A DNA stretch of 34,497 nt from NCBI GenBank assembly GCA_946187775.1, contig CAMHSI010000014.1, positions 1-34,497 on the forward strand, read 5' to 3'. The translations under genes and the position numbers were made by a program. This document shows, in pieces, positions 1 to 34,497 of the stretch; positions within the stretch are counted from its first letter, which is position 1, and every line of letters begins with the position of its first letter. The stretch comes from an uncultured Clostridia bacterium. Lineage in GTDB: Bacteria; Bacillota; Clostridia; Christensenellales; Aristaeellaceae. Under the pieces are notes generated by a model. That model had not been told where the DNA came from. It did not search any database and saw nothing but the letters and a program-made list of their open reading frames with translations.

Positions 1-50
1 CAACCTGTCCTTTTCAGTGTTTTTCATTCGTGCTTTTCCGCCGGTTTTCC

Positions 51-79
51 TTGTCCCCCTCCCGGGCCCATGGTATAAT
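51..79 (+). promoter_or_regulatory. Sigma-A-type promoter of the first LRR gene
   Basis: TTGTCC (51-56) and TATAAT (74-79) are separated by exactly 17 bases. A start of transcription near 86 would leave a leader of about 70 bases before the ATG at 156. This placement rules out the longer in-frame reading that begins at GTG 30. Confidence 0.7.
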
Positions 80-155
80 TTCCCGGATTGATCTTGCCCG
101 CCCCTCCCGCCTTTTCCGGCAGGGCGCCGGGCGGAAAGGACCTGTTTGCACCGGT

Positions 156-1121
156 ATGAAAAAGCTCATTGCCCTCCTTCTCTGCCTTCTCCTCCTCTGC
201 GGCGCCGCCTCTGCGGAGCAGCTCACCTTCGGCAGCCTTTCCTTCGATTCAGGCGCCGAGGAGATCGATCTCGGGGAGCAGGCTGTCACCTCCGGGGGCA
301 AAACCGGCTGGTCCTCCTTTATCCGCTTCCTCTCCGGCTTTCCGAACCTGAAAAAGGTGGACATGTTCGCCACCCCCGTCACAGAGAGCCAGGTGAACCG
401 CCTGCGGGAGGCCTTTCCGGATGTTTCCTTCGGCTGGACGCTGAAGATGATGCGCTACCACCTCATCCGCACCGACGCCACGGCCTATTCCACCCTCCAC
501 GGCAAGCATCCCAACCACTCCAGCAAGGAATTCGCCCTCCTGAAGTACTGTCCGAATCTGCTGGCCCTGGACCTGGGCCACAATAACCTGACAGATATCT
601 CCTTCCTCGACAGCATGCCCCATCTGCGGGTGCTGATCTTCGGGGAAAACGCAAGGCTCCGGAATATCGAAAAAATCGCCTCCCTGAAGGAGCTGGAATA
701 CCTGGAGCTGTTCACCTGCGGCATCACGGATATCTCCCCCCTGGTGGGCCTTACGAAGCTTACGGACCTGAACCTGTGCAACAACCGGGTGGAGGACTGG
801 CGCCCCCTGAAGCAAATGAAGCAGCTGAAGCGCCTGTGGATCTCCGGCATGATGCGGGGAAAAATGAAAACCGCCGAGCTCACCGAGGCCGAGCTTCAGG
901 AGCTGCGGGAAGCCCTGCCGGACACGGAAATCGTCTGCACCGGCGAGCCAACGGACAACGGCTGGCGCGAGGATCCGGTCACCGGGGAAAAGCATCCCCA
1001 CTATGCCGTTATTTATGAAATGTTCCAGTCCGGCACCTATATTCCCTTTGAGGAATCCGGGGAAGCCGCCCCGGAGGAGTCTTCCGATTCCTTCCTGGTG
1101 GAGGAAATACCCCTGGACTGA
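156..1121 (+). CDS. Secreted leucine-rich-repeat protein (internalin-like LRR)
   Basis: This 321-residue protein begins with a clear signal peptide (residues 1-20, MKKLIALLLC... ending in AASA), so it is exported and probably acts outside the cell or on the wall. The centre, roughly residues 130-235, holds canonical LRR units of about 22 residues with patterns such as LLALDLGHNNLTDISFL and LTDLNLCNNRVED. This is the internalin-like class, unlike the LRR_5 type of the two proteins at 11917 and 14966. The acidic C-terminus carries no anchor that I can recognise. The ATG at 156 was chosen because the signal peptide starts there and a promoter lies at 51-79. The nearest Shine-Dalgarno-like stretch, GGAAAGGA at 133-140, is rather far away (15 bases). 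The ligand is unknown. Confidence 0.8.
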   Translation: MKKLIALLLCLLLLCGAASAEQLTFGSLSFDSGAEEIDLGEQAVTSGGKTGWSSFIRFLSGFPNLKKVDMFATPVTESQVNRLREAFPDVSFGWTLKMMRYHLIRTDATAYSTLHGKHPNHSSKEFALLKYCPNLLALDLGHNNLTDISFLDSMPHLRVLIFGENARLRNIEKIASLKELEYLELFTCGITDISPLVGLTKLTDLNLCNNRVEDWRPLKQMKQLKRLWISGMMRGKMKTAELTEAELQELREALPDTEIVCTGEPTDNGWREDPVTGEKHPHYAVIYEMFQSGTYIPFEESGEAAPEESSDSFLVEEIPLD

Positions 1122-1165
1122 TTTCAGCTTGTATCTACTTTTTATACAGAACGGAGGAAAAAGCC

Positions 1166-2452
1166 ATGGCATCCATCGAAACACTCTGCATCCAGGGGGG
1201 CTACGCCCCGAAGAACGGCGAGCCCCGCCAGATTCCCATCATCCAGTCCACCACCTTCAAGTATGACACCAGCGAGGACATGGGCAAGCTCTTCGACCTG
1301 GAAGCCTCCGGCTATTTCTATTCCCGGCTGCAGAATCCCACCTGCGACCTGGTGGCCGCGAAAATCTGCGCCCTGGAGGGCGGCTCCGCCGCCATGCTCA
1401 CCGGCTCCGGCCAGGCCGCCAATTTCTATGCGGTCTTCAACATCGCCAACGCCGGGGACCATGTGGTGGCCTGCTCCGCCATCTACGGCGGCACCTATAA
1501 CCTCTTCGCTGTCACCATGAAGAAGATGGGCGTCGATTTCACCTTCGTCTCCCCGGACTGCACCCGGGAGGAGCTGGACGCCGCCTTCCGGCCCAACACC
1601 AAGGCCGTCTTCGGCGAAACCATCGCCAACCCCGCCCTGTGCGTGCTGGATATTGAGCTCTTTGCCGATGCGGCCCACCGCCACGGCGTCCCCCTCATCG
1701 TGGACAACACCTTCGCCACCCCCGTCAACTGCCGTCCCTTCGAGTGGGGAGCCGATATCGTAACCCATTCCACCACCAAGTATATGGACGGCCACGGCAG
1801 CGCCGTGGGCGGCTGCATTGTGGACAGCGGCAGGTTCGACTGGGCTGCGGAGCCCGGAAAATACCCGGGCCTCACCACCCCCGATGAAAGCTACCACGGC
1901 ATCATCTACACCGAGCGTTTCGGCCTTGCCGGCGCCTATATCACCAAAGCCGTCAGCCAGCTCATGCGCGATTTCGGCTCCGTCCAGAGCCCCCAGAGCG
2001 CCTTCCTGCTGAATCTCGGGCTGGAAAGCCTCCATGTCCGCATGCAGCGCCACTGCGAAAACGCCCAGGCCATAGCCGAGTTCCTCTCCGGGCATGAAAA
2101 AGTCGCCTGGGTCAGCTATTGCGGCCTCCCCGGCGACAAGTACTATGAGCGGGCACGGAAATACCTGCCCAACGGCTCCTGCGGCGTGGTCTCCTTTGGG
2201 GTCAAAGGCGGCCGGAAGGCCGCGGAGGCCTTCATGAAGCGGCTGAAGGTGGCCGCCATCGAAACCCATGTGGCGGATGCGCGCACCTGCTGTCTCCACC
2301 CCGCCAGCGCAACCCACCGCCAGATGAACGATGAGGAGCTTCGCGCCGCCGGCGTTTCCCCGGACCTGGTGCGCCTCAGCGTCGGCCTGGAGAGCAAGGA
2401 GGACCTGATCGCGGATCTCAGCCAGGCCCTCGGTGCCACAGAAGAACAATAA
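1166..2452 (+). CDS. metY: O-acetylhomoserine sulfhydrylase (PLP-dependent)
   Basis: This 428-residue cytoplasmic enzyme of the Cys/Met-metabolism PLP family matches the usual MetY length. It would convert O-acetylhomoserine and sulfide to homocysteine, the direct-sulfhydrylation step of methionine synthesis. Visible signatures are the N-terminal TLCIQGGY and PIIQSTTF region, YSRLQNPT at about 52-59, SGQAA at 81-85 and the PLP-lysine motif HSTTKYMDGHG with Lys205. The C-terminal HPASATHRQM segment is also typical. GGAGG at 1153-1157 lies 8 bases before the ATG. No riboswitch fits in the 44-base gap upstream, so it may be read through from the LRR gene. Its last 35 bases overlap the last codons of the convergent antiporter-subunit gene. 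A gamma-lyase activity is the alternative, but length and motifs favour MetY. Confidence 0.9.
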   Translation: MASIETLCIQGGYAPKNGEPRQIPIIQSTTFKYDTSEDMGKLFDLEASGYFYSRLQNPTCDLVAAKICALEGGSAAMLTGSGQAANFYAVFNIANAGDHVVACSAIYGGTYNLFAVTMKKMGVDFTFVSPDCTREELDAAFRPNTKAVFGETIANPALCVLDIELFADAAHRHGVPLIVDNTFATPVNCRPFEWGADIVTHSTTKYMDGHGSAVGGCIVDSGRFDWAAEPGKYPGLTTPDESYHGIIYTERFGLAGAYITKAVSQLMRDFGSVQSPQSAFLLNLGLESLHVRMQRHCENAQAIAEFLSGHEKVAWVSYCGLPGDKYYERARKYLPNGSCGVVSFGVKGGRKAAEAFMKRLKVAAIETHVADARTCCLHPASATHRQMNDEELRAAGVSPDLVRLSVGLESKEDLIADLSQALGATEEQ

Positions 2453-4544
2453 CAACGATCACGATTCCCGCCAGCATCAGCAGGAAGCCGTAGGATACGC
2501 TGTTGACCACCCGGTCCTGCTCCTCCGTCGCTTCCTGCTGCTGCATGGCCAGCACATATTCAAAGTCCTGCCGCAGCGGCCGGGAGCGCAGCACCGTTCG
2601 GTTCAGCAGCCCCGCGCAGCGGTTCAGAAAGCAGCCCAGCCGGTATGTGAAAGCATTGCCGACCGGTACCTGCTTTTTTATTTTGTCCCTCCGGAAGAAG
2701 AGCCGGTGGGCCAGCACCGTCATCCGCTCCGGCAGCTCGCACAGGAAACGGCACAGGGCCGTCACCGCCGCCGGAATCACCCGTACGCAGGCAAAGGATT
2801 CCGGCAGTCCCGCCAGGAAGCCCGTAAGCCCCGCGATGCCCTTCGGAATCGTCTCCTTCACCAGGGTGGAATCCGGGAATTCCATGATTCGCCGGTCCAC
2901 TGCCGCCAGCACGTCCGGCAGGATCCGCAGCACAGGCCGGTAAACCCGCTCCTCCAGGTCCAGCCACGCCGGCCAGCGGTCCAGGTATACGCTTCCGCCT
3001 TCCTCCCGGCGGATCATCCATTTCCGCACCACCGTCAGGTACACCGCCGCCCCGATCCCGATGCTGATCAGCGCCCCCTTCAGGTTTTCCCAGTTGAAGA
3101 AAACGAAGTCCTTTTCCCCGAAGCCGAAGAAGTCCATGCTCATCCCCGCCAGGGGGCTCATCAACTGCCGTCCCGCGATGCCGAAAACCGGCAGCGCTGC
3201 CGCGGAAAGGATCAGCGCCAGAGCCGAGAGGCGGCTCACGTACCGGCCCCCCGCCGGCTTTCCTTCCCCGGGTCCCTTCTCCACAAACAGGCACACATAC
3301 AGCTTTGTCATATAGGCCACCGTCAGTCCGCCGGAAACCAGGAACAGGATCTCCAGGGCCTTCACCGCGCCCCAGGCTCCGCTTCCGTTTTCCGCCAGCA
3401 CCTCCAGGTATTCCAGCAGCCCTTCGTGCAGCAGGGATTTGGAATTGAATCCCGCCCCCAGCGGCGGAATGCAGCCGATGGACAGCGCCCCGCAGAGGAA
3501 CACGGCGTGCAGCAGGGGTTTCCCCCGCCCGAAGCCCCGGATCCTGTTCAGGTCCAGCTCCTCCAGGTTCATGAACACCGTTCCCGCGCACAGGAACAGG
3601 CACAGCTTGCACAGGGAATGGTTCACCATGTGCAGCACCGTGCCGTAGGCGGCGGTGGTTCCGTGGTGCCCCAGCAGCAGGGTCACGGCGATTCCCACCA
3701 CGATGAATCCCACCTGGCTCACCGAGGAGCAGGCCAGCGTCCGCTTCAGGTTCACCGAAAACAGGCCCAGCACCGCCCCCAGGAACATGGTCACCGCTCC
3801 CAGCCCCAGCAGCACCTGCCCGAAGGCCTCGTTCCCCTGGTTCAGCCGCAGGGCAACCACGGCGATCCCCAGGATGCCGGTCTTGGTCAGCATGCCGGAA
3901 AGGATGGCGGAAGCCGGCGCCGGCGCCACCGGGTGCGCCTTCGGCAGCCAGATATGCACCGGGAAAAGCCCCGCCTTGGCCGCAAAGCCGAACATCGTCA
4001 GCCAGGAGGCCGCCGTCAGGATTCCCCGGTTCCCCGTAAAGGCCGCCGCGGCTTCCCGCAGCTCATCGTACCGCAGGGTGCCCAGGTGCCTCCACAAAAG
4101 GAACAGGCCCATCAGCGTCACAAGCCCGCCGATCACCGCCACCGCCAGGTAGGTCTGCCCGGCCCGCATGGCCTCCGGTGTTTCCTCCTGTACAACCCAG
4201 ATGTAGCTGGCCAGGGACATCACCTCAAAGCACACCAGCGTTGTAAACAGATCGTCCGCGTAAAACACGCCCAGGGTGGCCCCCAGGGTCACCAGGTTGA
4301 AAACCAGGTACCGGCCGGTGTGCTGATCGTGCCGGAAATATTCCGGCGTCAGCATTCCCGTCACCGTCCACATGAAGGCGCACAGCACCCCGTACATTCC
4401 CCGGAATCCCCCCGTGCGGAAGGAAAGCCCCATTCCGCAGATGCCGGGCAGGGAAAGCTCTGCCGGGCGCAGGCACAGCCATACGCTGCCGGCGAGAACC
4501 GCCGCCAGGAAGGCCGGGAAGGCCGGAAGCATCCGTTTCTTCAT
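2418..4544 (-). CDS. Antiporter-like membrane subunit with long C-terminal extension (NuoL/MrpA/MrpD superfamily)
   Basis: This 708-residue polytopic protein is the fourth and last large proton/cation-translocating subunit of the Mrp/Mbh-like operon. The core (about 1-510) carries the superfamily hallmarks: Glu107 in FTTLVCFEVMSL, Lys190 in GFAAKAGLFPVHIWLP and Lys221 in LSGMLTKTGILG. These correspond to the conserved TM5 Glu and TM7/TM8 Lys of complex I and Mrp subunits. Residues 511-708 form an extension with amphipathic, Pro/Arg-rich segments and a final hydrophobic helix (about 683-703). It may resemble the lateral helix plus anchor of NuoL-type subunits, though no clear homology is visible. 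GGGGAGAGG immediately precedes the ATG, which starts 13 bases after the previous stop. The 3' end overlaps metY by 35 bases. Confidence 0.88.
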   Translation of the reverse strand: MKKRMLPAFPAFLAAVLAGSVWLCLRPAELSLPGICGMGLSFRTGGFRGMYGVLCAFMWTVTGMLTPEYFRHDQHTGRYLVFNLVTLGATLGVFYADDLFTTLVCFEVMSLASYIWVVQEETPEAMRAGQTYLAVAVIGGLVTLMGLFLLWRHLGTLRYDELREAAAAFTGNRGILTAASWLTMFGFAAKAGLFPVHIWLPKAHPVAPAPASAILSGMLTKTGILGIAVVALRLNQGNEAFGQVLLGLGAVTMFLGAVLGLFSVNLKRTLACSSVSQVGFIVVGIAVTLLLGHHGTTAAYGTVLHMVNHSLCKLCLFLCAGTVFMNLEELDLNRIRGFGRGKPLLHAVFLCGALSIGCIPPLGAGFNSKSLLHEGLLEYLEVLAENGSGAWGAVKALEILFLVSGGLTVAYMTKLYVCLFVEKGPGEGKPAGGRYVSRLSALALILSAAALPVFGIAGRQLMSPLAGMSMDFFGFGEKDFVFFNWENLKGALISIGIGAAVYLTVVRKWMIRREEGGSVYLDRWPAWLDLEERVYRPVLRILPDVLAAVDRRIMEFPDSTLVKETIPKGIAGLTGFLAGLPESFACVRVIPAAVTALCRFLCELPERMTVLAHRLFFRRDKIKKQVPVGNAFTYRLGCFLNRCAGLLNRTVLRSRPLRQDFEYVLAMQQQEATEEQDRVVNSVSYGFLLMLAGIVIVVIVLLWHRGPG

Positions 4545-4557
4545 TATCCTCTCCCCT

Positions 4558-6027
4558 TTATATGCCTGCAGTCAGTGTCCGGATCAGCGCCTCCAGCCGA
4601 GGGCCTGCCAGGCCCGCCGCCAGCACCGTTGCCGCCGAGAAGCCCAGCAGCAGCCGGGCCTGCCGGGAAGGCTCCCAGCGGTCCCCCGCCGGGTCCCCGG
4701 CCCGCTCCTCCAGCGGCCTGAAATACATCAGGAAGGACGGGGCCAGCACGTATACCGCCGTCAGCACCGTGGAAATCACCAGCGCCGCCAGTCCCAGCAT
4801 CCCCAGCCAGCTTCCCTCCGCCCGGGCCGCCGCCATCAGGTTCCATTTGCTCAGGAATCCGCACATGGGGGGAACCCCCGTCAGGGCCGCCCCCAGGAAG
4901 GTGTATATGCCGCAGGTCACGGGCATCCGCCTGGCCAGGCCCCGCAGCTGCTGCACCTCGCTTCTCCCGGTCCACACCAGGATCAGTCCGGCGCACCAGA
5001 ACAGCCCGATCTTCATCAGGCTGTGGCTTACCATGTGGAGCAGGCCGCCCTGCACCCCGGCGTTCGTCATCAGCGCCACGCCCATCAGCATGTACGAAAG
5101 GTTGGACACCGTGGAAAAGGCCAGCCGTTTTTTCAGGTTCCCCTGCCGCACCGCCTTCACCGCGGCAAACACCACCGTGAAGCAGCTCAGGCACACCGCT
5201 GCCGCCTGGGGGGCCGATCCCGCCAGGAAGTCCCGCCCGAAGGTGAACCAGGACATGCGGATCACCGCGAAAACCCCCGCGTTCACCACCGCCACCGCGT
5301 GCAGCAGCGCCGTCACCGGCGTCGGCGCCACGCTCACCGCCGGCAGCCAGGCGTACATGGGGAAAACCGCCGCCTTCGTCCCGAATCCGATGAAGGACAG
5401 CAGGAAAATCCACCGCAGCAGGTCCTCATGCCCCGCGGCCCTTCCCGGCTCCAGCACCCCCACCGGCGAGAAATCCGCCCCGGAGCCGTAGTGGCTCAGG
5501 AACATCATCCCCACAAAGGCCATGGCCGCCCCGGTAATGGAGAAGGTCACATAGGCCCTTCCCGCCCTCCGGGCCGCCCGGTCCTTCTGGAAGGCTACCA
5601 GCGGCAGCGTGATCATCGTCAGGCACTCATAGAACACATACAGCGTAAAAAGGTTCGCGGAAAAGGCCACCGCCAGCGCCACGCCGAAGGACATGGTATA
5701 AAAGCCGTAGAAGCTGTCCGCCCGTTCCCCCTTCATGTAGATGAAGGAGTAGATCGTGGCCGGCGGCCACAGCACCGCCATCAGCCCCGCGAAGATTTTC
5801 CCCGTTCCGTCCAGCCGGAAGGCCAGGGTCAGGTCGTCCATCACGGAGAAGAGCACCGAGCTGTTCCCTTCTGCAGTAAAAAGCAGCAGCCCCGTCAGCA
5901 CCGTTGTCAGGCACACGGTCAGCATCACCAGCGTTTCCTTCATCCGCCGGGAAACGCGGATCAGCATGCACCCCAGGCCCCCGGCCATGGGCAGCAGCAC
6001 CGTGGGAATCATCCACCAGGAAGGCAT
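4558..6027 (-). CDS. Antiporter-like membrane subunit, MrpA/NuoL-type core
   Basis: This 489-residue integral membrane protein is the third of four antiporter-like subunits in the operon. The TM5 glutamate is Glu134 (VFYECLTMITLP) and the TM7 lysine is Lys218 (GFGTKAAVFPMYAWLP). The next signature reads LLHAVAVVNAGV: His243 is in the MrpA/NuoL-style position, but Asn249 stands where Mrp-type proteins usually carry Lys. This makes it the most NuoL/MrpA-like of the four. The start at 6027 (MPSWWMIP) was chosen over 6063 because GGGGAGGG lies about 9 bases upstream and the longer reading would overlap the previous gene without its own ribosome binding site. The gap to the upstream stop is 16 bases. 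It lacks the long MrpA C-terminal half, whose parts are encoded separately at 10336-10626 and 9408-10352. Confidence 0.88.
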   Translation of the reverse strand: MPSWWMIPTVLLPMAGGLGCMLIRVSRRMKETLVMLTVCLTTVLTGLLLFTAEGNSSVLFSVMDDLTLAFRLDGTGKIFAGLMAVLWPPATIYSFIYMKGERADSFYGFYTMSFGVALAVAFSANLFTLYVFYECLTMITLPLVAFQKDRAARRAGRAYVTFSITGAAMAFVGMMFLSHYGSGADFSPVGVLEPGRAAGHEDLLRWIFLLSFIGFGTKAAVFPMYAWLPAVSVAPTPVTALLHAVAVVNAGVFAVIRMSWFTFGRDFLAGSAPQAAAVCLSCFTVVFAAVKAVRQGNLKKRLAFSTVSNLSYMLMGVALMTNAGVQGGLLHMVSHSLMKIGLFWCAGLILVWTGRSEVQQLRGLARRMPVTCGIYTFLGAALTGVPPMCGFLSKWNLMAAARAEGSWLGMLGLAALVISTVLTAVYVLAPSFLMYFRPLEERAGDPAGDRWEPSRQARLLLGFSAATVLAAGLAGPRLEALIRTLTAGI

Positions 6028-6043
6028 CTGATGTTCCCTCCCC

Positions 6044-7522
6044 TCACAGCACCGAAGCGGCAATGGAGCTGAACAGCGCGATCAGCTTTCCCGGGAAAAC
6101 GCCAAGCGCCACGCTCAGCAGGGCAAAGCAGGCCATGGGAATCCACATGGAAGCCCCGGGATCGCATTTCGTCAGGCTCTCCGCCGGAATCTCCCGGGAG
6201 GGGAAGAATCCCCGGATCGCTATGCTCAGCAGGTATCCCGCCGTCAGCAGCGCGGAAACCAGCAGCACTGCCGGTCCCAGCCAGGTCAGCCACTGCGGGA
6301 TCCCGGCCGCGGCCAGGGATCCCTGGGCCAGGTACCATTTGGAAACGAAGCCCAGGCAGGGCGGAATGCCCACCAGCCCCAGGGATACCGCCGTGAAGCA
6401 GGCCATCACCTTCGGCATCCGCTTCCCGATTCCCTCCAGCTCCTCCACCCGGGTCTTCCCCGTCTTGTGGATAATGGCGCCGGCGGACATGAACAGCGTG
6501 TCCTTGATCAGGCTGTGGGCACACACGTGCAGCAGCGCCCCGGTCACGCCGGGGGCCGTCATGGTGGCCAGGCCGAAGAGCACGTAGCTCACCTGGGACA
6601 CAGAGGAGTAGGCCAGCCGTTTTTTCAGCACCTGCTCCTTGTAGGCCAGCAGCGAACCGGAGAACACCGTAAACATCGTCAGGGCCAGGAAAACGATCTG
6701 CACCCAGCTTCCCCGAAGGGTCTCAGCCCCGATCAGCTCATACACCACCCGGTATACCCCCAGCACGCCGGACTTGGTAATGATGCCGGAAAGCACGGCG
6801 GAGGCAGGGGCCGGCGCCACGGGGTGGGCCGTGGGCAGCCATCCGTGGAGCGGGAACATGCCAGCCTTCGTTCCGAAGCCGATGATCAGCAGCATCCCCG
6901 CCGCCAGCACGGTGCTCCGGCCCTCTCCTTTCCCCGCGTCGTTCAGCACGCCCCCCGGGGCGAAGGAGAAGGAGGAGATATTTCCCGCCAGCAGGAACAT
7001 CCCCAGCAGCGCCAGGGAAGCTCCCAGCACGGAGTAGATCAGGTATTTGATGCCCGCGGCAACCGCATCCTTCTGCATCGTGTGCACCACCATGGGCACG
7101 GAAAGCAGCGCCATCAGCTCATAGAACATGTAGAAGGTAACGATGGATCCGGACATGGCAAGGGCCGTCAGCGCCCCGCCCGTCATCAGGTAAAACCCGT
7201 AATACCGGTCCAGGCTTCCCTCGTGCTCCATATACTCAAAGGAATAGATCCCCACGCCGAACCACACAAGGTTCATCAGCGCGGCGAAGAATTTCGCGAT
7301 ATCGTCGGATTTCAGGAACACCGGCAGGTTCCGGGACAGGCTGAAGAGCTGGAAAGCCTTTTCCCCATCCAGCAGCACCGGGATCATCAGCAGCACGTTG
7401 ATCCCCAGGCAGCAAGAAACCGCCGCCCTCCGGGCGCGGTTCCCAAAAAGCCCGCAGGCGGTCAGGATGCCGGCCAGGACCGGAAAAAGCACAGGTATAA
7501 TCAGGTACCAGGATGCAGTCAT
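6044..7522 (-). CDS. Antiporter-like membrane subunit, MrpD/NuoN-type
   Basis: This 492-residue polytopic protein is the second of the four antiporter-type subunits. All three expected charged residues are present: Glu135 in YMFYELMALLSVPMV, Lys219 in GFGTKAGMFPLHGWLP and Lys250 in LSGIITKSGVLG. The helix that follows includes the motif KKRLAYSSVSQVSY, typical of proton-translocating subunits. It starts 15 bases after the preceding gene, with GGGGAGG about 9 bases upstream of the ATG. Of the four large subunits, this one and the one at 2418 keep the complete set of ionisable residues. It should sit in the cytoplasmic membrane and contribute an H+ or Na+ half-channel pair. Assignment to one named Mrp or Mbh letter is not secure, because these paralogues differ little in local motifs. 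Confidence 0.88.
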   Translation of the reverse strand: MTASWYLIIPVLFPVLAGILTACGLFGNRARRAAVSCCLGINVLLMIPVLLDGEKAFQLFSLSRNLPVFLKSDDIAKFFAALMNLVWFGVGIYSFEYMEHEGSLDRYYGFYLMTGGALTALAMSGSIVTFYMFYELMALLSVPMVVHTMQKDAVAAGIKYLIYSVLGASLALLGMFLLAGNISSFSFAPGGVLNDAGKGEGRSTVLAAGMLLIIGFGTKAGMFPLHGWLPTAHPVAPAPASAVLSGIITKSGVLGVYRVVYELIGAETLRGSWVQIVFLALTMFTVFSGSLLAYKEQVLKKRLAYSSVSQVSYVLFGLATMTAPGVTGALLHVCAHSLIKDTLFMSAGAIIHKTGKTRVEELEGIGKRMPKVMACFTAVSLGLVGIPPCLGFVSKWYLAQGSLAAAGIPQWLTWLGPAVLLVSALLTAGYLLSIAIRGFFPSREIPAESLTKCDPGASMWIPMACFALLSVALGVFPGKLIALFSSIAASVL

Positions 7523-7537
7523 TGTCAGATCCTCCCC

Positions 7538-9037
7538 TCAGGAAAACATGGAAAGGCCGCGGAGCAGTCCGTTGATAATCCGCTGGGAAAACAGCCCCAG
7601 CCCGGCGTTCAGCGCAATGAACCCCAGCAGGGACAGGGCGTAGGCCGCCCCGTTGTGCACCGGCTCCGGCGGCGTGTCCGGCTTCTCCCCGGAATAGATG
7701 GAAATCATGGTCCGCAGGAAATACAGCGTGTTCAGCCAGGTGGAAAGCACCAGGAAAACCAGCACCGGAACCCGGTGGGCCGCGTCGATGTCAATCACCG
7801 CCCGCACGAAGTTCACCTTGCTGGGGAATCCCCCCAGGAAGGGAAAGCCCACCATCGTCAGGCTGCCGATGGTGAAGGCGGCGGCCGTCAGCTTCGCCCG
7901 GTATCCGGATCCCCGGATGTCCCGCAGCCTGGTGGAGGGGCCGGATACCCGCGCCAGCGCGTCCGTGGTGATAAACAGCATGGACTTGCACGCCGCGTGG
8001 GACAGCAGGTGGAAGGTGGCGGCCAGCATGCCCAGCTCGCTCCCCAGCCCGATGCCCATGAAGATGTAGCCGATCTGCGCCACCGAGGAGAAGGCGATCA
8101 TCCGCTTCAGGTCCCGCTGCCGGATGGCGGAAACGCTGCCGGTAATCATCGCCGTCAGGCCGAAGCCGAAGAGCACGTTGATGATCCCCGTTCCCGCGAA
8201 GAATTCCGTCCCGAAAACCCGGTAGATAATCTTGATCAGCAGGAAAATATAGGCGTGGGACACCAGCCCGGAAAGGATGGACGCACTGGCCGGGGAAGCC
8301 GCCCCGTAGGCGTCCGGCACCCAGGAGTGGAAGGGAAACAGCGCGCTCTTGATGCTGAGCCCCACCGTAATCAGCCCCACCGTCACCGTCAGCGGAAGCC
8401 CGTATTTCCCCGCCGCGGCAACGGCCCCCAGGGTCTCCCGGATGGGCGTCATCAGCAGGTGCCCCGTCAGGTCATACAGCAGCACGATCCCCAGCAGGAA
8501 CAGCGAGGAGGCCACCATGTTCATGATCATGTACCGGGCGGAGGCCAGCAGGGCCCTTCCGGCACCATGGGCGGCGATCATTCCCGCCGCCGCCAGCGTC
8601 ATGATTTCAACGAAAACATACGAGGTAAACAGGTCGTTGGTAAAGATCTGCGCCGCCAGGGAAGCGGTCATCAGCAGCACCATGGCGTAGTACATGGGCA
8701 GCTTTTCGTGCTGCATGTGCTCCTCCAGCCGCCGGATGCCGCCCACCAGGGACAGCAGCAGGATCAGCATGAAGAAAAACAGCACGATTCCCTCCAGCAG
8801 CCCGCCCCGGATTTCATTGCCGAAGGGCGCCGGAAAGTGGCCCATGGGAAAGGTGTAGGATTGTCCGAATTCCCGGATCCGCACCAGGAACAGCACGGAG
8901 AAAACCGTTTCCGCCCCCAGCACCGCCAGGCAGAAGCCTTTGGCCGCCTTTCCCCGCAGCATGAAAACCAGCGCCGCGGAAAACAGCGGCAGGATGATGC
9001 AGAAAAGCGGCAGGGACTGCCAGAGCTCCATCGTCAC
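7538..9037 (-). CDS. mrpD: Antiporter-like membrane subunit, MrpD/MbhH position
   Basis: This 499-residue protein lies directly after mrpC, the position of mrpD in Mrp operons and mbhH in membrane-bound hydrogenase operons. Glu144 (YVFVEIMTL) and Lys230 (GLSIKSALFPFHSWVP) are the conserved TM5 and TM7 residues. In the next signature, ILSGLVSHAYIFLL, His261 stands where the relatives at 2418 and 6044 have Lys. The motif LKRMIAFSSVAQIGY follows. The start is probably the GTG at 9037, because AGGAGG lies 10 bases before it inside the end of mrpC; the ATG two codons later is the alternative. Spacing from mrpC is only 3 bases, so translation is likely coupled. The name rests mainly on gene order. 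Confidence 0.88.
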   Translation of the reverse strand: MTMELWQSLPLFCIILPLFSAALVFMLRGKAAKGFCLAVLGAETVFSVLFLVRIREFGQSYTFPMGHFPAPFGNEIRGGLLEGIVLFFFMLILLLSLVGGIRRLEEHMQHEKLPMYYAMVLLMTASLAAQIFTNDLFTSYVFVEIMTLAAAGMIAAHGAGRALLASARYMIMNMVASSLFLLGIVLLYDLTGHLLMTPIRETLGAVAAAGKYGLPLTVTVGLITVGLSIKSALFPFHSWVPDAYGAASPASASILSGLVSHAYIFLLIKIIYRVFGTEFFAGTGIINVLFGFGLTAMITGSVSAIRQRDLKRMIAFSSVAQIGYIFMGIGLGSELGMLAATFHLLSHAACKSMLFITTDALARVSGPSTRLRDIRGSGYRAKLTAAAFTIGSLTMVGFPFLGGFPSKVNFVRAVIDIDAAHRVPVLVFLVLSTWLNTLYFLRTMISIYSGEKPDTPPEPVHNGAAYALSLLGFIALNAGLGLFSQRIINGLLRGLSMFS

Positions 9038-9040
9038 GCG

Positions 9041-9406
9041 TCACCGGCCTCCTTTCCGCGCCTTGTCGGTAATCTCATCCAGGTCCAGCGTATGGTACAT
9101 CCGGTACAGCCGCACCGTCAGCGCCAGCAGCACCGCGCTGCCGGCCACGGAAACCACGATGCCCGTCAGCACCAGGCCGGAGGGAATGGGGTTCACGTAG
9201 GCCTCCGCGGCGGTAATCCCGTCCGTCACAATGGGCGCCTTCCGCCCGGAAATGTATCCCTTCGCCGCCAGGTACAGGAAGATGGCGCTGTCCGTCATGG
9301 AAAAGCCGATGATCTTCTTGATCATGTTCCGGTTCAAAAGCAGCAGCGTCAGCCCGATCCCGAAAAGGATCATGGCCGCGATTTCAAAATAGTTGGTCAG
9401 ATCCAT
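9041..9406 (-). CDS. mrpC: MrpC/MbhG-type membrane subunit (NuoK-like)
   Basis: This small 121-residue membrane protein has three hydrophobic segments and belongs to the MrpC/MnhC/NuoK family. The visible signature is LLLLNRNMIKKIIGFSM, followed by a membrane segment with NPIPSGLVLTGIVVSVA. Such subunits form part of the central membrane core that links ion channels in Mrp, Mbh and complex I. The ATG lies 1 base after the stop of the fused MbhE-MrpB gene, with GAAGGGGG about 9 bases upstream. The basic C-terminus after the last helix is slightly longer than in typical MrpC. Order and neighbours confirm the call. Confidence 0.9.
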   Translation of the reverse strand: MDLTNYFEIAAMILFGIGLTLLLLNRNMIKKIIGFSMTDSAIFLYLAAKGYISGRKAPIVTDGITAAEAYVNPIPSGLVLTGIVVSVAGSAVLLALTVRLYRMYHTLDLDEITDKARKGGR

Positions 9407-9407
9407 T

Positions 9408-10352
9408 TCAGATGTCCCCCTTCCGGAACAGCGCGAAGAACGCGTACATCGTAAAGCAGACCACCAGCCCCACGCAGATGTTCAGGTAGGGAATCAGGCC
9501 CGCGGAGAACAGGTTCCCGGGGGTTCCCGGGGTAATGACCGAGGGCAGGTGATTCGCCCCCGTGAAGAAGGAATAGGCCTTGGAAAGGGCGTAGAAGGAC
9601 AGGGCCGTCACCGTAACGGCCCGGTGCACCGCAAGGGTCATGAAGCGCCCCGCGCTGCCGGATCCGAAGGCGTTCAGGTACAGGATCATCGCCGCTCCCA
9701 GCACCGCGCCGCCGGAGAATCCGCCGCCGGGCGAAAGGTGGCCGTTGAGGATCACGTAGCATCCGAACATCAGGATCAGCGGCACCAGCAGCCGGGTCAC
9801 CGTCTGCAGGATGGGATCCTGGTTCCGGTTCTCCATGCGCTCGTCCGCTTCAATCTCAATCCGCTCCTCCCGGTTTCCCGCCCGCAGCAGGATCATCACC
9901 GCGCAGGCCGCGGTGAACAGCACGTTGCTCTCCCCCAGGGTGTCGAAGGCGCGGTAATCCAGGATCATGCCGGTAACCAGGTTCACGGATCCGGTCTCCC
10001 GCATCCCGTCCTCCAGGTACCGCCGAACCACTTCGTTGTTCACCGGGTTGCCGTCATCCCCGAAGGAGGGCAGGTCCGTTGTCGTAAGGATCAGCAGCAG
10101 GCTGATTCCCGCCGCCATCAGGGCCGCCGCCACCAGGTAGAAAATCCGGGCCGCCCGGGTGTGGCGCCGAACCACCGCTTCCGGAACCCGCGCCGGCAGC
10201 TCCGGCGCTTTCACCGTCTCCGCCGCAGGCTGTGCCGGCGGCGCGTCCACCGCGTGCATCACTTCCCGGTCCAGCCTGTCGTCCCCTTCCGAAAGATACC
10301 GGAGGAAGCGGGCGTATAGGCTCTGCCCCTTCGGGTCAAGGCGTCTGGCCAT
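9408..10352 (-). CDS. Fusion of MbhE-like and MrpB-like membrane domains
   Basis: This 314-residue protein joins two modules usually encoded apart. After a soluble, charged N-terminus (1-65), residues about 68-158 resemble MbhE, the distal C-terminal part of full-length MrpA, with the motif LDYRAFDTLGE (131-141). Residues about 178-314 are an MrpB/MbhF domain with HLSPGGGFSGG (205-215). A charged linker rich in Glu/Arg (158-178) separates them. AGGAGG lies 6 bases before the ATG, and the gene overlaps the MbhD-like gene by 17 bases. In Mrp operons the MbhE part belongs to MrpA; in archaeal Mbh it is a separate subunit. Here it is joined to the next gene in the order. The predicted topology is polytopic, cytoplasmic membrane. 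Confidence 0.87.
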   Translation of the reverse strand: MARRLDPKGQSLYARFLRYLSEGDDRLDREVMHAVDAPPAQPAAETVKAPELPARVPEAVVRRHTRAARIFYLVAAALMAAGISLLLILTTTDLPSFGDDGNPVNNEVVRRYLEDGMRETGSVNLVTGMILDYRAFDTLGESNVLFTAACAVMILLRAGNREERIEIEADERMENRNQDPILQTVTRLLVPLILMFGCYVILNGHLSPGGGFSGGAVLGAAMILYLNAFGSGSAGRFMTLAVHRAVTVTALSFYALSKAYSFFTGANHLPSVITPGTPGNLFSAGLIPYLNICVGLVVCFTMYAFFALFRKGDI

Positions 10353-10626
10353 GCTCTTCCTCCTCTTTTTCCTCCTCGGACTGGATCGCCTGGTCCACCG
10401 CCCGTATTTTTTTCAGCGTCACAAACAGCAGCAGGCTTTCAATCCCCGTGCCCACCGCCGCTTCCGTCACCGAAAGGTCCGGGGACTCCAGCAGGATCCA
10501 TACCACGCTCAGGGCCAGGCTCTGTCCCATGAACACGGTAGCCGCCGTCAGCAGGTTTTTCGTAAAGGCCACGGACACGGCGCAGCCCAGGATGAAGACC
10601 AGCAGAAGAATGCCGAGTACCTGCAT
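10336..10626 (-). CDS. MbhD-like membrane subunit (DUF4040 type)
   Basis: This 96-residue protein has three hydrophobic segments and the motif ESPDLSVTEAAVGTGIES (47-64), characteristic of MbhD and of the matching segment in the C-terminal half of MrpA. It ends in a very acidic tail (SEEEKEEEE). The conserved Glu residues in this motif lie in the proton or sodium path of the Mrp/Mbh core in characterised relatives. AAGGAGG lies just upstream of the ATG, and the gap to mrpG is 2 bases. Its presence as a separate gene is the Mbh-style arrangement rather than the bacterial MrpA arrangement. Confidence 0.87.
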   Translation of the reverse strand: MQVLGILLLVFILGCAVSVAFTKNLLTAATVFMGQSLALSVVWILLESPDLSVTEAAVGTGIESLLLFVTLKKIRAVDQAIQSEEEKEEEEHGQTP

Positions 10627-10628
10627 GC

Positions 10629-10979
10629 TTACTCCTCCTTCTCCCTCTCCACCATGTGGTCATCCTCCAGCTTCATCTGCCGCTCCGGATGCTCCCCGGA
10701 GGTAATCTCCAGCTTTGCGATCAGGTGGGACGCCACCGGGCTGGTCAGCCACAGGGTCACGATCACCAGCAAAAATTTCAGGGACACCGCCGCGGCCCCC
10801 CGGGCCGCGATCACTCCCAGCAGGATCAGCAGGATTCCCAGCGTGTCCATCAGCGCCGCCGCGTGCATCCGGTTCAGCACATACCGGAAGCGGAACAGGC
10901 CCGCCGCCGCCGTCAACACCACAACCAGGCCCGACAGGATCAGCCCCGCGGCAAAAACCGTCCGAATCCACTCAGCCAT
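10629..10979 (-). CDS. mrpG: MrpG-type membrane subunit
   Basis: This 116-residue protein with three predicted membrane helices matches the MrpG/MnhG/MbhC family. The signature FRFRYVLNRMHAAALMDTLG is visible, with the conserved Arg-Met-His-Ala element, followed by a helix ending in LTSPVASHLIAK. The hydrophilic C-terminus is rich in Glu and Lys. GGAGGAGG lies about 8 bases before the ATG, and the gene overlaps mrpF by 8 bases, which implies coupled translation. MrpG is a small structural subunit needed for assembly of Mrp complexes in species where it has been studied. Confidence 0.9.
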   Translation of the reverse strand: MAEWIRTVFAAGLILSGLVVVLTAAAGLFRFRYVLNRMHAAALMDTLGILLILLGVIAARGAAAVSLKFLLVIVTLWLTSPVASHLIAKLEITSGEHPERQMKLEDDHMVEREKEE

Positions 10980-11340
10980 CTGTCCGCCCTCCTCCGTTTT
11001 CCTCCGCTGCCCGGTCCCGCTCCCGCACCCGGCGTACCTTCCATACGCTCAGGTAAATCCGGGTCAGCACCACCACCGCCAGGAAGGACAGCATCGTGTA
11101 GATAATGGCGATATCCGCCAGGTAGTCCTCCCGCATCAGCAGCGTCAGCAGGCAGATCATCATCACCACCGAGGTACCCATCATGTTGACGGCCACAATC
11201 CGGTCCGCCAGCGCCGGCCCCCGCACCGCCCGCACCAGGCAGGCCAGCATCACCAGGCCGAGGATCACCAGGGCCCCGTCGCACAGCACCGTCATAAACG
11301 GTGCGAAGGCGGATCCCTCTTCCAGCAGGGAATGGGTCAT
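10972..11340 (-). CDS. mrpF: MrpF-type membrane subunit
   Basis: This 122-residue protein has three membrane helices and the MrpF/MnhF/MbhB signature RGPALADRIVAVNMMGT. The last third is hydrophilic and strongly charged (KVRRVRERDRAAEENGGG), longer than in many MrpF proteins. It overlaps mrpE by 4 bases (ATGA), the classic sign of coupled translation. Like MrpE and MrpG it is an accessory membrane subunit, in the same operon position as in archaeal mbhABC. Confidence 0.9.
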   Translation of the reverse strand: MTHSLLEEGSAFAPFMTVLCDGALVILGLVMLACLVRAVRGPALADRIVAVNMMGTSVVMMICLLTLLMREDYLADIAIIYTMLSFLAVVVLTRIYLSVWKVRRVRERDRAAEENGGGRTDG

Positions 11341-11807
11341 TGCTCCCCGCCCCCTTCCATCTCCAGGATTTTCTCCTCCATCCGGCTGTGCTCCAGCCCT
11401 TCCGCAAAGTCCTCATCCAGGCAGTGAACCAGGAATTCCGATTCCATGTAGTCCACCGTGATCGTTCCCGGCGTCAGGGTGATGGACTGGGCCAGCATCA
11501 CCTTTCCTTTCCGGGTTCTCAGCGCCGTCCGGAAGGCCTTCAGCTTCGGTTCCGCCTCCAGGTTCGGCGCCCAGATCAGCTTCATGGTGCTCAGGGAAGC
11601 CTTTATGATCTCCCCCAGCAGGAAGAATAAATAGGAAATAAAGCGGGGAATCTGCTTCGCCGCCCGGATCTCCTTTTTCGGGCTCAGCCCCAGGAAAGCG
11701 CAGGAAAAAAGCCAGATTCCCGCGCTCAGCACCGCCCCGGTCACAGCGATTTCCGTTGTCCATCGGCCATTGAGCAGCAGCCACAGTCCGAACAGGATCA
11801 GAATCAC
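11337..11807 (-). CDS. mrpE: MrpE-type membrane subunit, first gene of the operon
   Basis: This 156-residue protein fits the MrpE/MnhE/MbhA family in length and layout: two N-terminal hydrophobic helices (ILILFGLWLLLNG, GAVLSAGIWLFSCAFLG), a third helix (FISYLFFLLGEIIKASL) and a soluble domain with LAQSITLTPGTITVD. The last motif is highly characteristic. The start is taken as the GTG at 11807, because GGGGGGAG lies about 6 bases upstream and the resulting length equals the family norm. The in-frame ATG at 11876 would place translation across the promoter-like region and add a non-conserved stretch. It heads the ten-gene Mrp/Mbh-like unit. Confidence 0.87.
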   Translation of the reverse strand: MILILFGLWLLLNGRWTTEIAVTGAVLSAGIWLFSCAFLGLSPKKEIRAAKQIPRFISYLFFLLGEIIKASLSTMKLIWAPNLEAEPKLKAFRTALRTRKGKVMLAQSITLTPGTITVDYMESEFLVHCLDEDFAEGLEHSRMEEKILEMEGGGEQ

Positions 11808-11839
11808 CGGTCTCCCCCCTCTTTCTCCGGTTTCACACA

Positions 11840-11867
11840 CAGTTATATATTTTATCATATCCGTCAA
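11840..11867 (-). promoter_or_regulatory. Probable promoter region of the Mrp/Mbh-like operon
   Basis: On the minus strand TTGACG (11862-11867) is followed by an unusually A/T-rich run containing TATGAT and TATAAC. No TATAAT-like box has ideal 17-base spacing (TATAAC is 14 bases away), so the exact hexamers are uncertain. The location, between the LRR terminator and the mrpE GTG, suits the operon promoter. Confidence 0.45.
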
Positions 11868-11876
11868 GGCAGGCAC

Positions 11877-11903
11877 AAAAAAAAGGGGCGGCTCCGCCGC
11901 CCC
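11877..11903 (-). terminator. Intrinsic terminator of the LRR_5 gene
   Basis: On the minus strand GGGGCGGC pairs perfectly with GCCGCCCC across a 3-base loop (11885-11903), followed by eight T (11877-11884). It lies 13 bases after the LRR stop and separates that unit from the Mrp/Mbh-like operon. Confidence 0.92.
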
Positions 11904-11916
11904 GGATCGTTTTCCC

Positions 11917-13914
11917 TCAGTCGCCCTCCGTCCGGTCTTCCGGCAGGGAGCCGTCCATGTATCGCATGCTTTCGATAAAGCCGTTTTCCCGGCACCATTC
12001 CTCTGCCGTGCTGTCCTTCGAAATCCACAGGGCCAGGTCCAGGTCGCACTGGTAGAAGATCATTTCGCCCATCCGCACCACGCTTTCCGGAATCACCACC
12101 GACTGCAGCCCGGTGCAGCCCTGGAAGGCGAAGGAGTTGATGGTCGTAACCCCGTTGGGAATCGCGGCGCCTTTCAGGCTTTCGCAGCCGGAGAAGGCGT
12201 ATTTCCCGATGCTCCGCAGGCTGGCCGGGAACACCAGCTCCTTCAGCTTCGCGCAGCCTTCAAAGGCGGAGTTGCTGATGCGGGCAACCTTGGCGGGCAG
12301 CTCAAGGGTTTCCAGCTCCCGGCATCCGGAGAAGGCGTCGTCCGCAATGGCGGTAACCGTTTCCGGAAGCTGCACTTCCTTCAGGCTCCGGCAGAACCGG
12401 AAGGTTCCCGCCGGCAGCGTCTCCAGCCCGGAGGGAAGCCGTACCTCCGTAAGCGCCAGGCATCCGTCAAAGATCCGGCTGCCCATGGCGGTAACGGAAT
12501 CCGGAAGGGTAACCTTCGTCAACCCCTCGCAGTTGTTGAACACCCCGGAGCCGATTTCGGCCAGGGTCTCCGGAAACTCCATGCTCTCCAGCCGCCGGCA
12601 TCCCGCGAAGGCGTCATCCCCGACCCTCGCCAGCTTTTCCGGAAGCCGGATCTCCGAAAGCATGTCGCAGTTGCTGAAGGTGATCTCCCGGATCTCCGTA
12701 ACGCTGTCCGGCAGCTTCACACTCCGCAGGAAATAGCAGGATTCAAAGGCCCACTTGCCGATTTCCGTAACGCTTTCCGGAATGTCCATCGTCTCGATCT
12801 GGCACTGGCTGAAGGCGTATTCCCCGATCTTCGTCACCGTCCCTGGCAGGATCACCTGCAGGGGCTCCTCCGTCTCCTCCCGCTTGCCAGTGGATTCGAA
12901 GGCGCTGGTCCCGATCTCCCGGATGCCCTCCGGCACCCGGAAAACCGTGTCCTTCCGGATGCAGGGATAACACAGCAGGGTCATGGTCCGCCGGTCCGTC
13001 AGCAATCCGTCCTCCAGCATCAGCGTCGGATGGTTTTCGCTCAGGCGGATAGTTTCCAGGTTCCTGCAGCCCACAAAGGGATTTCCATCCACCTCCAGCA
13101 GGCTGTCCGGAATGGTGAATTCCGTCAGCGACACGCATTCGGCGAAGCAGCGGTTCCCGATCAGCGTCACGCTCCCGGGCAGCTTCACCTCCTGCAGCGC
13201 CGTGCAGGATTTGAAGGCGCTTTCCTCAATGGTCTCCACGCCCTCCGGCAGGATCAGCTCCTTCAGCTCCTTGCATTCCAGGAAGGCGATCCGCCCGATC
13301 ACCCGGATGTCCTCCGGCACGGTGAAGGATTCCCCGTGGGAATCGTGCAGGTAGGTAATCAGCCGGCTGTCCGGCTTCGAGATCAGCATCCCGTCCCGAA
13401 CCTCGTAGCGCTCCGATTCCCCCGCCAGCTCAATTTCCGCCAGGTTGTCGCACAGGGCAAAGGGATTGTCCCCGATGTCCGTAATGCCGGCGGGAAGGGT
13501 AATCTTCCGAAGCTGCTTGCAGTTGGAGAAGGCTTTGTTCCCGATGGAAACCAGGCTCTCCGGCAGCTCCATGTCCGCGATGCCGTCGCATCCGCTGAAG
13601 GCTTTGATGCCGATGGAAACCACGCCCTCCGGGATAACCACCCGAACCAGCCGCTGCTGGTTGATAAAGGCGTTGTCGCCGATTTCCGTCACGGCGTATC
13701 CGACGATCTCCGCCGGAATCTCAACGGTAATGGCCTCGTTGTCCCGCTCTCCCCGGGGCACGATGTACCGCACGATCCGGGCGGTCATCGCGTCCTCGTC
13801 CAGCACCTCGTACTCGTAGGCCCCCTTCGTCTTCGTTTCCGCCGCGGAAACGGAGAACACAGCCAGGGCCGCAATCAGGAGGGCCAGGGCCGCCAGCAGA
13901 TGCTTCCTTGTCAT
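11917..13914 (-). CDS. Large secreted BspA-type LRR_5 protein
   Basis: This 665-residue protein has a signal peptide (about 1-24, ending VSAAE) followed almost entirely by LRR_5 repeats of about 23 residues. Typical units are ITLPAGITDIGDNPFALC, VILPGTVTKIGEYAFSQC and IPESVVRMGEMIFYQC, with a conserved Gly-x-x-Ala-Phe-x-x-Cys pattern. Such Treponema/BspA-type repeats form an extended curved solenoid and are common in secreted or surface proteins of gut bacteria, often in adhesion. I see no LPXTG or SLH anchor. A non-repeat block at about residues 165-195 and again at 275-300 (DGLL...RRTMTLLCYP) interrupts the array; the other LRR_5 protein has a comparable break (DGVLFSTPDARLVAY). It lies 34 bases downstream of an unknown secreted protein on the same strand. 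The ligand is unknown. Confidence 0.88.
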   Translation of the reverse strand: MTRKHLLAALALLIAALAVFSVSAAETKTKGAYEYEVLDEDAMTARIVRYIVPRGERDNEAITVEIPAEIVGYAVTEIGDNAFINQQRLVRVVIPEGVVSIGIKAFSGCDGIADMELPESLVSIGNKAFSNCKQLRKITLPAGITDIGDNPFALCDNLAEIELAGESERYEVRDGMLISKPDSRLITYLHDSHGESFTVPEDIRVIGRIAFLECKELKELILPEGVETIEESAFKSCTALQEVKLPGSVTLIGNRCFAECVSLTEFTIPDSLLEVDGNPFVGCRNLETIRLSENHPTLMLEDGLLTDRRTMTLLCYPCIRKDTVFRVPEGIREIGTSAFESTGKREETEEPLQVILPGTVTKIGEYAFSQCQIETMDIPESVTEIGKWAFESCYFLRSVKLPDSVTEIREITFSNCDMLSEIRLPEKLARVGDDAFAGCRRLESMEFPETLAEIGSGVFNNCEGLTKVTLPDSVTAMGSRIFDGCLALTEVRLPSGLETLPAGTFRFCRSLKEVQLPETVTAIADDAFSGCRELETLELPAKVARISNSAFEGCAKLKELVFPASLRSIGKYAFSGCESLKGAAIPNGVTTINSFAFQGCTGLQSVVIPESVVRMGEMIFYQCDLDLALWISKDSTAEEWCRENGFIESMRYMDGSLPEDRTEGD

Positions 13915-13948
13915 CTCAGTTTCACATCCTTCGGATAAGTTCAGGTTC

Positions 13949-14737
13949 TCAGTAAATCAGCGTCAGGTCGCTCTCCCGGAAGTATACCGTCACAGGCCGG
14001 ATCCCTCCGTCCTCCCCCTTCTGATATACAATGCCCTGGGCCGGAAGGTTCTCCGGCTCCGGGTTGTCGTCGGGGCAGGCCCCCTCGGCAGGAATCAGCA
14101 CCTTGGTGCCGTCCCGCAATCCCGCGGATTTTCCGTCCCCGGTCCGGGGCACTTCCCCGGGGGTTTCCCGGTATACCGCCATGGCGTATCCGTGGGCGGC
14201 AGCCTCCCGGGGCCCCAGGTTCCAGTAGGGCAGCGTCACGAAGCATTTCACGTCCAGCGCGCAGCTCTCTCCCGTGTCCAGCCGCACGATGTCCAGGGTT
14301 CCCCGGTACGCTCCCGCTCCGTCCCCTTCCAGCTGCTGCCCGGTAACCAGCACCGTCCGCTTGTGGGGAATGGTGCCGGCCTGCTCGTATCCCCCCTCCG
14401 TCTTCCGATAAAGGGGAACCGTCCAGTACACCTTGTCATACAGCTCAAACAGATCCGTCCCCGGATCCTTCGGCAGGGAAACAAAGCCCACAATCCCGAC
14501 GTAATCCGGCTCCTCCGCCGCCTCTCCCCGGCCGGGAAGGGCGGGATCGGTCCGGGGCGCCAGGGGGCTCCCGTCCGGATGCGTCAGGCCGAAGCGGGAC
14601 GCCGCGTCCATGGCCAGGATCATATCCAGGCTGTCCACCGGGGAAGCCTCCTCCGCTGCGGCCGCGCATGCCATCAGCAGCGCCAGCAGCGCGCAGAGCA
14701 CCCGGAGGGTTCCTCCGGCGGTCCTGTTCTTCCTCAT
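13949..14737 (-). CDS. Secreted protein of unknown function
   Basis: I do not recognise this 262-residue protein. It starts MRKNRTAGG and has a hydrophobic signal segment (about 12-28, ending ACAAAAEE), so it should be exported. The middle (about 75-145) contains beta-rich segments such as KVYWTVPLYRK and RTVLVTGQQLEG that recall an SH3-like fold, but no firm match can be made by eye. The start at 14737 was chosen for the signal peptide and the purine-rich GAGGGGGG upstream; the reading from 14860 adds a charged non-conserved segment. It is the first gene of a two-gene unit with the LRR_5 gene and is divergent from the second LRR_5 gene, which suggests a shared cell-envelope role. Confidence 0.7.
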   Translation of the reverse strand: MRKNRTAGGTLRVLCALLALLMACAAAAEEASPVDSLDMILAMDAASRFGLTHPDGSPLAPRTDPALPGRGEAAEEPDYVGIVGFVSLPKDPGTDLFELYDKVYWTVPLYRKTEGGYEQAGTIPHKRTVLVTGQQLEGDGAGAYRGTLDIVRLDTGESCALDVKCFVTLPYWNLGPREAAAHGYAMAVYRETPGEVPRTGDGKSAGLRDGTKVLIPAEGACPDDNPEPENLPAQGIVYQKGEDGGIRPVTVYFRESDLTLIY

Positions 14738-14905
14738 GGGATGATCCCCCCTCGCTGAAACGTTCTCCGGCGGAAGGGACTCCCGTCCCCGCCTGTTCCC
14801 GCTCTGTCTTTGATGCTGTAGCCGATTTTCACCGGGAAGTATATCACATTTTCCCTCCAATGGCTACCCTTTCCTGCGCCTGCGGCCGCCCTGCTGAAAA
14901 AGGAT

Positions 14906-14934
14906 TTGACGCGGCGGGCAAAAGGGGCTATGAT
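14906..14934 (+). promoter_or_regulatory. Promoter of the plus-strand LRR_5 gene
   Basis: TTGACG (14906-14911) and TATGAT (14929-14934) are 17 bases apart, ending 31 bases before the ATG at 14966. The 228-base intergenic stretch 14738-14965 is the shared divergent control region. On the opposite strand a TATACT box at 14838-14843 could serve the 13949-14737 gene, but its -35 is poor. Confidence 0.7.
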
Positions 14935-14965
14935 AAATAGACCAATAAGATGAGGTGACACAGAA

Positions 14966-16396
14966 ATGAAAAGGCTCCCGGCAGCCCTGCTGGTGTTTGT
15001 TTCGCTGCTTCTGTGCCTTCTTCCCTGCGCGTCCGCGGAAGAGGGCGCCGTTGCCGTGTCCGGGGATTATCAGTACCGCGTCCGGGAGGACGGAACCGCC
15101 GAGCTCCTCCGTTATACCGGCGAGGGGGATTCCCTGGTCCTGCCGGCGGATTTCGGCGGCGCGCCCCTTGCGGTCATCGGGCCCAACGCCTTCAAATCCC
15201 GCAACTCCCTCTATTCCGTGGTGCTGCCGGATACCCTGTCGGAGCTGGGAGACTATGCCTTTTTCTATTGCCGGAACCTGACCAGCGTCAACCTGCCGGA
15301 CAGCATCCGCACCATCGGCCGCAATCCCTTTGCCGGCTGCGAGTCCCTTTCCAGCATACAGATCAGTCCAAGCCATCCCTGCCTTTCCCTGCAGGACGGC
15401 GTTCTTTTCAGCACGCCGGACGCCCGGCTCGTGGCCTATTCCATGACCCGGCCCCGGGGGGAGTACACGGTGCCCGAGGGAACGAAGATCATCGGCGCCT
15501 ACGCCTTCAACACCTGTGATACCATCACCGGGCTGACCCTGCCGGAGTCCGTAACCTCCGTCGGCGCCCGCGCCTTCTACCACTGCAGCCGCCTGGCCTC
15601 CATCAACCTGCCGGACAGCATTTCCTACCTGGGCAGCTCCGCCTTCAGCGGCTGCTCCGCCCTCCATTCCCTGTCCCTGCCGGATACCATCACCGAAATC
15701 GGCGACGGGGCCTTTGAGGACTGCACCAACCTGGAGCAGGTGGTCCTGCCCGTGGATGCCACCAGCATCGGCAACCGGGCCTTCTACAACTGCTCCAGCC
15801 TCACCCAGCTCCAGCTCCCCGAAGGAATTTCCTCCATCGGGGAAAACACCTTTGCCGAGTGCAGGAGCCTGCTGGAGATCGTCCTCCCCGAGGATGTAAC
15901 CTATATCGGCGGCGGTGCCTTCCGCAACTGCCTGTCCCTGAAGCGCATCAACATTCCCGAGGACGTCAGCTACATCGGCAGCAACGCCTTCTGCTTCTGC
16001 CAGAGCCTGGAGTCCCTGGAGATCCCGGAAACCTGCTTCTATATCGGCGCCTCCGCCTTCCAGTCCTGCAGCGCGCTGCAGGAAATGGTCCTGCCGGAAA
16101 TGCTGAACAATATCAGTCCCCTGCTGCTGGCCGGCTGCGTCTCCCTGCGGGAAGTGGAGCTTCCCCGCCGCGCTGCCGCCATCGGCGACCAGGCCTTCCT
16201 CGGCTGCGTCTCCCTCACGGATATCGACATCCCCGGGGATGTCACCTCCATCGGCGATATGGCCTTCTACGGCTGCGCCGCCCTGGAGCGCGTGTTCCTT
16301 CCGGCTTCCCTGTCCCATGTGGGCGCCGGCGCCTTCGACCGCTGTCCGGCCCTGTCAGGTCTTCCGGACCTGTCCGCCCTCTCCGGCGGGAACTGA
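14966..16396 (+). CDS. Secreted BspA-type LRR_5 protein
   Basis: This 476-residue protein has a signal peptide (about 1-24, ending PCASAEE) followed by LRR_5 repeats through to the C-terminus. Clear units are VVLPDTLSELGDYAFFYC, INLPDSISYLGSSAFSGC and IDIPGDVTSIGDMAFYGC. A non-repeat segment at about 140-160 (LQDGVLFSTPDARLVAYSM) interrupts the array at the same relative place as in the larger minus-strand paralogue, so the two share an ancestry. AGGTGA lies a few bases before the ATG. It is probably an extracellular adhesion or binding protein; there is no recognisable wall anchor. It is transcribed alone, from a promoter at 14906-14934 to a terminator at 16416-16442. Confidence 0.88.
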   Translation: MKRLPAALLVFVSLLLCLLPCASAEEGAVAVSGDYQYRVREDGTAELLRYTGEGDSLVLPADFGGAPLAVIGPNAFKSRNSLYSVVLPDTLSELGDYAFFYCRNLTSVNLPDSIRTIGRNPFAGCESLSSIQISPSHPCLSLQDGVLFSTPDARLVAYSMTRPRGEYTVPEGTKIIGAYAFNTCDTITGLTLPESVTSVGARAFYHCSRLASINLPDSISYLGSSAFSGCSALHSLSLPDTITEIGDGAFEDCTNLEQVVLPVDATSIGNRAFYNCSSLTQLQLPEGISSIGENTFAECRSLLEIVLPEDVTYIGGGAFRNCLSLKRINIPEDVSYIGSNAFCFCQSLESLEIPETCFYIGASAFQSCSALQEMVLPEMLNNISPLLLAGCVSLREVELPRRAAAIGDQAFLGCVSLTDIDIPGDVTSIGDMAFYGCAALERVFLPASLSHVGAGAFDRCPALSGLPDLSALSGGN

Positions 16397-16415
16397 CCGT
16401 CCTTTGTACCTCCTG

Positions 16416-16442
16416 CCGCACGCCGCCGCGCGTGCGGTTTTT
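16416..16442 (+). terminator. Intrinsic terminator of the plus-strand LRR_5 gene
   Basis: The stem CCGCACGC/GCGTGCGG (16416-16423 with 16430-16437) has a 6-base loop and is followed by TTTTT. Confidence 0.85.
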
Positions 16443-16456
16443 CTGTGGTCCCCGGG

Positions 16457-16485
16457 TTGAATTCGCCCGCGGGCGGCGATATAAT
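16457..16485 (+). promoter_or_regulatory. Promoter of the L,D-transpeptidase gene
   Basis: TTGAAT (16457-16462) and TATAAT (16480-16485) have exactly 17 bases between them, 47 bases before the ATG. Confidence 0.8.
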
Positions 16486-16532
16486 GGAGGACGATTCATG
16501 TTTGCGTCTTCCCGGCGCAGAAGGAGTGTGCA

Positions 16533-17837
16533 ATGCATCGTACGCGTTCTGCGGCGGCGCTGCTCGCCGCGTTGATTCTGCTCTTTTCCGCCGCCTTTGC
16601 GGAGGAATCCGGCCTGGAGGTGGAGGAGATCTCCATCGAAACCCTCCAGGAGGATCCCCAGGCCGAAGCGGAGGAAACCGCCGGCCCGGAGGTTTTCACC
16701 CCTTCCCACGGGAGTCCCTGGGACCATGACCTCGGTTCCTCCTACTGGACCACCCCCATGGATATCACCGATACAGAAGCCGTCTGGAACATGCTCATGG
16801 AGCCCATCACCGTGGTGGACCTGGGCAATGTCAAGGGCCGCAACTTCTCCCAGCGCACCAAGATGAACATCTATATGTACAAGGAGCCGGATGAGAATTC
16901 CAAAATCGTCGGCGAGGTTACCAACCTTTCCCAGGGCCTGCGGGTCATTGAACACCTGGACAACGGCTGGTCCCTGGTGGAATGCTACTCCAGCTCCTTC
17001 GCCAATCATCCCAAAACGGTCATCTCCGCCTGGAACATCCTGGTCAGCGGCTATGTGGAATCCAAATACCTGACCCAGGTGCAGCCTACAGACCAGCTGG
17101 CCCTGGTGGTGGACAAGCTTGCCCAGCGCCTCTACGTCTTTGTGGAGGGCAAAATGGTGGCCGAGCTTCTCTGCTCCACCGGACTGGTGCAGAAGAACAA
17201 CGACGGCAAATACCAGCCCTACAACGAAACCCGCTCCGGCGAGTTCCTCGTCATCAATATGACCGGCAGCCTCACCAGCGACCGGCTCATCTGCTCCTAC
17301 GCCATGCGCTTCAACGCCGGGGACGAGATCCATGAGGTGCCCCACGCGGTGGACAAGCGGGACGGCTCCTTCAAGTACAACTCCACCGAGCCCTCCCTGG
17401 GCTCCAAGAAGAGCCACGGCTGCATCCGGGTGCAGCGGCTTTCCAATCCGGAAGGGATCAATATGAAGTGGATCTACAACCGGATCCGCAGCAAGGACCT
17501 GTGCGGCAAGGTCAAGATCGTCATCTGGGAAGACTGGCAGGGCCGGCAGCTGCCCGTTCCGGATCCGGACACGGTGCTGTATTACAATCCCAACAAGGGG
17601 CAGTACTACCACAGCGCCGAGCACTGCAACATGGCGTCCAAAATCACCTTTACCCCCTTCCTGTATTCCCAGCTGGACGAAGGGGATTTCGCGAAGCTGA
17701 AGCCCTGCAATTTCTGCGCCCCGGCCCGCCGCGTGGCGGATATCGAGGCCGTCAACGCCGTCTACGCCCCCGGCGGGGACCACGAGGAGCTCCTCAACAA
17801 ACTCCGCCAGGGATACTACGACTACCTGGCGGAGTAA
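16533..17837 (+). CDS. Secreted L,D-transpeptidase (YkuD) with SH3-like and C-terminal Cys-rich domains
   Basis: This 434-residue protein has a signal peptide (about 1-23, ending AAFAEE). An SH3b-like region lies at about 108-185, and a YkuD L,D-transpeptidase domain at about 188-332. The catalytic motif SHGCIRV contains His295 and Cys297, as in active enzymes that form 3-3 peptidoglycan cross-links or attach proteins to the wall. A further domain (about 350-398) has the pattern YYHSAEHC...PCNFC with His360, Cys365, Cys392 and Cys395. That spacing resembles the small Cys/His metal-binding modules found at the ends of some secreted nucleases and metallo-beta-lactamase-fold proteins. AAGGAG lies 7 bases before the ATG. 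It acts outside the membrane in the cell wall. The downstream foldase and membrane-protein genes have their own promoter. Confidence 0.9.
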   Translation: MHRTRSAAALLAALILLFSAAFAEESGLEVEEISIETLQEDPQAEAEETAGPEVFTPSHGSPWDHDLGSSYWTTPMDITDTEAVWNMLMEPITVVDLGNVKGRNFSQRTKMNIYMYKEPDENSKIVGEVTNLSQGLRVIEHLDNGWSLVECYSSSFANHPKTVISAWNILVSGYVESKYLTQVQPTDQLALVVDKLAQRLYVFVEGKMVAELLCSTGLVQKNNDGKYQPYNETRSGEFLVINMTGSLTSDRLICSYAMRFNAGDEIHEVPHAVDKRDGSFKYNSTEPSLGSKKSHGCIRVQRLSNPEGINMKWIYNRIRSKDLCGKVKIVIWEDWQGRQLPVPDPDTVLYYNPNKGQYYHSAEHCNMASKITFTPFLYSQLDEGDFAKLKPCNFCAPARRVADIEAVNAVYAPGGDHEELLNKLRQGYYDYLAE

Positions 17838-17872
17838 CCCGGCCGTTCCCCGGAGGCAGGGCGTTTTTCTCC

Positions 17873-17901
17873 TTGCCCTTCCCTTCCGGGTTTGATATAA
17901 T
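17873..17901 (+). promoter_or_regulatory. Promoter of the foldase/DUF975 unit
   Basis: TTGCCC (17873-17878) and TATAAT (17896-17901) are 17 bases apart. The box ends 42 bases before the ATG at 17944. Confidence 0.7.
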
Positions 17902-17943
17902 GGCAAAAGTGTTCCGAATACTTTAATGAATGGAGAGGTTTCC

Positions 17944-19296
17944 ATGAAAAAGAAAGCTTTACTGGCCGTTCTCATGGCCATGACCCTGCTGCTGTCCTCC
18001 TGTGCCCTCATTAAGAAGGACGCGGCTGTGGACGCGGCCACCGTAATCCTGACGATGGGTGACAAGCAGGTCACCAAGGCGGAAGTCCAGGAGCAGGTGC
18101 AGAACGTGCTGGCTGAAATGAGTCAGTATTACGCAATGTACGGAAGCACCCTGGATATCACGGATCCGGAGATCCTTGCCTCCGCGCAGAATACCGCCGT
18201 TACCCGCATGAAGCAGGATATGGCCCTGCATGCCAAGGCTGTTGAGCTCGGGCTGGACCAGCTCACGGAAGAAGAAGCCGCCAAGGTAAAGGAAGACGCG
18301 GAAAGCAGCTGGGAAAGCGCGAAATCCTATGTCCAGAACTACTACCTGGACGAGGAGCAGAAGGCCCTCGAGGGCGAAGAGCTGGACAAGGCCATCCTCG
18401 CGAAGCTGGACGAGCTGGGCGTCAAATTCGAGGATTACGAAACCCAGGCCAAAGACCTTGCCGTGGATAACAAGCTGCGGGAATACGTCGTGAAGGATGT
18501 GGCCGTCACCGATGAAGAAGTGAAGGCCGATTACGACAGTAAGGTCGCTGCCGATGAGGAAAAGTACAAGGAAGACGCTCCCTCCTGGGTCTCCGCGGCC
18601 CGGAACGGCTCCGCCCTGTATTACACCCCCGCCGGCGTCCGCCGCGTGAAGCAGATCCTCCTGAAGTTCAAGGCCGACGACCAGACCGCCATTGACGATG
18701 TAAACAAGCGGATCTCCGAAGCCCAGAGCAAGGTCAACGCTGCCCAGCAGATCCTGGACGACGCCGAAGCCTCCGAAGAGGACAAAACCAAGGCGGAAGC
18801 GGATAAAGCCGCCGCCCAGGCGGAGCTGGACACCGCCAATGCCGACCTGAAAGCCGCCACCGACAAGGCATTCGAAAACCTCGATGCCGATGCCGATGCG
18901 GTGCTGGCAGCCCTGGATGCCGATCCGGACAGCTGGGATAAGCTCATGGAGGAAAAGAACGAGGATCCCGGCATGAAGGCCGGCGCCGTCAACGCTGAAA
19001 AGGGCTACCCCGTCTGCGAAGGCATGACCGGCTTTGATACCGCGTTTGTGGACGCGGCCCTGGCCCTGAAGTCCGTCGGCGAGCATTCCGGCAAGGTCCG
19101 GGGCGAAACCTACGGCTACTACATCATCCGCTACAACAGCGATGAAACCGAAGGCCCCGTTGATTTCGAATCCGTGAAGGAATCCATCAGCAGCAGCCTC
19201 CTCACCACGAAGCAGAATGAAGCCTACACCGCCGCCGTCGAGCAGTGGGTCAGCGAAGCCGGCATCAAGGAAAACCTGGGAGCCCTGAAAGACTGA
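17944..19296 (+). CDS. PrsA-like foldase lipoprotein with coiled-coil insertion in the parvulin domain
   Basis: This 450-residue lipoprotein has the lipobox LSSC with Cys20 as the lipidation site, so it should be anchored on the outer face of the membrane. Residues about 30-185 form the SurA/PrsA-type helical chaperone region. The parvulin (PpiC) domain starts near 232 (VRRVKQILLKF) and resumes at about 315-400 (DPDSWDKLMEEKNEDPG ... YGYYIIRYNSD). Between the halves lies an Ala/Asp/Glu/Lys-rich helix-forming insert of about 70 residues (243-312), with heptad-like repeats such as AEADKAAAQAELDTANADL. PrsA proteins help exported proteins fold after translocation. The start at 17944 fits GGAGAGG 5 bases upstream and the lipoprotein signal. 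Whether the split domain still has isomerase activity is unknown. Confidence 0.88.
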   Translation: MKKKALLAVLMAMTLLLSSCALIKKDAAVDAATVILTMGDKQVTKAEVQEQVQNVLAEMSQYYAMYGSTLDITDPEILASAQNTAVTRMKQDMALHAKAVELGLDQLTEEEAAKVKEDAESSWESAKSYVQNYYLDEEQKALEGEELDKAILAKLDELGVKFEDYETQAKDLAVDNKLREYVVKDVAVTDEEVKADYDSKVAADEEKYKEDAPSWVSAARNGSALYYTPAGVRRVKQILLKFKADDQTAIDDVNKRISEAQSKVNAAQQILDDAEASEEDKTKAEADKAAAQAELDTANADLKAATDKAFENLDADADAVLAALDADPDSWDKLMEEKNEDPGMKAGAVNAEKGYPVCEGMTGFDTAFVDAALALKSVGEHSGKVRGETYGYYIIRYNSDETEGPVDFESVKESISSSLLTTKQNEAYTAAVEQWVSEAGIKENLGALKD

Positions 19297-19297
19297 T

Positions 19298-20230
19298 ATG
19301 TTATTCTCTTCCGTATTTAAGGCAAAAGCACGCGCGGTCCTCCAGCAGCACTGGCAGACCGCGCTGCTTATTGCCCTGATTGTAAATCTTCCTTCCCTCC
19401 TGGTGCAGGGCGTCGGCGCCTTCACCCACAGCGATCCGATGCTGCGCCTGGAGAACCTGCTGATGGAAGCCTCCCGGAGCTCCGCCGCCCTGAACGCCTT
19501 TCCGGAAACGGTGCGCGCCATGCTCTCGGAAACCGGCGTCCTGGTGATCTCCGGCCTTTCCGTGCTGGCCTGGCTGGTAACCCCTGCCCTCTCCCTGGGC
19601 ATGAACCACTGGACCCTGGACCGGATCCGCGGCGAGGAAGAGCCCGTGTCCACCGTCCTCAGCCGCCTGGGAATCTTCCTGAAGGGCATCGGCCTGCGGA
19701 TAATGACTGCCCTCCGGGTGCTGCTGTGGATGCTGCCTGGCGTCGCGGTCTTTGTCCTGGCCATGATTCCCCTCTGGCGGGCGGACGCGTCCTCCGCCCA
19801 GTCGGTGCTTTCTGCCGCCAACACCAGCATGATGCTCATGTATTTCGCCTTGCTGGCCATGCTTGTGCTGGGCCTCATGGGCTACCTGCGGTATGCCCTG
19901 GCGGACCTGATCCTGGCGGATGAGCCGCAGGAGCGGGTGCTTTCCTGCCTCCGCCGCAGCAAAACCCTGATGAGCGGGCGCACCGGCGCCCTGCTGGGCC
20001 TGATGGTCAGCTTTATCCTCTGGTATTTCCTCGTCAGTATCGCGGCCACCTTTGCCGCCGAAATCGCCGGGGATGTGGCAGGCCTCCTCATCCAGATGCT
20101 GGGAAGCCTGTTTATCAGCGTATACATGCTCACCTCCCGGGCCGTCTTCTATGAAGCCCTGCGGACCGCCCCCCTGGGCGCCTCCCCGGAGCCGCCTGCG
20201 GAAGAGCCTCCCGAGGATCTCCTGGGATAA
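19298..20230 (+). CDS. DUF975-family integral membrane protein
   Basis: This 310-residue membrane protein has about six hydrophobic segments, including ALLIALIVNLPSLLVQG, VLLWMLPGVAVFVLAMIPL and LLGLMVSFILWYFLVSIAA. Its N-terminal KAKARAVLQQHWQTALLIALIV and the pattern SLGMNHWTLDRIRGEE followed by LADEPQERVLSCLRRSKTLMSGR match the DUF975 layout. Its function is unknown; relatives are common in Firmicutes. The ATG lies 1 base after the stop of the foldase gene, so the two are translated together. The Pro/Glu-rich C-terminus (ASPEPPAEEPPED) is probably cytoplasmic. Confidence 0.75.
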   Translation: MLFSSVFKAKARAVLQQHWQTALLIALIVNLPSLLVQGVGAFTHSDPMLRLENLLMEASRSSAALNAFPETVRAMLSETGVLVISGLSVLAWLVTPALSLGMNHWTLDRIRGEEEPVSTVLSRLGIFLKGIGLRIMTALRVLLWMLPGVAVFVLAMIPLWRADASSAQSVLSAANTSMMLMYFALLAMLVLGLMGYLRYALADLILADEPQERVLSCLRRSKTLMSGRTGALLGLMVSFILWYFLVSIAATFAAEIAGDVAGLLIQMLGSLFISVYMLTSRAVFYEALRTAPLGASPEPPAEEPPEDLLG

Positions 20231-20260
20231 CCCTTTCCCGGATTATACAAAGCCCATGCC

Positions 20261-20298
20261 AAAGAGTGCATTTTTTTCGTCGGAAAATGCACTCTTTT
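20261..20298. terminator. Strong terminator after the DUF975 gene, possibly bidirectional
   Basis: A 14-base-pair perfect stem, AAAGAGTGCATTTT (20261-20274) with its complement (20284-20297), encloses a 9-base loop. The plus strand ends TTTT. The minus strand also ends in a short T run, but no minus-strand gene reads into it. Confidence 0.85.
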
Positions 20299-20308
20299 CG
20301 TATTCTCC

Positions 20309-20338
20309 TTGCCTTTTGCCTGCTGACCCGGGTATAAT
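20309..20338 (+). promoter_or_regulatory. Promoter of the aminotransferase unit
   Basis: TTGCCT (20309-20314) and TATAAT (20333-20338) are 18 bases apart, 36 bases before the ATG at 20375. Confidence 0.7.
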
Positions 20339-20374
20339 ACAGGGCATGATTCATGGATGACAGGAGGCTGTTTT

Positions 20375-21574
20375 ATGGCTCTTTCGATTTCCCACCGCTG
20401 TCTCAACATCGCCCCTTCCCTCACGCTGCAGATCGACACCCGGGCCAAGGAAATGGCCGCTTCCGGGCTGAATGTCATCGGCTTCGGTGCCGGCGAGCCT
20501 GATTTCCCGACCCCGCCGCATATCTGCGCCGCCGCGAAGGAAGCCCTGGACCTTGGGTTGACGCGGTATACTCCCGTCGCCGGAACCATGGAGCTTCGTA
20601 TGGCCATCACCCGTAAAATGGAGCGGGATCACGGGCTCACCTATTCCCCCCAGGAAATCCTCGTCTCCAATGGCGCAAAGCATTCACTTTTCAATATTTT
20701 CCAGACGATTCTCGATCCCGGGGACGAGGTCCTGATCCCGACTCCCTGCTGGGTCTCCTATCCCGAGCTGGTCCGCATGGCCGGCGGCGTTCCGGTTTTC
20801 ATCCCCACGGATGAGGAAAACCGCTTCATCCCCAGCAACCGGGACATTGCCTCCCGCGTCACCCGGCGCACCAAGGCCATCATCATTACCTCCCCCTCCA
20901 ACCCCAACGGCTCCGCCTGGTCCCGGGAGCAGCTCCAGTTCGTGGGCAACCTGGCCGTTACCCACCCCTTCTACATCGTCTCTGATGAGATTTACGAGAA
21001 GCTGCTCTATGACGGAAGGGAGCACCTTTCCATCGCCCAGCTGGGTGAGCAGATCAAGGAGCAGACCTTTATCGTCAACGGCGTCAGCAAGGCGTACGCC
21101 ATGACCGGCTGGCGCATCGGCTACTGCGCGGCCCCCCGCCGGGAAATCGCCGCCATGAGCGCCTTCCAGTCCCAGGCCACCAGCAACGCCAACTCCATCG
21201 CCCAGCACGCCGCGGCCGTGGCCCTGGACGGGGACCAGAGCTGCGTGGAGGCAATGCGGGACCAGTTCCAGCACCGCCGGGATGTCATGGTGGAAGGAAT
21301 CAACCGCATCAACGGCATCAGCTGCCTGAAGCCCGAGGGTGCCTTCTATGTGATGATGAACATCCGCTCCCTCCTGGGCCGCCGCTTCAACGGCCGCACC
21401 CTCGAGGATTCCATGGACTTCGCCGAGCTGCTCCTGGCGGAGAAGCACGTGGCCGTGGTTCCCGGCATCGCCTTTGAGGCCGAGGGCTTCTGCCGCCTGT
21501 CCTACGCCATTTCCGCCGAGCGCATCGAGGAAGGCCTTTCCCGCATCGAAGACTTTATCAGCGAACTCAAGTAA
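20375..21574 (+). CDS. aspB: Class I aminotransferase, aspartate type
   Basis: This 399-residue PLP enzyme belongs to the AspB-like subgroup of class I aminotransferases. Visible signatures are FGAGEPDFPTP (37-47), Asn178 in TSPSNPNGSAW, Asp204 and Tyr207 in IVSDEIYEKLLYDG, and Lys239 in NGVSKAYAMTGWRIGY, which forms the Schiff base with PLP. The likely reaction is transfer of the amino group between glutamate and oxaloacetate. The start at 20375 is preferred over 20357 because AGGAGG lies 7 bases upstream and the family begins here. It is followed after 12 bases by an HMGL-family synthase that may make citrate. The pair would then link oxaloacetate, 2-oxoglutarate, glutamate and aspartate. 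The substrate could also be another amino acid, since this subgroup is broad. Confidence 0.88.
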   Translation: MALSISHRCLNIAPSLTLQIDTRAKEMAASGLNVIGFGAGEPDFPTPPHICAAAKEALDLGLTRYTPVAGTMELRMAITRKMERDHGLTYSPQEILVSNGAKHSLFNIFQTILDPGDEVLIPTPCWVSYPELVRMAGGVPVFIPTDEENRFIPSNRDIASRVTRRTKAIIITSPSNPNGSAWSREQLQFVGNLAVTHPFYIVSDEIYEKLLYDGREHLSIAQLGEQIKEQTFIVNGVSKAYAMTGWRIGYCAAPRREIAAMSAFQSQATSNANSIAQHAAAVALDGDQSCVEAMRDQFQHRRDVMVEGINRINGISCLKPEGAFYVMMNIRSLLGRRFNGRTLEDSMDFAELLLAEKHVAVVPGIAFEAEGFCRLSYAISAERIEEGLSRIEDFISELK

Positions 21575-21586
21575 CAGGAGAATGAA

Positions 21587-22981
21587 ATGCTTAAATTTGA
21601 CAATACCACCAACCTGCTGATGCAGGCCAAGTACCACTATTCCCTCCAGGACGTGTCCGAGCCGAACCTGTACCGTGAAATCTACGACTATTCCCACATC
21701 CCGAAGGTCGCCTTCAACATGCGCCACGTGCCCATGCAGATGCCCGACAAGATCTGGATGACCGATACCACCTTCCGTGACGGGCAGCAGTCCGTCAGCC
21801 CCTTCACCCCGGAGCAGATCCTGCATCTCTTCAAGCTCATGAGCCGCCTGGGCGGCCCCAACGGCATGATCCGCCAGAGCGAGTTCTTCCTGTACACCGA
21901 AAACGACCAGAAAGCCCTCCAGCTCTGCCGGGACGAGGGGCTCCGCTTCCCGGAGATCACCTCCTGGATCCGGGCCAATGAAAAGGATTTCGAGCTGGTA
22001 AAGCGCTCCGGCGTGGAGGAAACGGGAATCCTCGTTTCCTGCAGCGACTATCATATTTTCAACAAGATGCACCTCACCCGGTCCCAGGCCATGGACAAAT
22101 ACCTGGGTATCGTGAAAACCGCCCTGAGCTACGGGATCCGTCCCCGCTGCCATTTTGAGGATATCACCCGCGCCGATTTCTACGGCTTTGTGGTTCCCTT
22201 TGCCACCGAGCTCATGAAGCTCTCCCGGGAAAGCGGCATCCCCATCAAGATCCGCGCCTGCGACACCATGGGCTACGGCGTCAGCTATCCCGGTGCCGCC
22301 CTCCCCCGCAGCGTTCCCGGCATCATCTACGGCCTGCGCCACTATGCGGAGGTGCCCTCCGAAATGCTGGAATGGCACGGCCATAACGATTTCTACAAGG
22401 TGGTTTCCAACGCCGCCACCGCCTGGATTTACGGCTGCTCCAGCATCAACTGCAGCCTCCTGGGCATCGGCGAGCGCACCGGCAACTGTCCCCTGGAGGC
22501 CATGGCCGTGGAGTATGAATCCCTCCGGGGCGAAACCAACGGCATGGACCTTACCGCCGTCACGGAAATCGCGGACTACATGGAGCGGGAAATCGGCATT
22601 GAAATCAGCCCCCGCCAGCCCTTCGTCGGCCGCCACTTCAATGTGACCCGGGCCGGTATCCATGCCGACGGCATGCTGAAGGACGAAGAGATCTACAATA
22701 TCTTCGATACCGCCGCCATCCTGAACCGTCCCGCCTCCGTGGCCGTGGACAGCCGGGGCGGCACCGCCTCCGTGGCCCACTGGATCAATTCCTACTTCCG
22801 CCTCACCGGGGACAACACCATCGACAAGAGCGATCCCCTGGTGGTGGAGGTCCGCAAAAATGTGGACGCCCTCTACGCGGAAGGCCGCAACACCGTCATG
22901 GGCGACGAGGAATTGGAAGTCATGGTGCGCCGCGCCGATGTGCAGCGGTATGAGCACCTGCTCTTCCACCGGAGCAAGTAA
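21587..22981 (+). CDS. HMGL-like acyl-CoA:2-oxoacid synthase, probable Re-citrate synthase
   Basis: This 464-residue enzyme belongs to the DRE-TIM (HMGL-like) family, with a TIM barrel that condenses an acyl-CoA with a 2-oxo acid. The N-terminal motif is DTTFRDGQQS (60-69), with Arg64 and Asp65, rather than the LeuA-type DTTLRDGEQ. Metal-site histidines lie in HGHNDFY (264-270). GIGERTGNCPLEAM and GIHADGML follow, features of homocitrate and isopropylmalate synthases. It lacks the C-terminal LeuA regulatory domain. From memory, the combination of FRDGQQ and a length near 460 matches clostridial Re-citrate synthase, which replaces normal citrate synthase in glutamate synthesis. The neighbouring aminotransferase supports this. 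AGGAGA lies 6 bases before the ATG. Isopropylmalate or homocitrate synthase activity remains possible. Confidence 0.8.
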   Translation: MLKFDNTTNLLMQAKYHYSLQDVSEPNLYREIYDYSHIPKVAFNMRHVPMQMPDKIWMTDTTFRDGQQSVSPFTPEQILHLFKLMSRLGGPNGMIRQSEFFLYTENDQKALQLCRDEGLRFPEITSWIRANEKDFELVKRSGVEETGILVSCSDYHIFNKMHLTRSQAMDKYLGIVKTALSYGIRPRCHFEDITRADFYGFVVPFATELMKLSRESGIPIKIRACDTMGYGVSYPGAALPRSVPGIIYGLRHYAEVPSEMLEWHGHNDFYKVVSNAATAWIYGCSSINCSLLGIGERTGNCPLEAMAVEYESLRGETNGMDLTAVTEIADYMEREIGIEISPRQPFVGRHFNVTRAGIHADGMLKDEEIYNIFDTAAILNRPASVAVDSRGGTASVAHWINSYFRLTGDNTIDKSDPLVVEVRKNVDALYAEGRNTVMGDEELEVMVRRADVQRYEHLLFHRSK

Positions 22982-23020
22982 AAAAAAAGCAACCTGCGGA
23001 GGAAACTCCGCAGGTTTTTT
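22982..23020. terminator. Bidirectional terminator between the citrate synthase-like gene and tRNA-Leu
   Basis: A 10-base-pair perfect stem, AACCTGCGGA (22991-23000) with TCCGCAGGTT (23007-23016), is followed by six T on the plus strand. On the minus strand it is followed by GC and eight T, using the A run at 22981-22988. It can end both convergent transcripts. Confidence 0.9.
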
Positions 23021-23022
23021 CG

Positions 23023-23105
<83 letters not shown>

Positions 23106-23118
23106 CCGCAACGCAGGA

Positions 23119-23147
23119 ATTATATCATAATCCGGAATCCTTGACAA
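23119..23147 (-). promoter_or_regulatory. Promoter of tRNA-Leu
   Basis: On the minus strand TTGTCA (23142-23147) and TATAAT (23119-23124) have exactly 17 bases between them, 14 bases before the tRNA 5' end. Confidence 0.88.
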
Positions 23148-23179
23148 GGAATCCAACCGGGTTCCGGAGAATAAATATC

Positions 23180-23188
23180 TGTTATGCT
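23180..23188 (+). promoter_or_regulatory. Possible extended -10 promoter of the murG-like gene
   Basis: TGTTATGCT forms an extended -10 element (TG-N-TATGCT), 23 bases before the ATG at 23212. No good -35 is present at 17 bases. The TTGACA at 23141-23146 is too far away for this box and largely coincides with the tRNA promoter on the other strand. Confidence 0.4.
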
Positions 23189-23211
23189 TATTTGAAGGAA
23201 GGAACGTACGG

Positions 23212-24279
23212 ATGAAAAAAATCGTCCTCACCGGCGGGGGCACCCTGGGGCACGTAACGCCCCATCTGGCCCTGATTCCCCGCCTGCTGGAAGAAGGATA
23301 CGAAATTCACTACGTCGGCACGGAAAACGGCATGGAGGCCCCGAAAATGCGCTCCGTCCCCGGCGTCACCTATCACGCGGTCAAAAGCGGAAAGCTCCGC
23401 CGGTATTTTTCCTGGCAGAATTTTACCGACCCCTTCCGGGTCCTGGCCGGCGCTTTCCAGTCCGCACACCTCATGGGAAAGCTGAAGCCCGATGTGGTTT
23501 TTTCCAAGGGCGGCTTCGTGGCGGTTCCCGTGGTGTTCGGCGCCTGGCTCCACCGGATTCCCGTCCTCTGCCATGAAAGCGACCTGACCCCCGGCCTGGC
23601 CAACAAGCTGTGCAAGCCCTTCGCCAGGCGCTTTGCCACCACCTTCCCCGAATGCGCGGAAGCCCTGGGCCCCAAGGCGGAAATGACCGGCACGCCCCTG
23701 CGGCCGGAGCTGTTCTCCGGAAGCCGGGAAAAGGGCCTTTCCCTCCTGGGCTTTGACGGAAGCAAGCCGGTGCTCCTCATGATGGGCGGATCCTCCGGGG
23801 CCCGCAGCGTCAACGACTGCCTCCGCGCCTGCCTCCCCGCCCTCACGGCGGACTTTGATGTGGCCCATATCTGCGGCAAAGGAAATCTCGAGCCCTCCCT
23901 GGAGGGAACCCCCGGATATAAGCAGATCGAGTTCCTGGACGCGGAGCTTCCGGACGTCCTGGCCTGCACCGACCTGGTGCTCAGCCGCGCCGGGGCCAAC
24001 GCCCTCTGCGAATTCCAGGCCCTTGGCCGCCCCATGCTGCTGATTCCCTATCCCAAAGGCGCCAGCCGCGGAGACCAGATCCTCAACGCGAAAAGCCTTG
24101 AAAAGCGCGGGCTCTGCCGCGTCCTCCTGCAGGAGAATATGAATCAGGAATCCCTCACCGCCGCCGTCCGGCAAACCTGGGCAGACCGGGAGGTCCTGGT
24201 GAAGGCCCTGAAGGACGCGCCCCCTGCCGACGGCACCGCCCGGGTGCTTGAAATGATCGAGGAGATCCGGCGTAAATAG
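23212..24279 (+). CDS. murG: MurG-like N-acetylglucosaminyltransferase
   Basis: This 355-residue glycosyltransferase (GT-B fold) matches MurG, which transfers GlcNAc from UDP-GlcNAc to lipid I to make lipid II at the inner face of the membrane. The N-terminal loop TGGGTLGHVTPHLAL (7-21) is the glycine-rich lipid I site. VVFSKGGFVAVPVV and HESDLTPGLANK also match the family. The second domain starts near 184 (LLMMGGSSGARSVN), with LSRAGANALCEFQALGRPMLLIPYP forming the UDP-GlcNAc site. GAAGGAAGG lies upstream of the ATG. The gene stands outside a division/cell-wall cluster and is transcribed alone. It may be the only murG or a second copy, which the window cannot settle. Confidence 0.88.
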   Translation: MKKIVLTGGGTLGHVTPHLALIPRLLEEGYEIHYVGTENGMEAPKMRSVPGVTYHAVKSGKLRRYFSWQNFTDPFRVLAGAFQSAHLMGKLKPDVVFSKGGFVAVPVVFGAWLHRIPVLCHESDLTPGLANKLCKPFARRFATTFPECAEALGPKAEMTGTPLRPELFSGSREKGLSLLGFDGSKPVLLMMGGSSGARSVNDCLRACLPALTADFDVAHICGKGNLEPSLEGTPGYKQIEFLDAELPDVLACTDLVLSRAGANALCEFQALGRPMLLIPYPKGASRGDQILNAKSLEKRGLCRVLLQENMNQESLTAAVRQTWADREVLVKALKDAPPADGTARVLEMIEEIRRK

Positions 24280-24303
24280 CGGATCTCCCCTTCTTTCTTT
24301 TTC
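24261..24303 (+). terminator. Terminator of murG that includes its stop codon
   Basis: A perfect 9-base-pair stem, GGAGATCCG (24261-24269) with CGGATCTCC (24280-24288), is followed by a T-rich tail to 24303. The TAA stop (24277-24279) lies in the loop, so the hairpin overlaps the last codons. The tail reaches the final bases of the convergent VanW gene. Confidence 0.8.
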
Positions 24304-26038
24304 AGTTGTTGTATTCCACCGTTTCCTGGTAGGCCTTATAGGTGGTGGTAAACAGGAGCTCCCGCCGGGTCTCTTTTTCCCCCTGGTACCAGACCTTCCA
24401 CGTATCCACCACGTATCCGGACCGTCCGTTGACGGTCTTTTTGCTTTCTCCCGGCGCCAGGTTCGTGTTCAGCACATACTTCGTCCCCTCCGGCTGGGGC
24501 AGCGTCCGGGTCACTTCGCTCTCCAGGTCAATCTTCACCCCGGCTCCCAGGTCCATGCCGTAGAGGTTCACCGTCACCTTCTGCTTGCTGTAGGCGGCAA
24601 CGATGAAGATGGGCCAGTCCGTGTTGTTCTTGAATTTGAAATCCAGCCCCGGCCAGTTCACTGTGGCGTCAAATCCCTTCTCCACATAATTGCTCGGCCA
24701 GGCGTGGGGATTCCGCTCGATGATCTCCAGGTTGGCCCTTGCCACAGCGTTGAACAGCGTAGAGCTGGTCTGGCACACGCCTCCGCCGATTTCGTCCCGG
24801 CTCTGCCCGCCGGAAATCGCCGCGGCTTCCTTGTATCCCTTTTCCGCCGTCCGCTCCCCGGTTGCCCCGTTGAAGGAGAAAATCTCCCCCGGCAGCACCG
24901 TCAGCCCGTTGATGGCCTTTGCGCTCAGGTCGATGTTGGTGTTCCGGTTTTTGTTGCTGGTGGTGTTCGTGGTATAGGCGGAAATCAGGCCGAAGCGGTT
25001 CATCAGCTCCGCCCGGGTCATCTCCGCCTCAATCCGCTCCGGAACCACCCGCACCGTGCTCTGGCTGATCCCGGCGTCCAGCAGCGTCACCAGCCGCTGG
25101 TACAGGTCCTCCGGATCCACCCTGGCCCCGGGAATGTCCTCCGTGAAGGTGAAGGCCTTCGTGCTGAAATTGAAGCTTTCCACCATGCTGTTCACGGGAT
25201 CCCGGTCTACGTAGTTCACGATTCCGTCCGTCAGCGCCCGCAGGGCCTGGTGGTCGTAGTCCTGCTTCGTGACGTAATTCTGCGGCTGGGAGCGCAGGGC
25301 CGACGCCAGCTGCACCCGCTCCTCGAAGGGCGTTTTTCCGCTGCCCCGGGAGGCGTCCGTGTTGCTGCGGCCGTAGGCCCAGGCCTGCTCCACCGTTTCC
25401 TTCGTGTTCCGGGAGAAGGGAACCCGCTCGTTGTTCACGTGCCAGTTCTCGTTTCCGATGGACACCACCAGGTCAAACTTCGCGTCCACGTCCTGGTTCA
25501 CCGCTTCCACGGCCTTCACCGCTTCCTCCCGGGTCATGCCGCCCACGTGGACATTGTCGATATATACCCCCGGGTAAATCTTCCCGGTGAAGATCTCCTT
25601 CCGGCATTCGTCGTGAAGCTGCTCCTTTTCCTGGTCCAGGGAAATCACGGCCCCGTTCACAAACCCGATGTTCGGCAGGAACCGGTACCGCACCCCCGTC
25701 AGCTGGGGAACCATCAGCAGTCCCAGTCCGAAGAGGATCACCAGGCAGGAAACAATCACCGCCACCCAGCAGCCGTTGTAATGCTTCGGCTGTTTTTTTC
25801 GCGGCGTTTTCACCGGATCCGGATGGGCGTTGAACCGTTCAAAATCGTCAAACAGCGGAACGTCCGGCCCCAGCCCGTCGTCCTCGCTGTTTCGGAAGTA
25901 GCGGTTCCGGGCCTGCTGCTTCGGGGCGCTCTGCTCCTGCTGCTTCCCTTCCTGCTCCCGTTCCTCCGGCGGCATGTATACGTCCGGGATGATCTCCCCA
26001 TCCCCTTCGTAAATCTCGTATCTGTTCAGCTTAGCCAT
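24302..26038 (-). CDS. Membrane-anchored VanW/G5-domain protein
   Basis: This 578-residue protein has a long acidic cytoplasmic N-terminus (1-85) and one membrane helix (about 90-112). The extracellular part begins with a region resembling peptidoglycan-binding domain 4 (about 125-330), then a VanW domain with ITVLPGE-like INGLTVLPGEIFSFN and GGGVCQTSSTLFNAV. It ends in a G5-type domain (about 510-575, with APGESKKTVNGRSGYVVDTW). VanW-family proteins occur in vancomycin-resistance clusters and widely in Clostridia, but their molecular function is not established. The domain set implies action at the cell wall. AAGGGGAAG precedes the ATG, 10 bases after the U32 gene, so it is the last gene of the ylbF-mltG-U32 unit. 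It is not evidence for drug resistance by itself. Confidence 0.87.
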   Translation of the reverse strand: MAKLNRYEIYEGDGEIIPDVYMPPEEREQEGKQQEQSAPKQQARNRYFRNSEDDGLGPDVPLFDDFERFNAHPDPVKTPRKKQPKHYNGCWVAVIVSCLVILFGLGLLMVPQLTGVRYRFLPNIGFVNGAVISLDQEKEQLHDECRKEIFTGKIYPGVYIDNVHVGGMTREEAVKAVEAVNQDVDAKFDLVVSIGNENWHVNNERVPFSRNTKETVEQAWAYGRSNTDASRGSGKTPFEERVQLASALRSQPQNYVTKQDYDHQALRALTDGIVNYVDRDPVNSMVESFNFSTKAFTFTEDIPGARVDPEDLYQRLVTLLDAGISQSTVRVVPERIEAEMTRAELMNRFGLISAYTTNTTSNKNRNTNIDLSAKAINGLTVLPGEIFSFNGATGERTAEKGYKEAAAISGGQSRDEIGGGVCQTSSTLFNAVARANLEIIERNPHAWPSNYVEKGFDATVNWPGLDFKFKNNTDWPIFIVAAYSKQKVTVNLYGMDLGAGVKIDLESEVTRTLPQPEGTKYVLNTNLAPGESKKTVNGRSGYVVDTWKVWYQGEKETRRELLFTTTYKAYQETVEYNN

Positions 26039-26048
26039 TTTCTTCCCC

Positions 26049-27278
26049 TTATTCCCGGTGGTTCCGCACCGGTCCCCGCAGGATATCTCCAGCTTCGCAT
26101 TCCGGCAGGTCCATCAGGATCGTCTCCCCGGCGATGCCCAGGGTTTCCAGCGTTTCCCCCGTCTTCTCCCGCACCAGCGGGGAAGCGGTCACCTGCAGGA
26201 TCCCCTTCCGGGTCATCAGCTCCAGCTGTTCCCCGGCAAAAAAGCGGTTCTTCAGCATCAGCCGGGTTTTGCCGGTCTTTTCGTCCCTGCCCAGCACCCG
26301 GGCGGCGTATTCCCGCTCCTGGTGGAAGCCCTCCGCCTCCCCGGGAACCTCCGGCTGCCCCAGCAGGAATCCGGTGTCGCTGTCCCGGTGGCTGGCGCTG
26401 CGCAGCTCCCGCTCCAGCTCCGGAAGCGCCCGGCGGAAGGCCTCCGGGCTCTCCGCCAGCAGGTCCAGCGCCCGCCGGTACGCCCCGGTAACCACCGCCA
26501 CGTAGTATTCGCTCTTCATCCTGCCCTCAATCTTCAGGCTGGAAACGCCGGCCTCGCACAGCTCCTCCAGGATCGGCATCAGGCAAAGGTCCCGGGCGGA
26601 AAACAGGTAGGTTCCCCGCTCATCCTCCTCCACCGGGAAATACTCCCCGGGCCGTTTCTCTTCCATCACGGCGTATTTCCACCGGCAGGGCTGGGCGCAT
26701 TCCCCCCGGTTGCCGCTGCGTCCGGTCAGGTATGCCGAAAGCATACACCTGCCGGAATAGGCCATGCAGCTTGCCCCGTGCACAAAGGTTTCCAGCTGGA
26801 TGCTGTCCCCCAGGGCCCGCTTCATGGCGCGGATCCGATCCAGGCTCACCTCCCGGGCCAGGATCACCCGCTCGCAGCCCATCTCCCGGTATAGCTCCGC
26901 CGCCGGCGTGTTCAGGGTGTTCGCCTGGGTGCTGACGTGCACCGCCAGCTCCGGCACCTCCCTGCGCAGCAGGCGGATTGCCCCGGGATCGCTGACAATG
27001 GCCGCGTCCACACCCGCGGCCTTTGCTTCCCGGGCCGCCTCTGCAAACCCCTCCAGCTCGTCGTCGAAGGGGTATATGTTCATTGTCACATAGAACCGGG
27101 CCTTCGCCGCGTGCGCCCGGCGCACCGCCTCCCGCAGCTCCTCCGGGTCAAAGTTCCCCGCAAAGGCCCGCAGCCCGTATCTTTTTATTCCCCCGTATAC
27201 CGCGTCCGCGCCGAAGTGAAGCGCCGCTTCCAGCGCTTCCATGCTTCCCGCGGGACACAGCAGCTCAGGCATGCTCAT
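26049..27278 (-). CDS. U32-family peptidase-like protein, TrhP/RlhA type
   Basis: This 409-residue cytoplasmic protein matches the U32 family. The N-terminal TIM-barrel part starts LCPAGSMEALEAALHFGADAVYGG. The family signature FVHGASCMAYSGRCMLSAY follows, and four cysteines (171, 178, 194, 198; the last two in GECAQPC) are placed as in the iron-sulfur members. Family members TrhP and RlhA take part in hydroxylation of tRNA wobble uridine or of rRNA, using prephenate, rather than in proteolysis. The ATG at 27278 overlaps the mltG stop (ATGA), with GGGGGAT upstream; the in-frame start at 27314 lies inside mltG. In Bacillus subtilis similar U32 genes also lie just downstream of the mltG homologue, so the order is conserved. 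Collagenase activity, an older label, is unlikely. Confidence 0.87.
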   Translation of the reverse strand: MSMPELLCPAGSMEALEAALHFGADAVYGGIKRYGLRAFAGNFDPEELREAVRRAHAAKARFYVTMNIYPFDDELEGFAEAAREAKAAGVDAAIVSDPGAIRLLRREVPELAVHVSTQANTLNTPAAELYREMGCERVILAREVSLDRIRAMKRALGDSIQLETFVHGASCMAYSGRCMLSAYLTGRSGNRGECAQPCRWKYAVMEEKRPGEYFPVEEDERGTYLFSARDLCLMPILEELCEAGVSSLKIEGRMKSEYYVAVVTGAYRRALDLLAESPEAFRRALPELERELRSASHRDSDTGFLLGQPEVPGEAEGFHQEREYAARVLGRDEKTGKTRLMLKNRFFAGEQLELMTRKGILQVTASPLVREKTGETLETLGIAGETILMDLPECEAGDILRGPVRNHRE

Positions 27279-28459
27279 GGACTGATCCCCCGGCTCTGGT
27301 CGTACTGCTGCCACAGCGGGGCGTAAACCGCCACCGCCCGCTCATGCTCCTCCAGGGTCCTGGAGAAATAGAGCTCGCCGCTTTCCGGCTCTTTGGCGCA
27401 GAAGTACAGGTATTTTTCCGCCACCATGGCGGCGTCCGGATACAGCGCCGCCTTCACCGCCGCCGGGGACGGATTGCAGATGGGTCCCACCGGCAGTCCC
27501 CGGTTCACGTAAGTGTTGTAGGGGCTCTGGATCTTCAGGTCCGCGTCCCCCAGGTTCATCCGGCGCACCCCGGTGATGTAGTGGATCGTCACGTCGCTCT
27601 GCAGCATCATGCCGCTCTTCAGCCGGTTGTGGAACACCGCGCTCACCCGGGCAAAATCGCTTTCCTTTGCTTCCTTCTCGATCATGCTGGCCATGGTCAG
27701 CACCTGGTCCATGGTCATCCCCAGGGTTTCCGCCTGCTCCTGGTATTCCTCCGGGAAAACCGCCTCCGTCTGGCTCAGCAGCTTCCGGATGATTTCCTCC
27801 TCCGTCGCGTTGGTGTAAACCTCATAGGTGTTCGGCGCCAGGTAGCCCTCCAGCACGTATTTGCGGTTCTTCGCGGTGCCGCCGGAGAGCACGTCGGCGA
27901 TATAGTAGTAATCCCGGAAGGCCTCCCCGCTCCGGCACAGCTCCAGGAAACGGTCCGGCGTCTCCAGCGTTCCGTTATTCACCAGCTTCGCGGCAAACTC
28001 CTCCACGCTTTCGCCCGGAATCAGCGTAATGTTCCGCACCAGCGGATTGCCGTCCCCGGCCGTAAGCCGCTCCGCGATCTCCTTCAGGGTCATGTCCTTC
28101 CGCAGGGTGTAGTTCCCAACCTGGATCTTCTGCCCCATGCCGGCGAAGTCGCAGTAGTATTTGAACACCGTTTTGCTGCGCACCAGCCCCGCCTCCTCCA
28201 GGTTGGAGGCCACCCGGTTCAGGCTCTGCCCGGAGGTGATCTCAAAGGCGTATTCGCCCTTGTCCGTCGGATCCGCCGGCGCGGCAAACTCACCGTACAG
28301 CTTGTTCCATACGGTCATGCAGATCCCTGTCACCAGCACCAGCACCGTCAGCCCCACCAGGATCGGCCGCAGCACCTTCCACAGTCCGCTGTACCAGAAG
28401 AATCCGTACTGGCGCTCGTCCCGCAGGCTCCGGTAGGTGTATACCTTCTCGTCCTTCAA
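27275..28459 (-). CDS. mltG: Endolytic transglycosylase MltG
   Basis: This 394-residue protein has a cytoplasmic N-terminus and one membrane helix (about 31-50). A LysM-like segment follows (SGQSLNRVASNLEEAGLV), then the YceG/MltG catalytic domain. The catalytic glutamate is Glu261 in ASMIEKEA. NRKYVLEGYLAPNTYEV and VFHNRLKSGMMLQSDVTIHY are further family motifs, and YNTYVNRGLPVGPICNPS closes the site. MltG cleaves nascent peptidoglycan strands and so sets their length, acting at the outer face of the membrane. It starts 4 bases after the YlbF-family gene and overlaps the U32 gene by 4 bases, so all are in one transcript. Confidence 0.93.
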   Translation of the reverse strand: MKDEKVYTYRSLRDERQYGFFWYSGLWKVLRPILVGLTVLVLVTGICMTVWNKLYGEFAAPADPTDKGEYAFEITSGQSLNRVASNLEEAGLVRSKTVFKYYCDFAGMGQKIQVGNYTLRKDMTLKEIAERLTAGDGNPLVRNITLIPGESVEEFAAKLVNNGTLETPDRFLELCRSGEAFRDYYYIADVLSGGTAKNRKYVLEGYLAPNTYEVYTNATEEEIIRKLLSQTEAVFPEEYQEQAETLGMTMDQVLTMASMIEKEAKESDFARVSAVFHNRLKSGMMLQSDVTIHYITGVRRMNLGDADLKIQSPYNTYVNRGLPVGPICNPSPAAVKAALYPDAAMVAEKYLYFCAKEPESGELYFSRTLEEHERAVAVYAPLWQQYDQSRGISP

Positions 28460-28463
28460 ATGT

Positions 28464-28814
28464 TTACCTCTCCAATCCGGGAATGGACATGTCCACGTCC
28501 GCCGCTTCCGTCACGATCTTGAAGATATCCCCCAGCACCTGCTGCAGCCGCATTTCCGCCATGAGGAAGCTGCTCACCTCCTGCTTGGAAAACAGCAGGG
28601 TCGAAATCCCGGAAAACCGCTGCATGGTCTCCGCGTCCGCGGTCTGCCCGCTCATGGCGGTCATCTGCAGCGTCATCTGCAGCTTCCGGTATTCCTTGAT
28701 CAGGGCGGCGGTGGTCTCCTCCGCCATAACGGATTCCTTCAGACCGTGATAGGTCTTGTATTCCTCACTGTCCCGGATGTCCTGGGCCAGCTTGTAAGTG
28801 GATGCGTAATCCAT
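28464..28814 (-). CDS. YlbF/YmcA-family protein
   Basis: This 116-residue protein is predicted almost wholly helical and fits the Com_YlbF family (YlbF and YmcA). Typical features are the N-terminal ASTYKLAQDIRDSEEYKTYH, the central ALIKEYRKLQMTLQM and the C-terminal VSSFLMAEMRLQQVLGDIFKIVTEAADV. In Bacillus subtilis YlbF and YmcA form a complex with YaaT that modulates RNase Y cleavage of mRNA. Here the gene directly follows the RNase J gene, which supports a link to RNA decay. GGGAGGG lies upstream of the ATG. A promoter and a hairpin terminator lie between it and rnj, so its expression may be partly separate. Confidence 0.83.
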   Translation of the reverse strand: MDYASTYKLAQDIRDSEEYKTYHGLKESVMAEETTAALIKEYRKLQMTLQMTAMSGQTADAETMQRFSGISTLLFSKQEVSSFLMAEMRLQQVLGDIFKIVTEAADVDMSIPGLER

Positions 28815-28832
28815 GCGTTTCCCTCCCTACAG

Positions 28833-28873
28833 AAAAAAACGGTCAGAAAGGGAATTCGCTTCCCTTTCCGACC
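28833..28873 (-). terminator. Intrinsic terminator between rnj and the ylbF-type gene
   Basis: On the minus strand GGTCGGAAAGGG pairs with CCCTTTCTGACC (28862-28873 with 28841-28852; one G-U pair), followed by seven T (28833-28839). It ends the RNase J transcript. It also lies downstream of the promoter at 28877-28905, so it may act as an attenuator for the next gene. Confidence 0.9.
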
Positions 28874-28876
28874 CTC

Positions 28877-28905
28877 ATTATACTGATTTTTGCGGTTTTC
28901 CGCAA
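28877..28905 (-). promoter_or_regulatory. Promoter upstream of the ylbF-mltG-U32-VanW unit
   Basis: On the minus strand TTGCGG (28900-28905) and TATAAT (28877-28882) have exactly 17 bases between them. The -35 begins 7 bases after the rnj stop. Transcription would start close to the first base of the terminator hairpin. Confidence 0.7.
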
Positions 28906-28911
28906 TGATGC

Positions 28912-30615
28912 TTACACGTCCAGGATAATCGGCAGGATCATCGGGTTCCGCTTGATTTTCTCAAAGATGTACTGGTGCACCTCGTCCTTGATGGTATTCT
29001 TCAGGTCCGGCCAGTCCTCTCCGGCCAGGCTGCTCCGGGACAGGATATCCCGCACCAGGTTCTGGGTTTCGTCGATGATGTCCTCGTTTTCCTTGACATA
29101 GATGAATCCGCGGCTCACGATGTCCGGTCCGCTGACCAGCTTCTGCTCGTCCCGGTCGATGGCAACGGCAACGATCAGCAGGCCGTCCTGGCTGAGATGC
29201 TTCCGGTCCCGCAGCACCACGTTCCCCACGTCGCCGACTCCCAGGCCGTCCACCAGCACGCCGCCCACGGGCACCTGTTCGCCCAGGGCCAGGGTGTCCT
29301 GGTTCATTTCAATCACCTGGCCCAGCTCCGGAATCACGATGTTCTGGCTCGGCACGCCCATGGCTTCCGCCAGGATGGCATGCTGCCACATCATCCGGTA
29401 TTCGCCGTGCACCGGGATGAAATACTTCGGCCGGACCAGGGAATGCAGCAGCTTCAGCTCCTCCTGGCAGGCGTGTCCGGAAACATGGACCTCCGCCATG
29501 GCGCTGTAGACTACCTGTGCCCCCAGCCGGTACAGCTGGTTGATCACCCGGGAGATGAATTTCTCGTTTCCGGGAATCGGGGTGGCGGAGATAATCACCA
29601 TGTCGCTCTGGCGGATCTGCAGCTTCCTGTGCTCCGCGTAGGCCATCCTGGTCAGGCCCGCCATGGGCTCGCCCTGGCTGCCCGTGGTCATCACCAGGAT
29701 CTCATTGTCCGGATACTGGTCCAGCACGTCCATATCAATCAGGCAGCCTTCGGGAATCTGAAGCTCCCCGATGCTCATGGCTACCCGGCTGACGTTCACC
29801 ATGCTTCGGCCGATAAAGCAAACCCGCCGGCCGTAGCGGATGGCGCTGTCGATAATCATCTGCATCCGGTGGATGTTGCTGGCGAACATGGCCACGATCA
29901 CCCGGCCCTCCGCCTGGGAGAACATCTTTTCGAAGGTCTCGCCCACCTTCAGCTCGCTCATGGTGTATCCCGGGCGCTCCACGTTGGTGGATTCGCACAG
30001 GAAGGCCAGCACGCCCTGCTCCCCGTAATGGGCAAAGGTCTGCAGGTCCGTCACCTGTCCGTCAATGGGGGTATAGTCCACCTTGAAGTCGCCGCTGCAG
30101 ATCACCGTGCCCGCCGGGCAGGTGATGGCAATGGCGCAGGCTCCCGCAATGGAGTGGCTCACGTGGATAAACTGGCAGGTAAACTGCCCCAGCTGAACCG
30201 TGTCCCTGGGCTCCACCACGTGCATCGGGATTCCCTCCACCCGGTATTCCTTCAGCTTCAGGTCCACCAACGCCAAGGTCAGCTTTGTCCCGTAGATATG
30301 GGACGGCGCCTGCCGGAGGATGTAGGGGGTGGCCCCGATATGGTCCTCATGACCGTGGGTGAAAAGATATCCGCGGATATGGTCCCGCTTCCCCATCAGG
30401 TAGGTGATGTCCGGAATCACCAGGTCTACGCCCAGCATGTCCTCCTTCGGAAACACGCTTCCGCAGTCCACGATGACAATGTCGTCCTCATACTCGAAGA
30501 CATACATATTTTTGCCGATCTCATCCACGCCGCCGAGGGAAACGATCCGCAGCTTTCCGGTTTCCTTTTTTGCTTTTGTGCTCACTGTGACCGCCTTTCT
30601 ATATTCCGCGCGCAT
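28912..30615 (-). CDS. rnjA: Ribonuclease J
   Basis: This 567-residue cytoplasmic RNase J belongs to the metallo-beta-lactamase/beta-CASP family. It begins with KLRIVSLGGVDEIGKNM, and HGHEDH (87-92) supplies zinc ligands. Further metal ligands lie in FIHVSHSI and CSGDFKVDYTP. The beta-CASP part includes ASNIHRMQMIIDSA and VMTTGSQGEPMAGL, and FIPVHGEYRM follows. RNase J is a 5'-3' exonuclease and endonuclease for mRNA decay and rRNA maturation. The length is that of the full family. The ATG at 30615 has GGAGAG 8 bases upstream. A GTG at 30585 with AAAGGCGG upstream is an equally reasonable start and would remove ten residues that are not conserved. Confidence 0.95.
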   Translation of the reverse strand: MRAEYRKAVTVSTKAKKETGKLRIVSLGGVDEIGKNMYVFEYEDDIVIVDCGSVFPKEDMLGVDLVIPDITYLMGKRDHIRGYLFTHGHEDHIGATPYILRQAPSHIYGTKLTLALVDLKLKEYRVEGIPMHVVEPRDTVQLGQFTCQFIHVSHSIAGACAIAITCPAGTVICSGDFKVDYTPIDGQVTDLQTFAHYGEQGVLAFLCESTNVERPGYTMSELKVGETFEKMFSQAEGRVIVAMFASNIHRMQMIIDSAIRYGRRVCFIGRSMVNVSRVAMSIGELQIPEGCLIDMDVLDQYPDNEILVMTTGSQGEPMAGLTRMAYAEHRKLQIRQSDMVIISATPIPGNEKFISRVINQLYRLGAQVVYSAMAEVHVSGHACQEELKLLHSLVRPKYFIPVHGEYRMMWQHAILAEAMGVPSQNIVIPELGQVIEMNQDTLALGEQVPVGGVLVDGLGVGDVGNVVLRDRKHLSQDGLLIVAVAIDRDEQKLVSGPDIVSRGFIYVKENEDIIDETQNLVRDILSRSSLAGEDWPDLKNTIKDEVHQYIFEKIKRNPMILPIILDV

Positions 30616-30684
30616 ACGACCGCTCTCCGGAAAAGCATGCCTTCGCCTTTTCCGGCTGACTCTATGAAACTCACACTTTTAATC

Positions 30685-30690
30685 ATAATA
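30685..30690 (-). promoter_or_regulatory. Possible -10 box of rnj in an A/T-rich upstream region
   Basis: On the minus strand TATTAT sits in a strikingly A/T-rich stretch (about 30675-30712), unlike the GC-rich surroundings. A -35 at 17 bases would be TAGCAA, which is poor. The 155-base stretch 30616-30770 holds nothing else that I can identify. Confidence 0.35.
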
Positions 30691-30770
30691 TCATATTTTA
30701 TTTTGATTTGCTACCCTGTTATGCGCCACAAATGTTACAAAATAACGAACTTTAACGTTTCCGGCCGTTT

Positions 30771-31964
30771 TCAGCCATTCCCTTCGTTTCCCTGTTCCAC
30801 CGCGTTCATAGGCACCCATACCCGGCGGTTCGTCTTCTGGGTGCTGTCGTAGAACTCAAACTGCACATAGTACCCCTCCTGGGCGTACACGGTGCCGTAG
30901 GTTCCGGCAGGAATCTGCGCGTCATACATGGAGTAGCCGTATCCCGGACCCCAGTAGGCGTACACGGAGCGCGACAGCACCCCCGTGCCCAGGGCGCTTT
31001 CCACAGGCACCATGTCCGCGTTCATGTTCAGCCGCTTGACGCCGGTATAAACCCTGCGCAGCTCTCCCGCGTAGTTCAGCTCCACCTGCACCCACCAGAT
31101 TCCGTTCTTGCCGTCATAAGCGGAGGAAAGGGCCTTGACCCAGGTTCCCGCCTTGAAGTAGGATCCCGTCTCCGTATAGTCCGTCCCGGGACCGGAGCGG
31201 GTGGCCAGCCGGTCGCTGGTCAGCACCTGGATGCCGTTTTCCGGCACCGGGGTCGCGGTCAAGGCGGGGGCCGGCGTAATCGTGGGCAGCGCCGTCGGGT
31301 TCCAGGTCGGATAGGAAGGCACATAGCTCCCGTCATAAATGGCCGGCCCGAACATTTCCTCCAACGTAGAGGGCATAAACAGCAGATCCGCCGTCTGCAT
31401 CACGTAGCGGTTCTTCCCGGTTCCCTGGTACCAGCCCCGGATAAACAGCTCTACCCGGGTCACGTAGTCATGCTTTTTCCTCAGCGCCATCCGCTGGTAG
31501 CCGTCGATCCAGTCCGGGGAAAGCTGGGTGTCGTCCACCGAGTCCTGCAGCTTGAAGCGCTTTTCCTCCAGCAGCTCGTCCCCGTCCCACACCTTCACGT
31601 CCAGGATCATGATCCGGGCGTAATCCGTGTAGGTGTCGGACTGGAATCCGTTCCGGATCCACATGTCCGAAAGGGATGTGCCCCGGAAATAGAAGGTGAT
31701 GTCCGGCGTATCATCCAGGGCTTCGTTGTTCCATCCCGTGTGGGTCATGGTGGTTCCCCACCGGCCGTCCAGCAGGTTCTCCACGCCCCAGGTCATGGGC
31801 TGCCCCTTGTAGGTCAGGGCCGTTTCCCAGTTGGTAGGCATAACGCTGAACGCGGCGATGTTCACCGGGGCCGCGTAGGATCCCCCGTCCGCCATGGCTG
31901 CCGGAATGGCGCACGCCAGCAGTACAACCGCCGCGAGAATGCCCGGAATCCTTCTGCTCTTCAT
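30771..31964 (-). CDS. Secreted protein with discoidin-like and SH3-type domains
   Basis: This 397-residue protein has a signal peptide (about 1-25, ending PAAMADGG). Residues about 45-200 contain a VENLLDGRWGTTMTH motif followed by beta segments (ITFYFRG, YARIMILDVKVWDG). This recalls discoidin-like or NADase-type glycan-binding domains that begin with a NLLDG...T signature. A Pro/Thr-rich linker (about 218-242) leads to an SH3 domain (about 245-314, with RSGPGTDYTETGSYFKAGT) and a second SH3-like module (about 322-392, with YWGPGYGYSMYDAQIPAGT). It is probably extracellular and binds wall or glycan; there is no catalytic motif. The start at 31964 is set by the signal peptide and GGGGGAG upstream. 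The reading from 32261 runs back into the neighbouring gene and is rejected. It follows the synthetase terminator, so it may be independently transcribed. Confidence 0.8.
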   Translation of the reverse strand: MKSRRIPGILAAVVLLACAIPAAMADGGSYAAPVNIAAFSVMPTNWETALTYKGQPMTWGVENLLDGRWGTTMTHTGWNNEALDDTPDITFYFRGTSLSDMWIRNGFQSDTYTDYARIMILDVKVWDGDELLEEKRFKLQDSVDDTQLSPDWIDGYQRMALRKKHDYVTRVELFIRGWYQGTGKNRYVMQTADLLFMPSTLEEMFGPAIYDGSYVPSYPTWNPTALPTITPAPALTATPVPENGIQVLTSDRLATRSGPGTDYTETGSYFKAGTWVKALSSAYDGKNGIWWVQVELNYAGELRRVYTGVKRLNMNADMVPVESALGTGVLSRSVYAYWGPGYGYSMYDAQIPAGTYGTVYAQEGYYVQFEFYDSTQKTNRRVWVPMNAVEQGNEGNG

Positions 31965-31986
31965 CTTTTTTCTCCCCCTTTTGTCT

Positions 31987-32026
31987 ATAAAACGGGGAAA
32001 GCGTTGCCTCACTTCCCGCTTTCCCC
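31987..32026 (-). terminator. Terminator of the acyl-CoA synthetase gene
   Basis: On the minus strand GGGGAAAGCG pairs perfectly with CGCTTTCCCC (32017-32026 with 31994-32003) across a 13-base loop, followed by GTTTTAT. Confidence 0.82.
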
Positions 32027-32044
32027 TTTCCGTATCAAGTTTTT

Positions 32045-34342
32045 TTACAGCAGTGCCCGCTGGATTTTTCCGCTTGCGGTCTTCGGCAGGTCCTCCCGGA
32101 AAACAACGATCCGGGGATACTTGTAGGGCGCCGTGTGTGTCTTGACGTAATTCTGGATTTCCTTCTTCAGCTCCTCCGTGGGCTCCGTTCCCTTGGTCAG
32201 CACGATGCTGGCCTTGACCACCTGGCCCCGCACCTCGTCCGGCGCCGCGCTGACGCCGCACTCCAGCACGTAGGGCAGCTCCATGATCACGCTCTCGATC
32301 TCGAAGGGCCCGATCCGGTAGCCGCTGGACTTGATCACGTCGTCCGCCCGGCCCACGTACCAGTAGAAGCCGTCCTCATCCCGCCAGGCCACGTCCCCGG
32401 TGTGATACCAGCCGTCGTGCATAACCTCCCGGGTCTTCTCCTCGTCCCGGTAGTAACCCCGGAACAGGCCGATGGGAATCCCCTTGGAAATGTCCACGCA
32501 AATTTCTCCCGGGGTACCTGCCGCCACCGGCTTTCCTTCCGGATCCAGCAACTCCACCCGGTAAATCGGGGCCACCTTGCCCATGGAGCCCAGCTTGTGG
32601 GCCGCCCCGGCCAGGTTGCCGATGATCATGGTGCTCTCCGTCTGGCCGAAGCCTTCCATCACCTGCAGCCCCGTCTGCTTCTCGATCTGGCGGAAAACCT
32701 CCGGGTTCAGCGCCTCGCCCGCGCTGGAGGCGTGGGTCACCGAGGACAGGTCATACCGGCTCAGGTCCTGCTTGATCAGCATCCGGTACATGGTGGGCGG
32801 CGCGCAGAAGGTGGTGATATGGTATTTCGCGAACAGCGGCAGGATGTCCGCCGCGTCGAACCGGTCGAAGTCGTACACGAAGATGGCCGCCTCGCACAGC
32901 CACTGGCCGTAGATCTTTCCCCAGCCGGCCTTCGCCCATCCCGTGTCGGAAATGGTCAGGTGCAGGCCGTTGGGATTCACGCAGTGCCAGTACTTGGCCG
33001 TGTGCAGGTGCCCCAGGGGATGCTTGTAGCTGTGGGCCGCGATCTTGGGATACCCGGTGGTGCCGGAGGTGAAATACATCAGCATCAGGTCGTCCCCGCA
33101 GGGGGTGTCCTCCGTGCGGTTGAAGTGGGTGGAATACATCTGGTATTCCTCGTCAAAGGAACGCCAGCCCTCCCGGGTGCCGTTCACAATCAGCTTCAGC
33201 TCCAGGCTGGGGGCTTCCTCCGCCGCGATTTCCGCCTGGCGGGCCGTATCCCCGTCCGCCGTGCACAGGATGGCCTTCACGCCGGCGGCGTTGAACCGGT
33301 ATTCAAAATCGTGCTCCTGCAGCTGGGCCACCGCCGGAATCGCGATGGCGCCGATCTTCTCCAGTCCCAGGATGGCAAACCAGAACTGGTAGTGCCGCTT
33401 CAGCACCAGCATCACCCGGTCGCCCTTTTTGATGCCCAGGGACCGGAAATAGTTGGCGCAGCGGTTGGAGGCGCGCTTCAGGTCGTTGAAGGTAAACCGG
33501 TGCTCGTTTTTCTCCCGGTCCAGGTGCAGCATGGCCAGCTTGTTGGGCACCTCCTCCGCGATGGCGTCGATCACGTCGAAGGCGAAATTGAATTTCTCCG
33601 TGTTCTTGAATTCGATCTTCACCGGGGTGCCGTTCTCGTCCTTCTCCACGTCGGCAAACCGGTGCCATACCCGGGTCCGGCCGTTCTCCGCCGGGAATTC
33701 CTGCAGCGCCGTGCCGGGGAGCACCTTTTCCGGCGTCAGCTCCGGAATCGGGGCGCCGGTGGGGTTCAGCACGATGGCGTAAAACAGGCAGTCCTTCCCG
33801 CCTACGGCGATCATCCCGTGGGGCGTGCCGGAATCGTAGTAGATGCTGTCCCCGGGGTTCAGGATGCTGCTGTGCTCACCGACCTGCACCTTCAGCTGTC
33901 CTTCAATGACGATATCGCACTCCTGGCCCTCGTGGGTCGTCAGCTTGATATCCTCCTTCTCCGCCTCCGCGCTGTAGGCCGCCTGCACATACAGGGGCTC
34001 TGCGATCCTGTTCCGGAAGGAGGCGGCCATGTTGTAATACACCATGTCGTGGGCTTCCTCAATCCGCTGGCCCTCTCCCTTCCGGGTCACGGTGAAGGAA
34101 TTCAGGTTCGGGCTGGAGCCCTCGATGATGTCTCCCACGTCCACGCCGAAGGCCAGCGCGCAGCGGTACAGGAAGGCGAAGTTCAGGTCGCTCCGGCCCA
34201 GCTCGCAGTCAATGTATTCCTGCTCCGTAACGCCGGTTTTCATCGCCATCTCCGCGATGGTGAAGTTCTCGATCTCCCGCAGCTCCCGGATCCGGTGGGC
34301 CATCTCCTGGATCTTGTAGTTCAGTCCCGTCATCTGTGCCAT
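32045..34342 (-). CDS. XRE-cupin-AMP-binding fusion: acyl-CoA synthetase with regulator domains
   Basis: This 765-residue fusion has three parts. An XRE-type helix-turn-helix (about 8-72) includes FTIAEMAMKTGVTEQEYIDC. A cupin domain (about 125-192) includes THEGQECDIVIEG and LNPGDSIYYDSGTPHG. An acyl-CoA synthetase of the ANL superfamily (about 245-765) makes up the rest. Its motifs are YFTSGTTGYPK (423-433, phosphate loop), EGFGQTEST, YHTGDVAWRDEDGFYW, VGRADDVIKSSGYRIGP and the C-terminal catalytic lysine in KTASGKIQR. All expected catalytic residues are present, so it should make an acyl-CoA from a carboxylic acid, ATP and CoA; the acid is unknown. The first two domains normally form free-standing regulators. 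The start at ATG 34342 has GGGGAGG upstream; TTG 34366 would overlap the terminator T run. Expression is controlled by a T-box leader, pointing to an amino-acid link. Confidence 0.9.
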   Translation of the reverse strand: MAQMTGLNYKIQEMAHRIRELREIENFTIAEMAMKTGVTEQEYIDCELGRSDLNFAFLYRCALAFGVDVGDIIEGSSPNLNSFTVTRKGEGQRIEEAHDMVYYNMAASFRNRIAEPLYVQAAYSAEAEKEDIKLTTHEGQECDIVIEGQLKVQVGEHSSILNPGDSIYYDSGTPHGMIAVGGKDCLFYAIVLNPTGAPIPELTPEKVLPGTALQEFPAENGRTRVWHRFADVEKDENGTPVKIEFKNTEKFNFAFDVIDAIAEEVPNKLAMLHLDREKNEHRFTFNDLKRASNRCANYFRSLGIKKGDRVMLVLKRHYQFWFAILGLEKIGAIAIPAVAQLQEHDFEYRFNAAGVKAILCTADGDTARQAEIAAEEAPSLELKLIVNGTREGWRSFDEEYQMYSTHFNRTEDTPCGDDLMLMYFTSGTTGYPKIAAHSYKHPLGHLHTAKYWHCVNPNGLHLTISDTGWAKAGWGKIYGQWLCEAAIFVYDFDRFDAADILPLFAKYHITTFCAPPTMYRMLIKQDLSRYDLSSVTHASSAGEALNPEVFRQIEKQTGLQVMEGFGQTESTMIIGNLAGAAHKLGSMGKVAPIYRVELLDPEGKPVAAGTPGEICVDISKGIPIGLFRGYYRDEEKTREVMHDGWYHTGDVAWRDEDGFYWYVGRADDVIKSSGYRIGPFEIESVIMELPYVLECGVSAAPDEVRGQVVKASIVLTKGTEPTEELKKEIQNYVKTHTAPYKYPRIVVFREDLPKTASGKIQRALL

Positions 34343-34364
34343 GGTGTATCCTCCCCTGCTTTTC

Positions 34365-34402
34365 AAAAAAAAGCCCGTCCCAAAGTTTTCTTTGAGACGA
34401 GC
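34365..34402 (-). terminator. Regulated terminator of the T-box leader
   Basis: On the minus strand a 13-base-pair stem (34390-34402 with 34373-34385, including two G-U pairs) has a 4-base loop and eight T (34365-34372). It ends about 23 bases before the ATG. Its 5' arm is shared with the antiterminator. Confidence 0.93.
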
Positions 34403-34497
34403 ATGGATTCATACCCGCGGTACCACTCAAATTGCGGCTTTCCGCCGCCCCTTCAGGCTCTCCGTGAAGCCCTTTTGCCCTTACGCGGCTGGTTCGG
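34373..34497 (-). promoter_or_regulatory. T-box leader (3' part) controlling the XRE-cupin-synthetase gene
   Basis: On the minus strand the T-box core GAGTGGTACCGCGGGT (34413-34428) is present, with TGGT to pair with the ACCA end of uncharged tRNA. It is preceded by a GAGAGCC...GGCGGCGGAAAGCCGC region resembling the conserved stem III segment. The six bases before TGGT (TTTGAG) are complementary to CTCAAA in the 5' arm of the terminator, which gives the expected antiterminator/terminator switch. The 5' part with the specifier loop lies outside the window, so the amino acid cannot be read. Confidence 0.92.

Follow-up and report, generated by a model that had tools for sequence, protein, structure and literature searches.

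A T-box ahead of a fused XRE-cupin-acyl-CoA synthetase gene and a predicted route from branched volatile fatty acids to valine and isoleucine

Why should an RNA element that senses tRNA stand directly ahead of a gene for an acyl-CoA synthetase, and why should this enzyme carry an XRE-type domain and a cupin at its N-terminus? The question is raised by one end of the window, that is, the whole stretch of DNA analysed here, which corresponds to the entire contig C14 (34,497 bases) of genome G000, itself 63.6% complete. We approached it from the leader and the protein, then from their relatives, and finally from the genes that accompany them.

The switch and the fused protein

The following leader elements are found ahead of the gene:
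34391..34497, minus strand: T-box leader, 3' part (RF00230, 26.7 bits over 34393-34453)
34391..34431, minus strand: antiterminator (fold -14.0 kcal/mol, z -2.7)
34365..34402, minus strand: intrinsic terminator (stem 34402-34373, U-run 34372-34365; fold -20.3 kcal/mol, z -7.0)

The match to RF00230 runs from 34453 to 34393 (E 4.4e-4) and covers model positions 159-216 of 219, its score remaining under the gathering score of 93 bits. As the contig runs out at 34497, stem I and the specifier lie beyond the window. Rfam at its gathering threshold returns no T-box in the window and none in 19 loci with the gene; E-value mode is thus needed to see these T-boxes. A second weak E-value match in the window, to SgrS (E 0.72), was discarded as chance. 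By motif scan, the window holds one T-box core, and three other T-boxes in G000 score between 53.3 and 90.4 bits with RF00230.

Both folds stand out from shuffled sequences: 1 shuffle of 200 folds as well as the antiterminator (34431-34391), and none of 200 is as stable as the terminator (34402-34373 with its U-run). The antiterminator bulge is 7 nt long and starts with UGGU (34425-34422), which can pair with the ACCA-3' end of a tRNA. The two structures have the strand GCUCGUCUCAAA in common, where it forms the 5' arm of the terminator, so they are mutually exclusive, as the original prediction had it. The T-box itself is borne out by the folds, the 3' match to RF00230 and the complete T-boxes of relatives described below. 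In G132, a genome of the same genus, tRNA-Val genes with anticodons tac, gac, and cac are present among the 30 of 49 tRNA loci read, and ACCA is the 3' end of tRNA-Val(tac), tRNA-Val(gac), and tRNA-Ile(gat); these data speak for compatibility with the binding of uncharged cognate tRNA only.

The gene behind this leader is laid out as follows:
32045..34342, minus strand: XRE-cupin-acyl-CoA synthetase P0001, 765 aa, predicted isobutyryl-CoA synthetase (ATG 34342, stop 32045)
34124..34294, minus strand: HTH_19/HTH_3 domain with acidic recognition helix (Pfam; HTH_19 aa 17-73)
33773..33952, minus strand: Cupin_2 domain (Pfam; aa 131-190)
32450..33562, minus strand: AMP-binding N-domain (Pfam; aa 261-631, 215.8 bits)
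32066..32302, minus strand: AMP-binding_C domain (Pfam; aa 681-759, 75.8 bits)
32933..32935, minus strand: codon of Ala470 (SDTGW-A-K), Val-box type
32075..32077, minus strand: codon of Ala756 (LPKT-A-SGK), second specifier-tracking column

A mechanical ORF list puts the start of P0001 at TTG 34366. All four domains (HTH_19, Cupin_2, AMP-binding, and AMP-binding_C) exceed their Pfam cut-offs, so that the predicted order, a T-box directly ahead of a three-part fusion, is confirmed. With its N and C AMP-binding domains, P0001 falls in the AMP-forming acyl-CoA synthetase superfamily; with its HTH and cupin, it has the domain make-up of XRE-cupin transcription regulators. The Cupin_2 residues H137, Q140, E141, and H175 are unchanged across 30 aligned homologues. 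The top NCBIfam match is MbcS (NF047394) at 442.8 bits, below the curated cut-off of 850, and the closest solved structure is PDB 3etc, presumably MacS of M. acetivorans.

T-boxes and specifier codons among relatives

Relatives supply the part of the leader that the contig end removed. Among 13 loci scored with RF00230 (10 from the same genus and 3 from other genera), 12 have a full T-box (model positions 1-219; 55.6-87.5 bits, E 2.2e-9 to 1.4e-17), stem I and specifier loop included, which disposes of the concern that the leader might lack a stem I; all 12 score under the RF00230 gathering score. The sole locus of the 13 without a T-box by this model is L015, from the same genus.

We then read the specifier with a position matrix in which the three specifier columns were masked, across 168 unique full-length relatives (177 records minus 9 duplicate views of the same DNA). 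It is readable in 156 of them and is Val (88: GTA 63, GTC 19, GTG 6) or Ile (68, all ATC) and nothing else. A matrix built from Val leaders only gives an identical reading for 68/68 Ile leaders, and one built from Ile leaders does so for 88/88 Val leaders. Each paralogue clade has its own specifier, apart from a nested switch described below, and the window gene belongs with the Val-box copies: among its 14 close relatives, 12 are readable and all 12 read GTN, the two others being the window itself, where the leader is cut off, and L015. We infer that the specifier of the window gene is itself Val. A T-box ahead of the synthetase gene implies a response to amino-acid starvation, as originally proposed, and the amino acid in close relatives is valine.

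Is the T-box constantly present with the fusion? Largely so, as the 156 readings indicate, and fused copies outside the family add 3 of 3. Twelve of the 168, window included, have no specifier reading: the window and L159 are contig ends, six copies (L098_8001, L106_6016, L129_8001, L130_8001, L135_8001, and L140_8001) lie 16-285 bases behind an Ile-clade copy, and four (L015, L106_3704, L155_3795, and L156) have no T-box, for which we have no explanation. One has to keep in mind that a motif search can overlook variants, since L044 and L130_5673 have an ATC specifier together with a variant antiterminator that the search missed. The 156 leaders in which the core motif was found form a separate set, which includes the window and L159 and excludes L044 and L130_5673; 155 of these have the 5-bp antiterminator partner, and in 138 a strict script recognises a terminator hairpin that uses the same strand.

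The spacing between T-box core and start codon varies from 62 to 303 bases in relatives, as might be expected if the T-box were a relic of a lost upstream gene behind which the synthetase was captured by chance. The comparative data already contradict this, and we give it practically no chance: the T-box is kept with the gene in 156/168 relatives and in the fused copies outside the family, and the core motif is missing upstream of 39/39 relatives without the fusion, by motif search of the upstream DNA at hand.

A predicted valine and isoleucine route and its alternatives

The original prediction placed the T-box target outside amino-acid synthesis. The enzyme is an acyl-CoA synthetase as stated, but the Val specifier, the gene neighbours, and the absence of ilvC/ilvD point to it as the probable first enzyme of an alternative route to valine. 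We consider it very probable that Val-box isobutyryl-CoA synthetases and Ile-box 2-methylbutyryl-CoA synthetases feed reductive carboxylation to valine and isoleucine. Uncharged tRNA-Val would switch on, through the valine-specific T-box, an ATP-dependent synthetase converting isobutyrate from gut fluid into isobutyryl-CoA; 2-ketoisovalerate:ferredoxin oxidoreductase (VOR), run reductively, would carboxylate the latter to 2-ketoisovalerate, which a branched-chain aminotransferase (BCAT) would turn into valine, leucine being formed onward through a LeuA-like enzyme. The Ile-box paralogue would open the same route from 2-methylbutyrate to isoleucine. At the sequence level, the evidence comprises the switch at this locus, the T-box and specifier in relatives, VOR/BCAT/LeuA clusters in some of them, the absence of ilvC/ilvD from most carriers sampled, and a switch at residue 470. 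For P0001, isobutyrate is the probable substrate, given the Val specifier of its relatives, the contrast between paralogues, the neighbours, and residue 470. The early idea of an aromatic acid was set aside in view of the Val/Ile specifiers.

The neighbourhoods differ between genomes. In at least 15 of 36 carrier genomes, VorB and a synthetase copy are no more than about 7 kb apart; above cut-off, it is found in all 36 carriers and in 7/16 non-carriers, and G000 has it on contig C19 (NF005507, 565.3 bits vs. a cut-off of 399). At L180, the order is Val box, synthetase, Leu box (CTC), LeuA-like gene, TIM-barrel/AMP-ligase fusion, BCAT, P-loop ATPase, VorB, and VOR beta-like gene; at L177, it is Ile box, synthetase, Val box, synthetase, VorB, VOR gamma-like gene, and BCAT. 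In the window's genus, VOR stands away from the synthetase gene, and no T-box motif was found at the three VOR loci of this genus that were inspected; at L178, a T-box precedes P-loop/VOR genes and shows neither Val, Ile, nor Leu at the usual specifier place. The two LeuA-like genes tested and the VOR beta and gamma subunits score under their curated family cut-offs. BCAT is present in 19 of 21 same-genus genomes searched and was not found in the other two, G000 (63.6% complete) and G215. An HMGL-like gene of the window (21587-22981) was also considered and is not close to the two Leu-boxed LeuA-like genes compared. A few organisms may be represented twice, both as named MAG loci and among the G genomes.

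IlvC (TIGR00465) and IlvD (TIGR00110) are each above cut-off in 1/36 carriers vs. 7/16 non-carriers, a contrast confounded by kinship. Neither is above cut-off in any of 11 same-genus genomes, among them the incomplete G000. G115 has both ilvC and ilvD alongside the synthetase, and six further carriers have an IlvD-like protein below cut-off.

These observations also bear on what else the synthetase might do. Its nearest named family is MbcS, whose role in Staphylococcus aureus, as reported in PMC10026030, is to prime branched-chain fatty acids; the present enzymes could likewise supply isobutyryl-CoA and 2-methylbutyryl-CoA as primers, the T-box coupling membrane supply to amino-acid status. 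We find this decidedly unlikely, as lipid primers would not require a Val/Ile box split by paralogue, VOR, BCAT, and Leu-boxed LeuA-like genes occur in some clusters, and 35/36 carriers do not have ilvC/ilvD above cut-off.

VOR enzymes can run either way and often serve catabolism, and VOR and the synthetase could oxidise valine and isoleucine to acids in a Stickland-type manner. This direction is highly improbable: an AMP-forming synthetase spends ATP to produce acyl-CoA, opposite to acid excretion, a T-box boosts expression when amino acids are scarce, and IlvC and IlvD, which catalyse two usual steps of Val/Ile synthesis, do not reach cut-off in those same 35 carriers.

The reductive route finds a further trace in the enzymes themselves. 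Residue 470 directly follows the GW motif and, by analogy with acetyl-CoA synthetase, would line the acyl pocket. Val-box enzymes have Ala there and Ile-box enzymes have Gly (163/163), and 3etc carries Gly at the equivalent position. Six enzymes of one genus have a Val box and Ala470 yet are nested within the Ile clade, an Ile-to-Val switch. The protein tree holds two specifier changes among 156 labelled rows, and with so few independent changes, the association cannot reach significance in a sign test. Ala470 is also seen in relatives without the fusion, whose substrate is not established, and is therefore not diagnostic alone. In the second column, 756, Ala occurs in 3/87 Val-box rows.

The XRE-cupin part and comparison with known systems

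P0001 begins with the domain pair of XRE-cupin transcription regulators, arranged as it is in them; it differs in that the pair is fused to an enzyme and the recognition helix is acidic. The original prediction suggested that the fusion might sense its own substrate, for which the cupin would be the candidate part, or repress genes, and the protein could indeed be a trigger enzyme with a functional DNA-binding repressor part, which is compatible with the reductive route: HTH_19 and Cupin_2 exceed their cut-offs, and relatives have unfused pairs of an XRE-cupin gene and a synthetase gene (12/12 read). The recognition-helix segment disfavours repression and leaves it unlikely: its mean charge is -1.73 (-4 to 1, n=168) vs. 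+0.82 (-1 to 2) for 17 XRE domains found elsewhere in the same genome, although the ranges overlap and the 168 members are related, which calls for caution with the p-value. The whole HTH stands at -4.4 vs. +1.5, with L199, a sub-cut-off XRE match (1 of 19), omitted from the test and two of the 17 domains short. The HTH looks degenerate, and the N-terminal part probably serves allostery or assembly rather than DNA-binding repression.

We are evenly divided over a wider reading, namely a modular regulon that uses branched volatile fatty acids to build branched-chain amino acids and in which specifier and enzyme pocket would be switched together, the codon would predict residue 470 and hence the acid, nested Ile-to-Val conversion included, and the XRE-cupin part would be a former regulator turned allosteric gate. 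If so, one gene would combine RNA-level sensing of tRNA charging with metabolite sensing by its protein product. Beyond this wider reading, the proposed route brings acid-activating enzymes into the range of T-box targets, suggests that an RNA specifier can help to predict which substrate an acyl-CoA synthetase uses, and gives reason to expect carriers to depend on isobutyrate and 2-methylbutyrate from other organisms.

Classic T-boxes of branched-chain amino-acid genes (RF00230) have the same stem I with specifier, UGGN-bulge antiterminator, and terminator on a common strand, and the same induction by uncharged tRNA, presumed here; they differ in target, the gene controlled here encoding an acyl-CoA synthetase that is predicted to serve reductive carboxylation. 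A term search found acyl-CoA, ferredoxin, and oxidoreductase nowhere in the main text of the 2008 T-box survey (PMC2494555), the text available from PMC2700814 was judged not to describe such a T-box/synthetase system, and no description of T-box control of these synthetase genes was found in the open-licence PMC papers searched. MbcS of S. aureus and MacS share a homologous AMP-forming domain; the former is reported to activate 2-methylbutyrate and isobutyrate selectively (PMC10026030), the latter to prefer 2-methylbutyrate (PMC10455477). P0001 differs from both by its N-terminal fusion, its T-box, and a predicted role in amino-acid rather than lipid supply.

The closest parallel is rumen physiology, where valine is reported to derive from isobutyrate and isoleucine from 2-methylbutyrate (PMC7356843), a precursor role known since about 1970 (Robinson and Allison 1969; Allison and Peel 1971, cited therein). 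The predicted substrates and products agree with this reductive carboxylation, as does the habitat: many of the 80 loci retained from 592 confirmed stretches in a broader scan come from ruminants and other herbivores, where the rumen or gut was sampled. The physiology is, thus, old, and its genes and RNA control were not found described in the open-licence PMC papers searched; what is proposed here are genes for the activation step, its partners, and their control, by which this old rumen physiology becomes testable gene by gene.

The leader of the synthetase gene in the window and in relatives

The synthetase gene (P0001) lies in an incomplete assembly (G000; 1.89 Mb, 63.6% complete, 111 contigs), in which the window is one complete contig (C14, 34,497 b). 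Its 765-aa product carries the domains HTH_19, Cupin_2, AMP-binding and AMP-binding_C, and the 3′ portion of a T-box leader precedes it:

34342 (ATG) to 32045 (stop), minus strand: 765-aa synthetase gene, near the contig end
34431-34391, minus strand: antiterminator
34402-34373, U-run to 34365, minus strand: terminator

Antiterminator and terminator have one strand in common and are thus mutually exclusive, which bears out the original prediction of such a T-box before a fused synthetase. The Rfam match covers the antiterminator portion alone (26.7 bits) because stem I lies past the contig end, and a motif scan of the window found no further T-box core. The gene downstream of the synthetase (30771-31964, minus) appears by eye to begin like a signal peptide and matches no Pfam family. 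The window also holds a tRNA-Leu(caa) gene (23022-23105, minus) and, behind an aminotransferase gene (20357-21574), an HMGL-like synthase of 464 aa (21587-22981, plus), perhaps, as we guess, a Re-citrate synthase; its top NCBIfam models, homocitrate and 2-isopropylmalate synthase, are all below cut-off.

Protein matches of some sort occur in 189 of 200 family genomes, many of those listed being partial or other synthetases; in ten same-genus genomes besides G000, the copies are full length at 90-94% identity. Thirteen loci were scanned, ten from the same genus and three from other genera, and 12 have a full-length T-box ahead of the gene (55.6-87.5 bits over model positions 1-219, E 2.2e-9 to 1.4e-17), the exception being L015. 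All 12 fall short of the Rfam gathering score of 93, and so do the three T-boxes detected in G000 (53.3-90.4 bits). Elsewhere in G000, a T-box whose specifier, judged by eye, looks like Trp (TGG) stands before a substrate-binding-protein-like gene (contig C4, L002) and another before a thrS-like gene (contig C9, L003), both genes being named by eye. Among 156 leaders having the core motif, the antiterminator partner strand is present in 155 and carries a terminator hairpin in 138 by a strict script, the other 18 being left uncounted, even though a hairpin is visible in several of them.

Specifier codons, clades and tracking residues

We assembled 168 unique full-length relatives (177 records minus nine duplicate views), aligned their leaders and determined the specifier by a position matrix whose three specifier columns were masked. 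It was readable in 156 leaders: ATC in 68, GTA in 63, GTC in 19, GTG in six, and no other codon, with best sites scoring at least 10.3 and the highest runner-up 4.2. A matrix built from valine leaders only read ATC in 68/68 isoleucine leaders, and one built from isoleucine leaders read GTN in 88/88 valine leaders. Twelve of the 14 close relatives of the window gene were readable, all as GTN; the window gene itself is one of the two misses. Among the best 30 of 49 tRNA matches in the same-genus genome G132, there are tRNA-Val with anticodons tac, gac and cac; tRNA-Val(tac), tRNA-Val(gac) and tRNA-Ile(gat) have ACCA ends, compatible with the UGGU bulge.

In a FastTree phylogeny of the 168 proteins, two changes of the Val/Ile label suffice for the 156 labelled rows. 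The clade of the window gene comprises 87 Val rows and nine unread ones but none of Ile, two Ile rows standing at its base; the second clade holds 66 Ile, three unread and one Val. This odd row (L050), on a long branch flagged by the tool, stands for a group in genus g30, whose six complete Val-box copies (GTA in four, GTG in two) are nested within the Ile clade, with local SH-like support of 100 for the six, 98 for the surrounding 13-row clade and 99 for the 77-row clade. In a seventh g30 genome, G196, a GTG leader stands at the end of a contig, which truncates the gene. Five of these seven Val-box cases adjoin genes of the 2-ketoisovalerate:ferredoxin oxidoreductase (VOR), and the second copies of G069, G150 and G196 have the specifier ATC.

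Seventeen of the 765 columns separate the main Val-box and Ile-box clades at the 90% level, and only 470 and 756 also change with the specifier in the six g30 enzymes and the two basal Ile enzymes alike (column 94 does so in five of the six and fails in the basal two). Residue 470 is Ala with a Val box and Gly with an Ile box (163/163), and column 756 is mostly Val or Thr with the former and Ile with the latter (162/163), an association that cannot reach significance by a sign test because there are only two independent changes. At 470, the agreement extends to three fused copies belonging to two other families; in unfused relatives in which the motif could be located, the residue is Ala, Leu or Met. 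We take the location of residue 470 at the acyl pocket from acetyl-CoA synthetase; Ala would leave a smaller space, suited to isobutyrate. The sequence 3etc, presumably MacS, has Gly and Ile at the two columns, that is, the Ile type. The preferred substrate of MacS is 2-methylbutyrate, according to PMC10455477.

Gene neighbourhood and a proposed route to valine and isoleucine

A T-box switches its gene on when its amino acid runs short. AMP-forming synthetases produce acyl-CoA, which VOR is able to carboxylate to a 2-keto acid, and branched-chain aminotransferase (BCAT) aminates the latter. We infer the substrate of the synthetase, the reaction direction and the induction by the T-box: the Val-box enzyme would convert isobutyrate into isobutyryl-CoA, from which VOR and then BCAT would yield the 2-keto acid and valine, and the Ile-box enzyme would convert 2-methylbutyrate into its acyl-CoA, leading through VOR and BCAT to isoleucine. 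The same precursor pairs are described for rumen fermentation in PMC7356843, and the titles of many among the 80 retained named loci point to rumen or gut MAGs (goat, sheep, deer, cattle, buffalo, yak, horse).

In L180 (genome G001), a single strand carries a Val box, the synthetase, a Leu box (CTC), a LeuA-like gene, a TIM-barrel/AMP-ligase fusion, BCAT (486 bits, cut-off 307), a P-loop ATPase, the VOR protein VorB (529 bits, cut-off 399) and a VOR beta-like gene. The order in L053 is Ile-box synthetase, Val-box synthetase, P-loop ATPase, VorB (545.5 bits), beta-like and gamma-like genes; L177 has BCAT (501 bits) additionally, behind gamma. In L245, from another family, Ile-box and Val-box synthetases stand with opposite-facing VOR-like genes (by eye, from gene starts). 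By coordinates, at least 15 of 36 genomes have a synthetase copy with VorB no more than about 7 kb away; in the window's genus this was found in 0/11, VorB being located elsewhere. The Leu specifier CTC occurs in L029, L030, L037, L038, L041 and L053 (L029 and L037 are the same DNA, as are L030 and L180). The gene that follows is nearest to 2-isopropylmalate synthase models in L041 and L037 (283 and 279 bits, below the cut-off of 532) and LeuA-like by eye in L038 and L180.

The fusion gene of L180 (6023-8536), behind the Leu-boxed LeuA-like gene, joins a xylose-isomerase-like TIM barrel to an AMP-binding ligase and is perhaps a third acid-activating enzyme; similar gene starts are seen in L037 (16972) and L038 (2730, minus). 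The small P-loop ATPase preceding VorB in the following clusters is of the MinD/ParA/Mrp kind (weak matches) and may help to load iron-sulphur clusters into VOR:

L180, 9657-10325: P-loop ATPase
L041, 5635-6297: P-loop ATPase
L245, 11826-12572: P-loop ATPase

In L178 (genome G047; 4658, minus), the T-box directly ahead of the P-loop/VOR genes has GAA where the specifier normally stands, which matches neither Val, Ile nor Leu, with ATC just upstream.

We also compared a chosen sample of 36 genomes with the enzyme and 16 without. IlvC and IlvD, two enzymes of the classical route to valine and isoleucine, are each above cut-off in 1/36 carriers versus 7/16 non-carriers, the textbook route being largely missing from the carriers sampled; kinship confounds this contrast. 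G115 is the sole carrier with both; an IlvD-like protein under cut-off occurs in six more, and control genomes have both in 14/14. VorB is above cut-off in all 36 carriers, G000 included, versus 7/16 non-carriers. BCAT was found in 19 of 21 same-genus genomes, this search giving none in the incomplete G000 or in G215.

The XRE-cupin part and comparison with known systems

The suggestion that the XRE domain represses genes is disfavoured: its nine-residue recognition-helix segment has a mean charge of -1.73 in the 168 members versus +0.82 among 17 further XRE domains from G000, and the whole HTH -4.4 versus +1.53. DNA binding by the XRE part appears doubtful because of these negative charges. 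The cupin residues H137, Q140, E141 and H175 are unchanged across 30 aligned homologues. In 12 of 12 relatives read (L204-L215), an XRE-cupin gene lies directly ahead of a separate synthetase gene; by eye, their recognition helices are likewise acidic-looking. We read the XRE-cupin part as an old partner of the synthetase family, now an allosteric or assembly module.

The T-box core motif was found in 0/12 unfused pairs and 0/27 relatives with a stop-broken match or missing N-terminal part, in at most 1.4 kb of upstream DNA (302 b only in one); since it is absent from all 39, the T-box accompanies the fused form. In a sample of 299 genomes of the phylum, full-length fused copies outside the family turned up in two (two copies in G355, one in G268), each copy with a T-box. 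As to whether the three-domain fusion always carries a T-box, a check proposed with the original prediction, a specifier was read in 156/168 relatives and in these 3/3; L015 (genome G026), whose orthologue is 90% identical to the window gene, has no T-box upstream of 1501.

A term search of the main text of the 2008 T-box survey (PMC2494555) found no acyl-CoA, ferredoxin or oxidoreductase. Among the open-licence papers searched, none joins a T-box riboswitch with acyl-CoA synthetase and valine, and texts combining T-box, tRNA and isobutyr- appear to deal with other subjects. The nearest named enzyme, MbcS, is selective for isobutyrate and 2-methylbutyrate (PMC10026030), but P0001 scores well below the MbcS cut-off. 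We regard the system as an established RNA device placed before a new class of target; it would account for a long-known physiology.
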